This document shows positions 1-64,000 of a DNA stretch of 64,000 bases, piece after piece. Made by a program: the position numbers and the translations under genes. The notes under the pieces are model-generated. The model was given only the letters and a program-made list of their open reading frames with translations, had not been told where the DNA came from and searched no databases. Each line of letters opens with the position of its first letter. The stretch's first letter is position 1. The stretch spans positions 10,533,501 through 10,597,500 of the forward strand of contig OX621242.1 of assembly GCA_951640165.1 (NCBI GenBank). The letters run 5' to 3'. Origin of the DNA: Pseudoips prasinana. Taxonomy: Eukaryota; Arthropoda; Insecta; Lepidoptera; Nolidae.

Positions 1-700
1 CATTATATTTTTACTAAATTTTCCCGAAGTTTGGTTTCTAAAAGCTTTATTATCATTTGAAAGAACTGAAGCTTCGAAATCAAAAGGTGTATTTTAATCC
101 ACCCATAATTACAATTAGATAAGTAATACTTATTCATAAACTCCAAAGAATTTACAAATATCAAAATAGAGATTTATAATAACTATTTATACTACAGGAA
201 AGTATCATTTTATAAAATATATGTCCTTTCTCAAAGTTTGTGCCTAAAGTTTAGAATGAAACTGTAACGATATTGCTCTTTGTCTCGCGGATTGATTTAT
301 TCAACCCCATTTACTTGCGCTCGCGCACGATACAAATATATCATCGTCGAAGCTTTGATGCGCCGCATGAAATATCTACTTTTGTATTTGTTTAATACTT
401 CAGCATTGTGATTATTATTTTAATTTGGTACCAATTTATATTGAAATATGTTACTGTAAGGTATGCGTTATTATTAATAATTTATTTTTAAAAGGTGAAC
501 CAACATTAAAATATATTTCATCTCGTTTTAAAATTATTTGCCTGTTATTTTAGTGTTGTTGTTATGATTTGAGTTCAAACCTGGAAGACCCTGTAATATC
601 AATATTTTTTAATTATAATAATGAACTTTAAAACCAATTTTTTCAATTTTTACATACAATTTTAAACATTCGTGTATCATAATTATACTACATTGTTAAC
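1..700. other. AT-rich DNA, no gene seen
   Basis: No ORF over 60 codons with recognisable motifs and no structured repeat. A slightly GC-richer patch lies near 285-365. I see nothing assignable. Confidence 0.5.
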
Positions 701-930
701 TGGTATTATCGCGACTAACCTTTATTGTTACTGTGGCCTCAGTGCAGCGTGTAACCAGCGTGGAGTAGGTAGTGTGATAAACGATTCGGTGAGGGTAGTT
801 AAAAAACTCGGCGGCCTCAGTAGCGGAGCAACCGATGCGCCAGTCAGCCCGTGACCACGATCAATGCAACTTGGTCGAAACGTCGCGTCGGGAAACTAAC
901 AATAAAGGTTAGTCGTGTTATTAAAATTAA
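700..930 (+). repeat. Possible transposon remnant, GC-richer than its surroundings
   Basis: The composition shifts abruptly to about half GC and contains TGGTCGAAACGTCG. From memory this resembles the end of a dispersed lepidopteran repeat. There is no second copy in this window, so the call rests only on composition and that resemblance. Confidence 0.25.
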
Positions 931-2139
931 ACATCTAAGTTTACTTCCTTTTCGATATGTCATATCATATCTATGATATCATTTTTATTTTACCCAGTAA
1001 TTAGTAGGTTACTTAAACCTTTTTTTATAAAAGAAATCGATTTCTCAGCAGTAGATGAAAACGTGCATACGTTTTTATCCAGTAGGTACTACAAAAACAA
1101 TTTATTTATTGTATGTTTACGTAAGTATAACATAGAAAAGCTAAAGATACTCTATATTTAAGCACTGGCTAACTTATGTTAGTGGATTAGATTAGTAATC
1201 CTCCTAAGCATCCCAGTTTATACATTCTATTACAGTTGATCTGTAGGTTAGTAAATGATCCTTTTTCATACAAATAAAATAAATGTATAATATTGTATGG
1301 GTCGATATTTGAATATTTAATGCGTGTTTGTTACTCAAAAATGAAAAAGCAGCTGAAAAAAATTTATTGCAATGTGGGACTGAGATACCTATAAGTAAGT
1401 AAGTGGTGGGTAAAACAAGTCCCTCCCACTAGTCACGATAAAAAGCAAATCATCCAAACGCGGTATTTCATTTTTATAGGTCAATTTTCCCATGCTAATG
1501 GTTGCAAAATTGTTTTGAACATTTCTTATTATTAAATGAATGTTTACATTGTGTTCGAAGTAATACAAATTAACTCGTATTATTGAGATATTGATTTAAA
1601 TTAAATTAACGAGTGTCACTTCAGATGAATGCCTTGCTATGCATTTATAAAGATAACATAATAACATATTATATCAATAGAAAATAAAATGTTTGTTTGC
1701 TCTGATTTACACTAAGTGACGGCTGCCGATATTAATATAATTTTAATGTGATCATTTGAAAAGTTTCACGTAGTTTTGCTTTTCAATCTAACTTGCCTTA
1801 CTCATAAAGAAAAAAATATTCGAAAAGTGCCATTGTAAACCTAAACTCTGAGTTAGTTGTGATTGTAATACGCTAGCTAGTTCTTGTGCAGTTTTGTGCA
1901 TCTGCACAAAGCTGTGTGACCGATATCGATGAAAAGGACTTTTAACAAGTGCTGACTCCTGGCATGTGGTTCTGAATGACTCCAGAAGCTAGATATTGCC
2001 ATCGTGGAATAGAAAAAGTCACGCATAATGTATTGCTTTAAGCTTTTATCTAATTGCATTTTTCTACCGACCTACTATCTTGTTACTCAATAGTGTGGAT
2101 ACTGTTAAACGGATTTTGTTGATATTTGGAATGAAGATA
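931..2139. other. AT-rich DNA, no gene seen
   Basis: Only short, motif-free ORFs. No inverted repeats or tRNA-type boxes recognised. Confidence 0.5.
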
Positions 2140-2440
2140 GGTAATGTACGTCATTAGGCTGCATTCCGGGAAGACAGCGATCTGTTTGCGGTGCGGTCCC
2201 AGTGCCGGACTGGCAGGAGTAAGCAATAGGGGAGGGCAATCCAAAGCCCTCACAGTCGCAAACGGGGGGCACCGGAACAGCATACCCGCGTTGCCGGGGC
2301 TCTACCCATCAAGCGCCAAGATAAGTCCACGGCAGGTTAGGTTTAGTTGGTGCGAGTCCGACATACCCACCCGCAGACACTTTTTGCGGGTGGCATGCGT
2401 AGGAATTCATCCTGCCTTATCAAAAAAAAGGTCACATGCT
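2140..2440 (+). repeat. GC-rich dispersed repeat, probably a LINE 3' region
   Basis: About 300 bp that is clearly GC-richer than both flanks, containing CGGGGCTCTACCCATCA and a 3' part with TTGGTGCGAGTCCGACAT. The 100-codon open frame across it (2144-2446) has no recognisable domain and ends in low-complexity sequence, so I read it as fortuitous. The text resembles, from memory, a widespread lepidopteran non-LTR repeat. No second copy was seen here. Confidence 0.4.
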
Positions 2441-2999
2441 GCATAAACACGTAAGCTAAAATAAATAGCAACAACGGCGGGAGCTTAATAATAATATCAT
2501 TATGTTAGATGTCTAGCAATAAACACCTTTTCAAGTAAAGGTAGATACGCCACTCTTCTTAATTTACAAAATGGGGTACTAATTTGCCGATTAACCACAA
2601 AAACAGACAAACACATGTACCACACGTGGAATACATAAATAATACGATATATTCAACTTAATCCACGATAATGGTCCACCGTATAAAATAATACAGGTTA
2701 AAATTATAACGCTGAAGCCATAAAGGGGGATTAAAGGGGACGCCCGTTGACGTGGAGTTACACCCGTTTGAGTTACAACTGGGAGCATGGTTATGTATGT
2801 TACAGTTTCGGTTGCATTATTAGAAACGGTTTTAGAAGTAATAATAAAGGGTTATCACTTAACTTTCAAGTTTATGACGCGGTTGGTTTTAGAGTTTGGT
2901 GCTATACCTATTAGAATGTATTAGTGTGTGTGTGTGTGTCTAATATGGATAACACATGTGAAGATACTAGAGGTGGTTAAGTAACCCAGATTAATATAA

Positions 3000-3114
3000 T
3001 TCAGGTATGAATGACGCATGGATGCGTGTAACGCAAGAACAACAATTTAGGAGATTTTTGGAGGAGGTCTTTGTCCAGCTGTAAACGTCTTTTGGCTGAT
3101 ATGATGATGATGAT
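3000..3114 (+). mobile_element. RTE-type LINE 3' end with GATGAT tail
   Basis: A 5'-truncated non-LTR fragment: a run encoding the last residues of an RTE-like ORF (GAGGTCTTTGTCCAGC), followed by GGCTGATATGATGATGATGAT. GATGAT microsatellite tails are typical of RTE-clade LINEs. A similar fragment lies at 4040-4184, and a reverse-oriented one begins near 31760. Confidence 0.45.
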
Positions 3115-3119
3115 AAAGT

Positions 3120-3215
3120 GCTCAAAAGGTGAGATAGCCCAGTAGTTAGACTATGGACTCTTAAATCAGTGGCATCAAGTATCCATCCAAGCACCACTGA
3201 CTAACCAACGATGAA
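3120..3215 (+). mobile_element. tRNA-headed SINE fragment (tentative)
   Basis: GATAGCCCAGTAGTTAGAC resembles a polymerase III A box, and CCAAGCACCACTGA resembles text that follows the B box in a common lepidopteran SINE. The B box itself is degraded. Confidence 0.3.
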
Positions 3216-3234
3216 GAAAAGGATGATGAGAAAA

Positions 3235-3420
3235 CCTATAATGACAATGAACCAGCGTGGTGGACTAAGGGTATGCCCCCTCATTGAAAAAGTAGGCCCT
3301 TTTCCTGCAGAGGGACAGTGGCCACCATTATCGCAAAGTCGTAAGGATGAAGAAGGAAGGAACTGTTGATCCTGGCTTACAAGAGTTGCAGTGGTGGGCA
3401 GGAGGGAGGGACTTGTCCAG
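3235..3420 (+). mobile_element. RTE-like LINE 3' remnant (tentative)
   Basis: ACCAGCGTGGTGGACTAAGG and CCTGCAGAGGGACAGT are the sort of C-terminal and 3'UTR text seen in RTE LINE ends. Truncated, and no coding frame is preserved. Confidence 0.3.
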
Positions 3421-3432
3421 AAAATAAAATCG

Positions 3433-3474
3433 GTTAGGAGTACTTTATGGTAATTACCATAATGTACTCCTAAC
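3433..3474. repeat. 42-bp near-perfect palindrome without a loop
   Basis: Two 21-bp arms (3433-3453, 3454-3474) meet directly at the centre with one mismatched pair. It could extrude as a cruciform. No flanking duplication is clear. Confidence 0.75.
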
Positions 3475-4039
3475 TATGTAATATAAGTGGCCATTCTTAA
3501 CTAGCTAACTGCACAAGACAGGATGCACTAGTCGGTACGCACACTCAGGTACACTTTCTATTTCCTCCCTCTCATTATTCGATGGGCAAGTGGGCAATTC
3601 GGCAATGCCATAGACAGACACGTGTATGGTACATATGGGTCTTCTGCATTACCGACTTCCTGACTGCTCATTAACACTCTTTAGCCTAAAATATTACACG
3701 TAAGGTGTTTGTAATCTGGATAGCGCTTGCGAAGATACCAGCAGTGATTAAGTAAGGCAGTTAAAGATAATTATGGCACCCAATATTTAATATATCAATG
3801 TTAAGAGTTCGGATTTTAATTGTTTCTCCGAACGAAAAGCAATTATTGCAAAACGATAAATTATGCAACAATATTGATATTGGTAAGTGTGGAAATGAAA
3901 AACCGAAATGGAATACAAGTTGCATAATGGAGGAATACATACGGGACCAAATTAAAACGAATAAATTATGTGATAGGTAATTTATTGCTTATCATTTTTT
4001 TTCCTGAATCATATTATTTTAATCCCAAATCTTGGAATT

Positions 4040-4184
4040 TGTTAATGTTATAGTTCGGCGAACTGGAAGTCGCTGGATGCGGATATCGCAAGACAGGCAA
4101 TTGTGAAGATCTTTGAGGGCAGCCTTTATCCAGCAGTGGGCATCTTTCAGCTGATATGATAATGATGATGATGATGATGATGAA
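4040..4184 (+). mobile_element. RTE-type LINE 3' end with long GATGAT tail
   Basis: Contains GCCTTTATCCAGCAGTGGGC, the typical end of an RTE-like ORF, then a (GATGAT) run at about 4149-4184. No upstream RT domain is attached, so it is heavily 5'-truncated. Confidence 0.5.
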
Positions 4185-4199
4185 TAGTCCGGCGGGAAT

Positions 4200-5020
4200 C
4201 AAACCTTGTCTAACCTAGGATACGCACCGGCAGATCAATTTACGAGTTCCCTTGCTACCGTTTTGGAAGATGTATATGGCTATCTTAACGTTACGTTGTA
4301 TATCAGAGTTGTTTCTATTAAGCTACTAAATTTGTTAAACTGAAATTGAGATGTATTTTATACCAACATAAAGGCACCGTACGAAATTTATTTGCCTAGT
4401 TGATTTAAAATATATTATTTAAAGACGATTGTAACTAAGTAGTTATATTTATATTTCTTTAATAAAATTTAGAAGCGAGCTACTAAGTCGGGAGTACCTA
4501 ATTTGTGGTGGCGCAATTATAGTTCTATTAGCATGAACTCCGAAGCTCATTGTTTTATATATTCCCTTTAACCGTTGATTGTTTTAATTGGTTGCAGCAT
4601 GCGTTATAACACAGATGACAGCAATTTCCTTCCATTATTAAAAACAACTAATATTAAAGCTCGAGAAAAACAAGAATAATACACTACGCAGCACCGTATT
4701 TGTGATAGTATGCGTGATACCTCATCAGTTCATATCTAGCATCTGAAGCATACATGTGCAACCATGCTATCGTTTTCTATCGTCTTGTATTTCCGTGCAT
4801 TATGGCGAGAGATTTTTACTTAACTTCCATGGCCTAGGAATACACACATCAACACAATCTAGGGATATTGAACATTTCATTGATTATCTAGAAAACTATA
4901 AACATTTTGTTATGACTGTAAATGGAAGAATTAAAGATAATTTCATGGCCGATATTTAAACATTAACAACACGATGCGATTTTGTTTTTCTAATTAATAA
5001 AAGTCTTAAATTAATTAAGC
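4200..5020. other. AT-rich DNA, no gene seen
   Basis: Nothing recognised apart from short motif-free ORFs. Confidence 0.45.
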
Positions 5021-5024
5021 CATA

Positions 5025-6300
5025 GAAAATTACTGAGTGAACAAAAACATTTTATTCTTATAAAATTATTCAATCGAATTAAATGAATAAAAATCTTACC
5101 AAATCTGATAATCAGTAATCGGTATTTCCTCCTCTAACATTAATCACACAGCGGCAACGATTTTCCATACTTAAAATTAAGGTGTCAATGTCTTGCTGGG
5201 GTATGCAGTCCCAAGTTCTTTTTAAATGTTCGAAAAGTTGTTCTTCTGTTGTCAAGTTGGGCGGAAAATCCCTCAATGCTCTTCGCTGTAACATGTCCCA
5301 GGCGTGTTCAATTGGGTTTAAGTCTGGCGACTGTGGAGGCCAATCTAATACCTGAACATCGTGTTCTCGAAGGGCGGCCCTCACCAGCCGCGCTGTATGG
5401 GAAGGTGCATTGTCATGCATGAGCTGAAATTCTTGCCCCATTAGGGCCCTGAGCGGGACAATGACACGTTCTACTACCTCCTCACGGTATCTATGGGCAG
5501 TCATGCTGCCCTGAATCCAAATGAGTTGGGTTCGTCCGCCGATTCGTATTCCTGCCCACACCATAATTGTCCCGCCTTGGTAAGAGTGGACCTCCTGTGG
5601 ATGTCGGAGACGGCTGACCCTGCCTGGAGTTCTCCAAACGCGTGTTCGTCTCGAATCTGGATGAAATCCATAGCGGGACTCATCAGTGAACAGCACCAAT
5701 GACCATTGTTGATCACTCCATGTCAAATGTTCTTGAGCCCATAAAAGTCGCCTACCGCGATTGCCACGTCGCAGCGCTGGGACTCGTAGCGGTCTGCGAG
5801 CATGAAGACCAACTTCATGCAGCCTCCTTCGCACGGTTTGGTCGCTCACCAGCAGCTGCTGACCCTCCTGGAGCCTTTGCACTAGTTGCATCGCTGTGAT
5901 ATTGGGTAGTCTTCTGGCGGTCATTTGGAGAAATCGATCCTGTCTCTGAGTGGTAACACGATATCTACCTGTGTGCCGTTCTGCCACATCTCCAGTAGCG
6001 CGATAACGTGACCACAGCCTGGATACCACATTTTGGCTTGTGCCCAGAGACTCAGCAACGACGCGTTGAATAGCACCGTTTTGTAACATGCCAACTGCCC
6101 GTAACATTTCATCTCGACTCAAATGATGGCGTGGCATGACGCTAAAAAGCTTACACAACCAATTGAGAAAAGAAAATAAAACAATTTATCAGGTTTTCTT
6201 CAATTAACACGCAAAAAAAATTTTAATGCAACTTCTTGAAATTAGATACAACTCAAGATTGCGCTGTGCTTTGCGTGTTTTCATTTGTTTCTCATTTTAA
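5025..6300 (-). mobile_element. Tc1-like DNA transposon
   Basis: Contains the complete transposase ORF 5112-6158. Edges are uncertain. A weak inverted match exists between ACTGAGTGAACAAA near 5030 and the complement of TTTGTTTCTCATTTT near 6285-6298, but it is too poor to be called confirmed TIRs. Tc1-family elements are flanked by TA, which I could not fix here. Confidence 0.65.
5112..6158 (-). CDS. Tc1/mariner-superfamily transposase, DD34E, intact
   Basis: A complete 348-residue ORF, close to the usual 340-350 of Tc1 transposases, which cut the element out and paste it at TA sites in the nucleus. In order: two helix-turn-helix-type DNA-binding regions (about residues 10-60 and 70-130; the first contains VVAESLGTSQNVVSRLW), then the catalytic RNase H-like core. 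The catalytic triad is visible: D159 in LFTDESR, D249 in MHDNAPSH and E284 in PDLNPIEHAWD. That leaves 34 residues between the last two, the DD34E signature. The C-terminus NVRGGNTDY resembles the family's usual ending. Methionines occur at residues 1 and 8, and the second (MPRHHLS) could equally be the start. No stops or frameshifts interrupt it, so it is recent or potentially active. No host gene surrounds it. Confidence 0.93.
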   Translation of the reverse strand: MCKLFSVMPRHHLSRDEMLRAVGMLQNGAIQRVVAESLGTSQNVVSRLWSRYRATGDVAERHTGRYRVTTQRQDRFLQMTARRLPNITAMQLVQRLQEGQQLLVSDQTVRRRLHEVGLHARRPLRVPALRRGNRGRRLLWAQEHLTWSDQQWSLVLFTDESRYGFHPDSRRTRVWRTPGRVSRLRHPQEVHSYQGGTIMVWAGIRIGGRTQLIWIQGSMTAHRYREEVVERVIVPLRALMGQEFQLMHDNAPSHTARLVRAALREHDVQVLDWPPQSPDLNPIEHAWDMLQRRALRDFPPNLTTEEQLFEHLKRTWDCIPQQDIDTLILSMENRCRCVINVRGGNTDY

Positions 6301-6474
6301 TTTTTAAATTTTGAATAAAGAATAGACAAGGTTTAAATCTGTAAATAAACTTTTTAAGGAAACTAAATAGGTTTTAAACAATAAAGCCATGTTTGATTTC
6401 AAAATAACGTATCCCTAGACTTTGTTGATGTGTGTATATAGCACACTTTCTTTCTTCGTCTTATATTTCTTCAT

Positions 6475-6733
6475 TGAGGCGCTCATAGCTAGATACTCTC
6501 ACCGGTCCGTAAGCGATCGGCGAGGTTGAGTAACTAGGCTCGTGGTCAGTCCATAGATGGGTGACCGCCAAAGTGGTTTAATTTCTGAGCGTCTCCGTGC
6601 TTCGGAGGGCAAGTTAAGCTGTCGGTCCCGGTTCTAGTCTTAGACAACAGTCGTTAAGCCATGTCAGAGGCCTACTGGGCGGCTTGAACAACTCTGACAC
6701 TAGGGTAACCACTGCCCATACGATAAGTAAGTA
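6475..6733 (+). mobile_element. SINE-D copy: 5S rRNA-derived SINE
   Basis: The 5' half follows 5S rRNA: CACCGGTCCGTAAGCGATC, then GAGGTTGAGTAAC, then GGTCAGTCCATAGATGG with GTGACCGCC directly after. This covers the internal control region that polymerase III uses in 5S genes. An unrelated body follows (6585-6720), ending CATACGATAAGTAAGTA. It is the best-preserved of seven copies in the window (others near 15481, 20102, 29503, 38023, 43930, 60786). Confidence 0.8.
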
Positions 6734-6790
6734 TTTCTTCATTCTTATGTAACGAGTGGTTATTCATCAAAGCCCTTAAAATGTAAACAT

Positions 6791-7572
6791 GATACTCATT
6801 TATCTATTAACCTTCAAGAAGCGAGCCTATTCTTTTCTAAAAACCGGCAACGTACTTCCACCCCCTCAGGTGGTGCAGGTGTCCATGAGCGGTGGTATTA
6901 CTTACCATCAAGTGGTCCACTTGCTCGTAGGTCTTACTATAACAAAAAAACAGGCCAAGTGCGAGTCCGACTCGCCCATGAAGGCTTCCGCAGCAGCAAG
7001 TATTTCAGTTGATTAAATGAAAGGTAAATTGCGGTTTACGATTTATGGCGCATTAAAAAAAAACTACTTACTAGATCTCGTTCAAACCAATTTTCGTTAG
7101 TTTACATGGTAATATACATCATATATTTTTTTTAGTTCTATCATTCTCTTATTTTAGATGTTACAGGGGGGGGGGGGGGGACACTAATTTTTCCACTTAG
7201 GAAGTGTCTCTCGCGCAAACTTTTCAGTTTAGAAAATAATTATATTAGGAACCTCAATATCATTTTTAAAGACCTATCCATAGATACCCCACATGTATGG
7301 GTACGATGAAAAAAAAATTTTTGAGTTTCAGTTCTATGTATGGGGAACCCCTAAAATGATTATTCTTTTTCTATTTTTGTGTGAAAATCTTAATGCGGTT
7401 TACAGAATACATCTATTTACTAAGTTTCAACAGTACAGCTCTTATAGTTTCGGAAAAAAGTGGCTGTGACATACGGACGGACAGACAGACATGACGAATC
7501 TATAATTATAATATATATACTATTAATAATAAGGGTTCCGTTTTTTGCCATTTTGCTACGGAACCCTAAAAA
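6791..7572 (+). repeat. Repeat-E, about 780-bp element with terminal stem-loop
   Basis: Shares its start (ATACTCATTTATCTATTAAC) and end with the copy at 11930-12706. In order it has a 3'-tail-like head (CAGGTGTCCATGAGCGGTGG), the GGCCAAGTGCGAGTCCGACT block, a G15 tract at 7166-7180, a GACGGACAGACAGACATGA block, and a closing AGGGTTCCGT ... ACGGAACCCT hairpin. A third copy lacking the head starts at 38801. No ORF. The transposition class is unknown; I know this text only as an abundant lepidopteran repeat. Confidence 0.7.
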
Positions 7573-8290
7573 TGGAAACGTCACTGATAAAGAGTTACTT
7601 TAATAGTGACTGTTTACAAAAATATGGAACTGAGTTTAACTTATTTTCCTAACAACTGCCTTCAACTTTTCTTTATAACAACTGATTTGAGCAAAATTTG
7701 CATGGCCCTATTCCAACACCATCACATATTATAAAGGCGAAAGTTTGTGAGTGTGTGACTGTGTGAGTGTTTATGTTTGTTACTTCTTCACGTCTAAACG
7801 TCTAAATTGATTTTATTATATGTATAGATCATTTTTGTGTATCACTGCAGTATCCTAAGTGTTTAAGTATACATTAATGACGTGGTGAGCATGTTGGATT
7901 GTCGAGGTCTTTCGACTTCCGTGTAAATCGAAGAGTAATCTTAATAGCGTAGTGTCCGCTTTTAATTTGAATGAGAATGTGAAATGAAAAGGGGCACTAT
8001 ATAATTATACTATTTAAATTATATCTGTCTGTTTTGGTTTTATTGAGATGGACATACGGGAAGTTATTATTAGAGCGGACCTAGTGGGTATGGCGATAAA
8101 AAAGTTATTCATGTGTGTAAGAATTTAGAATTTAGACGTTAAGTGTATGTATAATTATAATTAATAAAATAATTTTTAATTAAATATCCATACCAATAAA
8201 TGGATAGATATCATCGGGTGTCGTCCTACCGGGTGTGTTAGATGGTTGTTTTTATACCATTAAGGAATTTTTGATGATAATAAATTGTCA
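7573..8290. other. No gene; Helitron-like 5' fragment near 7725-7810
   Basis: TATTATAAAGGCGAAAGTTT with GTGAGTGTGTGACTG downstream matches the 5' end text of lepidopteran non-autonomous Helitrons (compare 22376 and 33703). The rest is AT-rich and unassigned. Confidence 0.4.
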
Positions 8291-8660
8291 TGAAAAATAG
8301 ATATTTTGACATAGGTACTTATTTAGACATTCTTTTTAATATTCATATCTGACATTATAAAATTATTATTACTTTTATGTGCTTATAATGTAAACAAATG
8401 TTATTAATTTTAAACTTACAAGATCTGATAGACATGTTAATTAATGTGGTTTTATTGTATAGACGCTTTATATGTTATTTTTTAAATTATTCAATTACTT
8501 TATAATAATTATTAACTTTATGTCACTTAAATTTTGCATGCCGTCAAATCGGCGTAACATGCTGAACCTATACAATTTTATGTAACACCTTATAACCATG
8601 TTGCTGGCAAATAAATATATTTCATTTCATTTCATTCATTTCATTTCATTTCATTTCATA
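8290..8660 (+). mobile_element. LINE 3' UTR with (TTTCA)n tail
   Basis: An AT-rich stretch ends AATAAATATATTTCATTTCA and runs into an imperfect TTTCA microsatellite (about 8612-8660). A short pentanucleotide tail after an AATAAA-like signal is typical of Jockey/CR1-group LINE 3' ends. No coding remains. Confidence 0.45.
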
Positions 8661-8825
8661 CCATAGTATACATCGTTATGGTATAAAAATAAAATTTAAT
8701 GTATCTAAACTAAAACTAAATAAAAAAAAAATAATGCGTTAAATTAAATCGCAAATTAAATGTATCTAAATTAAATAATCTTTTAGTTAGTATGTATACA
8801 AAAATGTATTTTGAAATTAAATTAA

Positions 8826-9004
8826 ACTAGCTTACCCGACGAACTTCGTGCCGCCATATTGTTCCCGTCAATATTGTCGAAATTGTAACGCATAATATTT
8901 TTAATTTTTCCTTATTTTTCAATAAAATTTAGTAGGTAGTTAGTTGACACCCTGGATATAATTTATAAAGATTAACCCGGGTAAAACCGATGGGCACTGC
9001 TAGT
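8826..9004. mobile_element. Helitron-type terminal remnants
   Basis: Minus-oriented end: CTAGCTTACCCGACGAAC at 8828, which reads ...GGTAAGCTAG on the other strand. Plus-oriented end: ACCCGGGTAAAACCGATGGG ... GCTAGT near 8976-9001. Both resemble the 3' hairpin plus CTAG seen at the intact copies (24115, 32346). Confidence 0.4.
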
Positions 9005-9220
9005 AACCTATAACATTAAATATCAAAAACTGTGTTCTTCACAAGCAGTGGAGAAACAACATAATACACAAAAGAAACACCACGGTCTAATTGATAATCT
9101 CATAATTTTTCAAAAGATAGTTGAATGTTCCATTATCTACAACAAATTAACTCTAAACTTTTACATACAATACACGTACACGTAATATATTTTACGAATA
9201 ACTGCCAAAACAAATACAAT

Positions 9221-9475
9221 ATAATAATAATATCCTGGGACATTATTTACACACGGCCAAACTAATATCTGATCCCAAACTAAGCAGAGCTTGTACCATG
9301 GAAACCAGATAACTGATATACTACATATAATACTTTTCTTTTGTAGATACATACTTATTAATTACACCCAGACTCAGGACAAACAGACATGTTGATGTAC
9401 ACAAATATCTGTCCTGGGTGGGAATCGAACCCACGACCTTCGGCGTGAAAAGCAAGTGTTTCGCCTTGACACAAA
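9221..9475 (-). mobile_element. SINE-A copy (tRNA-derived), head damaged
   Basis: On the minus strand it carries a B-box (GGTTCGATTCCC) and the family body TGTTTGTCCTGAGTCTGGGT, and ends in an (ATT)n tail. The A-box part is lost near 9460. Other copies: 10883, 20288, 23956, 45541, 48048, 50571, 60054. Confidence 0.75.
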
Positions 9476-9479
9476 TTAA

Positions 9480-10002
9480 GACTACAATCAAAATTACATT
9501 ATTAAGGACTAAGTCCATTTGGACAAAGCATAGCTACAATTCTTTGCCTACAACGACGTGCATTTGCTAGATAATACAATTCAAAACAGAATTTGTCGCG
9601 GCACATTAATGAAATAATAGTAAGTATTATATTTTAGAAAATTCACTTGGTTAATAATAAATCTAATTACGATCCTGTCAAGCCTGATCTTGAAAAGGAT
9701 GGAAATAATTATGTTGATACAATATTAATAACGGTGAATGAAGAAGGAATCCTGTCTCTTGACGAGACAAATGTAGTATTAATGAGTGCGTCGTTGGAGT
9801 AACTTGAAGGGTAGACGTTGAATGTAGAGGACACGCGAGTAATGTGAATGTCTGTGATTTAATCAAATATAATAGAAATTAAAGCTGGTGGTTGATTACA
9901 ATTTAATTTCATTGTATTACCTTTGTGATAATAATTTCGAAATTTCTATAGAGCTATTTGTTAAATAATATAAATTACTTCATTTATTAGAATACTAGCT
10001 GT
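9480..10002. other. No gene seen
   Basis: AT-rich, nothing assigned. Confidence 0.4.
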
Positions 10003-10160
10003 GCCCCGCGGTTTTATACACGTTAAACTTTATAAATAATAGCCTATGTGTTATTTGGATATATAAGCTATATTACTACAAAGTTTCATCTTAATCCGTC
10101 GGATAGTTTTTGCGTGAAAGACTAACAAACATACACACTCATAATATTAGTGTGATTAAA
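10003..10160 (-). mobile_element. Non-autonomous Helitron fragment
   Basis: Begins ACTAGCTGTGCCCCGCGGTT, the reverse complement of a Helitron 3' hairpin plus CTAG, and continues with body text (GGATAGTTTTTGCGTGAAAG) toward a start-like ATATTAGTGTGATT. Short and degenerate. Confidence 0.55.
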
Positions 10161-10882
10161 TGTAAAGTATCATATTCATTTTATAAATTCTAAAAATTCA
10201 CTTGAGTTCTCATTGCTATCCACAATAGAAGAATAGGTTTGTTTTTACAACAGTGCTATAAGGGTTTGTTTAATATCACTGTAGATTTTTCTTTTCTTTT
10301 CATCCGTTTTATAGCGTATAAGTCTAGTAACACATATGAAGTGATATACGTGTTTATCTACCTCATATAAAGTATACTGCATCAGCGCTTTGGAAAAGTA
10401 CCTTATACTGACCATGTCATGTTAAATTTAATATAATTATTGCATAACTTACTAAAAGCCTAACCGGGACAGATTGGTGTGTGCTCGTCATAAACGCACT
10501 TTTGCACTCCTATAATCGAATAGAATGGACAAACTTATGTTGTCACGTCTGATTAATAAATTACTAATTACTAAGAAGTATGCAAAGATTGTGACAAATG
10601 GAAATCCGTTGTCTCTGCCTACCCCTCTGGGAAACAGGTGTGAGTCTATGTATGTATGTATCCAGTACCTGGGAATTAACATACATCAGGGATCAACGTG
10701 GGCAGAGACCGGCGTGGATTCCACTTTTGGTAGTTAGCTTTCGCTAACTTCCTGAGTGGAAGACCCGGAGAAGAAGTCAGAGTGAAACTTCAAGCTGATA
10801 ATTTTTATAAGCAAACAAGTAGCATTAATAACTTGCTAATTACATAATAATTTCTATGTTCTATAGCCATATTTTTGTCAAT

Positions 10883-11130
10883 GAGCCGGTTGGCGTAGTC
10901 AGTAAATGCCTGCCTTTCACACCGCAGGTCGTGTGTTTGATTCCCACCCAGGACAGATATTTGTGTGCATGAACATGTCTGTTTGTCCTGAGTCTGGGTG
11001 TAATTATCTATATAAGTATGTATTTACAAAAGAAAAGTTGAATATATGTAGTATATCAGATATCTGGTTTCCATAGTACAAGCTCTGTTTAGTTTGGAAT
11101 CAGATGTCCCGGGATATTATTTTTATTTTT
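10883..11130 (+). mobile_element. SINE-A copy (tRNA-derived)
   Basis: Head GCCGGTTGGCGTAGTCAGTA is an A box, and TGTTTGATTCCCACCC is a mutated B box. The body TGTCTGTTTGTCCTGAGTCT and an ATTATTTTTATT tail follow. Transcription would be by polymerase III; mobilisation would need a LINE in trans. Confidence 0.8.
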
Positions 11131-11565
11131 TTTTTCTTTTTAAATACATAATAATTTATATGTTCTATAGCCATACTACCTCTGTGCACCCATTAACCTG
11201 CACCCCACGACGTCCAGCCAGGCAACACGCGTGTGACGTTTAATTTTGTACCCCAATGATTGATGCGATGGCCCACCTCGTTCATTTTCATACTTTTGTT
11301 ACTCGCAAATCTAACTGGGCTTGTTCTGTTGTATTGTTGTTCTCAATTGATTTATGAACTGTCGTGTTAAGGGTGTGATGAGCTTGTTTTAGGGTCCTAG
11401 TGTTCGTCTGTCGCAAAGGCTTTTCTTAATAAACACTGTTACTTATTTAAAGTTTGGAAATTGGCTTACCATTATAAAAATGTATCTAGACATCTGGACA
11501 AGTCGTTTTTTTAAATAATACCATTGGTTCTGTTGACTATATTCGTATTTTTATAATGCTGGAAC

Positions 11566-11635
11566 GATATCCTAAACAACAAGTTCAAATTTCAGGGTTC
11601 TAGCTTTTAAATTTGAACTTGTTGTTTAGGATATC
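11566..11635. repeat. Perfect 27-bp inverted repeat, 16-bp loop
   Basis: The arms 11566-11592 and 11609-11635 are exact reverse complements (outer GATATCCTAAACAACAAG). They may be the ends of a collapsed foldback element or a templated inverted duplication. No clear target duplication. Confidence 0.8.
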
Positions 11636-11639
11636 ACTA

Positions 11640-11912
11640 ATGCCACACAATATAATAAAATAAAATAAATAAAATAAAAAAGGTTTTTATTCACGTAGAC
11701 TTTAAAAAAGCGTTTGTAAATAGTCAGAACATGTTTGTAGTAATATAGTTGTATACATTATTATTTCTAGTAACATAGATATTTAGGTACACATTGTATG
11801 AAAACATTTATAAAATTTATCTTATTATAGCAATGATATTTAGCTCGTATCAAGTTATTGTCAAGAGATTATGTTTAATTATCTAGTTTAAGTCTAATAT
11901 TTTTATTACATA
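11640..11912 (-). mobile_element. Repeat-K copy: LINE-like 3' UTR
   Basis: The reverse complement closely matches 19645-19925 and 50195-50445, with blocks such as AACATGTTTGTAGTAATATA here and TTACAAGCGCTTTTTTAAAG in the plus copies. The plus-oriented copies end GTCTACGTGAATAAAA plus a T-rich tail, like a LINE 3' UTR with polyadenylation signal. No ORF. Confidence 0.65.
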
Positions 11913-11929
11913 TTGTCATATGTCATATT

Positions 11930-12706
11930 ATACTCATTTATCTATTAACCTTCAAGAAGCGAGCCTATTCTTTTCTAAAAACCGGCAACGTACTTCCACC
12001 CCCTCAGGTGGTGCAGGTGTCCATGAGCGGTGGTATTACTTACCATCAAGTGGTCCACTTGCTCGTAGATCTTACTATAACAAAAAAACCGGCCAAGTGC
12101 GAGTCGGACTCGCACATGAAAGATTCGCAGCAGCAAGTATTTCAGTTGATTAAATGAAAGGTAAATTGCGGTTTACGATTTATGACGTATTAAAAAAAAA
12201 CTACTAACTAGATTTTGTTCAAACCAATTTTCGTTGTTAGTTTACATGGTAATGTAACATGTACATCATATATTTTTTTTAGTTTTATCATTCTCTTATT
12301 TTAGAAGTTACAGGGAAAGTGGAAAAATGAGTGTCCCCCCCGGACACTCATTTTTCCACTTTGGGAGTGTCTCTCGCGCAAACTATTCAGTTAAGAAAAA
12401 AATGATATTAGGAACCTCTATATCATTTTTGATGACCTATCCATAGACCCACATGTATGGGTACGATGAAATTATTTTTTTTTGTGTTTCAGTTCTATGT
12501 ATGGCGACCCCCCAAAATTATTGTTCTTTTTCTATTTTTGTGTAAATATTTCGGTTCACAGAATACATCTACTTACCAAGTTTCAACAGTACAGCTCTTA
12601 TAGTTTCGGAAAAAAGTGGCTGTGACATAAGGACGGACAGACAGACAGACATGACGAATCTATAAGGGTTCCGTTTTTTGCCATTTGGCTACGGAACCCT
12701 AAAAAC
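11930..12706 (+). repeat. Repeat-E, second full copy
   Basis: Collinear with 6791-7572 from ATACTCATTTATCTATTAAC to the closing hairpin (12665-12674 with 12691-12700). At the position of the G tract this copy instead has a 21-bp perfect inverted repeat around C5 (12316-12336 and 12342-12362). Confidence 0.75.
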
Positions 12707-12739
12707 CTGCTTGCTACTACAACACTTGATAATTTGTTC

Positions 12740-14080
12740 ATACTAGGTGAGAGCTTACATTCTGATTTTCGTAGTACGTGGGTTACACAGAATAGATTGA
12801 AGTCGATATGTCTTTGGTCGTCGCTCATTACTGACACTTAGGTTTACCCGCGTGATACTACAGCACATTATAATGAACAATATACTATAGAGCTGACAAC
12901 TTAATGTTCATAGCGAATAGACTACAGCACATTAAAAGGAACAATATACTATAGAGCTAACATCCTAATGTTTGTATTATATGGATTATACAGAACAGTT
13001 CAAGTCAATATGAGGTTGAGATGGTGTTCCTCATAGACACATAGGTTTACTCGTTTGATGCTGCAGCACATTATAACCATAGGTAATATCCTAATGTTCG
13101 TATCATATGAGTTATACAGAACAGTTCGAAGTCAATATGAGGTTGGGTCGTTGTTCATCATAGATACTTAGGTTTAATCGCTTGATACTACAGGACATTA
13201 TATGGAACAATATACTATAGAGCTAACATCCTAATGTTTGTATTATATGGATTATACAGAACAGTTCAAGTCAATATGAGGTTGAGATGGTGTTCCTCAT
13301 AGACACATAGGTTTACTCGTTCAATAATAATAATAATAAATATAATAATAATGTAGTTTAGGGCTTGATATCTGGCTGGAGAGTTACATGCAGAAGGCGG
13401 TTCTGCTGGCGAATGCCAGGATTGTGCGGAAATTCCTCTCCATGTAGCACAAATATTGTATAAGTTGTATTTGTGTTAAAATACCCTTGTATGATATCTT
13501 GTTAATAATATTGGTAATAAACATGTGAGATAATATAATAATAATATCTAGGGACAGTGTCACACAGATCTTCCTAGCCCCAAACTTAGCAAAGCTTGTA
13601 CTAATGTTTGGAGTATATGGTTTATACAGAACAGTTCGAAGTCAATACGAGGTTGGGTCGTCACTCATCATAGCAAATTAGGTTTACCCGCTTTATACTA
13701 CAGCACATTATAAGGCAGAATACAATATTGATGCAATATCCTCATGTTCGTATCATGTAACTACATAGAATAGATCGAAGTCAATATGAGGTTGGGTCGT
13801 CACTCATTATAGACAGTTAGATTTTACTACAACACGTTATAAGGAACAATATACTATGGTGTTAACATCCTAATGTTCGAAGCATATAGGTTCTACAGAA
13901 CAGATCGCAGTCAATGTGAGGTTGGGTTAAAGCTCATAATAGACACTTAATTTTACCCACTTGATACTACAACACATTACGAGGAACAATATACTATTGA
14001 GCTTACGTCCGAATGTTCGTAGCATATATACTACAACACGTTATAAAAGACAACATACTAATGAGAGCTTAAAACTGTTG
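12740..14080 (+). repeat. Degenerate tandem array, unit about 130-140 bp
   Basis: About nine units recognised by recurring AACAATATACTATAGAGCTA and CAGTCAATATGAGGTTGGG-like anchors, with starts near 12753, 12879, 12940, 13070, 13206, 13600, 13717, 13847, 13987 and 14052; some are half units. The segments 12940-13055 and 13206-13321 look identical over 116 bp at a 266-bp offset (two units), pointing to recent block duplication. Interrupted at 13322-13602. No coding. Confidence 0.75.
13323..13602. mobile_element. Insertion in the array: AAT microsatellite, unknown piece, SINE-C fragment
   Basis: (AAT)n at 13323-13350, then unassigned sequence to about 13531, then a minus-oriented 3' piece of SINE-C (ATCTAGGGACAGTGTCACAC to GCAAAGCTTGTACT, 13532-13602). 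The array text resumes right after, at CTAATGTTTG. Confidence 0.55.
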
Positions 14081-15480
14081 GACGAAAAGTATGGTTTTTA
14101 AACATAATATAACATTCTCAATCTCTTAAACTTATAAGTAGTGAAAAGTTTATTGCATAGGTACAAAGATTCGTTCCAGGAAATTGCTTCGAATGTATCT
14201 AACGCTGCATTTATCGAAGAAACTGTATGTATAGAGCCAAGTATATGTGCAAGTTTTCACAATACAATTGCAACTGGTCAGTAGACACGAATACGGAATG
14301 GACAAGTTTCTAAGGTTTCTCTATAAATCATTACAGACAGACGGACTTGGAAACCTTATAAAGTCTAACTGTACCATTGTTCCTTTGGTAAAGCTATAAA
14401 TTATATAAAACTTACTTTTTAAATTGTCAGGTAGATATTATGTCTTCTTTTAGTAGTTATATAAATACTATACTATAGATATATAAAAGCATTTATACAC
14501 ATGAGTAGGAAAACTTTGCACCTAATAGTGTATGATAAATATATTAAGTTTTATCATTAATACGCCCTATAGCTTACGTTTTTATTTAAATAAAATAACT
14601 AATGTCCTTTCCAAAGGAGACGGAATTTCCGTTTTCATATAATATTGGGAAATAAAAAGATAAAAGTGGTGTCAATTAATGGGTCTATAAATTATCAGCC
14701 AATCACTGAAAATTCCATGGATTTTTTCAATCTTTGAGCAGAGTTATAAAAAGATTTAGTACTTAATAGAGAGGTTATGTACCAACCTATGCTAAAAAGC
14801 TGATTTTTAAGGGCGATTGCTATTTAATAGTTATCCGTGTTAAGTATATTAGCAAAAGACATACACGTTAAGCAATATCAGAAGTCTGTAGAGAGAATGC
14901 AGTTGTCGAGGGATATATAAACAAAACAATAAAAATACTACGCACTAAACGATATGAGAAACGAGTGACCGATCATAGATTAGGATTCAAAATCTGTCAC
15001 CAGTCACTGTCAGCATAGATTAAAAATATAGTTGCCAATAACGAATAAATCGATTTGAACGATAACCGATACTATGATTATTATTTATTTTGTTGATATT
15101 TTATTTCTTACTGTTGACATTATTTAAATTTATTTAATAATTATTATGATTAAATCGGTTATCTGGTGTCTGGTGCAAGAGTTTTTATATTACATTGCTT
15201 GAACTCATTAACGTTAATCGATTATAGTAATCAACAACCAATTTAATTCGTGACTTTAACTTATTTTGAGATTTATCTTTTTCAGGATTGTAAATTGGGT
15301 CAATTTCTTACAGTTTGAAATAGGAAAATATAAAGATTTTTTAAACCCTATCCCAACTTATTATAGTCAGACCCAGAAATCCCCGTCTCCTTTCATACAA
15401 ATCCGTACAACCGGTTCTGCGTGTTTCTTTTCGCAAGTATTTAAACATACGAACTTTCATATTTTTTATTTTATTAGAAT
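14081..15480. other. No gene seen
   Basis: AT-rich. The frame at 15266-15496 has no domain and runs into the SINE-D copy. Confidence 0.45.
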
Positions 15481-15735
15481 AGAGGCGCAATCATAGCCAG
15501 TTGCTTGCACCAGCCCGCAAATGATCGGCGAGGTTAAGCTTCTAGGCACGCTGTCTGTTCATTGAAGGGTGACTGCCAAAGTTTCTGAGCGTCGCCGTGC
15601 TTTAGAGGATACCTTTGGCTGTCAGTCACGGCTACACACATTAGACAATAGTAATAAAGCTATGTCAGACGTGTACTGGATAGCTTGAACATTTCTACAA
15701 CTTGGGTAACCATTGCGCTTACAATAAATAGTATT
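15481..15735 (+). mobile_element. SINE-D copy (5S rRNA-derived)
   Basis: ATGATCGGCGAGGTTAAGCT and GTTCATTGAAGGGTGACTGCC align with the 5S control region. Body and tail (GGGTAACCATTGCGC) as in 6475-6733, more diverged. Confidence 0.7.
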
Positions 15736-15986
15736 AGTAAGTAGTAGAAAATCACAATCAAAGTCACTATGTAGGATATTCTGTGATAAATCTTTCAGTG
15801 AATTATTTAATCTCTTCTATGTCTATTGCACAAGAAATCGTTAATCAATCACAGTATAGTGTGTTAAACTGATTCAGTTACCGACATTTAGCTTGGAATA
15901 GCAACTATGTAAATAACGGGAATAAACTTACAAAAACATACACACTGGACACATTTAAAGCTGTGTTATAGCGCTTGAAATTGACT

Positions 15987-16193
15987 ATGGACCTCAACCC
16001 AATTAAGCACCTTTGGCACGAAATCAAGAAAAAAGTTGCCACTTATCGTAATACAAATTTGGATGAACTAAATGAAGCTTTTTGTAAGGCATAGGCAAAC
16101 ATTCCTGTCGAAACATGTCAGAAACTGATAATGTCTATGCCACATCGGTGTCAAGCGGTAATTACTAACAAAGGTTTTGTTACTGGGTACTGA
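15987..16193 (+). pseudogene. Tc1-like transposase, C-terminal fragment
   Basis: About 69 codons encode the end of a Tc1-family transposase distinct from the one at 5112: MDLNPIKHLWHEIKKKV, then an in-frame stop near residue 34, then IPVETCQKLIMSMPHRCQAV and the terminal KGFVTGY. The catalytic E of the NPxE motif is K here (NPIKHLW), and the first two catalytic aspartates are absent. Clearly dead. Confidence 0.75.
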
Positions 16194-16585
16194 TTTTACA
16201 CGTAATAAAATGGAGCTGTTAAAGATATTATAACACCGCAGATTATAAGTTTTGTTTAAATGTATTTTTCATTATACTTTACAGTCCTTAATTAAATGTC
16301 CACTACAGAATTGTACCTTAATATTTAATACATGTTTAATATTTGATATTGAATACTTTTTCTATTTATTTAATCTTTTATTTACAACTATTTATAGCAT
16401 AATAATCGCACCACATTATGCAAATAATAGGTGCTGAGAAATCAATAGGGTTATATATATATATGTACATAACCGGTTATAGCCCTTCACTATCTTGAAT
16501 GTCCCTAATTAGTTGTCCACGACTATATACGACAACCTGGAGTAGTACTAAAAGTGAAACAAGTGTGAATCGGATTCGGGTACAG
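16194..16585. other. No gene seen
   Basis: AT-rich. The 61-codon frame at 16252 has no motif. Confidence 0.4.
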
Positions 16586-16855
16586 AGTATGGTTGGTCTA
16601 GCGGTAGCGTGTTCACCCGCAGAGAACGGGGTCCTGGGTTCAAATCCCGGATCGGGCCAAATCTGATTTAGGGGCTTTTCTGTAAAAAGAAGAAAACCGT
16701 GCCTCAGAGAGCACGTGAAGCCGTCGGTCCTGTATCTGAACTCTTTCCGGTCGTGTCGCGAGGCATCCGATCGGATCATGAGAGTGATGGAACAGAAAGT
16801 GCCCCTGTATTTGCGCACACACTTGCGACTGGCCGCCGTGGCGGTTTACTATTTC
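16586..16855 (+). mobile_element. tRNA-derived SINE (separate family)
   Basis: Near-perfect polymerase III boxes: TGGTCTAGCGG (A) and GGGTTCAAATCCCGG (B), about 40 bp apart. The body includes GAAGCCGTCGGTCCTG and CTCTTTCCGGTCGTGTCG, and it ends near GGCCGCCGTGGCGG. The tRNA part has no matching acceptor stem, so it is not a functional tRNA gene. The 113-codon minus frame across it is fortuitous. Confidence 0.75.
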
Positions 16856-17700
16856 GGAGTACGTAAAATTAAGTCACATTGAAGGCCAACTTAACTTGAA
16901 TACCAAAAGTGTATTCGAGTCAGCAACGTTGCGAGCGACAATTTAATGAAGAAACGTTAAACGCGTTTCGACATAGTCATTGGCCGTGCATTTAAACTCC
17001 CTCCAGTCCCTGCGTCTACACTCAGTCTGAGCCTAAGAGATCATGAATGTGATTCATATGGACATTTTATACTGTTTATTGAGTTCTAAAACGATTTCTA
17101 ACAACCTATTTGAACCGTGAACGTAAAATAAATAAATCAAAAGGTTTATTTTGGATTTAGAATATCAATGCAAATGTCAACAGAGATTACTCTTTTATAG
17201 GGCAATGCATAAGATTCTATATCAAACTTCCCAATGATATTAGAGAATTATCTACGGATAAGTTTAAAAGAAGGATAAGTTGCCCTGTGAGTGACCAAAC
17301 TGCTTGGGATTGCTTTGTTCTGAGTCAACACCCATAAAAAATTGTAATTAATCATAAGTATATTCTATTTTAAAAAGGGATTCCTACTGAGTTTTCTGGC
17401 AGTGTTTCTCAGTAGCTGCCACGTCATGCACTGCACGGTAGGGTAAAAAAATGACGATTCCACATAAATGAAATAATGAAATTTATTCAGCACTTGGGTA
17501 CAACATTAACTTAAAATACACTTGTACTTGTCAACCGCACTATGCAGTACTGTATAAACATAGTGAAATACAGTATAAAAGTTACAAAAATAATTAATTT
17601 GTCCGTCCGTGCGGTCTGTTTTATCACATATATTTTCTTAAATCCTCAAGTTCAAAATAATATAATTATTTTGAAATTTAGTTCTACAATATAAAATTTA
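16856..17700. other. No gene seen
   Basis: Nothing assignable. Confidence 0.4.
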
Positions 17701-17704
17701 AAGA

Positions 17705-18135
17705 ATTGAAGGCAATGAGCAGTTGGCTAGCGCAGAAGGCTCTTAACCAGTAGCTTAATTTAACCGACTAATATCTGAGGGCACCCTTTTGGGGTTGAGG
17801 CCACAGCTCAGGGGGCTGCTGAAGCAAAAAGACGAAATTCTAAATGAGGGTATGATCACATCCACGGGATCACCGAACACGAGTTAAGGGGCCAAAGCTC
17901 GCCGCTGAGGAATCTACCCTAGCTAACATGCGCCTTTCTCTAGCTACCTAGGTGGACGACCCGGAGAAGAAAGCCACAAAGAAACTTTGGGCTTGCTTTT
18001 CCATCTTCTTTTGCTTTTAGTTTACGATTTTTTTTATATCTTGTATTTTACTTACATTGGCTGTTATGTAGGCTAATGTACGCACAGAACCGTTGTCATC
18101 CAGTGTTTACTGAATAAATGAATTTTGATTTGATT
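17705..18135 (+). mobile_element. LINE-like 3' UTR
   Basis: Ends CTGAATAAATGAATTTTGAT with a TTTGATT tail, typical of a LINE 3' end. The block GACGACCCGGAGAAGAAAGC recurs as GACCCGGAGAAGAAGTC at 10762-10778, showing a dispersed family. No coding recognised. Confidence 0.45.
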
Positions 18136-18584
18136 ATTGAGTATCGTCTAGTATCACAACTGTAACAGTTTGTTTGTTTTACTCAATACATCTTTCTTAC
18201 ATGCTTGTTTTCCTGCAACAGGCGTAACTACATACCTACATACATGATATATTTATTCCAATAGATGCGGGCTTGTCAGTCACACTACACGGTACTATAC
18301 CATCAATAAGTGACGCTATAGAATTCGAACCCGATATTGACATGGCAAGAGAATATACGGGTATGTCTCATGTCTCATTATACTTTGTTATTTATGTCAG
18401 TGATACTTGTCGAGTTTAAAAGTTAACGGTATTACAATACAGATTACAATAGGAAAGGAGTAACAAGCCGCGTTATTGTGAATGGCATTAATGGAGGTAT
18501 TTTTAATTTAAGAATTGTAGTTTTAGAAATCGATGAATGATGGCCTAAGCTTTAACTTATTTCTAAAGTCCCCATATTTATTTT

Positions 18585-18897
18585 ATGCATATAATAAAAT
18601 CGTAGGTAAGTCAATACTGTACATTGAATATTTTTTTAAAAGGATACTTGGGGCGTGATCTACAATCGATATCGAAGGCAAAAATATAGTTTTTAGAATT
18701 TTTGTCTATGTGTATGTTTGTCTGTATGTATGTCCGGGCTAAACTCAAAAAGTACTGCATGGATTTACTTAAAATTTTGCATGAATATCACTAAGAGGTC
18801 GGGTCAACATATACATATTATCACGCTATCACTTACGGGGGAGGAGTTATGATAATTTATAAAATTTAACGCGGGTAAAACCGCGGGGCACAGCTAG
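18585..18897 (+). mobile_element. Non-autonomous Helitron (family G), degenerate 5' end
   Basis: Collinear with 24115-24432 and 32346-32664: ATATAATAAAATCGTAGG start text, TTTTTGTCTATGTGTATG and AAAAAGTACTGCATGGATTT body, and end GCGGGTAAAACCGCGGGGCA plus CAGCTAG followed by T. The GCGG...CCGC hairpin a few bases before CTAG is the Helitron 3' signature. Confidence 0.75.
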
Positions 18898-18939
18898 TAT
18901 CCTAATAACAAAAGACATTGCCTTGGATTATTAGAAGTG

Positions 18940-19036
18940 GTTGACGGTGGAGAAAATCAGAATATCATCACACCATTTCATCCCGTGGCGGTCGAAGATG
19001 TCGACCTGAGGGAATATCTACCAGATTTTTCAGAAA
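18940..19036 (-). repeat. Repeat-J fragment
   Basis: CGACCTGAGGGAATATCTACC is shared with 30416-30660, and in reverse complement with 31885-32080 and 55577-55745. Probably an RTE-LINE 3' region. Confidence 0.5.
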
Positions 19037-19220
19037 TTAATTATATATTTTGGACATATAAACTCGATCCCGGGGCTTTAATCTAAAGTAAAACGATGTA
19101 AAATGTTCGACTGCCTTGAACTTGAACGATAACTTAACTCATTAACCAAAAACACTTCGTTATAACTTACCACATCTATTAAAACCTTATTCTATAAATA
19201 TTCTATTAGTATTTGTTGCA

Positions 19221-19362
19221 CAGACGCTAGACGCCAGCACATCAGGCTACCCTAATATCTCAAATTGCCCCAATTGAAAGTGGACCTTATGCTTTTGTGA
19301 TAAAGTTGAAAATCTATAAAAGAAATTTGACCGATTGGGGTAGCTGAATGTGCTGGCGTCTG
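19221..19362. mobile_element. MITE copy 1 (TA-type, CAGACGCCAGCACA termini)
   Basis: Inverted ends ACGCCAGCACAT and ATGTGCTGGCGTCTG, followed by TA at 19363. Internal text AAGTTGAAAATCTATAAAAG is shared with the copy at 33317-33451. The left end carries a small duplication (CAGACGCTAGACGCC). Non-coding, likely moved by a Tc1/mariner transposase. Confidence 0.75.
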
Positions 19363-19644
19363 TACAAAGTATATCGCTTAAGCATTGTAGGTGCTCAACT
19401 GCTCCAGCTAGTACGGTGTGATCGATCATAGTTTTATGGCATGTAAAACTCTCGATTAGCCTTGTTTTATGCAGTGGTAAACTTGAGCAACAATGTTGTC
19501 ACAACATTAAACTAGTAAATCTTTCGCTCTCAGAAATTTTATTTAGGTTACCGAGGATATTACTTTTATCTTTCCGTTTATTTATACTAAATAGACGATA
19601 TATATCATACGATATATATGATTAGGTACAATAACATTAATAAT

Positions 19645-19925
19645 TGTGAAAAGTGAATAAGGTCACCAGATCACTTCAAGATTTCAATACATAATATTAA
19701 AAACTTCAACTAAACATAATCTCCTTGACAATAACTTAATACAAGCAAGCTAAATATCACTACCATTATAAAATAAATTTTATAAATGTTTTAACATTCC
19801 GTGTACCTAAATATCTGTAATAAGTAACTAGAAATAATAACTGTATTGCTACAAACATGTTCTGACTATTTACAAGCGCTTTTTTAAAGTCTACGTAAAT
19901 AAAAACCTTATTTATTTTATTTTAT
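19645..19925 (+). mobile_element. Repeat-K copy: LINE-like 3' UTR
   Basis: Nearly identical over about 240 bp to 50195-50445 (AACTTCAACTAAACATAATC through AAAGTCTACGT), ending in a TTTAT-rich tail. Confidence 0.7.
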
Positions 19926-20091
19926 TTTAGAGCTCATCGGGGTGGGGGGAAGGGTCAGCAACTTTCTTGCTGAATCTTAAAGGCCGAAAACGCACCCGTG
20001 ACTCCTTTGGTGTTGCGAGTGTCCATGGGCGGCGGTGATCACTTACCGTCAGGTGACCCACTTGCTCGCTTGTCGCCCTCTGATATATAAA
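19926..20091 (+). mobile_element. Repeat-F copy: LINE-type 3' tail
   Basis: GGTGGGGGGAAGGGTCAGCA and GTGTCCATGGGCGGCGGTGA with TCACTTACC. The same text is at 37127-37290 and, inverted, at 35284-35425. A common lepidopteran non-LTR 3' end. Confidence 0.6.
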
Positions 20092-20101
20092 AAAAAATTG
20101 A

Positions 20102-20239
20102 TTGAGGCGCTCATAGCCAGATGCTCTCACCGGTCCGTAACTAATTGGCGAAGTCAAGCAACTTGGCTCACGGTCAGTCCATAGATGGATGACTGAACTC
20201 TGACACTAGGGTAACAACTGCCCACACGATAAGTAAGTA
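20102..20239 (+). mobile_element. SINE-D copy, internally deleted
   Basis: The 5S-like head (GAGGCGCTCATAGCCAGATG, GGTCAGTCCATAGATGG) joins directly to the tail (GACACTAGGGTAACAACTG). The middle of the SINE is missing. Confidence 0.7.
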
Positions 20240-20287
20240 CAGATGATATTATACAGTTTGGTATAAAACCTGTAATATATTAAAATT

Positions 20288-20527
20288 GGGTCGGTTAGCG
20301 TGATTGGTAAATACTGGCCTTTCACGCCGCAGGTCGTGGTTTCGATTCCCACCCAGGACAGATATTTGTGTGCATGAACATGTCTGTTTGTCCTGTGTCT
20401 GGGTGTAATTATCTACTTAAGTAAGTATTGAGAAAAGAAAATGAGTAGGTATATCAGTCATCAGGTCTACATAATACAAGGTTTGCTTAGTTTGGTATCA
20501 GACCGCCGTCTGTGAATAACATCCAAT
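20288..20527 (+). mobile_element. SINE-A copy (tRNA-derived)
   Basis: A box GGTTAGCGTGATTGG, B box GGTTTCGATTCCC, body GTCTGTTTGTCCTGTGTCTG, AT tail. Confidence 0.78.
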
Positions 20528-22104
20528 AAAAAAATGTTTCCATTTTACTTTTGTTCAACGATATTTTTGTCAAAGGCAAATCGACTCAATTAAAATTAAG
20601 TCGAATTGCCTAAACCTTGAAAATTACAGACTACTAAAACCTAAATACTTTCCTTTACCTATACAAAATCTTACTAATAATTCTCTCAGGCAAAGCGAAT
20701 TAGGAAAAACTACCAAAACAATGTTATAGAGAATAACATAATTCCCTAACTTCAAGCCTAATCTAACAGTTACTCCAGTTCTATTTAACTACAAAGGTTA
20801 AATACCTACAATACTTTACTAGATGAACATCACTCTATTATTTAAGCTACCGTATTAAACCAGCAATGAAACGCGAAGTCCAAACCTAATTTCGGAGAAA
20901 CGACATAACGATTTATTGTACGAAGAACAGATCCCTTTAACCTTTCGCTTTATTGACAGATAAAACGACAATTTAGTTGAAGAAACAAATATGTCAGCGT
21001 TTCGAGTATTAAAAAAGTACAGACGGGTTATAACTGAAGTGAAATATTGGCGTATCACTCGAATTTCTAGAGGATAAATTGTTTTTGCGTTTGTTCTTAC
21101 ATTACGCATTACATTGGAATTTTAGCGTCAAGTCCTATGTAAAATACAGTATTGATTATTGTATATTCCAATCTTGAAATTGTTATTCTAAGAACTACTT
21201 CGCATAAGGAGTTACGTTTATGTTTTTTTTAGGTATGTTACGCATTTTCGCTTCTATTTGTGAACCGATTTAATATTTTACGATTAACATTGTGCATATA
21301 ATTGTGTATTGCTTCCGAGACGGCACCACACCATTAACATTTTGCTGTGTTGAGATCATAAACACGGGAAGTTTAAAAACAATACAATTTATTGTTAAGT
21401 AAAGAATGTTTAACAAAATGGTGAAAATATTATGATAAAACTAGCTTTACACCGCGGCTTCGCTCACCTGGACAATAGTTTTATTTTTTTATTTCTCAAT
21501 ATAAGGTCCCCTTTATAATTTTTTATAACACTGACAATATTGCAAATTTAATTTAATTAGGACCAACACAAAGTGTTACATATAAAACGATATATAAATT
21601 ATGGACACTTTTAGGATACTAATTAAGGAAAGGAACATAATCAAGTCATTCCAAATCCCAAAAGGATATTGGACTATTTTAAAATATCTACTGTTTTAAA
21701 AAAAACACAATTGACTTAAAGTTTTATTTATCAATATAAGTTTGTAATTTAGTTAGATTTTTTTTAACATTAGTCCTGGTTTCAATCCATTATCACAATT
21801 TATATACCGTGAAATCGCTTAGCATAAAATATAATATTATTCTACGCTAAATTTAGGTACCTATTATTATAAGAAGTGAATATTTTCTTTGGTATTAAAT
21901 ATAGGCTTTGCTTAAAATAATAGGTCTTCCAGCGAGGAGACGTCAAAGTTGTTAGTTGGGTTGTGGTATTAAATAAGTTTCTGTTTTTAGGTATGTTTAT
22001 GCTACCCAAACTGTATCACAACCTATTTTTGTTCCGATGCGGGGCACTTAGTAAGTTATTTAGGATAGTCTTCTTATACAATTATTTTTGTTATTAGTGT
22101 TTAG
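20528..22104. other. No gene; Helitron-like end near 21440
   Basis: AT-rich. ACTAGCTTTACACCGCGGCT at 21440 is the reverse complement of a Helitron 3' end; no matching start was found. The rest is unassigned. Confidence 0.4.
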
Positions 22105-22371
22105 AATAATAATAATAATATCTAGGGACAAAGTCACACAGATCATCCTAGCCCCAAACTTGCCCCCGAGCAAAGCTTGTACTATGGGTACCAGGCGACG
22201 ATATACATACTTATATAGATAGATAGATACATAGAAAACATGACACAAACATCCATGACTCAGAAACAAATATTCATGCTCATCACACAAATATTTGCAC
22301 TTACCGGGATTCGAACCCAGGACCACCAGCTTCGTAGGCAGGAGCACTACCAACTAGGCTACGGCTACCGT
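22105..22371 (-). mobile_element. SINE-C copy (tRNA-derived)
   Basis: On the minus strand: A box TAGCCTAGTTGGTAGTGCTC, B box GGGTTCGAATCCCGG, body with GATGAGCATGAATATTTG, tail (ATT)n. Other copies: 29251, 46875, 48801; fragment 13532. Its 3' region (AAGCTTTGCTTAGTTTGG-like) is related to that of SINE-A. Confidence 0.8.
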
Positions 22372-22375
22372 GATA

Positions 22376-22510
22376 ATGCTACTAATATTATAAATGCGAA
22401 AGTTTATTACTCTTTCACGTAAACACTACTCAACGGAAATCAGTATCTGAATTAAACTTTATAGTAATATAGCCTATAAGTCAGAATAACAAATAAGCAA
22501 CAATTTATAA
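22376..22510 (+). mobile_element. Helitron 5' fragment
   Basis: CTACTAATATTATAAATGCG with AAAGTTT downstream is the classic start of lepidopteran non-autonomous Helitrons, then body text ATATAGCCTATAAGTCAG. No CTAG end is attached. Confidence 0.5.
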
Positions 22511-22812
22511 AGATTTTGTGTAATTTTTAAGTAAGATGAAAAAATTCCTGCCCTCTCAGAGCTAGCTTGGCGTGCGCTTTGGAGTTACAATATCATAGTA
22601 TCGTGCGATTGTTTATCTTATACAATTTGTAAAAATAGTCCGCGACAGCATATCTACCTGTTATGTGGAAGCCATTATATCCAAAATAGTGAGCCATAAA
22701 TATGTTTATATCAGCCTGATGCCCGGGGAAGGACATAGACCACTTTTTATCTACCCACGACGCGGGCAAAGCCGCGGGAGGAAGCTCGAGTTTATTATGA
22801 AATTGTACCTTT

Positions 22813-22995
22813 TCTATATTAGCGCTGATTAAAATAAATATAAAATCCCGGAAAGGTGTTAGCAAGGGAATCCTAAATTTGATCTGCCAGTGTGTATCGT
22901 TCGTAGCTTTACGTAGAGCGCCTACCCCGGATTGGTAGATGGTGCAGGTTCGAGACCCGCCGGACAATTAAGTTTAGGATTTCCCATTTTTGAGA
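22813..22995 (+). mobile_element. SINE-H copy with tRNA-like head
   Basis: GTAGCTTTACGTAGAGCGCC and GCAGGTTCGAGACCCGCC match the tRNA-like domain of the inverted copy at 30757-30920, followed by shared text AGGATTTCCCATTTTTGAGA. Here the acceptor stem is damaged (CGTTCG). Confidence 0.65.
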
Positions 22996-23955
22996 TTAAA
23001 TATAAAAAAAAAATTGTTACCTACTATTATTTAGATAATATGCTTTACACAGACTCTTATAACGTACCTTAATATAAACAAATAAATAACCTTTTAAAGA
23101 CGATAAAAAATTAAGTTAATCTAACCAAATTTTTATGTTCACCAAATACAAAACATGAAACTAAGTTTTGTACATTTATGAGAATAGAATTGGCCTTATC
23201 ATTCATACGAGAGAAAATTCCGCTTACAGAAAGAAACAGCTGCCGAAAAGAATCCCCAATTTCACAACAGACTACTAAAATTGAGCAAAATTTTAAAAGC
23301 GTTAAATGAAAATCTGTAGCAGTAAATTTGTCGTCATTTAAACAGATTAAAAGAGAATGTACCGTGATATTGAAAAGGGAATTCATTTGAAGCTCTCGCG
23401 CTTCTTGTAATTTATGGGGGGATTGACGGGCCTGACTTAGATACGTTCACGATCTTAGCAAATATTTTGCGAGTTGTTTCTAAAGTTAAGTGAAATAAAC
23501 TTGAGTTCAGAAGTGCGTAGAATGAATAAACGTTGAATACAAACTTATAAACACAGATGAATTTAGGAAATATTTTGTCTCGCATTTCTCAGGTTGATTC
23601 GTGTTTATAAGTAACGGACCAACTACTTATAAAAACATTTAGAGTCGAGGGAGAGAGGGAGTTAGCTTAAGACGTTTTTTATAAACAATTCTACAGTTTC
23701 TACAGGTTTAAGGTTGAATGAAATAAGACATGTCTCAAAATAATTCCTTTTTAACCAACTAAAAATGAAGGGTCTCAGCTGGTTTGCGTTCGTCCTCGGC
23801 AAATACAATTTATCAGATTGTGTACACGATCGATGACACGAGAGTTTCTAATAGCCTTGACTGGTTCGAGGTAAGTTGTGATATCGTCATACGGTGCTTA
23901 GTTAAGTTAACAAGTTAGATTCACGATGGACACAGGCGAGTTTAACTCAACAATG
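22996..23955. other. No gene seen
   Basis: AT-rich. The 91-codon minus frame 23111-23386 has no recognisable motif. Confidence 0.4.
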
Positions 23956-24530
23956 AGTCGGCCGGTTGGCGTTTTTGGTAAATGCTTGCCTTTCACACCG
24001 CAGTGGGTTCGATTCCCACCCATGATAGATACTTGTGTGCATGAAAATGTCTGTTTGTTCTGGACCTGGGTATAATTATCTATATAAGTAAGTATTTACA
24101 AAAGAAAAGTAGTATCTATACATATAATAAAATCGTAGGAAAGTCAAAACTGTACATTAAATTTTTTTTTAAAGGATAATTGGGGCGTGATCTACAATAG
24201 ATATCGAAGCCAAAAATATAGTTTTTAGAATTTTTGTCCGTGTGTCTGTTTGTCTGTATGTATGTCCGGGCTAAACTAAAAAGTACTGCATGGATTTACT
24301 TCAGATTTGGCATGAATATTACTAAGAGGTAGGGTCAACATATAGGCTACAAATTATCACGCTATCACCTACGGGGGAGGAGCTATGATAATTTTAAAAT
24401 TTAACGCGGGTAAAACCGCGGGGCACAGCTAGTATATAATATATCAGTTATCTGGTTTCTATAATACAAGCTCTGCTTAGTTTGGGATCAGAGGGCCGTG
24501 TGTGAATAATGTCCCAGGATATTATTAAAT
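23956..24530 (+). mobile_element. SINE-A copy split by a Helitron
   Basis: The SINE head (GTCGGCCGGTTGGCG, GTGGGTTCGATTCCC) runs to AAAGTAGTA at 24114. It resumes at 24433 with TATATAATATATCAGTTATC and continues to its tail. The gap is exactly the Helitron 24115-24432. Confidence 0.8.
24115..24432 (+). mobile_element. Non-autonomous Helitron (family G), intact ends
   Basis: Starts TCTATACATATAATAAAA and ends with hairpin GCGGGTAAAACCGC plus GGGGCACAGCTAG. Flanked by A on the left and T on the right with no target duplication, as known for Helitrons. No ORF, so it depends on a helicase-encoding relative. Confidence 0.85.
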
Positions 24531-24532
24531 TA

Positions 24533-24655
24533 TTTATTTTAGCAAACTTTTTTCAGAGTGAGACTTATATGTAAAGGCTTATTGCAGTAGTGCTTACAGG
24601 GAGAAAGATCGGTGGGTATTTGACTGCTGAAACCATCAAGGGACTTTGTTGGTAG
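24533..24655. other. Target DNA of the LTR element
   Basis: Unassigned sequence ending in GTAG (24652-24655), the left copy of the LTR element's target duplication. Confidence 0.6.
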
Positions 24656-24907
24656 TATGACGTTCTGCAGCTTCAGATCGTCTTCGGGATCTTTTGTATT
24701 ATATAAGTAATACACGTCAAATACTGATTTAGTTGTATATTTTCTTCAATTGTACTATGATAGGTAACAGGGCTCGTGTAGCTTAGAGAGTTCTGTCGTA
24801 GACTCTATGACTGTTCTGTTTGAAATATTTTCAAACGCGTTCTTTTTTTAATGATTTCTTTTTAAATGTTTGGACGAACGAAGGTGCCAACCAAGAAGGT
24901 CATCACA
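24656..24907 (-). repeat. 3' LTR
   Basis: 252 bp, direct repeat of 28373-28624 with two differences (in TTTCTTTTTAAATG versus TTTCTGTTTAAATG, and in GGTCATCACA versus GGTCGTCACA). On the minus strand it starts TGTGATGACC and ends AACGTCATA. A TATA-like stretch (TTATATAATAC) lies within it. Confidence 0.95.
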
Positions 24908-24925
24908 TCTTCCCCGTCTCTCTTA
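24908..24925 (-). promoter_or_regulatory. Polypurine tract
   Basis: On the minus strand AAGAGAGACGGGGAAGA abuts the 3' LTR start TGTGATG. This is the usual plus-strand DNA priming site, and its position confirms the element's orientation. Confidence 0.85.
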
Positions 24926-25837
24926 AAAAAATTGTTTATTCTATTATTAGAATAAATAATTTTTTTCTCCGAAAGAACCCTTTACAACATTATACTAGCT
25001 TATTTTTACCTACCTAATGGAGGGATAATTACAATGCACGACGGCCTTTACGACTAGACCGGCAGTTTCAATTTTATCCTTATATAATGGATAACTATTG
25101 AAAGTGCCTTGTGGAAGCAAAACCTCCAAAAAAACTTTCCACTCATCATGTGTGATTCTAAGCCAAAATGTTACAAAGGTCTTATTAATAAGTTTTTGAT
25201 TAATTCTATTTATACTCTTTGCTCCTACTGTCAACCATGTTTGACACTTTCAAAAATAATACCAAATATGGAAGGGTCATAAATTAATTTTCATTATGTC
25301 ACAGATAATATTATTATAATACACGGGAGTGTCACAACAGGTATTATTGACATCATTGACCATAACGTACTATATGGGGTTACCATATAACACGTTTTGT
25401 CGACATCAAATACAACCTATATACATGGTACAACCATACACTGAGCATATCGGACATCAGCATAGACAACCTGTGGAGAGCATATTTGGTCTTATGGCAG
25501 AAAATGACAGACAAAAGGAAAAATTCTACCCGTCATACGTTGGCGTTGTCATTTAATTGCAAAGAACAAAACATGAAATCATCAGATAGATATACGTCCA
25601 CCTTGCAATGATTAATTACAATGTGTTCGAATAATCCATGATGCACCATAAAGGCGAGTTCTTGTTCAAGGCAAGCTTTTTGTGGCAAGGGCAGCGTATG
25701 CTCGTGAAGTGTGGGCGTGTAGCTAGACAATGTATGCTCATGCGTGGACGTGTGGTGATGACAGCATATGCATATGTGTGGGCGTATGATGAGAGTAGCG
25801 TATGCCTACGTGTGGTGTCAGGACCCAGAAGTCTGCC

Positions 25838-26060
25838 TTCAGACAACCAGTCTGATGTCCACCATTCCTTATGGAATTTTATGGACCATGGATATTCCCT
25901 AGACTTGTCAAGTAAAAACAAGACAAGGTGTGTGTGTGTTCATGGGAGGAGTTCTCCAATATCAGACAACCAGTCTGATGTCCACCATTCCTTATTGAAT
26001 TTATGGACCTTGGATATTCCATGAGACTAAGTGAAAACCAGAAAATGTATGTGTGTTTGT
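25838..26060 (-). repeat. Two tandem copies, about 122 bp, inside the LTR element
   Basis: CAGACAACCAGTCTGATGTC with CACCATTCCTTAT recurs at about 25840 and 25963, followed each time by GGATATTCC and a GTGTGT-rich stretch. A looser repetition (GTATGCTC, GTGGGCGTGT) precedes it at 25695-25815. Non-coding; overlapping frames are fortuitous. Confidence 0.7.
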
Positions 26061-26545
26061 GTAACAAGTTCTAAAAAGAAAACTAAATTATAACCAAAAA
26101 AGCCTAGCTCCTACTGACCTGCCCGCGACACAAACGTTAATTTATTTAATCCCTATCTATACGTTCTTCCTTGTGTGGACGTATATCCTGCTGTCTCCTT
26201 TGGATCTTCAAGCAGATCCGAAGGCTGGTCATCTTCTCCCATCATGATAGCTCTCCAATGGTATTACAACATACATGAAACAAATTAAATATTATTAGTG
26301 ACATTCTTTTAAGTAGAAGCATCAATTATAATATACAATTATATAGAGCAATATAACATAAAAATTCAAACTTCTATCACTGAGTGATAAGCAGATGTGC
26401 ACAATTTTATCAAGTACATACACGTAACACAAATTACATAACATAAGTAAACTAAAAGTAAATGAAAATTTCAGATATAATACAATAATAACATATTAAT
26501 ATTTTGTACTTTAACATTAAATAATAACCATAAGTTGTTCTAACT

Positions 26546-28276
26546 TCAACTCAATCTTATTTTACAAGACTTTAAACGATGTTGACTCCAATAGGTTAGT
26601 AATACACTATTATTACTCATATATTTTATTAAATTATTATCATTTATTAAACGTTTTAGTATTTTATATGGCCCTTTATATTGGCGAGAAAGTTTGTTAC
26701 ATACTCTAGTTACTCTTTTAGGACAACGTAATAAAACTAGCAACTTTCGTTTAGATTGGGTTCGATGTAAATTATGTTGAACTTTGCGTCTACAATTTTT
26801 GTTCAATTTTAGTGTTTGTACATTTATATTAAAATTTTTGTGTGTATTTTGTATATTATTAACCTTTATGGGCTGCAATGGGACAATATTATTTAAATGG
26901 CTATTGATTATTTTTGGCAGATCATTAATTAAATTAAATTCTACTTTACTTTCTATAATTTCCATACTTACTTCGCATGGAAGTTTATCTGTATTTGTAG
27001 TTTTTTGGCAAAAATATAAGTAATCATTCTGTGAAAAAAATTGTTTATCTGACTGGACATCAGATGAATTATTTTGTAGTACATATTTTTCTTTTTTAAT
27101 AAAATTACATGACATCCTATCAGTAAAAAGTCTACGTTTTTTAAAATCTAAAATAATATTGTGAGAAAAAAGGAAATCTTGTCCTATGACAAAATTTTGT
27201 GAAATCTTATCCACAACATAAAAACTATGATTAAACACCACATTTTCCATCAAAATGTTCAATTTAATTTTTCCTATCACCTCCAACTGCGCACCATTGA
27301 TTGATTTTATTTGTGCATTGGAGAATTGCGGCATTTCTCCTAGCCTTTCTGCCATCTTTTTATCGACAACAGACACTGATGCCCCCGTGTCAATCAGGGC
27401 TACAAAAGGGATATTTTTACATGTAATATTTATAAAAGGGGTAAACTCACACTGCTGAGTGATTTCACTTTCCGGTGGCTGTTGACTGGTCTCTTCCATC
27501 ATATTAAATGCCTCTATTGTTTTGGGTACGGCTGGCTGACGCTCCGTTGCTCCTCGTCTGTATGGAACGTAGCCTGTTGTAGAGGTGGTATCCCCTGCTG
27601 TATGGTTTCTTGGGCTAAAACTATAATGGGAAATTTTATTATCTGGTCGGGGATTAACAGCTCCTGGCGTAGGCTGGTTGATCCTCGATGCCCAAGCTCC
27701 GGTGTAGCCATGCGGACCCGGTTGACCGTCATTCACTTCGATGCGACTCACTGATATTTGTGTATTTTGTCCAACACTTCTTATATTTACGGGTAAATTT
27801 AATGACGTGTGATTTGGTGTCATAAAAAGGTTTTTAATTTGACTAAGACATGTTTTTAGGTCTTTTTTGTTGGAAAACACTTGCATTCCAACCTTATTTT
27901 TAATAAATGTGTTGCAGCTTTTAAGAAATTGGTTAATAAATATACGTTCCGTAATCGCTGTACCCGCTTTGGCAGCCAGTTCATCTAAGGAATAAAAATA
28001 GGTAACTGGGTCTTCATTGTAGCCTTGTCGCCTTTCAAAGAAGTCGGCGAGCGGACTGCTTTGCCCGTCAAATTCGTCGGTGATCTTCTTCTGCAGATCA
28101 GCAAATGTATCACACTGAGAATAAATGGTTTTATAAAATGATAAAGCGGGCCCCTGTAGATATGCCCCTAAGATGAGTTTTTTTGCATCTTCATCGTATT
28201 TGTTGATTGCGGCAATTACTGCGAATTGCCTAAAAAAATCGTTAACGTCAGCCGTTTCCCCGTCGAATTGCTCCAT
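26546..28276 (-). CDS. Gag-protease ORF fused to an integrase C-terminal tail
   Basis: Open frame of 576 residues without interruption. Residues 1-155 look like a gag capsid region (FFRQFAVIAAINKYDED, LQGPALSFYKT); no CCHC zinc knuckle is seen. Residues 185-275 are a proline/glycine-rich linker. Residues 278-385 are a retroviral-type aspartic protease: catalytic D296 in LIDTGAS and the later FVIGQDFLFSHNIILDF. Residues 386-490 resemble the spacer that normally leads to reverse transcriptase, yet no RT motif such as YxDD follows. Instead residues 505-572 match an integrase C-terminal GPY/F-type module: KLLVLLRCPKRV, LSRQYKGPYKILKRL and HRLKSC. So about two enzymes' worth of coding is missing and the junction stays in frame. 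The start ATG lies about 95 bp inside the 5' LTR. Expected product: particle protein plus protease, able to use a relative's RT and integrase (inference). Confidence 0.88.
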   Translation of the reverse strand: MEQFDGETADVNDFFRQFAVIAAINKYDEDAKKLILGAYLQGPALSFYKTIYSQCDTFADLQKKITDEFDGQSSPLADFFERRQGYNEDPVTYFYSLDELAAKAGTAITERIFINQFLKSCNTFIKNKVGMQVFSNKKDLKTCLSQIKNLFMTPNHTSLNLPVNIRSVGQNTQISVSRIEVNDGQPGPHGYTGAWASRINQPTPGAVNPRPDNKISHYSFSPRNHTAGDTTSTTGYVPYRRGATERQPAVPKTIEAFNMMEETSQQPPESEITQQCEFTPFINITCKNIPFVALIDTGASVSVVDKKMAERLGEMPQFSNAQIKSINGAQLEVIGKIKLNILMENVVFNHSFYVVDKISQNFVIGQDFLFSHNIILDFKKRRLFTDRMSCNFIKKEKYVLQNNSSDVQSDKQFFSQNDYLYFCQKTTNTDKLPCEVSMEIIESKVEFNLINDLPKIINSHLNNIVPLQPIKVNNIQNTHKNFNINVQTLKLNKNCRRKVQHNLHRTQSKRKLLVLLRCPKRVTRVCNKLSRQYKGPYKILKRLINDNNLIKYMSNNSVLLTYWSQHRLKSCKIRLS

Positions 28277-28358
28277 CTGAAATTATTTATGGAAAAAATA
28301 CTTCTCGTGATATCCTCGATTCTTCACTCGTTCTTCAGGGTATACTTATCAATATACC

Positions 28359-28372
28359 TGGCGCCAGCACCA
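28359..28372 (-). promoter_or_regulatory. Primer-binding site
   Basis: Directly after the 5' LTR, the minus strand reads TGGTGCTGGCGCCAG. TGG at the LTR edge is expected for pairing with a tRNA 3' CCA. I could not assign which tRNA. Confidence 0.65.
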
Positions 28373-28624
28373 TATGACGTTCTGCAGCTTCAGATCGTCT
28401 TCGGGATCTTTTGTATTATATAAGTAATACACGTCAAATACTGATTTAGTTGTATATTTTCTTCAATTGTACTATGATAGGTAACAGGGCTCGTGTAGCT
28501 TAGAGAGTTCTGTCGTAGACTCTATGACTGTTCTGTTTGAAATATTTTCAAACGCGTTCTTTTTTTAATGATTTCTGTTTAAATGTTTGGACGAACGAAG
28601 GTGCCAACCAAGAAGGTCGTCACA
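28373..28624 (-). repeat. 5' LTR
   Basis: 252 bp; begins TGTGACGACC and ends AACGTCATA on the minus strand. Partner of 24656-24907. Confidence 0.95.
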
Positions 28625-28720
28625 GTAGATAGCCAAGTCGAAAAAGCGTTTAGACGCTTGCTTGCCATACAATGGCTTGAAGGTAGGCAATTGGAAATCG
28701 GTAAGTAGTTCTTAATTGCG

Positions 28721-28930
28721 GAAATAATAATAATAATTCTTTATTTGCAATAAAAAGTGTCTATACTATATTAAATTAGTTTCTACTGCATAGTGGTACA
28801 ATCGTAAGTCAGAGAGAACAAACACCTCTCTCCCGTGCTAGGAATTAACCTGTGTTACGAGCAGAGAGGGGCTCACCCCGACTCGGCTCTGTACCTAAAG
28901 GCATGATGTACAAATATGTGATGGTGGAGC
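28721..28930 (-). mobile_element. LINE-like 3' end with (ATT)n tail
   Basis: On the minus strand it ends TTATTGCAAATAAAGAATTA followed by ATTATT, a typical LINE 3' terminus. Body GC-richer (GCCGAGTCGGGGTGAGCCCC). No coding. Confidence 0.45.
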
Positions 28931-29250
28931 AGTAGATAACTATAACCATCTGATCGCTAAACTAGGCAAGCCTGTTTATTTAGGGATCAGTTGAGTTTCT
29001 TACAATCTAGAAGACTGTGCCACAAGGTGCAAGTTGTGTATTTGTGTGCGATGTTTGGGAGTGTTAACTTACCACGGATCTCAAGTGGACTGCTTATTAT
29101 TTCAATTCAAGTTACGCGTATTTTTCATTATTTGTGAACCAATTTTAATAATGATTTATTCTACGGGGAATGCTTTCGAAATGGCCCTAAATACAAAAAA
29201 ATCCAGCAGTAAAAAAAAATCAGGTTAATTGTTCATGTTTCTTACTTATA

Positions 29251-29503
29251 GACGGTCACCATAGCCTAGTTTGTAGTGCTCCTGCCTACGAAGCTGGTGG
29301 TCCTGGGTTCGTATCCCGGTAAGTGCAAATATTTGTGTGATGAGCACGAATATTTGTTTCTGAGTCATGGAAGTTTTCTATGTATATATGTATTTATCTA
29401 TCTATATAAGTATGTATATCGTCGCCTGGTACCCATAGTACAAGCTTTGCTTAGTTTGGGGCTAGGATGATCTGTGTGACATTGTCCCCAGATATTATTA
29501 TTA
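29251..29503 (+). mobile_element. SINE-C copy (tRNA-derived)
   Basis: GACGGTCACCATAGCCTAGT head, B box GGGTTCGTATCCCGG, body and (ATT)n tail as at 22105-22371 (inverted). The next element (SINE-D) abuts its tail. Confidence 0.8.
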
Positions 29504-29709
29504 TCGTATGGGCAATGGTTACCCAAGTGTCAGAGTTGTTCAAGGCGCCCAGCAGGCATCTGACATGGCTTAACTGTTGTCTAATGACTACAACTGGGAC
29601 TGAAATGGTGGAGACGCTCAGATATTAAACCAGTTTGGTGATCACCCATCTATGAACTGACCGCGAGCCTGGTTGATTAACCTCGTCAGTCGCTTACGGA
29701 CCGGTGAAA
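29503..29709 (-). mobile_element. SINE-D copy (5S rRNA-derived)
   Basis: On the minus strand: CACCGGTCCGTAAGCGACTG, GAGGTTAATCAACCAGGC, GGTCAGTTCATAGATGG and GTGATCACC, then the shared body and CCATACGATA end. Confidence 0.75.
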
Positions 29710-30415
29710 GAATCTGTATATGTATTTAAAACATATTATAAACATAACATTAAAATATTAAATTGGATCAACGCCAACCAGTCCAGAACACATATAATGC
29801 ACTTTCAATCGCATAAGACAGTAATCAAGTGCGAAAACAACTATTGTCGTAAAAGTATAACCGAAGGCATAAATGTAAAATTTTATTCGCAATATAGATA
29901 TTGGAAATAAGAGAGACAGGCACAGATAAACTTGCCCACTATACACGTACGGCAAAATTGTTAACAAACTCATTTAAATTGGATACGTTAAAGTAAACTT
30001 TTGTTTTTAAATAGTGATGTAGTAAGGTCAGAAATAGTAGGTAATAAAAGGGATATCTTATTACTATTGGCTTTAGTTAGTACCAACATAAGATCAAGTA
30101 ATTTCCCATAATAATACTTTACTTGTCAAGACCATTTCAAGCTCACAAACTTGTCCAATTGATTGTTTTTTTTTTGTAAACTTCAACGGTGAGTCTGCAG
30201 TATAATATTTGTAGCAGAGTGAATTTATAAAACACGCAGTTTTGTCTAGCAAAGGAAACAAATAATATACTTTAATTTTTGCATTATTATAGGCTTGTTA
30301 TTTAGATAGTTGGCTTAGATTAGTAGTTATTTTTGTATTCCAACTTCCTTGGGGGGAATGTACCTTGTAGGTTTTAGTAAATATACGAAGTAACAATTAT
30401 AATACAAAGAATTGG
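29710..30415. other. No gene seen
   Basis: AT-rich. The small frame at 29704-29910 has no motif. Confidence 0.4.
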
Positions 30416-30660
30416 CTGTGTGGTGACGGCGGCGAATATCAGAATGTCATCCCCCCATCTCATCTCTTAGGGAGCGTAGAAGTCGACCTGAGGGAATATC
30501 TACCAGAGGACGGGCAGCAGCTTCCTTCTGAGTACTATGGCGACATTACGAACCCTACGGGATAAGATGGGGTATCTCATCCCATAGGGGTCGTAATGTC
30601 GTCCCGAGGGAATATCTACCATCGTCGTACTGCGAACGCCAACCCGTCTGCCAAGCCGCC
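30416..30660 (-). repeat. Repeat-J, rearranged, with internal inverted repeat
   Basis: Two copies of GAGGGAATATCTACCA (30492, 30608) lie around an imperfect hairpin of about 27-bp arms (CATTACGAACCCTACGGGAT with its complement, 30543-30598). The rest matches the reverse complement of 31885-32080. Confidence 0.5.
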
Positions 30661-30756
30661 AATTGTCCGTAACTTTTAAAATAATAGTTTATAGGGCAGG
30701 TATTCATGTTTTTTCTTGACACTGAACGTTACTTAATAAAAAAGATATTATGTAAT

Positions 30757-30920
30757 CTCAAAAATCTCAAAAATGGGAAATCATAAATTTGATCGTCCGG
30801 CGGGTCTCGAACCTGCATCATCTACCAATCCGGGGTAGGCGCTCTGCGTTAAGCTACGGACGATACACGCTGGCAGATCAAATGTAGGATTGCCTTGCTA
30901 ACACTCTTCCGAAGGATGTA
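30757..30920 (-). mobile_element. SINE-H copy with near-complete tRNA cloverleaf head
   Basis: 30793-30863 on the minus strand folds like a 71-nt tRNA: acceptor arms TCGTCCG and CGGACGA, D-arm GCTTAACGCAGAGC, anticodon stem CTACC/GGTAG and T-arm GCAGGTTCGAGACCCGC (one mismatch). The anticodon loop CCGGATT lacks the invariant T33. SINE body text follows and recurs at 22813-22995, so it is a SINE rather than a tRNA gene. Confidence 0.7.
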
Positions 30921-31754
30921 GGTATTATCTATCGGTTTTGTTTTCTAGAAACATGTCCGACTGATGTGTTCACAGTTGCATGTGAAAGATCATATCATAT
31001 TGATTATACCTTCCAAATCATTAAATGTTTTTAATTTTATATCATTATTCGCAATGCAAAGCGTTTATCTAATCTCAAAACTTTATGCAATCAGTAACTT
31101 AATTAAATGTTGTGTATTATGTGTATATTTGACAGTGATGGCAGAATACATTTAAAATGGAGCTGGTAGGTAAACACCTATACAACATTTATTCCTCACT
31201 AGAGTTTAGCGTGCAAAATGTGCAAGCAGATGGTCTATAATACAATTGGCAACTCCATAACAGATTAGTTCGATCTGCGTCAAAATGACGAATGTGCACG
31301 TGACGTCAACAATGGACTAAAACTATTGTTGAACTGTTGGAACTATGGACCAATAGATGGTAATAAGTATTAATTCTTAATGCCTTACAGGACAAGTGAA
31401 TCACGTTCCGCAAATAATGTAGGATGGAACTGGTGTTAGATGTGAGTAGCAGTTTGAAGTATGAGCGTATAGGAAAAATGTTTGTGTAGTATGATCTGAT
31501 GATTTACTTTGAGGTGTTTAAAGCTCTGCGGTTATAATCTTGTTAAAATGATTTTCTGCAATGACTTGTCATTATTTATTTTAATAAACATGGTTTCTTA
31601 TGATTTATAATAAATATGTATAACAAACATTTGTGTATTTTATTTAAAAAAATGAGTATACTTTTTATTTATAACTTTACTACGATAAAGTTTGAAGGAC
31701 CGTTATGATATTGACCCGTATGTATGTATTTACATGTGTTACCTCATACCTTAA
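30921..31754. other. No gene seen
   Basis: AT-rich; nothing assigned. Confidence 0.4.
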
Positions 31755-32080
31755 AAAATTCATTATCGTCATCATCACCATCATCATGTCAGCCGAATGA
31801 CTACCACTGCTGGACAAAGGCCTCCACAAAAGTTTTCTACAATGGAGTTGTGTCCATCATTTCGTCCCTCTAAATGATGGACACATGTGCCATAATCGTC
31901 ACGCTTGTCAGACGGGTTGGCAATCACAGTATGATGGTCATAGTATACAGAGAGACGCTTGTCCGTTCGCTGGAAGATATTCCCTCGGGTTGACCTCTAC
32001 GCCCCACACGGGACGAAATGGGGTGCAATCATTGGGAATAATTTTTTCGACTCTACATTTAATGACAAGGGGCGAGGTTA
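31755..32080. mobile_element. RTE-like LINE end plus repeat-J
   Basis: ATCATCACCATCATCATGTC with AGCCG and CACTGCTGGACAAAGGCCT is an RTE 3' tail in minus orientation. It is followed by repeat-J text in plus (GTGCCATAATCGTCACGCTT, GATATTCCCTCGGGTTGACC). J and the RTE tail recur together at 47225 and in both copies at 60920-61811, suggesting one element. Confidence 0.5.
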
Positions 32081-32154
32081 GCGCCTAAGGGCACTTTTAG
32101 TCGGTGTAGCATTCCCCAACTTTCTCTATGTAAAGCCAGCCCTGTATAGAGTGG

Positions 32155-32250
32155 AAATAAAATAATAAATTATAATCGATTTTTATTCAACTAGACTTGT
32201 GAAAAGCGCTTGTACATAATCAGAACAACTTTTGTAATAGTAGCGTTAAT
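32155..32250 (-). mobile_element. Repeat-K fragment
   Basis: TTTTTATTCAACTAGACTTG and AAGCGCTTGTACATAATCAG are diverged matches to the reverse complement of repeat-K ends. Confidence 0.45.
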
Positions 32251-32345
32251 ACATAATACATAATGGGTTATGAACTTATAGATACCGAAGCGTTTTCGTC
32301 ACTTCTAATTTATCCTTTAATTGATTCGTAATTGATGGGTATCTA

Positions 32346-32664
32346 TCTATACATATAATAAAATCGTAGGAAAGTCAAAACTGTACATTGAATATTTTTT
32401 TTTAAAGGATACTTGGAGCGTGATCTACAATCGATATCAAAGCCAAAAATATAGTTTTTAGAATTTTTGTCTGTGTGTCTGTTTGTCTGTATGTATGTCC
32501 GGGCTAAACTCAAAAAGTACTGCATGGATTTACTTCAATTTTTGCATGAATATTACTAAGACGTCGGGTCAATATATAGGCTACATATTATCACGCTATC
32601 ACCTACGCGGTAGCTATGATAATTCATAAAATTTAACCCGGGTAAAACCGCGGAGCACAGCTAG
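32346..32664 (+). mobile_element. Non-autonomous Helitron (family G)
   Basis: TCTATACATATAATAAAATC start, GGTAAAACCGCGGAGCACAG plus CTAG end, flanked by A and T. Confidence 0.82.
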
Positions 32665-32756
32665 TATCACATAATAGCCATCGTTTTAAGCAACTACGGA
32701 CTCTGGAGGGCACAACAAGCAAAATTCTCCCGGTTGTTCTCCCAATGAGCTCTGGC

Positions 32757-32895
32757 GACCTTACTCACACTCGGAAACACAACATTAAAATTATTAATGT
32801 TATTATTAAGGAATGTCTTCTGTAAGGTGGAGGTACTTCCCCAGTCGGGCTGCTCTTTGAGCGAATGAACGCTGTGCCCTACCTCTCTTTACGTT
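32757..32895 (-). mobile_element. LINE-type 3' region (partner of 36990)
   Basis: Inverted copy of 36990-37125: GTAGGGCACAGCGTTCATTC, GACTGGGGAAGTACCTCCAC and CGAGTGTGAGTAAGGT on the minus strand. The GAATGTCTTCTGTAAGG region shows the match extends over about 140 bp. Confidence 0.6.
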
Positions 32896-33316
32896 CATGA
32901 CAAAACAACGAGTCGTCAAGTCATGTCATGTTTAAACAACCCTGACGATATGATAACCACCTCTCCATTAAATAAAGCAAACGATAGAAAACAAGAGACC
33001 AACCTCCCAATTTATGACTTTCTGTAGTTCGATACATGACGTTTATAATTTTATATTTGGATAACTCCGACATCGTAAAAATCTTTACGATTCTATAAAT
33101 GCTTTCAAGTACCGCGTGTTTTACGAAGCTAAAGTCGAAACGAAACAATGAAGTACAGAATATAGGGCAAATATAGTGGATGAATAGTCTATAAATCTAA
33201 ATATAGGCGTACGTTGTATCTTCAAAATGTATAATAAACCTTCTGGTTTAAATCTACTAATTTCAACTAAGGTCACTGGTAGGTACTATGTCCTACGTAG
33301 GGCTTATTATAATGTA

Positions 33317-33451
33317 CAGACGCCAGCACACCAAGCTGCCCCAATCTGCCAAATATCCTCAATTTAAAGTGAACCTTATGCTTATGTGATAAAGTTGAAA
33401 ATCTATAAAAGTAATTTGACAGATTGAGGTAGCTGGATGTGCTGGCGTCGG
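33317..33451. mobile_element. MITE copy 2 (TA-flanked)
   Basis: 135 bp with CAGACGCCAGCACA at the left and TGTGCTGGCGTCGG at the right, TA on both sides (33315-33316, 33452-33453). Shares its body with 19221-19362. Confidence 0.82.
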
Positions 33452-33702
33452 TACTAGTGTGTGTAGAAACACAGGTGCACTCTTGATTGTCTCACATAAT
33501 CTTATGGGGAGGACGGTCATCCGAAATGATCAGGTAGAGATCAGGATGCTTTAGATGCTCGTTGATGTATGGACGTGAGAGACCGCGAACTTCTTTCCAA
33601 GTTGAATGAACAAAATAAAAAGGGTTTATACAAAAGTAAATAATTACATAAGCAGAAAACACTACTAAAATAATTACATAATTCGTGGTAAACTATACTA
33701 AT

Positions 33703-33935
33703 ATTATAATGAGGTAACGTTTGTGAGTTTGTGACGTTGTAAGGGGTAATCTCTGGATCTACTGAACCAATTTTCAAAATTTTTCACCAATAGAAAGCTA
33801 CGTTATTGTGGAGTGTCATAGGCTATGAAAAATTCCCAAATTTATCCCGAACTTTGAACCCAAAGTATTACGCGGGACAAACCGGCAGGGATAAAAATAT
33901 TTATAACGCGGAACGAAATCCGCGGGCACTGCTAG
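33703..33935 (+). mobile_element. Non-autonomous Helitron (second family)
   Basis: Starts near TACTAATATTATAATGAG and ends with hairpin GCGGAACGAAATCCGC then GGGCACTGCTAG followed by T. A different body from family G; the start resembles 22376 and 7725. Confidence 0.7.
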
Positions 33936-34315
33936 TTTATTATAAGATTATAGCTTGAGTAAGAATACGTCCTGAAAAACTTACTTGCTTTATGTTTAAA
34001 TTATTGTTTTGAAACTGATTTAATTTTAATGTCTGAAGGTAGAGTTTTGAATATGATAGAAACATAAATTTTATTACATCTTCGTCCGTAATAATTACTG
34101 CTTGAGATGCCTACTTGAGCTATTCCTTTGTTAAAGGTCAGCTCTGGTATTGTGTGGGTCAATGGGTGACAATGATAGTAAAAAATAAAAAGCCCCTTCT
34201 CTGATTCATTGCTCCAATGCTACTAATAGCGATCCTCTTTTACGTGCTGGTAGCATTTTAAATCCGAGGTACACATCTTCATAACCAATAATAATGAAGA
34301 AGTGAAGAGCCTCGA
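33936..34315. other. No gene seen
   Basis: AT-rich; nothing assigned. Confidence 0.4.
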
Positions 34316-34319
34316 CCAA

Positions 34320-34470
34320 CATCTTAAGAGGCTTTCGCTAGATCACTGGGTCAAGGGTCGGATACAAAAGGCGGCAATAATGGGATCGGCACGCATTGTA
34401 AGGAGGTTCCTTACTCTGTCGCCCTGACCACCGGCGGCATAGGGCGTCAAACCCCGCTGCTGGAGAAACT
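34320..34470 (-). mobile_element. LINE C-terminal or 3' remnant
   Basis: The minus strand encodes GFDALCRRWSGRQS-like text with GGGGTTTGACGCCCTATGCC, which from memory resembles a common lepidopteran LINE end. Frames are not maintained. Confidence 0.35.
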
Positions 34471-34479
34471 CTATTTTTT

Positions 34480-35283
34480 TCATATTTATTTATATATGAT
34501 TGTTTTCTTTTTTGTAGCAATTTTATAAATATAAATATGTTAAAAATAAGAAAAATAAATAAATAATTTGGAATAATAATGAAATATACTACTGGCCCAT
34601 CTATGTCAAAAAAATAGCATATATAAAAAAATATTAAACTTTTTGGCTTTTGGCGGGAATTTGTAACGAGTACCTTATTATCTGCGGTGGAAAATGTTGA
34701 CGCATTAAGGTAGATAACCAGAGTGTTACTAAGAAGCTATGCTATGTGAGGTACTTAATTCTATTTAGCTACTTGAATAATTAATTAATGTTTAATTAGT
34801 CAACAGTTTCCTATTTGTAACTTAGTTTACAGTTTGTAAGATAGTATCTACGGTTACCGGTAAAGTTAAAGTAGCACAGGTGCAGCAACTGGTTGTGGAC
34901 CACAACATTAGTACCAAATCTATTAATATCCATTTGTACAGAAAACGATTTAGAAATTGTTCTCTTACCTAATACGAATTTATACTGGTTGCTAATAAAC
35001 AAAAGGGAAATTGGTAAACTTCAATAATTTGAATTATATATTTTTCAATTATTTATTAATACTAGTTATATATTCGTTTTATACTTCTATATTTAACTTA
35101 CAGAATTTTGCTAATTTTAAATGTTGTGTACAGATACAATTGGACCTCAGATATAACGGTGTTATATGAAAAAAAAATTGTTATTAGTCTGTAGTCTGTT
35201 TCTGTACTTATGAAATAAAATAAAATGTGATTTTGGGTACAAAACAGTCATTAAATGTTTAATATTTTTTATTGTTGCTTGTT
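34480..35283. other. No gene seen
   Basis: AT-rich; nothing assigned. Confidence 0.4.
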
Positions 35284-35425
35284 TTATATATAAATGTAGG
35301 TACGAGCAAGTGGGTCTGCTGACGGTACGTCATACCACCGCCAATGGACACCTGAGATGCCAGAGGGATTGCAAGAACGATGTCGGCCTTGGAGAAAGGA
35401 AGAGGCTCGCTTCTTAAAGGTTGCA
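35284..35425 (-). mobile_element. Repeat-F copy: LINE-type 3' tail
   Basis: The minus strand carries GGTGTCCATTGGCGGTGG, then TATGACG, then TACCGTCAGCAGACCCACT. Upstream on that strand (to about 35690) lies further unassigned, possibly LINE-derived text. Confidence 0.5.
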
Positions 35426-35699
35426 ATGTCACAACCGATTGGAACTACATCCGCAGCCGCAGGTAGTAGTATGCGATGAAAAACTTCTTGTAAAACGCAC
35501 GGTATCCAGATAATATGCATTTAAGTTACACTTCTGGCGAGAGGATCTGTATTGTAACGTGGCGGCAGGTATAAGTTCGAACAACTGCTCAAAACACTCA
35601 GTGATAAATGCAGTCAAAGACACATGGAGATGCCACATCTCTCCGTAGGGCAAGATGATCAAGCCAAACCGTGGGACCCCCGTGGTCAACAACGATTCG

Positions 35700-36985
35700 A
35701 ACTGGGTGATGTAGAACGTGCTTAATCTTCGAAGAGGTATTTATTTGTAAATAAATAGGATATACAGAGAACACCGCCGCTGATATAATGCGTTCATGGC
35801 AGGTAATTATTACTTGCCATGAACGTAAATATGAATAAACAATTTTTTTTTATAAATATAATAAAAAAATAAACATTATTAAAAAACTGTATAATTACGT
35901 CAACTAACTATGAATATCATTACTCTTCACTAAATTGAATGTTTAATATTAAAGAACTGACAGACATCAGAAACGCATTCTTTCATCGGCCGAATTTTAG
36001 AAAAGACCGTACTTTTTCACCCCTAAGCAATTTATGTGTCTTACCTGTATCTTCATCGCAAGATTTAACTCTTAAATAAGATAGTTGTTGGTAATTGTAG
36101 ACCTAGAACAAGACATTCGATAGTTTAAGTGACTGTTGTTAATAGGATATTACGTAAGTCAAAGTTTCCACCGCTGTTACGTGTATTGTGCAAACTAATC
36201 TTGATTTGGTCCTTGTTTCTTTACCTGACGGAATTCCAATCACAATCCCAGATACTAGAGCAAGATTAAACGTATCATTTTCCTTTAAATAATGGGTCAA
36301 TTATCGCTTGAAACTTATCAGACTGCACTTATCAATACTTAACGTTGTGTAGTCAATATTTTTAAAATTCTCACTTACAACCTAATTGTAAGGCTAGTAG
36401 GGTCTAATTTCCCTTCAAAGGCGATTAACAAGGTAAAGAATGGCCTGACCGGAGTACATTATCTACTTAGTTTAGTTTCGATCGACACAAAACTTTATAA
36501 CTCAGACCACGAGATTTATTGTAATGAAATCGTAAGGATAGCATTTTCCTGTTAGTGAGTTATAGATGACTGTGCGAATCGTAAATAGTTCGGTTTGGTT
36601 TAATAAATTCTTTGGGTCCCCTGCTCGTAAAATGAACCTGATTTGTGGACCTTAATATGTTTGCAAATTTGTATTTGATGATTATTTCGAAGTTGTAAGT
36701 ACGGTTGTAAAGTGGCGTCACGAAATTGAAGGATTGTTCGCAATTTCGATTCGGCAATTTGACTCTTAGTATCCGAGTTATGACATGGCTGACATTGGTG
36801 TAAATTCTTGTGATTGCCACTTGGTGACTTTAGTCGGAATTGGTGCCATACTAAACTTTTAATTAAAAGCTATTTCCATAACATTGTTATTGCCTCACAG
36901 ATTGTGGAATCGTTAAGAAATATAATTGTTTGGGGTTCATAGAAACAGCAATTAATGTAACTTACTGCCATAATGTAACTTACTA
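35700..36985. other. No gene; small hairpin at 35792-35827
   Basis: CGTTCATGGCAGGTAA and its near-complement TTACTTGCCATGAACG form a hairpin of about 16 bp. The rest is unassigned; the 86-codon minus frame 36560-36820 lacks motifs. Confidence 0.4.
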
Positions 36986-36989
36986 CTAT

Positions 36990-37290
36990 AAGAGAGGTAG
37001 GGCACAGCGTTCATTCGCTCATAGAGCAGCCCGACTGGGGAAGTACCTCCACCTTACAGAAGACATTCCTTAATAATAACATTAATAATTCTAATGTTGT
37101 GTTTCCGAGTGTGAGTAAGGTTGCTGGAGCCCATTGGGGTGGGGGGAAGGGTCAGCAACACTTGTTTGCTGACTTTTAAAGGCTGGCAACGCACCCGCGA
37201 CTCCTCTGGTGTTGCGAGTGTCCATGGGCGGCGGTGATCACTTACCATCAGGTGACCCACACTCGTTTGTCGCCCTATGATATAAAAAAA
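36990..37290 (+). mobile_element. LINE-type 3' region ending in repeat-F
   Basis: GAGGTAGGGCACAGCGTTCA through GAGTGTGAGTAAGGTTGCTG, then GGTGGGGGGAAGGGTCAGCA and CATGGGCGGCGGTGATCACT, then an A-rich tail. It links the unit at 32757 (inverted) with repeat-F, so both belong to one LINE 3' end. Confidence 0.65.
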
Positions 37291-37439
37291 CACAATTGAA
37301 GCCAAATTATGTAAAAAAAAACCATAACATTCTTAGAGTCTCACAGATTATGCCAACAATTTAAAATATAATTGATTTATAGAAACAAAAAATGTAAATT
37401 GAAGTTGAATTTGAAGAAAACGCATTCATTAGTAAAATA

Positions 37440-37530
37440 TTATTAGTACAAAGTGGGAACGACGCACCTTCGGACGCTAAACGCTCAAAATTTTCTATGC
37501 GTTAGCTACGCCTTGGCCAATTGAGACGTA
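37440..37530 (-). mobile_element. tRNA-like SINE head (tentative)
   Basis: The minus strand has TGGCCAAGGCGTAGCTAACG (A-box-like) and, 40 bp on, GGTGCGTCGTTCCCAC (weak B box). Single copy here. Confidence 0.3.
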
Positions 37531-38022
37531 AGTGTAACTGAATAGGCGCACATAATATTTTTATTGTTAGATTAAGCGCCTTTTTATTATAACACAATTT
37601 TGATTTATTTAATTTAAAATAAAAAGTTCCAATTTTTTTTTAAGTAAACTATCCAAATTAATAAATAAATTAAATGCATACTATGTAAAATCATAATATG
37701 AATGGCTACCACAAGTTCATGTAGTTTACCTTCTCGATGATAGTTGCAGTTTTTCCAGTACATTAAGTAACATCGTCCCTAGAGGAAACTTCAATGAACT
37801 TAAAATGTCTATACTAAAAAGCGGTAAGTTTTATCGAGTAAGTAAACTATATGGAGTCGTGCTAGATGTACAGAAAGCTAATAGTTTTATATAATGGGTA
37901 TTCAAAGTAAATTATTTAAAAACTTAACATTACATACACTAACATGATTTTGATACAATGATAAACTGAGACGAGATGATAAACTGAGTGTCAAAACTGA
38001 GAACAGATCAATATTATTTGTA
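37531..38022. other. No gene seen
   Basis: AT-rich; nothing assigned. Confidence 0.4.
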
Positions 38023-38488
38023 GCAATCGGTCGAGGTTAAGCAACTAGGCGCGGTCAGTCCATAGATGGGTGACCGCCAAAGCGTTTTAATTTCTGAGTG
38101 TATCCGTGCTTCGCAGGGCACATTAAGCCGACGGTCCCATATGTAGTCATTAGACAACAGTCATTAAGACATGTCAGAGGCCTACTGGGGCTCTACCGGC
38201 TAAGTGGCCGAAAATCGATTTCTTAAATGGATTTCAAATAAATTAAGGTTAAAAATGATTTAATCAATCGTTAAATCGGCTTCAACGTTGACAATCGATT
38301 CCGGACCATTTATGACGTCACATGTTCTCATGGAAGCCAATTTAACGATTGATTAAGTCACTTTTAACCCCTATTTATTTGAACGCCATTAATGAAATCG
38401 ATGTTCACCGAATTAGTTGGTAGAGGCACTGGGCGGCTTTAGCAACTCTGACACTAGGGTTACCACTAGCCATACGATAAGCAAGCAA
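38023..38488 (+). mobile_element. SINE-D copy split by a MITE
   Basis: The 5S-like head (GTCGAGGTTAAGCAACTAGG, GGTCAGTCCATAGATGGG) leads to CCTACTGGG at 38189, and the SINE tail resumes after the MITE with ACTGGGCGGCTT. Six bases (ACTGGG) are duplicated. Confidence 0.75.
38190..38427. mobile_element. Foldback MITE, TIRs about 100 bp, 6-bp target duplication
   Basis: 238 bp. The ends GCTCTACCGGCTAA and TTAGTTGGTAGAGGC are inverted, and inner blocks also pair (TTTAATCAATCGTTAAATCG with CCAATTTAACGATTGATTAA), so nearly the whole element folds back on itself. Flanked by ACTGGG on both sides (38184-38189, 38428-38433). Superfamily unknown. Confidence 0.8.
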
Positions 38489-38800
38489 GCAAAGCAATGT
38501 TATTTGTCATTGGTAATACAATCTTAATGGTGGAATTTCAAGTACGATCTCAGGTTTTAATTAAAAGCTATTTCCATAATATCCTAATAGCCTTACTGAT
38601 TATACCGTTATTTTATAAAACAAGTCTCTGGAATTAATAGAAACAGTAAAAGAGAATTGAAGTAAATAAACTAACAATAACTATTAAAACCAAATTATGC
38701 AAAGTTTTAATAAAAATAACCATTTGCATAATATTCTAATAGCATTACAGATTGTGGCTTCATTCCGGAATATAATTGTGTGAGGTTCATAGAAGCAGTA

Positions 38801-39389
38801 AAAACCGGCCAAGTGCGAGTTGGACTCGCGCACGAAGGGTTCCGTAGCAGCAAGTATTTCAGTTGATTAAATGAAAGCAAATTGCGGTTTATAACTTATT
38901 AAAGAAAAACTACTTGCTAGTTCTCGTTCAAACCAATTTACGTTGTTAGTTTCTATGGTAATGTACATCATATATTTTTTTTAGTTTTATCATTCTCTTA
39001 TTTTAGAAGTTACAGGGGGGGGGGGAGACACTCATTTTACCACTTTGGAAGTGTCTCTCGCGCAAATTATTCAGTTAAGCCAAAAATGATATTAGGAACG
39101 TCAATATAATTTTTACCTATCCATAGACACCCCACATGTATGGGTACGATGAAAAAAAATGTTGAGTTTCAGTTCTATGTATGGCGACCCCCCAAAATTA
39201 TTGTTCTTTTTCTATTTTTGTGTAAAAATCTTAATGCGGTTCACAGAATACACCTACTTACCAAGTTTCAGCAGTACAGCTCTTATAGTTACGGAAAAAA
39301 GTGACTGTACGGACGGACAGACAGACAGACAGACATGACGAATCTATAAGGGTTCCGTTTTTTGCCATTTGGCTACGGAACCCTAAAAA
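38801..39389 (+). repeat. Repeat-E copy without its head
   Basis: Begins at AAAACCGGCCAAGTGCGAGT and is collinear with the two longer copies. G11 tract at 39015-39025. Closes with AGGGTTCCGT ... ACGGAACCCT. Confidence 0.75.
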
Positions 39390-39399
39390 TGAGCAAAAC

Positions 39400-39580
39400 A
39401 TTCACGTTTGTTGTATGGGAGGCCCCATAAATATTTATTTTATTTTTAGTATTTGTTGTTATAGCGGCAACAGAAATACATTTATCTATGAAAATTTCCT
39501 TATTAGCCGGGCAGACAGGCAGACAGCGAAGTCTTAGTAATAGGGTCCCGTTTTACACGTTGGGTACGGAACCCTAAAAA
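39400..39580 (+). repeat. Repeat-E-like partial element
   Basis: GCAGACAGGCAGACAGCGAA then AGGGTCCCGTTTTACACG and TGGGTACGGAACCCTAAAAA show the same end architecture with a different body. A perfect 14-bp hairpin (TAAACAGACTACAA and complement) follows at about 39591-39621. Confidence 0.6.
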
Positions 39581-39621
39581 AGAAAAAAATAAACAGACTA
39601 CAATAATTGTAGTCTGTTTAC

Positions 39622-40460
39622 TTTTCTCTAATAATTATTATAGCGAAATTATATGAAATTCAGTAGATGGAAATACAAAAGATAATAAAAGTAAACAAAT
39701 CTACAACCACTCTGGAAGTCTTATTGTGTTCCAGGGAATTTTATTTCTGATTCACCAGACCGCTCAGAATGTTTCTAGAACCTTATCGTTTTTGTATGAA
39801 ACACTGGCCTGGTATAAATATATCATTAAATCACAATTATTTATAACTAAAATTTCGAACGTTCCAATTTCAAATTCCCCTCCACATTTTTATACGAGCT
39901 CATTTGCGAAATCGTGGCTCTATGAAAAATGGAACTTCACTAAGAACATTTTTATGCCATGATTTTCTACGATTTTAAATGTCGCCTAAAACCGGAGGAT
40001 TATTTCAATAGACTTAAAATGGCCTTTTCGGATAAGGTCCGATCAAAAGCAACCGTTTACCACTGATAATAGTATAGTGAATTTAAGCGTGGTCTGCTAT
40101 TACTGACTGTCGAAAAAAGAAGCGTTCGCCCTGTGACGGTAGTTACAGAAGAAAACGTGCTCACAGTGAAAAAAAAATTAAAGGATTATTTTTAAGATAA
40201 ACTGCGTAACAAAGATATACTAACACAGGCTATTTTGCCCAGATTTAGAACATATTTTCAAACAAAATAATTGTGAGTTATATTCCAATAATAATATGTT
40301 TAATCTGAAGTACAGTTGTGCCCCAGCTAATTAAATTATCTTTACGTAGTTTTTATGTATATTCCATACATGATAAAAATTTTAAAAAAATATACAAATT
40401 TCAGATCTACCACTCATTTCAATTAAGAGTTAGAGTCCCAACATACGGAGAGAATAGATT
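39622..40460. other. No gene seen
   Basis: AT-rich; the 78-codon frame at 39726 is motif-free. Confidence 0.4.
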
Positions 40461-40652
40461 TTTTTTTTAAAGACAACACCCGCATTACAGAATATAATCC
40501 CTGTGGCGCGAGGTACTTTACAAACAAATAATAGACGGACACAAATTACATCCATACTCAGAACAACTATTTGTGGGTCACACAAATAGTTGTCCGGCGC
40601 GGGAGTCGAACCCGCGAAACGAAGCGGCGAGGCGATTGTCTTAGTTGTCGCG
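40461..40652 (-). mobile_element. SINE-B copy (tRNA-derived)
   Basis: The minus strand has B box GGGTTCGACTCCCGCG and body CACAAATAGTTGTTCTGAGT, GTGTCCGTCTATTATTTG, ending AAAAAAAA. Other copies: 48410, 49848, 52028, pieces at 60325. Confidence 0.75.
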
Positions 40653-43030
40653 CAGAATAGAGTGTCAGAAATAGGGATCCGTATTATCCGTACAGTACAA
40701 GTTTAAAAATCCACCGTTCACTAAACTCTTAATACCTAGCAAGTAGCAATAAAATCAAAGCGACAATATCTGTTTGTATGACAAGCTTATGAAACTCTAA
40801 TCTGACATCAATAAATTCTATCAAAAGCGCATAATCATCTAATTCCTATGTAACTTTATTCAAACTGTCAATTTAAATCCGAAACTACAGTGCACAAATC
40901 ACTGCTTTATTAGATTCTAGAAAATTTATCGCCTCAACGACTGGTAAAGGAGATAGATCGTATTTCTCATGGTTGAAATGCTGTATCATTCACTTTTGGT
41001 TCCCGAATAGAAATTTCCAATGTTGCTATTTCTGACGAGTCGAATTTGGATCTAGAATCTCGACTCCAGGCTGCCAATGTGGACTATTTTGAAACAGGAA
41101 AACTTGTTACGTTTAAAGCTAAGTGGCTAAATTCGGATAAAAGCTGTTTATTTATTTGTTCGGCCTCTTGTTTCGTATTCTGATGCATTTTCTATTTTAG
41201 GAATGCATTAAGCTTTGCTATCAATCCAATTAAATTATATTGAACACAACTATCGTAAGTTTGCTTTCAATTCTCATTGTTGATTCTATACTGGTAATCT
41301 AGATTAATGGACTTAAAGGACGGTGAGATTACGAGTAGAGAGTATTTGTCTCAGTAAAAATCTATTTGTATGTATTAAATATATTTCATTCAATAAAATT
41401 CAATTAATACAAAATAAATTAAAGGAAACTTGGTGGTAGATGCGATGGTAGCATTTCATGGATGACATATTATTATTACGAAATAGATTTTACATTACAT
41501 CATTACAATAAAATAAATTAAAAATAAACACTAAGTGCAGTTTTCTACCGTAAACTTTCATCCAACCAGATACCACAGTTCTTTACCATATTTTTTCTTA
41601 CTATTTATTGCACACAGAAACATACAATTATAGAAATATTAAGTAAGATTTTATTGTAAAAAGTCATTTACATAGGCGAGCTTAATTCATTAATGAATTT
41701 TCTTCCAGCAAACCATTAGGAGAGTGAAATTTATATATAATGGGTAGCAGTGTACAACAAAATATTGAATTGAAAATATTGATAAAATACACACAAATAT
41801 CTACATATGCCTTATATAAATATATTACGTTTTTTACGCCCTTAATAAGGAACCACATCTCTTTCTTCTTAGTTATCACTGCCAACACAAACCAGTCAAA
41901 GCCTTGAGACACTGTGGTACCAGGAAAACTATACACGCTATATCCTGATTTAAATAAATATTATACGTTATTATAAACTTTGAACCAAAATATTTGTACG
42001 TAAAGCCATTTCAAAGCAACCACTTAGAACCCTGTTTCGAATTAAAATCAATGGCGGTTGCATTAATTGACACTTCCATAATTAGCCTACTGAGCAATGT
42101 CACACTAAATTAATTTTATAAGTATTCATTCATGTGCATACCATCAATAAAATTATTTCACACAGAGTTGGAGTCCAAATGAGACATTCGATACTGAAAC
42201 TAAATCCGTTCAAATCAAAGCATAAAACGAAATGTCATATTTGTGAAGGGGCTCACAATATATTACTAGAATACCGCCTTGTCGTCACGTACGGTGATCA
42301 TTCTTCACGCTTTCTGACATTTGGAACGTCTCACAAAAACAAAGACGTCGACTTCGACGAGAGTGCTCTGAAAAGATGGTATAACCGACCACAGACTAAA
42401 AATATCTCTTTGAATCATGCTCTGTTTTTTTCCAGTGGATTAATTGGTAATGACTTCCAAATCTTTAGCTGTGCTCTAACTTTTCGGGTGTCATATAGTC
42501 GGTGTGTACATGTATATGTCAGTAGGTAATCACCAAGTAAGTGATGACAAATTAAATAGACTATTGTCTTACATATGAGCCTTTTAAAAGAGAAAGTTGA
42601 GATAATTCAGTAATAAATTTATGAAAGTGTTTATATCACTTCAGAAACACATTGTGACATTTATAAATTTTCAACAAGATTTTATCTTAGTGTTGAGGCG
42701 TGGCGACGTCTTATAACACATGTTGCGAACTTTCATACTTATTTTGTCTTGATCCCTATCATGTACAGTTTGGCTTTGAAGACTTTTCGTACAAATCTTT
42801 TGGAAAATTAAATGCTCAACGTTAGTGTAAATTTACAGATGTAAGAGAAGATTGGCATTTATATTCTCAAAGTTATTTTTAAAATTCCAAAACAACGATG
42901 CGTAATAACTTAAAACTTGTTTTCGAAATGCCCAAAGGAATTCCTTTATATGATTCGTACCCCTCTTAAGCTAGTATGTCCTAAAAAATTTAATCGTCTT
43001 TGCGAATTTTTTTAACGAAGTTAATAACAA
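40653..43030. other. Longest repeat-poor stretch, no gene supported
   Basis: About 2.4 kb without recognised repeats. The best frame is 42134-42529 (+, 131 codons); it contains CHICEGAH but no domain I recognise, and it runs through AT-rich sequence to its end. It could hold an exon of a host gene, but I cannot support one. Confidence 0.4.
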
Positions 43031-43297
43031 TCTATACATACAATAAAATCGTAGGAAAGTCGAAACTGTACAATTAATATTTTTTTAAAGGATACTTGGG
43101 TGTGATCTACAATGGATATCAAAGCCAAAAATATAGTTTTTAGAATTTTTGTCTGTTTGTCTGTATGTATTTTCGGGCTAAACTCAAAAAGTACTGCATG
43201 GATTTACTTAAAATTTTGCATGAATATTACTAAGAGTTTGGGTCAACATATGATAATTATAAAATTTAACACGGGTAAAACCGCGGGGCACAGCTAG
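43031..43297 (+). mobile_element. Non-autonomous Helitron (family G)
   Basis: TCTATACATACAATAAAATC start and GGTAAAACCGCGGGGCACAG plus CTAG end, preceded by A and followed by T. About 50 bp shorter than 24115-24432 through small internal deletions. Confidence 0.82.
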
Positions 43298-43929
43298 TAA
43301 AATATATTTATTTCTTTGGGTAAGCATGACTTAAAACAATTCTACATAGTTAAACGCACACACGGATGACTGTTTTTCTTAAAAGACAAGGTGGGCAGTG
43401 CATATAGCCGGCATGTTACTCGTATTAATTGCAGCTTTGATTAAACTGAGAATTAACGGATTTTGTATTTAGATTGTCATGGATTTCTAGGAAAAAACTC
43501 TTGATTCCACTTGATTATTATAACGCATGACTATTTGTCTCTATATGCTTCAAACTATATATATAATCCCTTTTAGTGTCGAAAGCTAAAATTATATATA
43601 TTGTGATGATTGTGATGACACCGCTTTAAGGTATTTTAAGACAGATTCTCGTAAAAAAATTTACTTTCAAATCACGATGTAGATTTATGTATAGATATCT
43701 TAGGTGTGACCAGCATTAATAATATTAATTTGCGTGTTTTGACTAGATGTAAGCAAGTATTTACAATTCTTCTGTTGAACAATTTTTTTTACACTATAGT
43801 AGACCTGAGTTAACAATAGGCAAGTACAAGTATCTTGACCTCAAACACGCCTTCTTTCCAATAATTACCAACTAGGGTTTTTTTTTATCATATCGATAGT
43901 AGTTACCTTGATGACAGAGTTATTTAACC
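43298..43929. other. No gene seen
   Basis: AT-rich; nothing assigned. Confidence 0.4.
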
Positions 43930-44110
43930 CGCTCAGTAGGCCCCAAATATGGCATAATTACAACAACCGGGAGTGACAGCTCAGCATGCCTTCCGACGCA
44001 AGTAGAAAGTAGATGCTTAAAAATCAAACCACTGTAACGGTCGCCCATCTAAAGACTGGCGCGTGCCTTTGTGCCTCAACGATCGGGCAGTGCACTGACT
44101 ATGATGGCCA
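43930..44110 (-). mobile_element. SINE-D copy, strongly diverged
   Basis: The minus strand has CGATCGTTGAGGCACAAAGG, CCAGTCTTTAGATGGGCGAC and GAGCTGTCACTCCCGG, paralleling the 5S-like head and body of 6475-6733. Confidence 0.6.
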
Positions 44111-44159
44111 CCAGCATTAAATACGATTTTTTTATTACTTAGGTTAAGATCCAAAAATT

Positions 44160-44610
44160 ATGTTGTCTTTTTTTAAGTAACAGATTGGTTAGCTAAGTGT
44201 CAATAATGAGTGACAACTTAAACTCTTATTTAGTTCGCTCTTTGTTACGTAACCCAAATATTAATGTTGTCTGATTTAGCTCTGCTATCCCTTATAAAGT
44301 AACAGAAAGGTTAAGCTAAGCTAAGTAATTGGCTGACAATCTAACCTCATATTTAGCCCGCGTTTTGTTGTACCTAAGGACAGCATTATATGTATATAAT
44401 ATATGGGGATATTCGTTATATTATATTTCGCCTGCGTTTCGTTACTTAACCCAGATATTACGAACATAATGCTGTCTGATTTTGCTCGTTTGCTCTCCTA
44501 ATTAAGTAACAGATGTGTTAAGTGACAACCTAACTAACAACTTAAGCTCGCGTTTTGTTATGTAACACAAATAAAACAGTCATAATGCTTTCTTGTCACT
44601 TAAAAAGTAT
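44160..44610. repeat. Degenerate tandem repeats, unit about 120-130 bp
   Basis: Recurring anchors: AAGTAACAGAT near 44176, 44299 and 44505, and GTTTTGTTACGTAACCC-like strings near 44243, 44363, 44444 and 44553. About four imperfect units, disturbed near 44380-44430. Not related by eye to the array at 12740. Confidence 0.55.
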
Positions 44611-45540
44611 CAAAATTTTTCCTTCGATCTAGGCGATATGAACCATGCCCAAAAGGCTGGCAGCATTCTTTGAATATTCGTGCATATTCTTTGGCCGAAG
44701 AATACAACCATTTTTAACGGTATGAGTCAACCAAGTGCCGAAATTTGACCATAAAGAGTGCGGGCACTCGGACCCCACTATCCAAGCGGTTCGACCCCAA
44801 ATAGTATGCAATTTCATATGTACCAAATACTATTAAGTTTTGGTGGTTACACAAAATCAGTAATTTAAGTAAAACTTTTTCAAATTATTTCACAATGACA
44901 CATTCATGAATTGTTCTGAGTAAAAGTCATAAACACATTTTAACGACAACTCCGTACCTTAACAGAATTTATAGTTCGGAAATTTATAGACGTCCCAATT
45001 GAATTTATTATCAAACTAAAAGCTTTATTGCAAAAATTTACATGCGTGTATTTGGCGAATTACTACTTTTAACGATACCATTTACTTTATTTTCTTTTAT
45101 TTACTTATTTATAGGTTTCTGCGCTCGAAACGGATAAAAAATATTTAATCTCTTTTAAGAATGCATTTTTTTTATTTAGTATAATGGTACGTTTTTATTT
45201 ATTCTATTCTCTCATATAAAAAATATTGTGGGCTTTAGACCACACGACTGAACTCAAACTTAAATATACAAAACGTAACAAGCTATGAGCGAAACAGAGA
45301 AAGAAAATACACATTTTCTCTTTCTGTTTCTCACTGTTCTTAGGATTTACACGCACATGCTGGCACCACCTCTCTTGCCCCTACAGTATTAAACGAAACG
45401 TAACTCTTTCTATCTTCACTAACTTAAATCTCCCTCTCAACTTCCGTTCGCCTCGCCCGATACACTTTCGTAACGCTCTCGTCACCAGCTTACTCCTTAA
45501 ATAAAGCGTGCGTAAAGACGTATTCCTTCAAAAAGAGCGA
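44611..45540. other. No gene; pyrimidine/purine-rich patch at 45280-45480
   Basis: GAAACAGAGAAAGAAAAT and TTTTCTCTTTCTGTTTC (45290-45330) form an imperfect inverted repeat. Downstream is CT-rich text with no ORF. Confidence 0.4.
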
Positions 45541-45787
45541 TATTATAATACCCTGCGACATTATTTACACACGGCCATCTGAACCCAAACTAAGCAGAGC
45601 TTGTACGGAAACCAGATAACTGATATATTACATATAGTACTTTTCTTTTGTAACTACATACTTATATGGATAATTACAGGACAAACAGACATGTTCATGC
45701 ACACAGATATCTGACCTGGGTGGGAATCGAACCCACGACCTCCGACGTGAAAAGCAAGCATTTGCCAACTACGCCAACGGACCCGTC
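45541..45787 (-). mobile_element. SINE-A copy (tRNA-derived)
   Basis: The minus strand starts GACGGGTCCGTTGGCGTAGT, B box GGTTCGATTCCC, body and tail as in the family. Confidence 0.78.
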
Positions 45788-46874
45788 AAATATTGTGACA
45801 GGCGGTTGCATCGTTATAAAAACTTAATTTAACCCCTTTGTTAAGAACTTTTTAGGAAACAATATATTAACTATAGCAGAGCTTGTGCAGCTGTCCATTA
45901 TAGGTTAAACACAAAAACGTTTGCAAAATTTAAACATCTAATGAGACATGATTTCCCATAAGCTTTTCAAAGTAATCCATATAAATCACCAGATGTTCAC
46001 CAAATCAAAGAACATGAATCTCAACTCGGTGACACAGCTTCAAAATTTATGATGAGAGTTTTTCAGGGCGAGAGAATCAAGAATGCAATTAATTTTATTT
46101 AAGCTTACTTGTGTATGACGGCAATAATAAGATGTCTTATCATTTTTCCCTAAAATTACGTTTTTTTAACCGATTTCAAAAAAGGAAGAGATTCTTAATA
46201 AAACTGCATATTTATTCGTTTCTCTAAAACGTTGCTTATTGATTGCTTCTATATAATTGGTTTGATAACAATAAAATTTAGAAAGTAACAAATATTTTTG
46301 ACTGTTACAAAAAAATATCAGCTTACAGGGTAGATATTTTATAAGATCAACAGAAAAATTACGAGAAATTAAAGTTATGTGTCATAACTTTAAGATTCAT
46401 ATAGTTTTGCATATTACTCGTCGTCTCACTAAAAGTAAAGAGAAAGAAGGTGCGTAACAGAGTTTTTAATTTTTCCATATTTGTCGAATTATATGAAAAA
46501 TAAATACTTTACAATCTAAGTGCATATATTTTTGATGCACTTAGATTTTTTTTTTCGCTATCTTGGTCCAGGTTCAACATTTTCACAAAACGTCTAACAA
46601 TCAGAACAGTAAATGTGTGTTATTGACTCTTTTCTTCTCCTCGATGAACCACCAGCGTCTTCCATGACCGTTTTGCTACGATATGTAAAATATCCGTCTT
46701 CGATGAACTCTAACAACCCACAATATCTACAAAAACATGTGTAATATGGAGTTTATTCTGTCAGCTGCTGCCCTAGTTAAATTGCTCATTAAGTGAAATA
46801 AAAATAAGATATACCTTACGAAAATGTTGCTACCGATTAGCGCATAGATCTGTATGGCTTCCCGAGAGAGAAAC
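45788..46874. other. No gene; hairpin at 46513-46547
   Basis: AATCTAAGTGCAT and its exact complement form a 13-bp stem with a 9-base loop, followed by T9. The rest is unassigned. Confidence 0.45.
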
Positions 46875-47132
46875 AATAATAATAATAATATCTAGGGACA
46901 ATGTCACACATATCATCCTAGCCCCAAATTAAGCAAAGCTTATACTATGGGTACCAGGCGACGATATACATACTTATATAAATAGATAGATACTTATATA
47001 CATAGAAAACATCCTTGACTCAGAAACAAATATTCGTGCTCATCACACAAATATTTGCACTTACCAGGATTCGAACCCAGGACCACCAGCTTCGTAGGCA
47101 GGAGCACTACCAACTAGGCTACGGTGACCGTC
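46875..47132 (-). mobile_element. SINE-C copy (tRNA-derived)
   Basis: Same layout as 22105-22371 with GACGGTCACCGTAGCCTAGT head on the minus strand and an (ATT)n tail. Confidence 0.82.
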
Positions 47133-47224
47133 AAACAATGATTCTGTATTAGTAGATAGTGTAAGTTCGGACTGATTTGAACGATTTTTGTTGTTAGTTT
47201 AGGTGTAATGTAAATCTTGTAGTT

Positions 47225-47450
47225 ATGATATTATTATCATCATCATCATATCAGCCATTTTACGTTCACAACTGGACAAAAGACTCCCCAAAGAATGTGG
47301 CGGGATATGCCATAATCGCAACGCTTAGCATACAGGTTGCCGACCTTAGTTTGATGGTTATAGTTCACAGAAAAACGCTGGTGCCCGTTCTCTGACGATT
47401 TCTACGCCCCCCACAAGATGAGATAGGGTGATGATATTCTTCGCCGTCAC
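47225..47450 (+). mobile_element. RTE-like tail plus repeat-J
   Basis: ATTATCATCATCATCATATC with AGCC, CTGGACAAAAGACTCCCCAA, then GCCATAATCGCAACGCTTAG and TCACAGAAAAACGCTGGTGC. Same order as at 31755-32080. Confidence 0.5.
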
Positions 47451-48047
47451 GATTTTATTATATTCGTAAAATATTATTGATGTGAAACATCTATAGTCGC
47501 ACGTAAAACAGATTTCTGGAGTGGCGACGCATGCCGTGGACAATGCGCAATCGACTTTTTATTTTATCATTATGACATATTTAGTTCCTATCACAATATG
47601 TTCTTTTCTGCATATTACTTTTACAAAATAATGCCGATGTTTCACATCTGCCAGGCGTCCCGTGACGGCTCATATTTTTTTATTAAAAGAATGGTATACA
47701 TTTTTGATCTATTTATCTCCTAACTGTAATATTTTAGACGGTGTCATTTTTAATATCTTAATAAAGTTTTATTGCCACTAGATTTTAGATGTTAATCTAT
47801 GAGAATGGAGCTATTAATTTTTTTATTTAATTAATTTTGATTAAGAATGATATAGTCAGAGCTTAAAATGGGAATAAAATGTGAGATCAGATACTGTCAT
47901 AAAATTTGATTAATACCCAATTAATTGTTCAATGTTTAAATTATCTATAAGCATAAAATATGGATTAACGATCGGTGCGATATCTTAATTTAAAATGTTA
48001 AGTGTAATAGCTTTAGGAAATTATACTCTAACATTATTTAGTGTTAG
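47451..48047. other. No gene seen
   Basis: AT-rich; nothing assigned. Confidence 0.4.
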
Positions 48048-48243
48048 GGGCCGGTTGCCTTTCACGCCGCATGTCGTGGATTCGATTCCCACCCAGGACA
48101 GACATTTCTTTGTCCTGATTTTGGGTATTATATAAGTATATATTTACAAAATAAAAGTAGTATATGTAATATATCAGTTATCTGGTTTCCATAGGACAAG
48201 CTTTGCTTAGTTTGGGACCAGGTGGCCGTGTGTGAATAACGTA
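48048..48243 (+). mobile_element. SINE-A copy, A box deleted
   Basis: GGGGCCGGTTGCC joins directly to CTTTCACGCCGCATGTCG, so about 20 bp of the A-box region is gone. B box GGATTCGATTCCC present; body shortened. Confidence 0.75.
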
Positions 48244-48409
48244 AAAAAAAGGAAGTTATAAACAGTGGTATTCAATTAGTCATAACTCATCACAGTTAAC
48301 GCAAGCAACCGAATTGAAGCTTAATACATAAATAAATTATAATATTAATTATTATTATTATAAATATATTTAATCTGGGATAATTGCGTCACCTACTTAA
48401 ATTTAGTTA

Positions 48410-48612
48410 TTTTTTTTAAAGACAACGCCCTCACTAGGGAATCTAATCGCTGTGTCGCGGGTTATTTTACAAACATATAATAGACGGACACAAAATACAT
48501 CCAGACTCAGAACAACTATTTAAGGGTCACAAAAATAGTTTTCCGCCGCGGGACTCGAACCCGCGACCTGAAGCGGCGAGGGGACTGCCTTCGCTGCGCC
48601 ACACGTCCAGTC
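48410..48612 (-). mobile_element. SINE-B copy (tRNA-derived)
   Basis: The minus strand starts GACTGGACGTGTGGCGCAGC (A box), B box CGGGTTCGAGTCCCGC, body with TGTGTCCGTCTATTATATG, ending in A/T run. Confidence 0.8.
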
Positions 48613-48800
48613 TATAACATATATAGTCCATGTCTTTCGCAATTTCGGGCCAGACATTACAAAATGAGTCCAGGTTATCACGACATCTCGGTTTTGGTCT
48701 ACCACGTCGACGTCGACCATTTTGAGGAACCCAATTGGTTGTGATCTGTCTGGGTTCAACAAACGTTTATTCATTCAAAAGTATAACTCATATTTATAAT

Positions 48801-49048
48801 ATAATATCTCGGGACAACGTCACACAGATCATCCTAGCCCCAAACTAAGCATAGCTTGTACTATGGGTACCAGGCGACGATATACATACTTATATAGATA
48901 GATAAATACTTATATACATAGAAAACATCCATGACTCAGAAACAAATATTCGTGCTCATCACACAAATATTTGCACTCACCGGGATTCGAACCCAGGACC
49001 ACCAGCTTCGTAGGCAGAAGCACTACCAACTAGGTTACGGTGACCGTC
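48801..49048 (-). mobile_element. SINE-C copy (tRNA-derived)
   Basis: GACGGTCACCGTAACCTAGT head on the minus strand and B box GGGTTCGAATCCCGG; only a short AT tail. Confidence 0.82.
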
Positions 49049-49847
49049 AATTTCATAATAAATTAAAGTTCTCTCATTATGCAAACCAACAAGTAACTTT
49101 ATGACAATTAATTCATAAAAAGCACACAAACAAATTATCTTAACCTAACTAATTCAAAATAAAACGTGAAGCCAATGCCAAGCTAACCTGTTACGTGATC
49201 CAAAGGACTCCTAGTCCTGTTACAAACTATGCATTAATTAACCGACTAAACTCAACAAAAGAACATATTAACACAAGCAGTAACAAAACGAACGAGTTGT
49301 GCCGTGTTTGTAAGCCGGGCTGGGCTGAATCCAGGCTCATTGAATTAAGTGGTCAAAGTGAGGCCGCGGACGCCGCGGTCGCACGTGTACCGAATGCCTT
49401 ATAAGTAGGGTTGCCATCCGTTGGGGAAATTTGAATGACCAAGGCTTGAGGTTAAGGGCTATTATACATTTTTAAAATGCCATGAATAATGTCTTCATTT
49501 TCATAAATGGTTAATTAAATGAAATAAACCAAAGATGGTGCTTTATTATTTTCTTTTCAAAAATGTAAGTAAGTAAGTAATCTTTATTTCGCTTAAAATA
49601 TGGTACAGACAAGATTTTATAGTCATAACAATTACAGTTTCACATATTTTGTCGACAATGACATGCGAAATTTTATCAAATCATTTACATCTAACATTAA
49701 TTATATTAATAAAAATAATAAATTAACTAAGTATTAAATATATATTATAATAAAAAGACAAAAAAACAAGTTTTATTTTAGTATCTCTAACTGTTAGTAA
49801 TTGTGTCTGAAGTATAATACTGAACATTTTCTATTCTTTTGTTTTCT
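49049..49847. other. No gene; CpG-rich patch at 49285-49390
   Basis: The patch contains GGCCGCGGACGCCGCGGTCG, unusual for the AT-rich surroundings, and lies in a 69-codon frame (49195-49404) with no recognised domain. It could be an isolated exon or a repeat; undecided. Confidence 0.35.
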
Positions 49848-50040
49848 TAAAAATAAGAGTCAGTCGGAATGAATTCCTGCGTCACTGGGTACTGCACAAA
49901 AATATTAGTGACGAACACAAAGTATATCCAGACTCAGAACAACTACTTATATCTCACATAAATAGTTGTCCTATGTGGGAATCGAACATGGAAAACAAAG
50001 TGGCAAGGTGACTATCTTAACCGCTGTGCCTAACACCGTA
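49848..50040 (-). mobile_element. SINE-B copy, degenerate
   Basis: GAACACAAAGTATATCCAGA with CTCAGAACAACTA, then GTGGGAATCGAACATGG (worn B box) and CTTAACCGCTGTGCC. Confidence 0.65.
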
Positions 50041-50194
50041 TACACGTGGATTTACGTGGTCTTCTCAGTTGGGGCGCATTGGATCCGGTGGTAGCCTTAA
50101 AGCGCGACCGTCGTTTTAAACACAAGGTCCGTTATAATAATAATACTGAATTCATACCTTAATATAGACAGAACCATTCAGACAATATATAGTA

Positions 50195-50445
50195 AAATAT
50201 AAATTTCAATCCATAACATTAAAAACTTCAACTAAACATAATCTCCTTGACAATAACGTAATACAAGCAAGCTAAATATCACTACCATTATAAAATAAAT
50301 TGTATAAATGTTTTAACATTCCGTGTACCTAAATATCTGTAATAAGTAACTAGGAATAATAACTGTATTACTTCAAACATGTTCTGACTATTTACAAGCG
50401 CTTTTTTAAAGTCTACGTGAATAAAAGCCTTTATTTTTTTTTTAC
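50195..50445 (+). mobile_element. Repeat-K copy: LINE-like 3' UTR
   Basis: Matches 19645-19925 almost base for base, ending GTCTACGTGAATAAAAGCCT plus a T run. Confidence 0.7.
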
Positions 50446-50570
50446 TTTATGCATCATCTAAAACTTATTATACTTTCAAGATATTCTAAACAGGTTATGG
50501 GCTAGAGTAATACTTAAATGAAGTTTCATGCTATCATAATGAAAGTTTCGTTTTGATTTCAGTTTCAAGT

Positions 50571-50828
50571 TGGGTGGTTGGTAAATACCAGCTTTGCACG
50601 CCGCAGGTTGTGGGATCGATTCCCACCTAGGACAGACATTTGTGTGCAGGAACATGTCTGTTTGTCCTGAGTCTGGGTGTAATTATCTACGAGTATACAA
50701 GTATGTATTTACAAAAGAAAAGTGGTATTTGAAATCTATTAGTTATCTGGTTTCCATAATACAAGCTCTGCTTAGTTTGGGATGAGATGAACGTGTGTGA
50801 ATAATGTCCCAGGATATTTTTATTATTT
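50571..50828 (+). mobile_element. SINE-A copy (tRNA-derived)
   Basis: GGGATCGATTCCCACC B box and the full body to GTCCCAGGATATTTTTATTA. The A-box region is shortened. Confidence 0.76.
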
Positions 50829-51203
50829 GATAGTAAATATTTAAGCATTAAAACGCTGAGAGTACTGTTTAGTAGGTTAACATAACGTATACTACCTATT
50901 TTTCTGAAGCCAAGCCTATAGTAAAATAATGAAACTTATTCCGACCTTCTGTATTAATATAAACTAATACTTGTCAAGTTCATAACGAAGTAGTAAAGTC
51001 TCATAAAATATTAACACAAGGAGCTATATTTAAGCTAAAGGCTGAAATGGACGGATATAGACTGCCGCGGTCAATCTTATCACATAGATGTTGGAAAGAC
51101 TATAAATGTTTGACAACGTATTTTGCTCCTACATATAATTAAATTTAATACTATTTAGGGTCACTGTATCAGTAGTTAATTAATTTGGTAGCAAACTTTA
51201 TGG
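50829..51203. other. No gene seen
   Basis: AT-rich, ending at the target duplication of the hAT-like element. Confidence 0.4.
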
Positions 51204-51290
51204 GTTTTGACTAGTGTTGAAAATGACTAAAGTGACTGAATTGACTCAAGAATTGAAAAACTGACCGTCATTTACGGTCAAATTGGTCAA

Positions 51291-51726
51291 AAAAAAATTA
51301 TTTAACTAATAAAAAACCCGACTGCGTAAAAAATGAACCAAACTGCGTACATAGACAAAGAACTGAAAAGGAAAAAACAAGCACATATATGGCTGGCGGT
51401 CTAAAATTATATAATGTACTATTGAATGAATACTATTGAAGAAAATAAAATATATTCTAATAATAGAACATAACAACTGAACAGTCGGGATCCATTAGTC
51501 GACAGCCAATCTAATTTGTCAATGGATCCCGACTGTTCAGTTGTTATATTCCATTATTAGAATATATTTTATTTTCTTCAATAGTATTCATTCAATAGTA
51601 CATTATATAATTTTAGACCGCCAGCCATCTATGTGCTTGTTTTTTCCTTTTCGGTTCTTTGTCTATGTACGCAGTTTGGTTCATTTTTTACGCAGTCGGG
51701 TTTTTTATTAGTTAAATAATTTTTTT
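51291..51726. repeat. 436-bp near-perfect palindrome
   Basis: Arms 51291-51496 and 51521-51726 (206 bp each), 24-bp spacer. I count about four mismatched pairs and no length difference. Outer text TTATTTAACTAATAAAAAAC, inner text CAGTCGGGATCCATT. A transcript would form a very long hairpin. No ORF. Probably a foldback MITE; flanks too AT-rich to call a target duplication. Confidence 0.9.
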
Positions 51727-52027
51727 ATTTTGTACTTTTTAGTTATGAGTTCCTAGCTAGTTTCAAAAATAAGTTAACCACATTAAGTATATATTATAAT
51801 TTTTGTTCTTAATATTTATGTTTTTTTTTTATATTTTTATCATTCATTATCTAGATTTAGTTATTAAATATTATTCATTCATTTAATTATTGCACTAAAA
51901 TAGAGTACAGTGGTGGTCTTACTATTAGGTTAGTCTCATAAATTTTAGTCATAAACAGCATGCGAATTGTGTGATTGTTATATGTCAAATTTTACACAAA
52001 TAATATTATTAATTAAATAAATCACAG
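51727..52027. other. AT-rich interior of the hAT-like element
   Basis: No motif recognised. Confidence 0.4.
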
Positions 52028-52232
52028 TTTTTTTTAAAGACAACCCCTGCAATATGGAATCTAATCCCTGTGTTGCAGGGTACTTAACAACATATAATAG
52101 ACTGACACAAATTACATCCAGACTCAGAGGAACTATTTATGGGTCACACAAGTAGTTGTCCGGCGCAGGACTCGAACCCGCGACACGAAGCGGCAACGCG
52201 ACTGCCTTAGCCGTTGCGCCTCACGTGCAGTC
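52028..52232 (-). mobile_element. SINE-B copy (tRNA-derived)
   Basis: The minus strand starts GACTGCACGTGAGGCGCAAC, B box CGGGTTCGAGTCCTGC, body as in the family. It abuts the 3' end of the LINE at 52240. Confidence 0.78.
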
Positions 52233-52239
52233 AAAAATT

Positions 52240-52912
52240 TGATTTGATTGAATAGAATGATTTTTCTAGGAGCCACAGTCTGAGTTGGTTTTTGAACTTT
52301 GCCGCTGAAAAATGTCTAATACTTAGCGGCAAAGCATTATACACTTTCACACATACAGCATAGGAACTTTTTCGTTGTATTAATTATCATGTTGCGAGGA
52401 AAAACATCTTTAGCTCTAGTAAATACTGTGGCTGCGTTTTCACAAATACACCAATTGGAAAAATGTACAAACACACTAGTCATAATTTTTAGTCCTTTTA
52501 ACAATGATTTACATGAGACAAACGGAGGAGTACCTGTAATTGCTTTAACGCATTTTTTTTGCAATAGAAATGCTCTCGATTTATCTGTTGAATTGCCCCA
52601 TAGTACCATACGTCAGGTAACCAAGGTAATGATTTGCCTATATATTTATCGCAATTGAGACCCGTGTCCACAGTATATAAAAAAAAATGTGTACAAATCG
52701 CGAAAGTTTAAAAACATTAAAAGATACAATACCGCAGGATAGAACCAAAGTACCCGAGATATGCCATCAATATCGACTGGTAATAAGGCTGTTTTGCGAA
52801 GTCGTGACAAAACGTATACAAACCTATTGATTCTGATGCATATTTGATCAATGTGCAATTTCCAGTCACAATAACGATTAACTGTTATTAGTCCGATTAA
52901 GGAATGACTCAA
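52240..52912 (-). pseudogene. Jockey-type LINE reverse transcriptase, C-terminal part
   Basis: Two broken minus frames (52646-52912 and 52337-52609) encode, in order, CDWKLHIDQI, INRFVYVLSRLRKTALL, then VLWGNSTDKSRAFLLQKKCV and AKDVFPRN. They match the better-preserved LINE at 61950-62717 (NWKFHVHKV, SRFVYVLYKLRKTS, LWGNSTDVNKAFLAQKKC, ARDLFPRN). Frameshifts and stops separate the pieces. The 3' end near 52240 (ATTCTATTCAATC on the minus strand) is a remnant of the (ATTCT)n tail. The upstream half of this same LINE copy lies at 57032-57330, cut off by the long-TIR element. Confidence 0.8.
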
Positions 52913-53229
52913 AGGAGGGTATAGAGTGCGTGAACGGGAACATAAGGGATATTTTCAGAAACTTGTTCAGAGTACTTAGAGGGAAAACATACTAAAAGTC
53001 CTGACGTCTAGGAGGTTAGGCGGAGGGAGGAGGGGGGAGGGGGACAAAGACCTCAATTTTAGGTTCTTTGCTAATATCTTTAAAAAGGTGCGTTTTAGCA
53101 AAAGATATTTTAAGATAAAATTAAAGCTTACAAAATTCACTATAACTTTAATCTCATATACTTCTTCATATTTCCATTCGTTTATGAGCTACACGCTCCA
53201 GAAATATAGAAAATTTAAGTTATTCAGCG

Positions 53230-53394
53230 GAACTCTTACAGATGCCTTGAGAAGTTTAGGAGACCTGATATGCTTCTGGAGGGAGGTGTGCTGGATGGAG
53301 TGAAGGCCGTCATGGCTCACATACAATGGTCCCCATCGGGACTAAGTGCGGAATTCAAACCCACTAGCATATTAGTGGGAACAAGATGATGATG
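53230..53394 (+). mobile_element. Short non-LTR insertion with 12-bp target duplication
   Basis: 165 bp ending GATGATGATGA, flanked by AGTTATTCAGCG at 53218-53229 and 53395-53406. The body (ATACAATGGTCCCCATCGGG, CACTAGCATATTAGTGGG) looks like a LINE ORF end. Target-primed insertion with 5' truncation fits. Confidence 0.75.
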
Positions 53395-53725
53395 AGTTAT
53401 TCAGCGTGGTGACTATTACCTGATGCCCGAATTATCTTTAAATTTATTTTAACATAAGCTCCACGAGGTAAGGGCGGTAACAGTAAGATATCGCGTTTTT
53501 TTGTAACAGCAGATAACTGAGCTTAGGCGGGAAAAACATCATGAAGATTGCTTTTCGCTCAATGCTCACAGTAGGAAACGCAACCTTACTGGCCAAAACT
53601 GAAAAATGACGATGAATAATTGAATGATAAAAAATGAGATGCAATAGCATGGATATGAACACATCCTCTTCTTACACTCATTTACCGGCTACGATACAAC
53701 ATCAGCAACGTTTAGAAGAAGCACG
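53395..53725. other. Interior of the long-TIR element, no frame kept
   Basis: Stops in all frames; no motif recognised. Confidence 0.4.
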
Positions 53726-53882
53726 GTGGGTTTCTGTAAATTGTATTTAAATTCGGAAATTATTCAGGAAGCAGCAAAGATCTTTTACAACCCAAGCTCC
53801 AGCCATAGTGATGTTGCAGAAGCTGGGAAAATGTGCTTCCTGAAATGGTATGGGACACCAGCAAAAGTGACCCTTCTCAATG
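53726..53882 (+). pseudogene. CXC-protein family, segment upstream of the CXC domain
   Basis: Encodes IIQEAAKIFYNPSSSHSDVA followed by EAGKMCFLKWYGTPAKVTLL. This is the stretch that, in a multicopy family of invertebrate proteins ending in a Tesmin/TSO1-like CXC domain, precedes an LPPT..AA..H motif (family knowledge from memory). At the N of LLN the frame stops matching and RTE sequence of opposite orientation begins. The N-terminal domains expected upstream are missing. Its continuation is at 55790. Confidence 0.6.
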
Positions 53883-55575
53883 TAATTCTTCAAGAGGGTT
53901 TTATCGCCCTTTTTGAAGAAGAGCACCACCACACCCCTGTACCATGCTTGTGGCGTTTGACCTTCTAGTATGACGGAGTTAAATAACTTCTGAAGGGCCC
54001 GTAGGATTGGTGTACCACCCGCGTTCAGAAGCTCTGCCGTAACTCCATCCTCACCAGGCGCCTTGTTGTTCTTAAGCTGTTCGAGAGCCATTCTAATCTC
54101 GCACAGGCTGACGTCCGGGATGTCGTCGGTAAGTGTTGGGTTAGTCGTGCTCTGGGATCTGAGGCACAACTATCAACAGGTCCAGTCACCTGTTGATAGT
54201 TTTCGTATAAAGCTGTCCGTAGAACCTCACGATGTCTCCCAGCAACTCAGGTCAAGATGTGACGATTCTGCCATCTTCAGTCTTCAGCTTCGTCGGTTGG
54301 CTCTGTCTAACAGATAGTTCTCTTGCAAACACTTTAGAGCCTTTGTTCCGCTCAATAGCTTCTTTAATACAATTTGTATTAAATTGACGCGTGTCGCGAG
54401 TCAAAGACTTTAAGATCTGTCTGTTGAGCTGCCGGTATCTGGTAGCATCATCAGAGGATGTCAGAACCATTTTCCGTCTTTCGTCCATAAGCTGCAGGGT
54501 ATAGTCAGACATCTTTTTGGTTCTGTTTGTACGGTGGGCCTTGAAAACCTTAGACCCAGCCGTATGGACAGCTTCTATGAGCCTGTCGTGGTATGAGTCC
54601 ACTTCCTCCCAATCTGCTAGGCATTCGAAACGGTTTTGCAGTTCGAGCTGAAAGGGTTCAGGGTTTTAGATGTAGATGGGTAAAGGTCGGAGCGTAGATT
54701 TTATCAGTCGGAACCTCTGAAGCTTGACATTTAGGTTCAATGAGCTTCTCACCAGTCGGTGATTGCTCCCGGTTTTAACCGTATTGATTACTGAGACGTC
54801 AATGAACATCTGTCTACTCGTCAACAAGATAAAGTCTATCTTGTTTTTGTTTTTTTACCATCGGTGCTTACCCAGGTCCATTTGCGGTTTTCCGGTTTCT
54901 TGAAAGAGGAGTTCATCATAAATTCTCCATAAAGTCGGCCAACATTTGGCCCCGGGGATTCCGGTCTCCAGTTACAAATTCATTCCCGAATCGTTATACC
55001 AGCTTCGCGTTAAAGTCCCCCATGACCACAGTGAAATAAGAGTTCGAGGTATGTATGGCTCTAGAAATATCCTCATACATGACCTCAATCTCATCGTCGA
55101 AGTGCGTCGAAGTCGGCGCGTAAACCTGTATGACCTTCAACGAATACCGTTTGGTAATTCTGAGTATAAGGTACGCAACCCTAGTCGACACACTCCCGAT
55201 TTTCAGTATGTTGTGGACGAGGGACTTGTGTACTATGAACCCAACACCACCTTGGGACAGTTGGTCGCCCTCCCAGAAATAGAGCAGATTCCCGGATTTC
55301 AGGATTATAGTGTCCTCCCCCTCTCTTCGAACTTCAGATAATCCTATTATGTCCCAATGTAACCTGCTCAATTCTTCCTCCAGTTCGATCATCTTCTCGT
55401 CAGTCCGCAGTATGCGTGTGTTGTATGTTGCCAGGGCGAGAGGTTTTGGTAACGCGGAATCTGTCGGGGATTCTTAGCACCCCCTGCCCTGCCGTAACCA
55501 CGGCTGTTACCACGGCTGGGAATAGCAGGGCTACCGGGGACTGGGGGCCGCGGTTTAATTGTGTCCTTTATTTGA
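53883..55575 (-). pseudogene. RTE-clade LINE: endonuclease plus start of RT, 3' part missing
   Basis: Read on the minus strand from 55575. Frame 1 (54994-55392) is an apurinic-type endonuclease: WDIIGLSEVRR with the catalytic E, GGVGFIVHKS, VAYLILRITKRYSLKVIQVY, and MGDFNA. It is preceded by LATYNTRILRTDEKM in another frame. Frame 2 (54252-54602) is the connector. Frame 3 (53883-54169) opens the reverse transcriptase with NNKAPGEDGVTAELL and VVLFFKKGDKTLLKN, then ends abruptly in foreign sequence before any YADD box. Several frameshifts separate the parts. RTE LINEs normally lose the 5' end; this copy lacks the 3' end instead. A 14-bp hairpin (54168-54201) lies in the connector. The 131-codon plus frame 54946-55341 is its shadow. 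Confidence 0.85.
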
Positions 55576-55576
55576 G

Positions 55577-55745
55577 GGGATCTGCCATAATAGCCACGCT
55601 TGGCAAACGGGTTGGCAATCGCAGTAAGGTAGACATTGGTACTCATGAGAACGCTGCTGCCCATTCTCTGGTATATAATCCCTCGGGACGACTTCTACGT
55701 CCCCCCCGCGGGATGAGAGAGGGTGGCGATATTCTCTAAGCCGTC
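55577..55745 (+). repeat. Repeat-J copy
   Basis: GCCATAATAGCCACGCTTGG, CTGCTGCCCATTCTCTGGTA, CCCTCGGGACGACTTCTACG. Closest to 61080 and 61550. It lies between the RTE fragment and the resumed CXC element. Confidence 0.6.
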
Positions 55746-55789
55746 ACCAACAGCCACTAAGAGCCACTAAGAGAGTAGCTAAATATAAT

Positions 55790-56222
55790 TCCTGAAGCAC
55801 ATATCACCAAGTGCAGCAGTCGTTCGGGAATGAGCTGCTCCCTCAAGAGTAGGGGTGGAAAAATTTATGGTGATATCTTGGGGCCAAGAACAACAAAAGA
55901 TTTACCGGCGCCCCAGGTTTTACTAAAAACAATATTTTGTCGCTGCACCAAGGATTGTAGCAGCAGCAAATGTGGATGTCGCAAAGCTATGCTGAAATTT
56001 TCTACTGCGTGCCTTCATTGCCAAGGAAAATGCTTCAACGGCGTGTCTTTTAGCGTCCTCGCTAAAAGACACGCCGTTGAAGCATTTTTCTTGGCGACGA
56101 GAATGACCATAAAGATGATTGAGAGCCCTCTCAGCAAGAACCACTTACCACTGAGGAAGGCGAGGAAGAAGATACCACAGAAAACGATCTTTTTCCAGGA
56201 CGCTCACGACCTAAGAGAATAA
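55790..56222 (+). pseudogene. CXC-domain protein, C-terminal part
   Basis: Frame 55830-56222 (130 codons) encodes KDLPAPQVLLKTIFCRC and then a cysteine array C37-x-C39-x3-C43-x4-C48-x-C50 ... C61-x2-C64-x3-C68, fitting the CXC DNA-binding type. Just upstream, in another frame, ISPSAAVVRE (55801-55830) is the expected preceding motif, so a frameshift is present. After CFNGVSF the frame passes through a 36-bp inverted duplication (56020-56095), so residues 75-90 are not ancestral. The tail is basic (LRKARKKIPQK) and stops at 56222, where the TIR begins. In known relatives the CXC part ends a long, probably nuclease-bearing transposon protein (recalled, not verified). Confidence 0.65.
56020..56095. 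repeat. 36-bp inverted duplication with 4-base loop
   Basis: Arms 56020-56055 and 56060-56095 pair with a single mismatch around TCCT. It lies in the CXC frame, which stays open across it. Confidence 0.9.
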
Positions 56223-57031
56223 AAATGTGAATCATTCACAGAATTGGACTTAGAAACTAATATTTAAAAACATTTTTTAATTGCACTTTTCCAGAGCCTA
56301 TAGTTTGAAAACGGATGGGAGATTGATAAGTATCAAAGTTATAGAAAATTTTATAAGCTTTCGTTTCATCTTAGAACATTTTTTGTTAAAACGCGACATT
56401 TTTGAAATATTAGCGTAAAACCTAAAATTGAGGTCTTTGTCCCCCTCCCCTCCCTCCGCTTCACCTCCTGAACATCAGGACTTTTAGTATGTTTTCTCTC
56501 GAAGTACTCTGAACAAGTTTCTGAAGAAATTGCTTAGGTTCCCGCTCACGCACTCTGCAACTACTTTATTAATTATACTATATACCAAAAAACTTCACAC
56601 TCTCTACTTTGTTTATGACCATTATAAAAATGTGAATCATTCACAGAATTGGACTTAGAAACTAATATTTAAAAACATTTTTTAATTGCACTTTTCCAGA
56701 GCCTATAGTTTGAAAACGGATGGGAGATTGATAAGTATCAAAGTTATAGAAAATTTTATAAGCTTTCATTTCATCTTAGAACATTTTTTTGTTAAAACGC
56801 GACATTTTTGAAATATTAGCGTAAAACCTAAAATTGAGGTCTTTGTCCCCCTCCCCTCCCTCCGCTTCACCTCCTGAACATCAGGACTTTTAGTATGTTT
56901 TCTCTCGAAGTACTCTGAACAAGTCTCTGAAGAAATTGCTTAGGTTCCCGCTCACGCACTCTGCAACTACTTTATTAATTATACTATATACCAAAAAACT
57001 TCACACTCTCTACTTTGTTTATGACCATTAT
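56221..57031 (+). repeat. 405-bp tandem duplication across the TIR/LINE junction
   Basis: Copy 1 is 56221-56625 and copy 2 is 56626-57031, differing by a few bases (one extra T in a T run). Each contains the right TIR and then about 69 bp of the flanking LINE (GCAACTACTTTATTAATTAT to GACCATTAT). The duplication therefore happened after the element had inserted. Confidence 0.9.
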
Positions 57032-57330
57032 ATTTTATATTTAGTAAATATGATTTACTTATTTTGCTCAAATATTGAATAAAGTGTGTCTTGCTCAAAT
57101 TCGCGGTCAGATTATTTTTATCAAGCGAATTAATTTCTATCGTATTATTAATTTCTAAGTCAAAGTTATTTAACAGGTTCTATGCCAAAACTATAAGGAT
57201 GTCGTCTGCAAACAAAGTGCATGTATAATGAGTTATATCTGGTATGACATTAATATAGAAAAGAAAAAGAGTCCATGCTTATTTACGAGATAGTCCGATT
57301 GGCAATATTTAATTAGAGTTCCACTTTCCA
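57032..57330 (-). pseudogene. Jockey-type LINE reverse transcriptase, catalytic part
   Basis: The minus strand encodes PDITHYTCTLFADDILIVL with the catalytic FADD box (57201-57212), then LDKNNLTANLSKTHFIQYLS, matching NNLSVNLTKTNFIQFS of the LINE at 61950. Reading continues across the long-TIR element into 52912-52240. An in-frame stop follows the FADD segment. Confidence 0.75.
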
Positions 57331-58728
57331 GAGTGGCATTTTTTTTCTTTTACTGTTTTCTTTTTAATCTATATTTTTTAATCTGTGATATGATAATGAA
57401 TAAATAAACATCCGGGCCAAATATCACGTTAATACAAGCAGCTCTTTAAGCTGAGAGATAAGTCAGTCATTGTTATTGTTATATGACTGCAAATTTCGCA
57501 ATCTCGTGATTTCATTGAGAGATTTGATATCATGAGGATTGTTTAGTAGCTTGCGGTGGTACAGAGTACTAATAATTAAACCATCTAAAGACTTAACCTG
57601 GCTTTATGAAAAATTCAATTCCATTCAAAATTAAAATGCACGAACTGAGATCGACAACCGCTCGATTCAAAGTAGTCCCTTGCAACTTGTGTACAGTTAC
57701 TCCCCAACATAATATTAAAGGTAACATTTTTCTTTAAATTTTACCTTGTCCACAAAGCGCATGAAATTCGGTTGTTGATAGTTCGATTCTCACACCAACC
57801 AAAGGGACGTTGTTCTGTATATCTTTGTCATTGCATTTAAAACAATTCGATTTCGGTAGGTACCTACCTATATATAGTTTTTCAAGTGAAGTTAAGTACC
57901 TACTAAACCGTTTGAAGTTGGAGATGGGCGACCGTGTTTGACGTTAGATACTTTAGGTAGTCCAATATACCTAATAGATACTTTATTATATGTCCATCAA
58001 CAAGTTTTCGTCTTTTCATCGTAAATTTCTACTGTTTTAAAACCTACATGTGAGAATAGTTGTTACGCAACTTTAAATCGATATAGCTCCTAAACGGCCG
58101 GTCAAATCGAAAAATGTTGAAAGAAAACTAAAAATGTTTTTTAAATACCTATTCAACGATACCCCACATGGCATAATTTGTTGACTTTAATTTTTTTATT
58201 TTTCACAATATGGCGTCCAGTAGTCGCCATATTGAATTTTCACTGATGTCATGTCTTTAGTGACACTTTCCAGACTGAAAGGAATCGATTGACGTGCGAA
58301 TCATTAAAATCGGTCCAGGCGTTTGGTCTGTATAGTGCTTCAAAGGAACATACATACATACATAGCCTGATAAACACATTACCCTTTGCGTCCCGCAGTC
58401 GGGTAAAAATGGTCATTGACTGTCAAAAATGTCACTTTGATTTCAGTAATATTTTAGTACCTTTTAACAACAAACTTCTAAATTGAAACATAAAGTGTTT
58501 TTTATGACTTATAGTATTATTATGTAGTGTTAATCATTTTACATTTCTAATCATGCGTGCATTTAAGACAAAATGGCAACGTCGCATCTCCTCGCGCATC
58601 GACTTTGATGTCGTCTTATCCTCTTATGATATAATAGATAGTAAAACGTTGCTTAATTTAAACTTGCATATAAATTGGGTACCTAAATAAATAAATAATT
58701 GGGTGGTAGTCGAGAATAGATAATTATA
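57331..58728. other. Interior of the hAT-like element; unassigned repeat near 57980-58410
   Basis: Contains CAATATGGCGTCCAGTAGTC and GCCATATTG (inverted pair near 58207-58235) and a terminus-like CTTTGCGTCCCGCAGTCGGG with TAAAAATGG at 58384-58412. No coding. Possibly another MITE. Confidence 0.4.
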
Positions 58729-58831
58729 TTTGGGTCAAATTGACTGAATTTGACAGTAAATGATCGGTCATTTAAGGTTTATGACAATTGTGAGTAGTCA
58801 TATTCAGTCATTTTACATCTCTAGTTCTGAC

Positions 58832-60053
58832 TAAGGCTCAAAAGGTTAAAAAGACAGAATTTTACAAAAAGAGTGTTCGATGGTACGGATTATAGTCACG
58901 ATAATAATTTAAATTATCAATTAAATTGATGCATACAAAAAGATCCATAACTATATTCTTAATTTTCAAATAACCATGGTCACACTAGTTATAACGTGTA
59001 CCGTAAAAAGTTTGTCTCGATTGCTTCTCGGTACAGTCAACTACAGAAGTAACTTCAGTAGAACTAAACTATTATATCGCTCTATCTAACAGGGAGACCG
59101 TCGGGAAACGTGGAAGGGCTAAAAGTGTTCTTTGATAGAAGTATTTTCTACAAGTCTCAAACTATGAGTATATGTTTCCAACAGATATACAAAGGAAACT
59201 AAACGGACGGAAGTGATATGGTACGACTAATATTGTCCAATTAAGCAGTTAAGACATCAAAAAGCGGTGTGATTATTTTCATCAAAGATGTACAAAGAAA
59301 CGAAGTATATCTTGTATTATGTCTTTGTCTAAAAACACCGTCTATTACTAAGTATTCCATAGTTCTAGGGAAAATTATATTGAGTCCATGTTACTCATAT
59401 ACATTCTTTGCTTGCATTCCCTGCATTAATTTCACAGATACCTCGTACCACGAGCCCTTTTCTACCAGAACCACGCCAAGTAAAAAATATCGGTGATTTT
59501 TTTCTTGCGTACCGCTCAGCATCCTCACACATCTCTGGTAATAAAGTTTATGAGATAATATAAGTTTCTTTCCAAATAAGTTACTTTTGTTTCTGACAGT
59601 ACATGGTCGTTAGCGTGGAGTTTTATAAGAAAATTTGATTAGCACTGACTAAAGATTTTGTTGGCGACGATACTAATACAGCTACGGTACATGCTCAGGA
59701 CATTATATTCCCTAATTATCTAAAAAGCTTGCCAAACAGTAAAAGTATATTCAATTAACTTTTTGGTTGAACTTTAAAAAGAAAAATTACGAGGAAATAA
59801 AAATAAACGGCTCCTTACACCCGCAACTTAGAACGTATGTAAAGTAGTAACTGAATATTAAAAGGATGTAATCATGTTTACTATCATTTCCAATTTGAAA
59901 ACTTGTGTGCAGCATATTAGTAGTGAGTGCCGCATCACATCAGTAGTGTCTTTGAAACGGCTTCCAAAATAACGGTTTTTAGTAATTTATAAAACAAATA
60001 GTACCAATTGGAATACAAACAACTGCTTTTTTAATACTATACTATTTATATTT
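58832..60053. other. No gene seen
   Basis: AT-rich. The 75-codon frame at 59269 is motif-free. Confidence 0.4.
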
Positions 60054-60222
60054 AATAATAATAATAGTATCCTGGGACATTATTTACACACGGCCATCTG
60101 ATCCCAAACTACGCAGAGCTTGTACTATGGAAACCAGATAACTGATATACTACACATACTATTTTTCTTTTGTAAATACATACTTATATCGATAATTACA
60201 CGCAGACTCAGAACCAACAGGC
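60054..60222 (-). mobile_element. SINE-A copy, 5' part missing
   Basis: The (AAT)n tail and body (CCTGGGACATTATTTACACA to CGCAGACTCAGAACCAACAG) are present; the tRNA head is absent. Confidence 0.72.
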
Positions 60223-60324
60223 AATACTATAATATACATAGTATCTAACTTTTACTTCGAAGTGTTGAGCACCCTAAGAAGTATCTGTTATAGGTACTCG
60301 AAATTCTTTTTAACTATTTTGTAT

Positions 60325-60475
60325 TTTAAGACACCACCCGCACTAGTGAAATTAATCCCTGTGTCGTAATAAATAATTCTTGATAGACATGTGTCCGTCG
60401 ATTATGTGTTTGTGAAATACCCGCGACATAAGGATTGATTTCTCTAATGCTGGCGTTGTCGTTTTAAGAAAAAAT
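60325..60475. repeat. Two SINE-B 3' pieces facing each other
   Basis: AAGACACCACCCGCACTAGT with GAAATTAATCCCTGTGTCG, then about 60 bp later an inverted counterpart CGACATAAGGATTGATTTCT with CTAATGCTGGCGTTGTCGTT. Forms an imperfect foldback. Confidence 0.6.
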
Positions 60476-60785
60476 GTTCTGCAAATGTGAATTATTCTAA
60501 CATAGTACAAGCGTGATTTCTTGGCCGAAGTTCAAAACCAAAATCGACAAGGAATTCCAATTCGGTCACAAAATGTTATTTGAAATCCTTTAGCTCTTCC
60601 TTGCCTCGTTTTCGTTTTTGAAAGTTTTCTATACACATATACAGGAGGATATATTTACGAGGTGATTGTAACTTTTCTTAATGGTTTTGCACCGTGTCAT
60701 TTACCAAAAGCTTTCGGCGTTTATAGCAAAAGCAATCACGACGATGAGGTAAATTCTAGTTAAACATAATACTTTGAAAGTTGCC

Positions 60786-60862
60786 TATCTATGGAGTGAC
60801 CACGCGCCTCGGTGTTTAACCTCATTGATCACTTATTGGTGAGGTCTATGACTGTCTCAAAT
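60786..60862 (-). mobile_element. SINE-D fragment (5S-like head only)
   Basis: The minus strand has CTCACCAATAAGTGATCAAT, GAGGTTAAACACCGAGGCGC and GGTCACTCCATAGATAGG. Confidence 0.55.
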
Positions 60863-60919
60863 AATTTGCTGAGTAATTAAAAGTCTTCTATTGTGAGATC
60901 ATCTTAATCACATTAAACT

Positions 60920-61811
60920 ACGCTGAATTTAATTTAAAATTCAAAACTACGTACGAGTGCTATTTTCAAACCAACCAATAATAATGAAGTAAATAAAGAA
61001 ATATATTTATCATTTCAGCCGAAAGATGACAACAGCTGCTGGACAAGAGTCTTGCTAAAAGGCCCATCATTTGAGGGAGTATGCCATAATCGCTACGCTT
61101 GGCAGACAGGTTAGCGATCGCAGTATGATGTTTTTAGTACCCAGACAAACGCTTCTGCCCGTTCTTTGGTATATATTAGTCGGGCGTCTTTTCCGCCCCA
61201 GTACCAGTCACACACCATATACACAATGAACAAAATTTATAATAAGTCTCACTATGAACTACCTGAATGCAACATTTAAAGAAGAGGTAACAAAGACGGA
61301 CTATTTCGTAATTATAACATTAATATGGAAACCGGTATATGTGTTAACGGAAATGTATGTAATCCGTCATTGTATACAATTCCTAGGAATAGTACATACG
61401 CTGAATTTAATTAAAAACTACGTACGAGTACTATTTTCGAACCAACCAATAATAATGACGTGAATAAAGAAATATATTTATCATTTGAGCCGAAAGATGT
61501 CAACAGCTGGACAAAGGCCTTGCTAAAAAGCCCATCATTTGAGGGGGTATGCCATAATCGCTACGCTTGGCAGACAGGTTAGCGATCGCAGTTTGATGTT
61601 TTTAGTACCCAGACAAACGTTGCTGCCCGTTCTCTGGTATATATTAGTCGGGCGTCTTTTCCGCCCCAGTACACAGTCACACACCACAATATACACTATG
61701 AACAAAATTTATAATAAGTGTCATTATGAACTACCTGAATGCAACATTTAAAGAAGAGGTAACAAAGTCGGACCATTTCGTATAACATTAATATGGAAAC
61801 CAGTATATGCA
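60920..61811 (+). repeat. Tandem duplication, about 478-bp period
   Basis: Copy 1 is about 60920-61343 and copy 2 about 61398-61811; both begin ACGCTGAATTTAATT. Both contain an RTE-like tail (CAGCTGG with ACAA), repeat-J (CGCTACGCTTGGCAGACAGG) and GAACTACCTGAATGCAACAT. The short ORFs inside are not conserved as proteins. Confidence 0.82.
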
Positions 61812-61949
61812 CTGTATTTAACGACAAATAAGTAGGTACATTATTTTAATTAAAAACTCAAAAACGCAGGCACACGTTGGTGATACGAATGCGGTTCACG
61901 AATCCGTGTTCGTTATGTCCCAGTCTTGTTTGGTTACACCTGAACAGTA

Positions 61950-62717
61950 TTGCCAGATAGAAATTATACCGTTTACTATTCTACAATAAAGTGGCTTAGT
62001 AATAATAATTTAAGTGTTAACCTAACCAAAACCAATTTTATCCAATTTAGCGTATATGGTAGACCACAGAAACCAATAAAGATCAGTTATGAAAATCAAG
62101 AGATCTTTGAGATAAATGAAACTACATTTTTGGGCATTACTCTAGATAAACACCTTAATTGGAAATTTCACGTTCATAAAGTGTGTAGCAAACTTAGTAG
62201 ATTTGTATATGTGCTCTATAAACTGCGTAAAACCTCTACACCACAAACCGTTCTAGCGGCATACCACGGCTATGTGTCATCCGTTTTGAATTATGGTCTT
62301 ATTTTATGGGGTAACTCCACTGACGTCAATAAAGCTTTTTTAGCACAAAAAAAGTGTATTAGAGCAATTGCTGGAATACCACCTTGGGAGTCTTGCCGGC
62401 CACTTTTTAAGGAATACAGAATCCTAACATTAGCCTGTATGTACATTCTGGAAGCAGCTAAGTTTGTTAAGTTGAATCCTAATCTATTTAAAACTGCTAG
62501 GGATTTGTTCCCTAGAAATACGAGACACCCAAACAGAATTGTTCTAGCAAATATACCAAGGACAACAACGTATTTAAAAAGCTGTCAAGTTATGTGTGGA
62601 CGTATTTATAATGCTATTCCCGACAGCCTAAAGGAATTACCCTTAAGTAGATTTAAAAAAGAACTTAAAATATGGTTAATTAACAAATCGTTCTATTCAG
62701 TATCAGACTTATTATAA
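61950..62717 (+). pseudogene. LINE reverse transcriptase, C-terminal 255 codons, frame intact
   Basis: No stop or frameshift over 255 codons. Residues 10-35 (TIKWLSNNNLSVNLTKTNFI) lie just after the catalytic FADD box, which is itself missing because of 5' truncation. Then come TTFLGITLDKHLNWKFHVHK (thumb-side FLGI motif), SRFVYVLYKLRKTS, LNYGLILWGNSTDVNKAFLA and ARDLFPRNTRHPN, the usual end region of Jockey-superfamily ORF2. The listed ATG is fortuitous; translation of the full-length parent would start far upstream. The intact frame suggests a recent insertion. No endonuclease or 5' part is in the window. Confidence 0.85.
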
Positions 62718-62950
62718 TAAATTATTTTTAAAATTAAACATTTGAAATTTTGAAAGATGTATACAATTATAATTTAATCTATATCTATCTATGTTATTAT
62801 AAATTATTTAAAATTCCAGTGTAAATGAATATTACTGTAAATGAATATTACTGTATTCAATATTTGTATGTCGTTATGCGACAAAATGTATCTGGCACTG
62901 CTTACTAATGATGTATCCATCTTGATGTACCTACATTTTATACAAATAAA

Positions 62951-63020
62951 ATTCTATTCTATTCTATTCTATTCTATTCTATTCTATTCTATTCTATTCT
63001 ATTCTATTCTATTCTATTCT
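62951..63020 (+). repeat. (ATTCT)14 microsatellite, LINE tail
   Basis: Fourteen perfect units directly after TACAAATAAA. It makes the frame at 62841-63071 look open; that frame is not a gene. Confidence 0.95.
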
Positions 63021-63740
63021 ACATTTTCTTTGCGTAAACTCCTCTCACCTCATCTTAGTCTCAATTCGTGAAGCTCAATTTTAAAAATGTAAATATAAAT
63101 AATGTACCTACCTACCTGTATTAGGAAAAATATATGCGTTTAGTGTTATTATTTATATAATTGGGTAAATTATTTATAGTTAATTATAGGGGTCTTATAA
63201 TGTGTATCTGGGCCTTTCTAGGTCCCTAACTAAATAGCCAATTGACGATACGGCTTTCTCAGAGCTTTTATTTGGAATATTGTTTGATTTGGGTAGTTTT
63301 TGAATGAGCTTCATGATAAATCGTAAAACCATTGAGAGCTTACAGGATTTTTGTATTTGGAGTTGGGGTATTGGATGCTGAGGTTATTCAAATGTATATA
63401 TTTATAATAAATAATTATAAAAAAGATTGCCCAAAACTGGGAATTGGCCGTTAAACTGGCAACACTAAATGTAAGCTTAGCATTAAACTGAAAGCACTCG
63501 GCTAGAAGTTAACATTTGTGTTTCACTTCGTGACTCGTATGTTATTCAAAGATTTTGACGTGTATCTCTTCTTGTTTTGGTTGTTAGTTTGAGTAAAAAA
63601 ACTAGATCCATTATGAAATTGCTAGAAGTATCAATGGACACAGAACCCACATGTATAGCATAACCTATTAGAGTAATGGAACATATTGGAAGAATGATCT
63701 TTTTGTAGTCACTTGTTTTTAACTACAAAAGAACAAACCC
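63021..63740. other. No gene seen
   Basis: AT-rich; nothing assigned. Confidence 0.4.
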
Positions 63741-63743
63741 ATA

Positions 63744-63885
63744 ACTGATTTTCTGCCATGATTGCTGTTTTAGATTTTCATTTTTACTTTCAGTAACAAA
63801 TACCTAACATACGTACATTTTATTTGTAACTTACAATTAAATAACTAACGAAATTCCATAACGGCAATCATAGCAGAAAATCAGT
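63744..63885. mobile_element. Small MITE, TA-flanked
   Basis: 142 bp with ends ACTGATTTTCTGCCATGATT and AATCATAGCAGAAAATCAGT (one mismatch) and TA on both sides (63742-63743, 63886-63887). Tc1/mariner-type non-autonomous element by these features. Non-coding. Confidence 0.78.
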
Positions 63886-64000
63886 TAAGTTAGATGAGTA
63901 GTCAGTTAAATCAAGTGAAAACAAATGGTAATTTTTCAAATAATAATAAATCTATTTATTTCAGGTAATTAGCACCCATCGCAATACAATAATAAATTAA

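What the first reader, a model, noticed from the sequence alone, without database searches (positions are those of the whole stretch)
24656..28624. A recent LTR element whose only protein runs from gag and protease straight into an integrase tail
Seen: 252-bp LTRs with two differences, GTAG target duplication, PPT, PBS, and one uninterrupted 576-codon ORF. The ORF holds gag, an aspartic protease (LIDTGAS) and then a GPY/F-like integrase C-terminal module (KGPYKI ... HRLK), with no RT, RNase H or integrase core. Known: internally deleted LTR elements exist, and gag-only elements with terminal repeats have been described in plants as TR-GAG. Inference: this is an animal counterpart in which a precise in-frame deletion left a self-assembling, self-processing particle protein that parasitises a full-length relative. 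The retained integrase tail might help recruit the partner's integrase.
Basis: partly seen in the sequence, partly recalled or inferred. Interest (0 to 1): 0.88.

Follow-up and report, generated by a model that had tools for sequence, protein, structure and literature searches.

The report
Trimmed retrotransposon keeping capsid and protease
A recently active family of trimmed jumping genes in an animal genome has lost its copying enzymes but keeps a capsid-and-protease gene, and it shares its ends with a full-length relative that probably supplies the missing enzymes.

Summary
In the window's 1.13-Gb genome the 576-codon Gag-protease-integrase-tail ORF has 86 reported matches; 55 run through the junction, and 17 of 24 full-length matches have no stop. 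Ten of 20 LTR pairs show no substitution; 15 of 19 complete target duplications are GTAC. Gag residues 1-165 and protease are under purifying selection (omega 0.14-0.34).

A 6.5-kb relative with protease, RT, RNase H and integrase shares LTRs, PBS, PPT, leader, 3' region and target preference. Against it the short ORF carries four in-frame deletions, gained stepwise, and Gag and protease lie in one frame instead of a -1 overlap. LTRs of both types interleave on a tree (AU p 4.6e-43) while Gag/protease bodies separate with full support, as expected of co-packaged elements that recombine.

Best reading: a semi-autonomous element making its own Gag-protease and borrowing RT and integrase. Precedents: wheat Sabrina_SA and Quinta, mouse IAP 1-delta-1. 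Every one of 11 long copies read has a broken pol, so the live enzyme donor was not seen. The tail's job is unproven.

The parts
28373..28624 (-). 5' LTR, 252 bp, TGTGAC...GTCATA
24656..24907 (-). 3' LTR, 250/252 identical to the 5' LTR
24652..24655 (+). target duplication GTAG (left)
   Evidence: read off the sequence
28625..28628 (+). target duplication GTAG (right)
   Evidence: read off the sequence
28357..28372 (-). primer binding site TGGTGCTGGCGCCAGG; in other copies TGGTGGAGGCGCCGGG and variants
   Evidence: tRNA-Ala as primer is inferred from L089 and recall
28277..28356 (-). leader between PBS and ATG
26546..28276 (-). ORF of 576 codons: Gag, protease, integrase C-terminal tail
   Evidence: 86 matches in the genome
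27782..28276 (-). Gag residues 1-165, capsid-like helical domain
   Evidence: model and fold comparison; omega 0.14 and 0.32 in residues 1-100 and 101-165
27527..27535 (-). about residues 248-250: place where Gag and protease frames are continuous; the long type has overlapping -1 frames here
27092..27466 (-). aspartic protease region, residues 271-395, LIDTGAS
   Evidence: omega 0.34
26888..26896 (-). scar of deletion 1 (RT, RNase H, H2C2 lost), residues 461-463, at a TAAATAA shared word
26840..26851 (-). approximate scar of deletion 2 (integrase core lost), residues 476-479
26807..26815 (-). scar of deletion 4 (18 nt), residues 488-490
26747..26752 (-). scar of deletion 3 (42-45 nt), residues 509-510
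26549..26845 (-). integrase C-terminal (GPY/F-like) tail, residues 478-576
24925..26545 (-). 3' region with an imperfect 123-bp repeat at 25839-26056; shared with the long type
24908..24924 (-). polypurine tract AAGAGAGACGGGGAAGA

Best explanation
A semi-autonomous Ty3/gypsy-type LTR retrotransposon family. It descends from a 6.5-kb gag-pol element by stepwise in-frame deletions that removed RT, RNase H and the integrase zinc and catalytic domains, and by a change at the gag/pol overlap that puts Gag and protease in one frame. Shown: anatomy, copy number, recent insertion, selection on Gag and protease, a long relative with the same LTRs, PBS, PPT and target preference, and mosaic sequence between the two types. 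Inferred: the short RNA is packaged together with the long type's RNA and enzymes, reverse transcribed and integrated by them; the short element's own Gag-protease builds or seeds the particles and favours its own RNA, which would explain the selection. That the tail holds the partner's integrase is a guess.
For: 86 matches, 55 through the junction; 10 of 20 LTR pairs without substitution and 15 of 19 duplications GTAC; omega below 1 in Gag 1-100, Gag 101-165 and protease, intervals excluding 1; long type with all pol domains and same LTR, PBS, PPT; GTAC duplication in 2 of 3 long copies; long and short LTRs interleaved, one long clade rejected at p 4.6e-43, bodies separated 100/100; synonymous difference 0.066 in Gag 1-100 but 0.37-0.44 downstream; mosaic copies L052, L053.
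Against: Each of the 11 long copies whose pol was read (of 18 loci) has at least one break, so no live donor was seen; another family (17 of 41 rows with unbroken 1163-aa frames) could be the donor, though its LTR ends differ. Gag 1-100 is shared with the long type, so its low omega may reflect selection there. The 17 copies were chosen for intact frames. Gene conversion in the genome could also mix LTRs. No expression or particle data.
Confidence: 0.78

Rival explanations
1. Pure cis parasite: the short RNA is carried by the long type's Gag and Pol, and its own ORF is a remnant that does nothing.
For: The long type has its own Gag, an unbroken 254-aa frame in L068. Tail, Gag C-terminus and post-protease part are not distinguishable from neutral among the 17 intact copies. 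A non-coding 1.7-kb derivative with the same LTRs and a GTAC duplication exists (L088), so cis signals alone may suffice.
Against: Omega 0.32 (0.18-0.52) in Gag 101-165 and 0.34 (0.17-0.71) in protease, both in parts that separate from the long type; 17 of 24 full-length matches without stop; four deletions, all in frame.
Confidence: 0.14
2. The RT and integrase come not from the LTR-sharing long type but from the abundant related family (L082 type, about 49% identical pol).
For: It has many unbroken pol frames (17 rows of 1163 aa without stop), recent LTRs (317 of 318 by the 99.686% match) and a GTAC duplication; the long copies read are all broken in pol.
Against: Its LTR ends (TGTAAT...CTTACA) and PBS differ from those of the short type, whereas the long type's agree and are exchanged.
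Confidence: 0.12
3. The Gag-protease protein acts against its relative, as a capsid poison or restrictor of the long type (Ty1 p22 is a recalled parallel).
For: Truncated Gag-containing proteins can interfere with particles (recalled). The long type seems rarer: 18 loci against 55 junction-bearing rows, both lower bounds.
Against: The short type is itself a multiplying element with exchanged LTRs; poisoning its own donor would not be favoured on its own.
Confidence: 0.06
4. Assembly collapse or a one-off deletion.
For: None found.
Against: Same junction on many contigs with independent flanks and duplications.
Confidence: 0.01

Closest known systems
Wheat RLG_Sabrina_SA, a 'semi-autonomous' GAG-Pro element (PMC9744471, passages read)
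   Same: Intact Gag plus protease ORF, no RT or integrase, high copy, dependent on an autonomous partner.
   Different: Plant; in that paper homology to the autonomous partner is reduced to a few motifs. Here LTRs, leader and 3' region are nearly the same as the partner's and an integrase tail is kept in frame.
Einkorn wheat RLG_Quinta with RLG_Cereba (PMC11302176, abstract and passages read)
   Same: Gag-bearing derivative that shares LTR parts and PBS with its partner; diverged Gag genes (about 65% DNA identity between two Quinta lineages) between flanks over 90% identical.
   Different: Plant, centromere-bound, Gag plus a domain of unknown function; no protease or integrase tail reported in the passages seen.
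Mouse IAP type 1-delta-1 (PMC6466679, passages read)
   Same: Animal; internal deletion leaves one in-frame fusion ORF; dependent on full-length relatives; the passage states that the fusion protein helps in cis.
   Different: Endogenous retrovirus; a 1.9-kb deletion fusing part of gag to part of pol, not Gag-protease fused to an integrase tail.
TR-GAG of plants (11 papers listed, listing only; definition recalled)
   Same: Terminal repeats around a Gag ORF without pol.
   Different: The listed titles are all on plants; defined by Gag alone (recalled), whereas this has protease and an integrase tail.
CM-gag of Culex pipiens (title only, in the reference list of PMC3286476)
   Same: Insect element whose only gene is said to be gag.
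   Different: Nothing beyond the title was seen.

Membership tests
Ty3/gypsy-type LTR retrotransposon (descent) | LTRs, PBS, PPT, short target duplication | tested here: met
Ty3/gypsy-type LTR retrotransposon (descent) | pol order protease-RT-RNase H-integrase | tested here: met
   Met in the long relative; the short element itself lacks RT, RNase H and integrase core. No RT tree was made, so the clade within Ty3/gypsy is open.
Semi-autonomous Gag-Pro element (Sabrina_SA type) | intact Gag-protease ORF, no RT or integrase, in many copies | tested here: met
Semi-autonomous Gag-Pro element (Sabrina_SA type) | identifiable autonomous partner sharing LTR ends and PBS | tested here: inconclusive
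   Partner type with shared ends found, but each of 11 long copies read has a broken pol
TR-GAG | Gag as the only coding domain (recalled) | tested here: not met
   protease and integrase tail present
IAP 1-delta-1 type | in-frame fusion ORF after internal deletion, multiplying | tested here: met
IAP 1-delta-1 type | member of the IAP endogenous retroviruses | not tested
   no IAP sequence was compared; the only protein with the same Gag is from Helicoverpa zea
Capsid-forming Gag | CA fold | tested here: inconclusive
Capsid-forming Gag | assembles particles | not testable with these tools
   needs protein

The most novel reading that the evidence does not exclude
A two-component retrotransposon. 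The short element has become the main maker of Gag-protease, and the long element, whose 11 copies read here all have a broken pol and whose RT bears YIDN in all 12 loci read, survives mainly as an enzyme donor, so that each needs the other. The kept integrase tail would be the physical handle between the short element's particle and the long element's integrase.
Probability: 0.1. Interest if true: 0.82.

Novelty: new variant of a known kind. Interest (0 to 1): 0.58.

Why it matters
The dependent LTR elements with their own Gag (and protease) that I found described in detail are from cereals, with IAP 1-delta-1 as the mammalian cousin. Here is an animal case with intermediates, partner and recombinants in one genome, so the route from a full element to a dependent one can be read step by step. 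It raises testable questions: why keep an integrase tail without an integrase, how particles cope when every Gag carries protease, and whether such an element robs or feeds its partner.

Tried and rejected
One-off deletion or collapse: rejected. Chance or mis-called tail: rejected. One precise deletion: rejected.

The H. zea protein P0001 as a second Gag-protease-tail element: its last 71 residues align to the integrase C-terminus hardly better than shuffles (204 of 2000 as high), so only its Gag-protease part is claimed; it is named isoform X2, so lack of RT in that gene model is weak evidence. Tail structure: model too poor (mean pLDDT 43); no fold claim. Pfam Gag model: none for the short ORF; a Gag profile reached Drosophila Arc capsids only at E 0.27-0.5. 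Selection on the tail: not shown among the 17 intact copies (0.64, 0.33-1.33); for L027 against the other 16 it is 0.42 (0.21-0.94), but L027's tail is more diverged than its protease and may have its own recombination history. No tRNA gene was called at the one PBS-like match. Phage records: no match. Literature searches for gag-only or semi-autonomous animal LTR elements gave nothing closer; a search on Asn in the Ty3 RT motif found no paper, so its tolerance is only recalled. The host species was not determined.
Full report
Observation. The element lies on the minus strand between GTAG duplications, with 252-bp LTRs differing at 2 of 252 positions, a PBS and a PPT abutting the LTRs, and one ORF of 576 codons. 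The protease is above Pfam's cut-offs; the SH3-like tail match is below its cut-off, so the tail was tested otherwise. A search of a large protein collection found one protein with the same Gag, the 441-aa Helicoverpa zea P0001 (E 3.6e-40, 29% identity over 75% of the query). A second search, padded so that long polyproteins could be candidates, found 8 proteins at E up to 1; none matches through the Gag domain. In 4 of the 8 (P0002-P0005) the match has two parts in order, protease and integrase C-terminal module. A profile of the two Gag-protease proteins then found P0001 again, two 260-aa Gag-like proteins and one weak protease match.

The genome. The ORF has 86 reported matches, with 76 of 1435 candidates scored, so counts are lower bounds. 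Of the 86 rows, 24 span residues 1-576, 17 of these have no stop, and 55 run through residues 440-500. The 30 best loci match the window copy from the LTR onward, some with interruptions such as L023, L024 and L029. For 21 copies I looked for both LTRs and found both in 20 (L004 failed). Ten of the 20 pairs show no substitution (L014 has one gap; in L015 the first 7 bases of one LTR did not align); nine have 1-4 substitutions; L016 has unlike LTRs (221 of 245 identical, 9 gaps). Of 19 copies with both flanks readable, 15 have GTAC, two GTAG, one ATAC, and the window copy CTAC in element orientation.

Selection. Among the 17 intact copies omega is 0.42 (0.33-0.53 by codon bootstrap). By part: Gag 1-100 0.14 (0.06-0.25), Gag 101-165 0.32 (0.18-0.52), Gag C-terminus 166-270 0.77 (0.46-1.48), protease 0.34 (0.17-0.71), post-protease 0.77 (0.37-1.51), tail 0.64 (0.33-1.33). 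The set was chosen for intact frames, and the pairs are not independent. L027 against the other 16 gives 0.42 (0.21-0.94) for the tail and 0.43 (0.17-1.13) for protease.

The long relative. An LTR search gave 41 matches (40 of 551 candidates scored), among them pairs about 6.3 and 5.7 kb apart. These stretches hold elements with the same LTRs and leader, a 254-aa Gag ORF in L068, and a pol with protease, RT, RNase H, H2C2, rve and C-terminal domains. A pol search gave 63 rows (58 of 6088 candidates scored). By my grouping 22 rows at 18 loci are 83% identical or more, and 41 rows at 44-54% belong to another family, 17 of them with an unbroken 1163-aa frame. LTR pairs of three long copies are 263/264, 261/261 and 247/250 identical, with duplications GTAC, ATAG and GTAC, so long copies also inserted recently. 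Yet each of the 11 long copies whose pol I read has at least one break, and all 12 long loci read for the RT motif have YIDN. The other family, read in one copy (L082), has YVDN, a GTAC duplication and different LTR ends and PBS. That Ty3-type RT tolerates Asn at the second catalytic Asp is recalled, not checked.

How the short ORF arose. Against the long type it lacks (1) the stretch from RT to H2C2, joined at a shared word TAAATAA (1761 nt between the two words in L072 by my reading), (2) the integrase core, leaving 18 residues between the two scars, (3) 14-15 codons and (4) 6 codons inside the integrase C-terminal region. Old copy L051 shows losses 1-2 only; L027 and L030 show 1-3. All four keep the frame. 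In the long type Gag and pol frames overlap by about 49 nt in the -1 relation, and the overlap ends in C CCA AAC GTG TAG, which reads as an in-frame slippery heptamer (that such heptamers cause -1 shifts is recalled). In the short type the two frames are continuous.

Exchange between the types. On an LTR tree of 30 short and 10 long copies (an eleventh, L054, was dropped because only 60 bases matched) the label needs 6 changes, and one long clade is rejected, p-AU 4.6e-43. On trees of the Gag C-terminus (44 rows) and protease (46 rows; rows covering under 70% were dropped) short and long fall on two sides with 100/100 support. Four old mosaic copies were left ungrouped: L051 falls with short, L052, L053 and L058 with long. 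On the Gag N-terminus (40 rows) the label needs 3 changes and one long clade is not rejected (p 0.06). Synonymous difference between the window copy and L068 is 0.066 in Gag 1-100, 0.44 in 101-245, 0.37 in protease and 0.41 in the tail. The 3' region of the window copy is 95-96% identical to two fully covered long copies, within the 88-98% seen for short ones; four other long loci with partial cover gave 88-90%. L053 joins long-like Gag-protease to the short junction. Template switching between co-packaged RNAs would leave this pattern; gene conversion in the genome could leave it too.

Mechanism. The best reading is a semi-autonomous element: own Gag-protease, borrowed RT and integrase. The Gag model (pLDDT 65-89 in ten-residue means over residues 1-130, low beyond) matches Arc, PNMA2, copia and Ty3 capsids best, with no Foldseek E-value at or below 0.001. 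Fusing protease to every Gag would change the usual excess of Gag; whether particles stand that is unknown. The tail is the odd part: it keeps its frame through two deletions inside it, yet selection on it is only weakly supported.

Known cases. Wheat Sabrina_SA carries an intact GAG-Pro ORF and is called semi-autonomous (PMC9744471, passages). Quinta with Cereba shows diverged Gag between conserved flanks (PMC11302176, abstract and passages). Mouse IAP 1-delta-1 makes a Gag-Pol fusion that is said to help in cis (PMC6466679, passages). CM-gag, an insect gag-only element, is known to me only by title. I met no animal Gag-protease-integrase-tail family in the searches; the library lacks most subscription papers. 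I therefore call it a new variant of a known kind.

Noticed in passing
L089 1-101 (G000:C3:40739590-40739690): Sequence like the element's 3' repeat is joined to 41 nt that read as the 3' part of a tRNA-Ala with CCA (identity recalled; ARAGORN called no gene), followed directly by the LTR end: it looks like a captured primer tRNA and suggests that the PBS uses tRNA-Ala.
   Followed up: partly
L088 (G000:C16:25736450-25738400): A 1.7-kb derivative with two LTRs, leader and 3' region but no ORF, flanked by GTAC: a third, non-coding tier of the same system.
   Followed up: partly
L071-L081 and L082: The RT catalytic motif is YIDN in all 12 long loci read and YVDN in the related family's copy L082, which sits in an unbroken 1163-aa frame; an odd motif for an apparently live RT.
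   Followed up: no
L016 with L045: The two LTRs of this copy belong to different subtypes (221 of 245 identical) though both flanks read GTAC: recombination or conversion between copies; GTAC is so common here that matching flanks prove little.
   Followed up: no
window 5112-6158 (-): 348-aa frame with Tc3-type HTH and DDE_3 domains, a mariner/Tc1-like transposase without internal stop.
   Followed up: no
window 56219-57032 and 62951-63021: A 406-bp tandem duplication at 99% and a perfect ATTCT repeat of about 14 copies.
   Followed up: no
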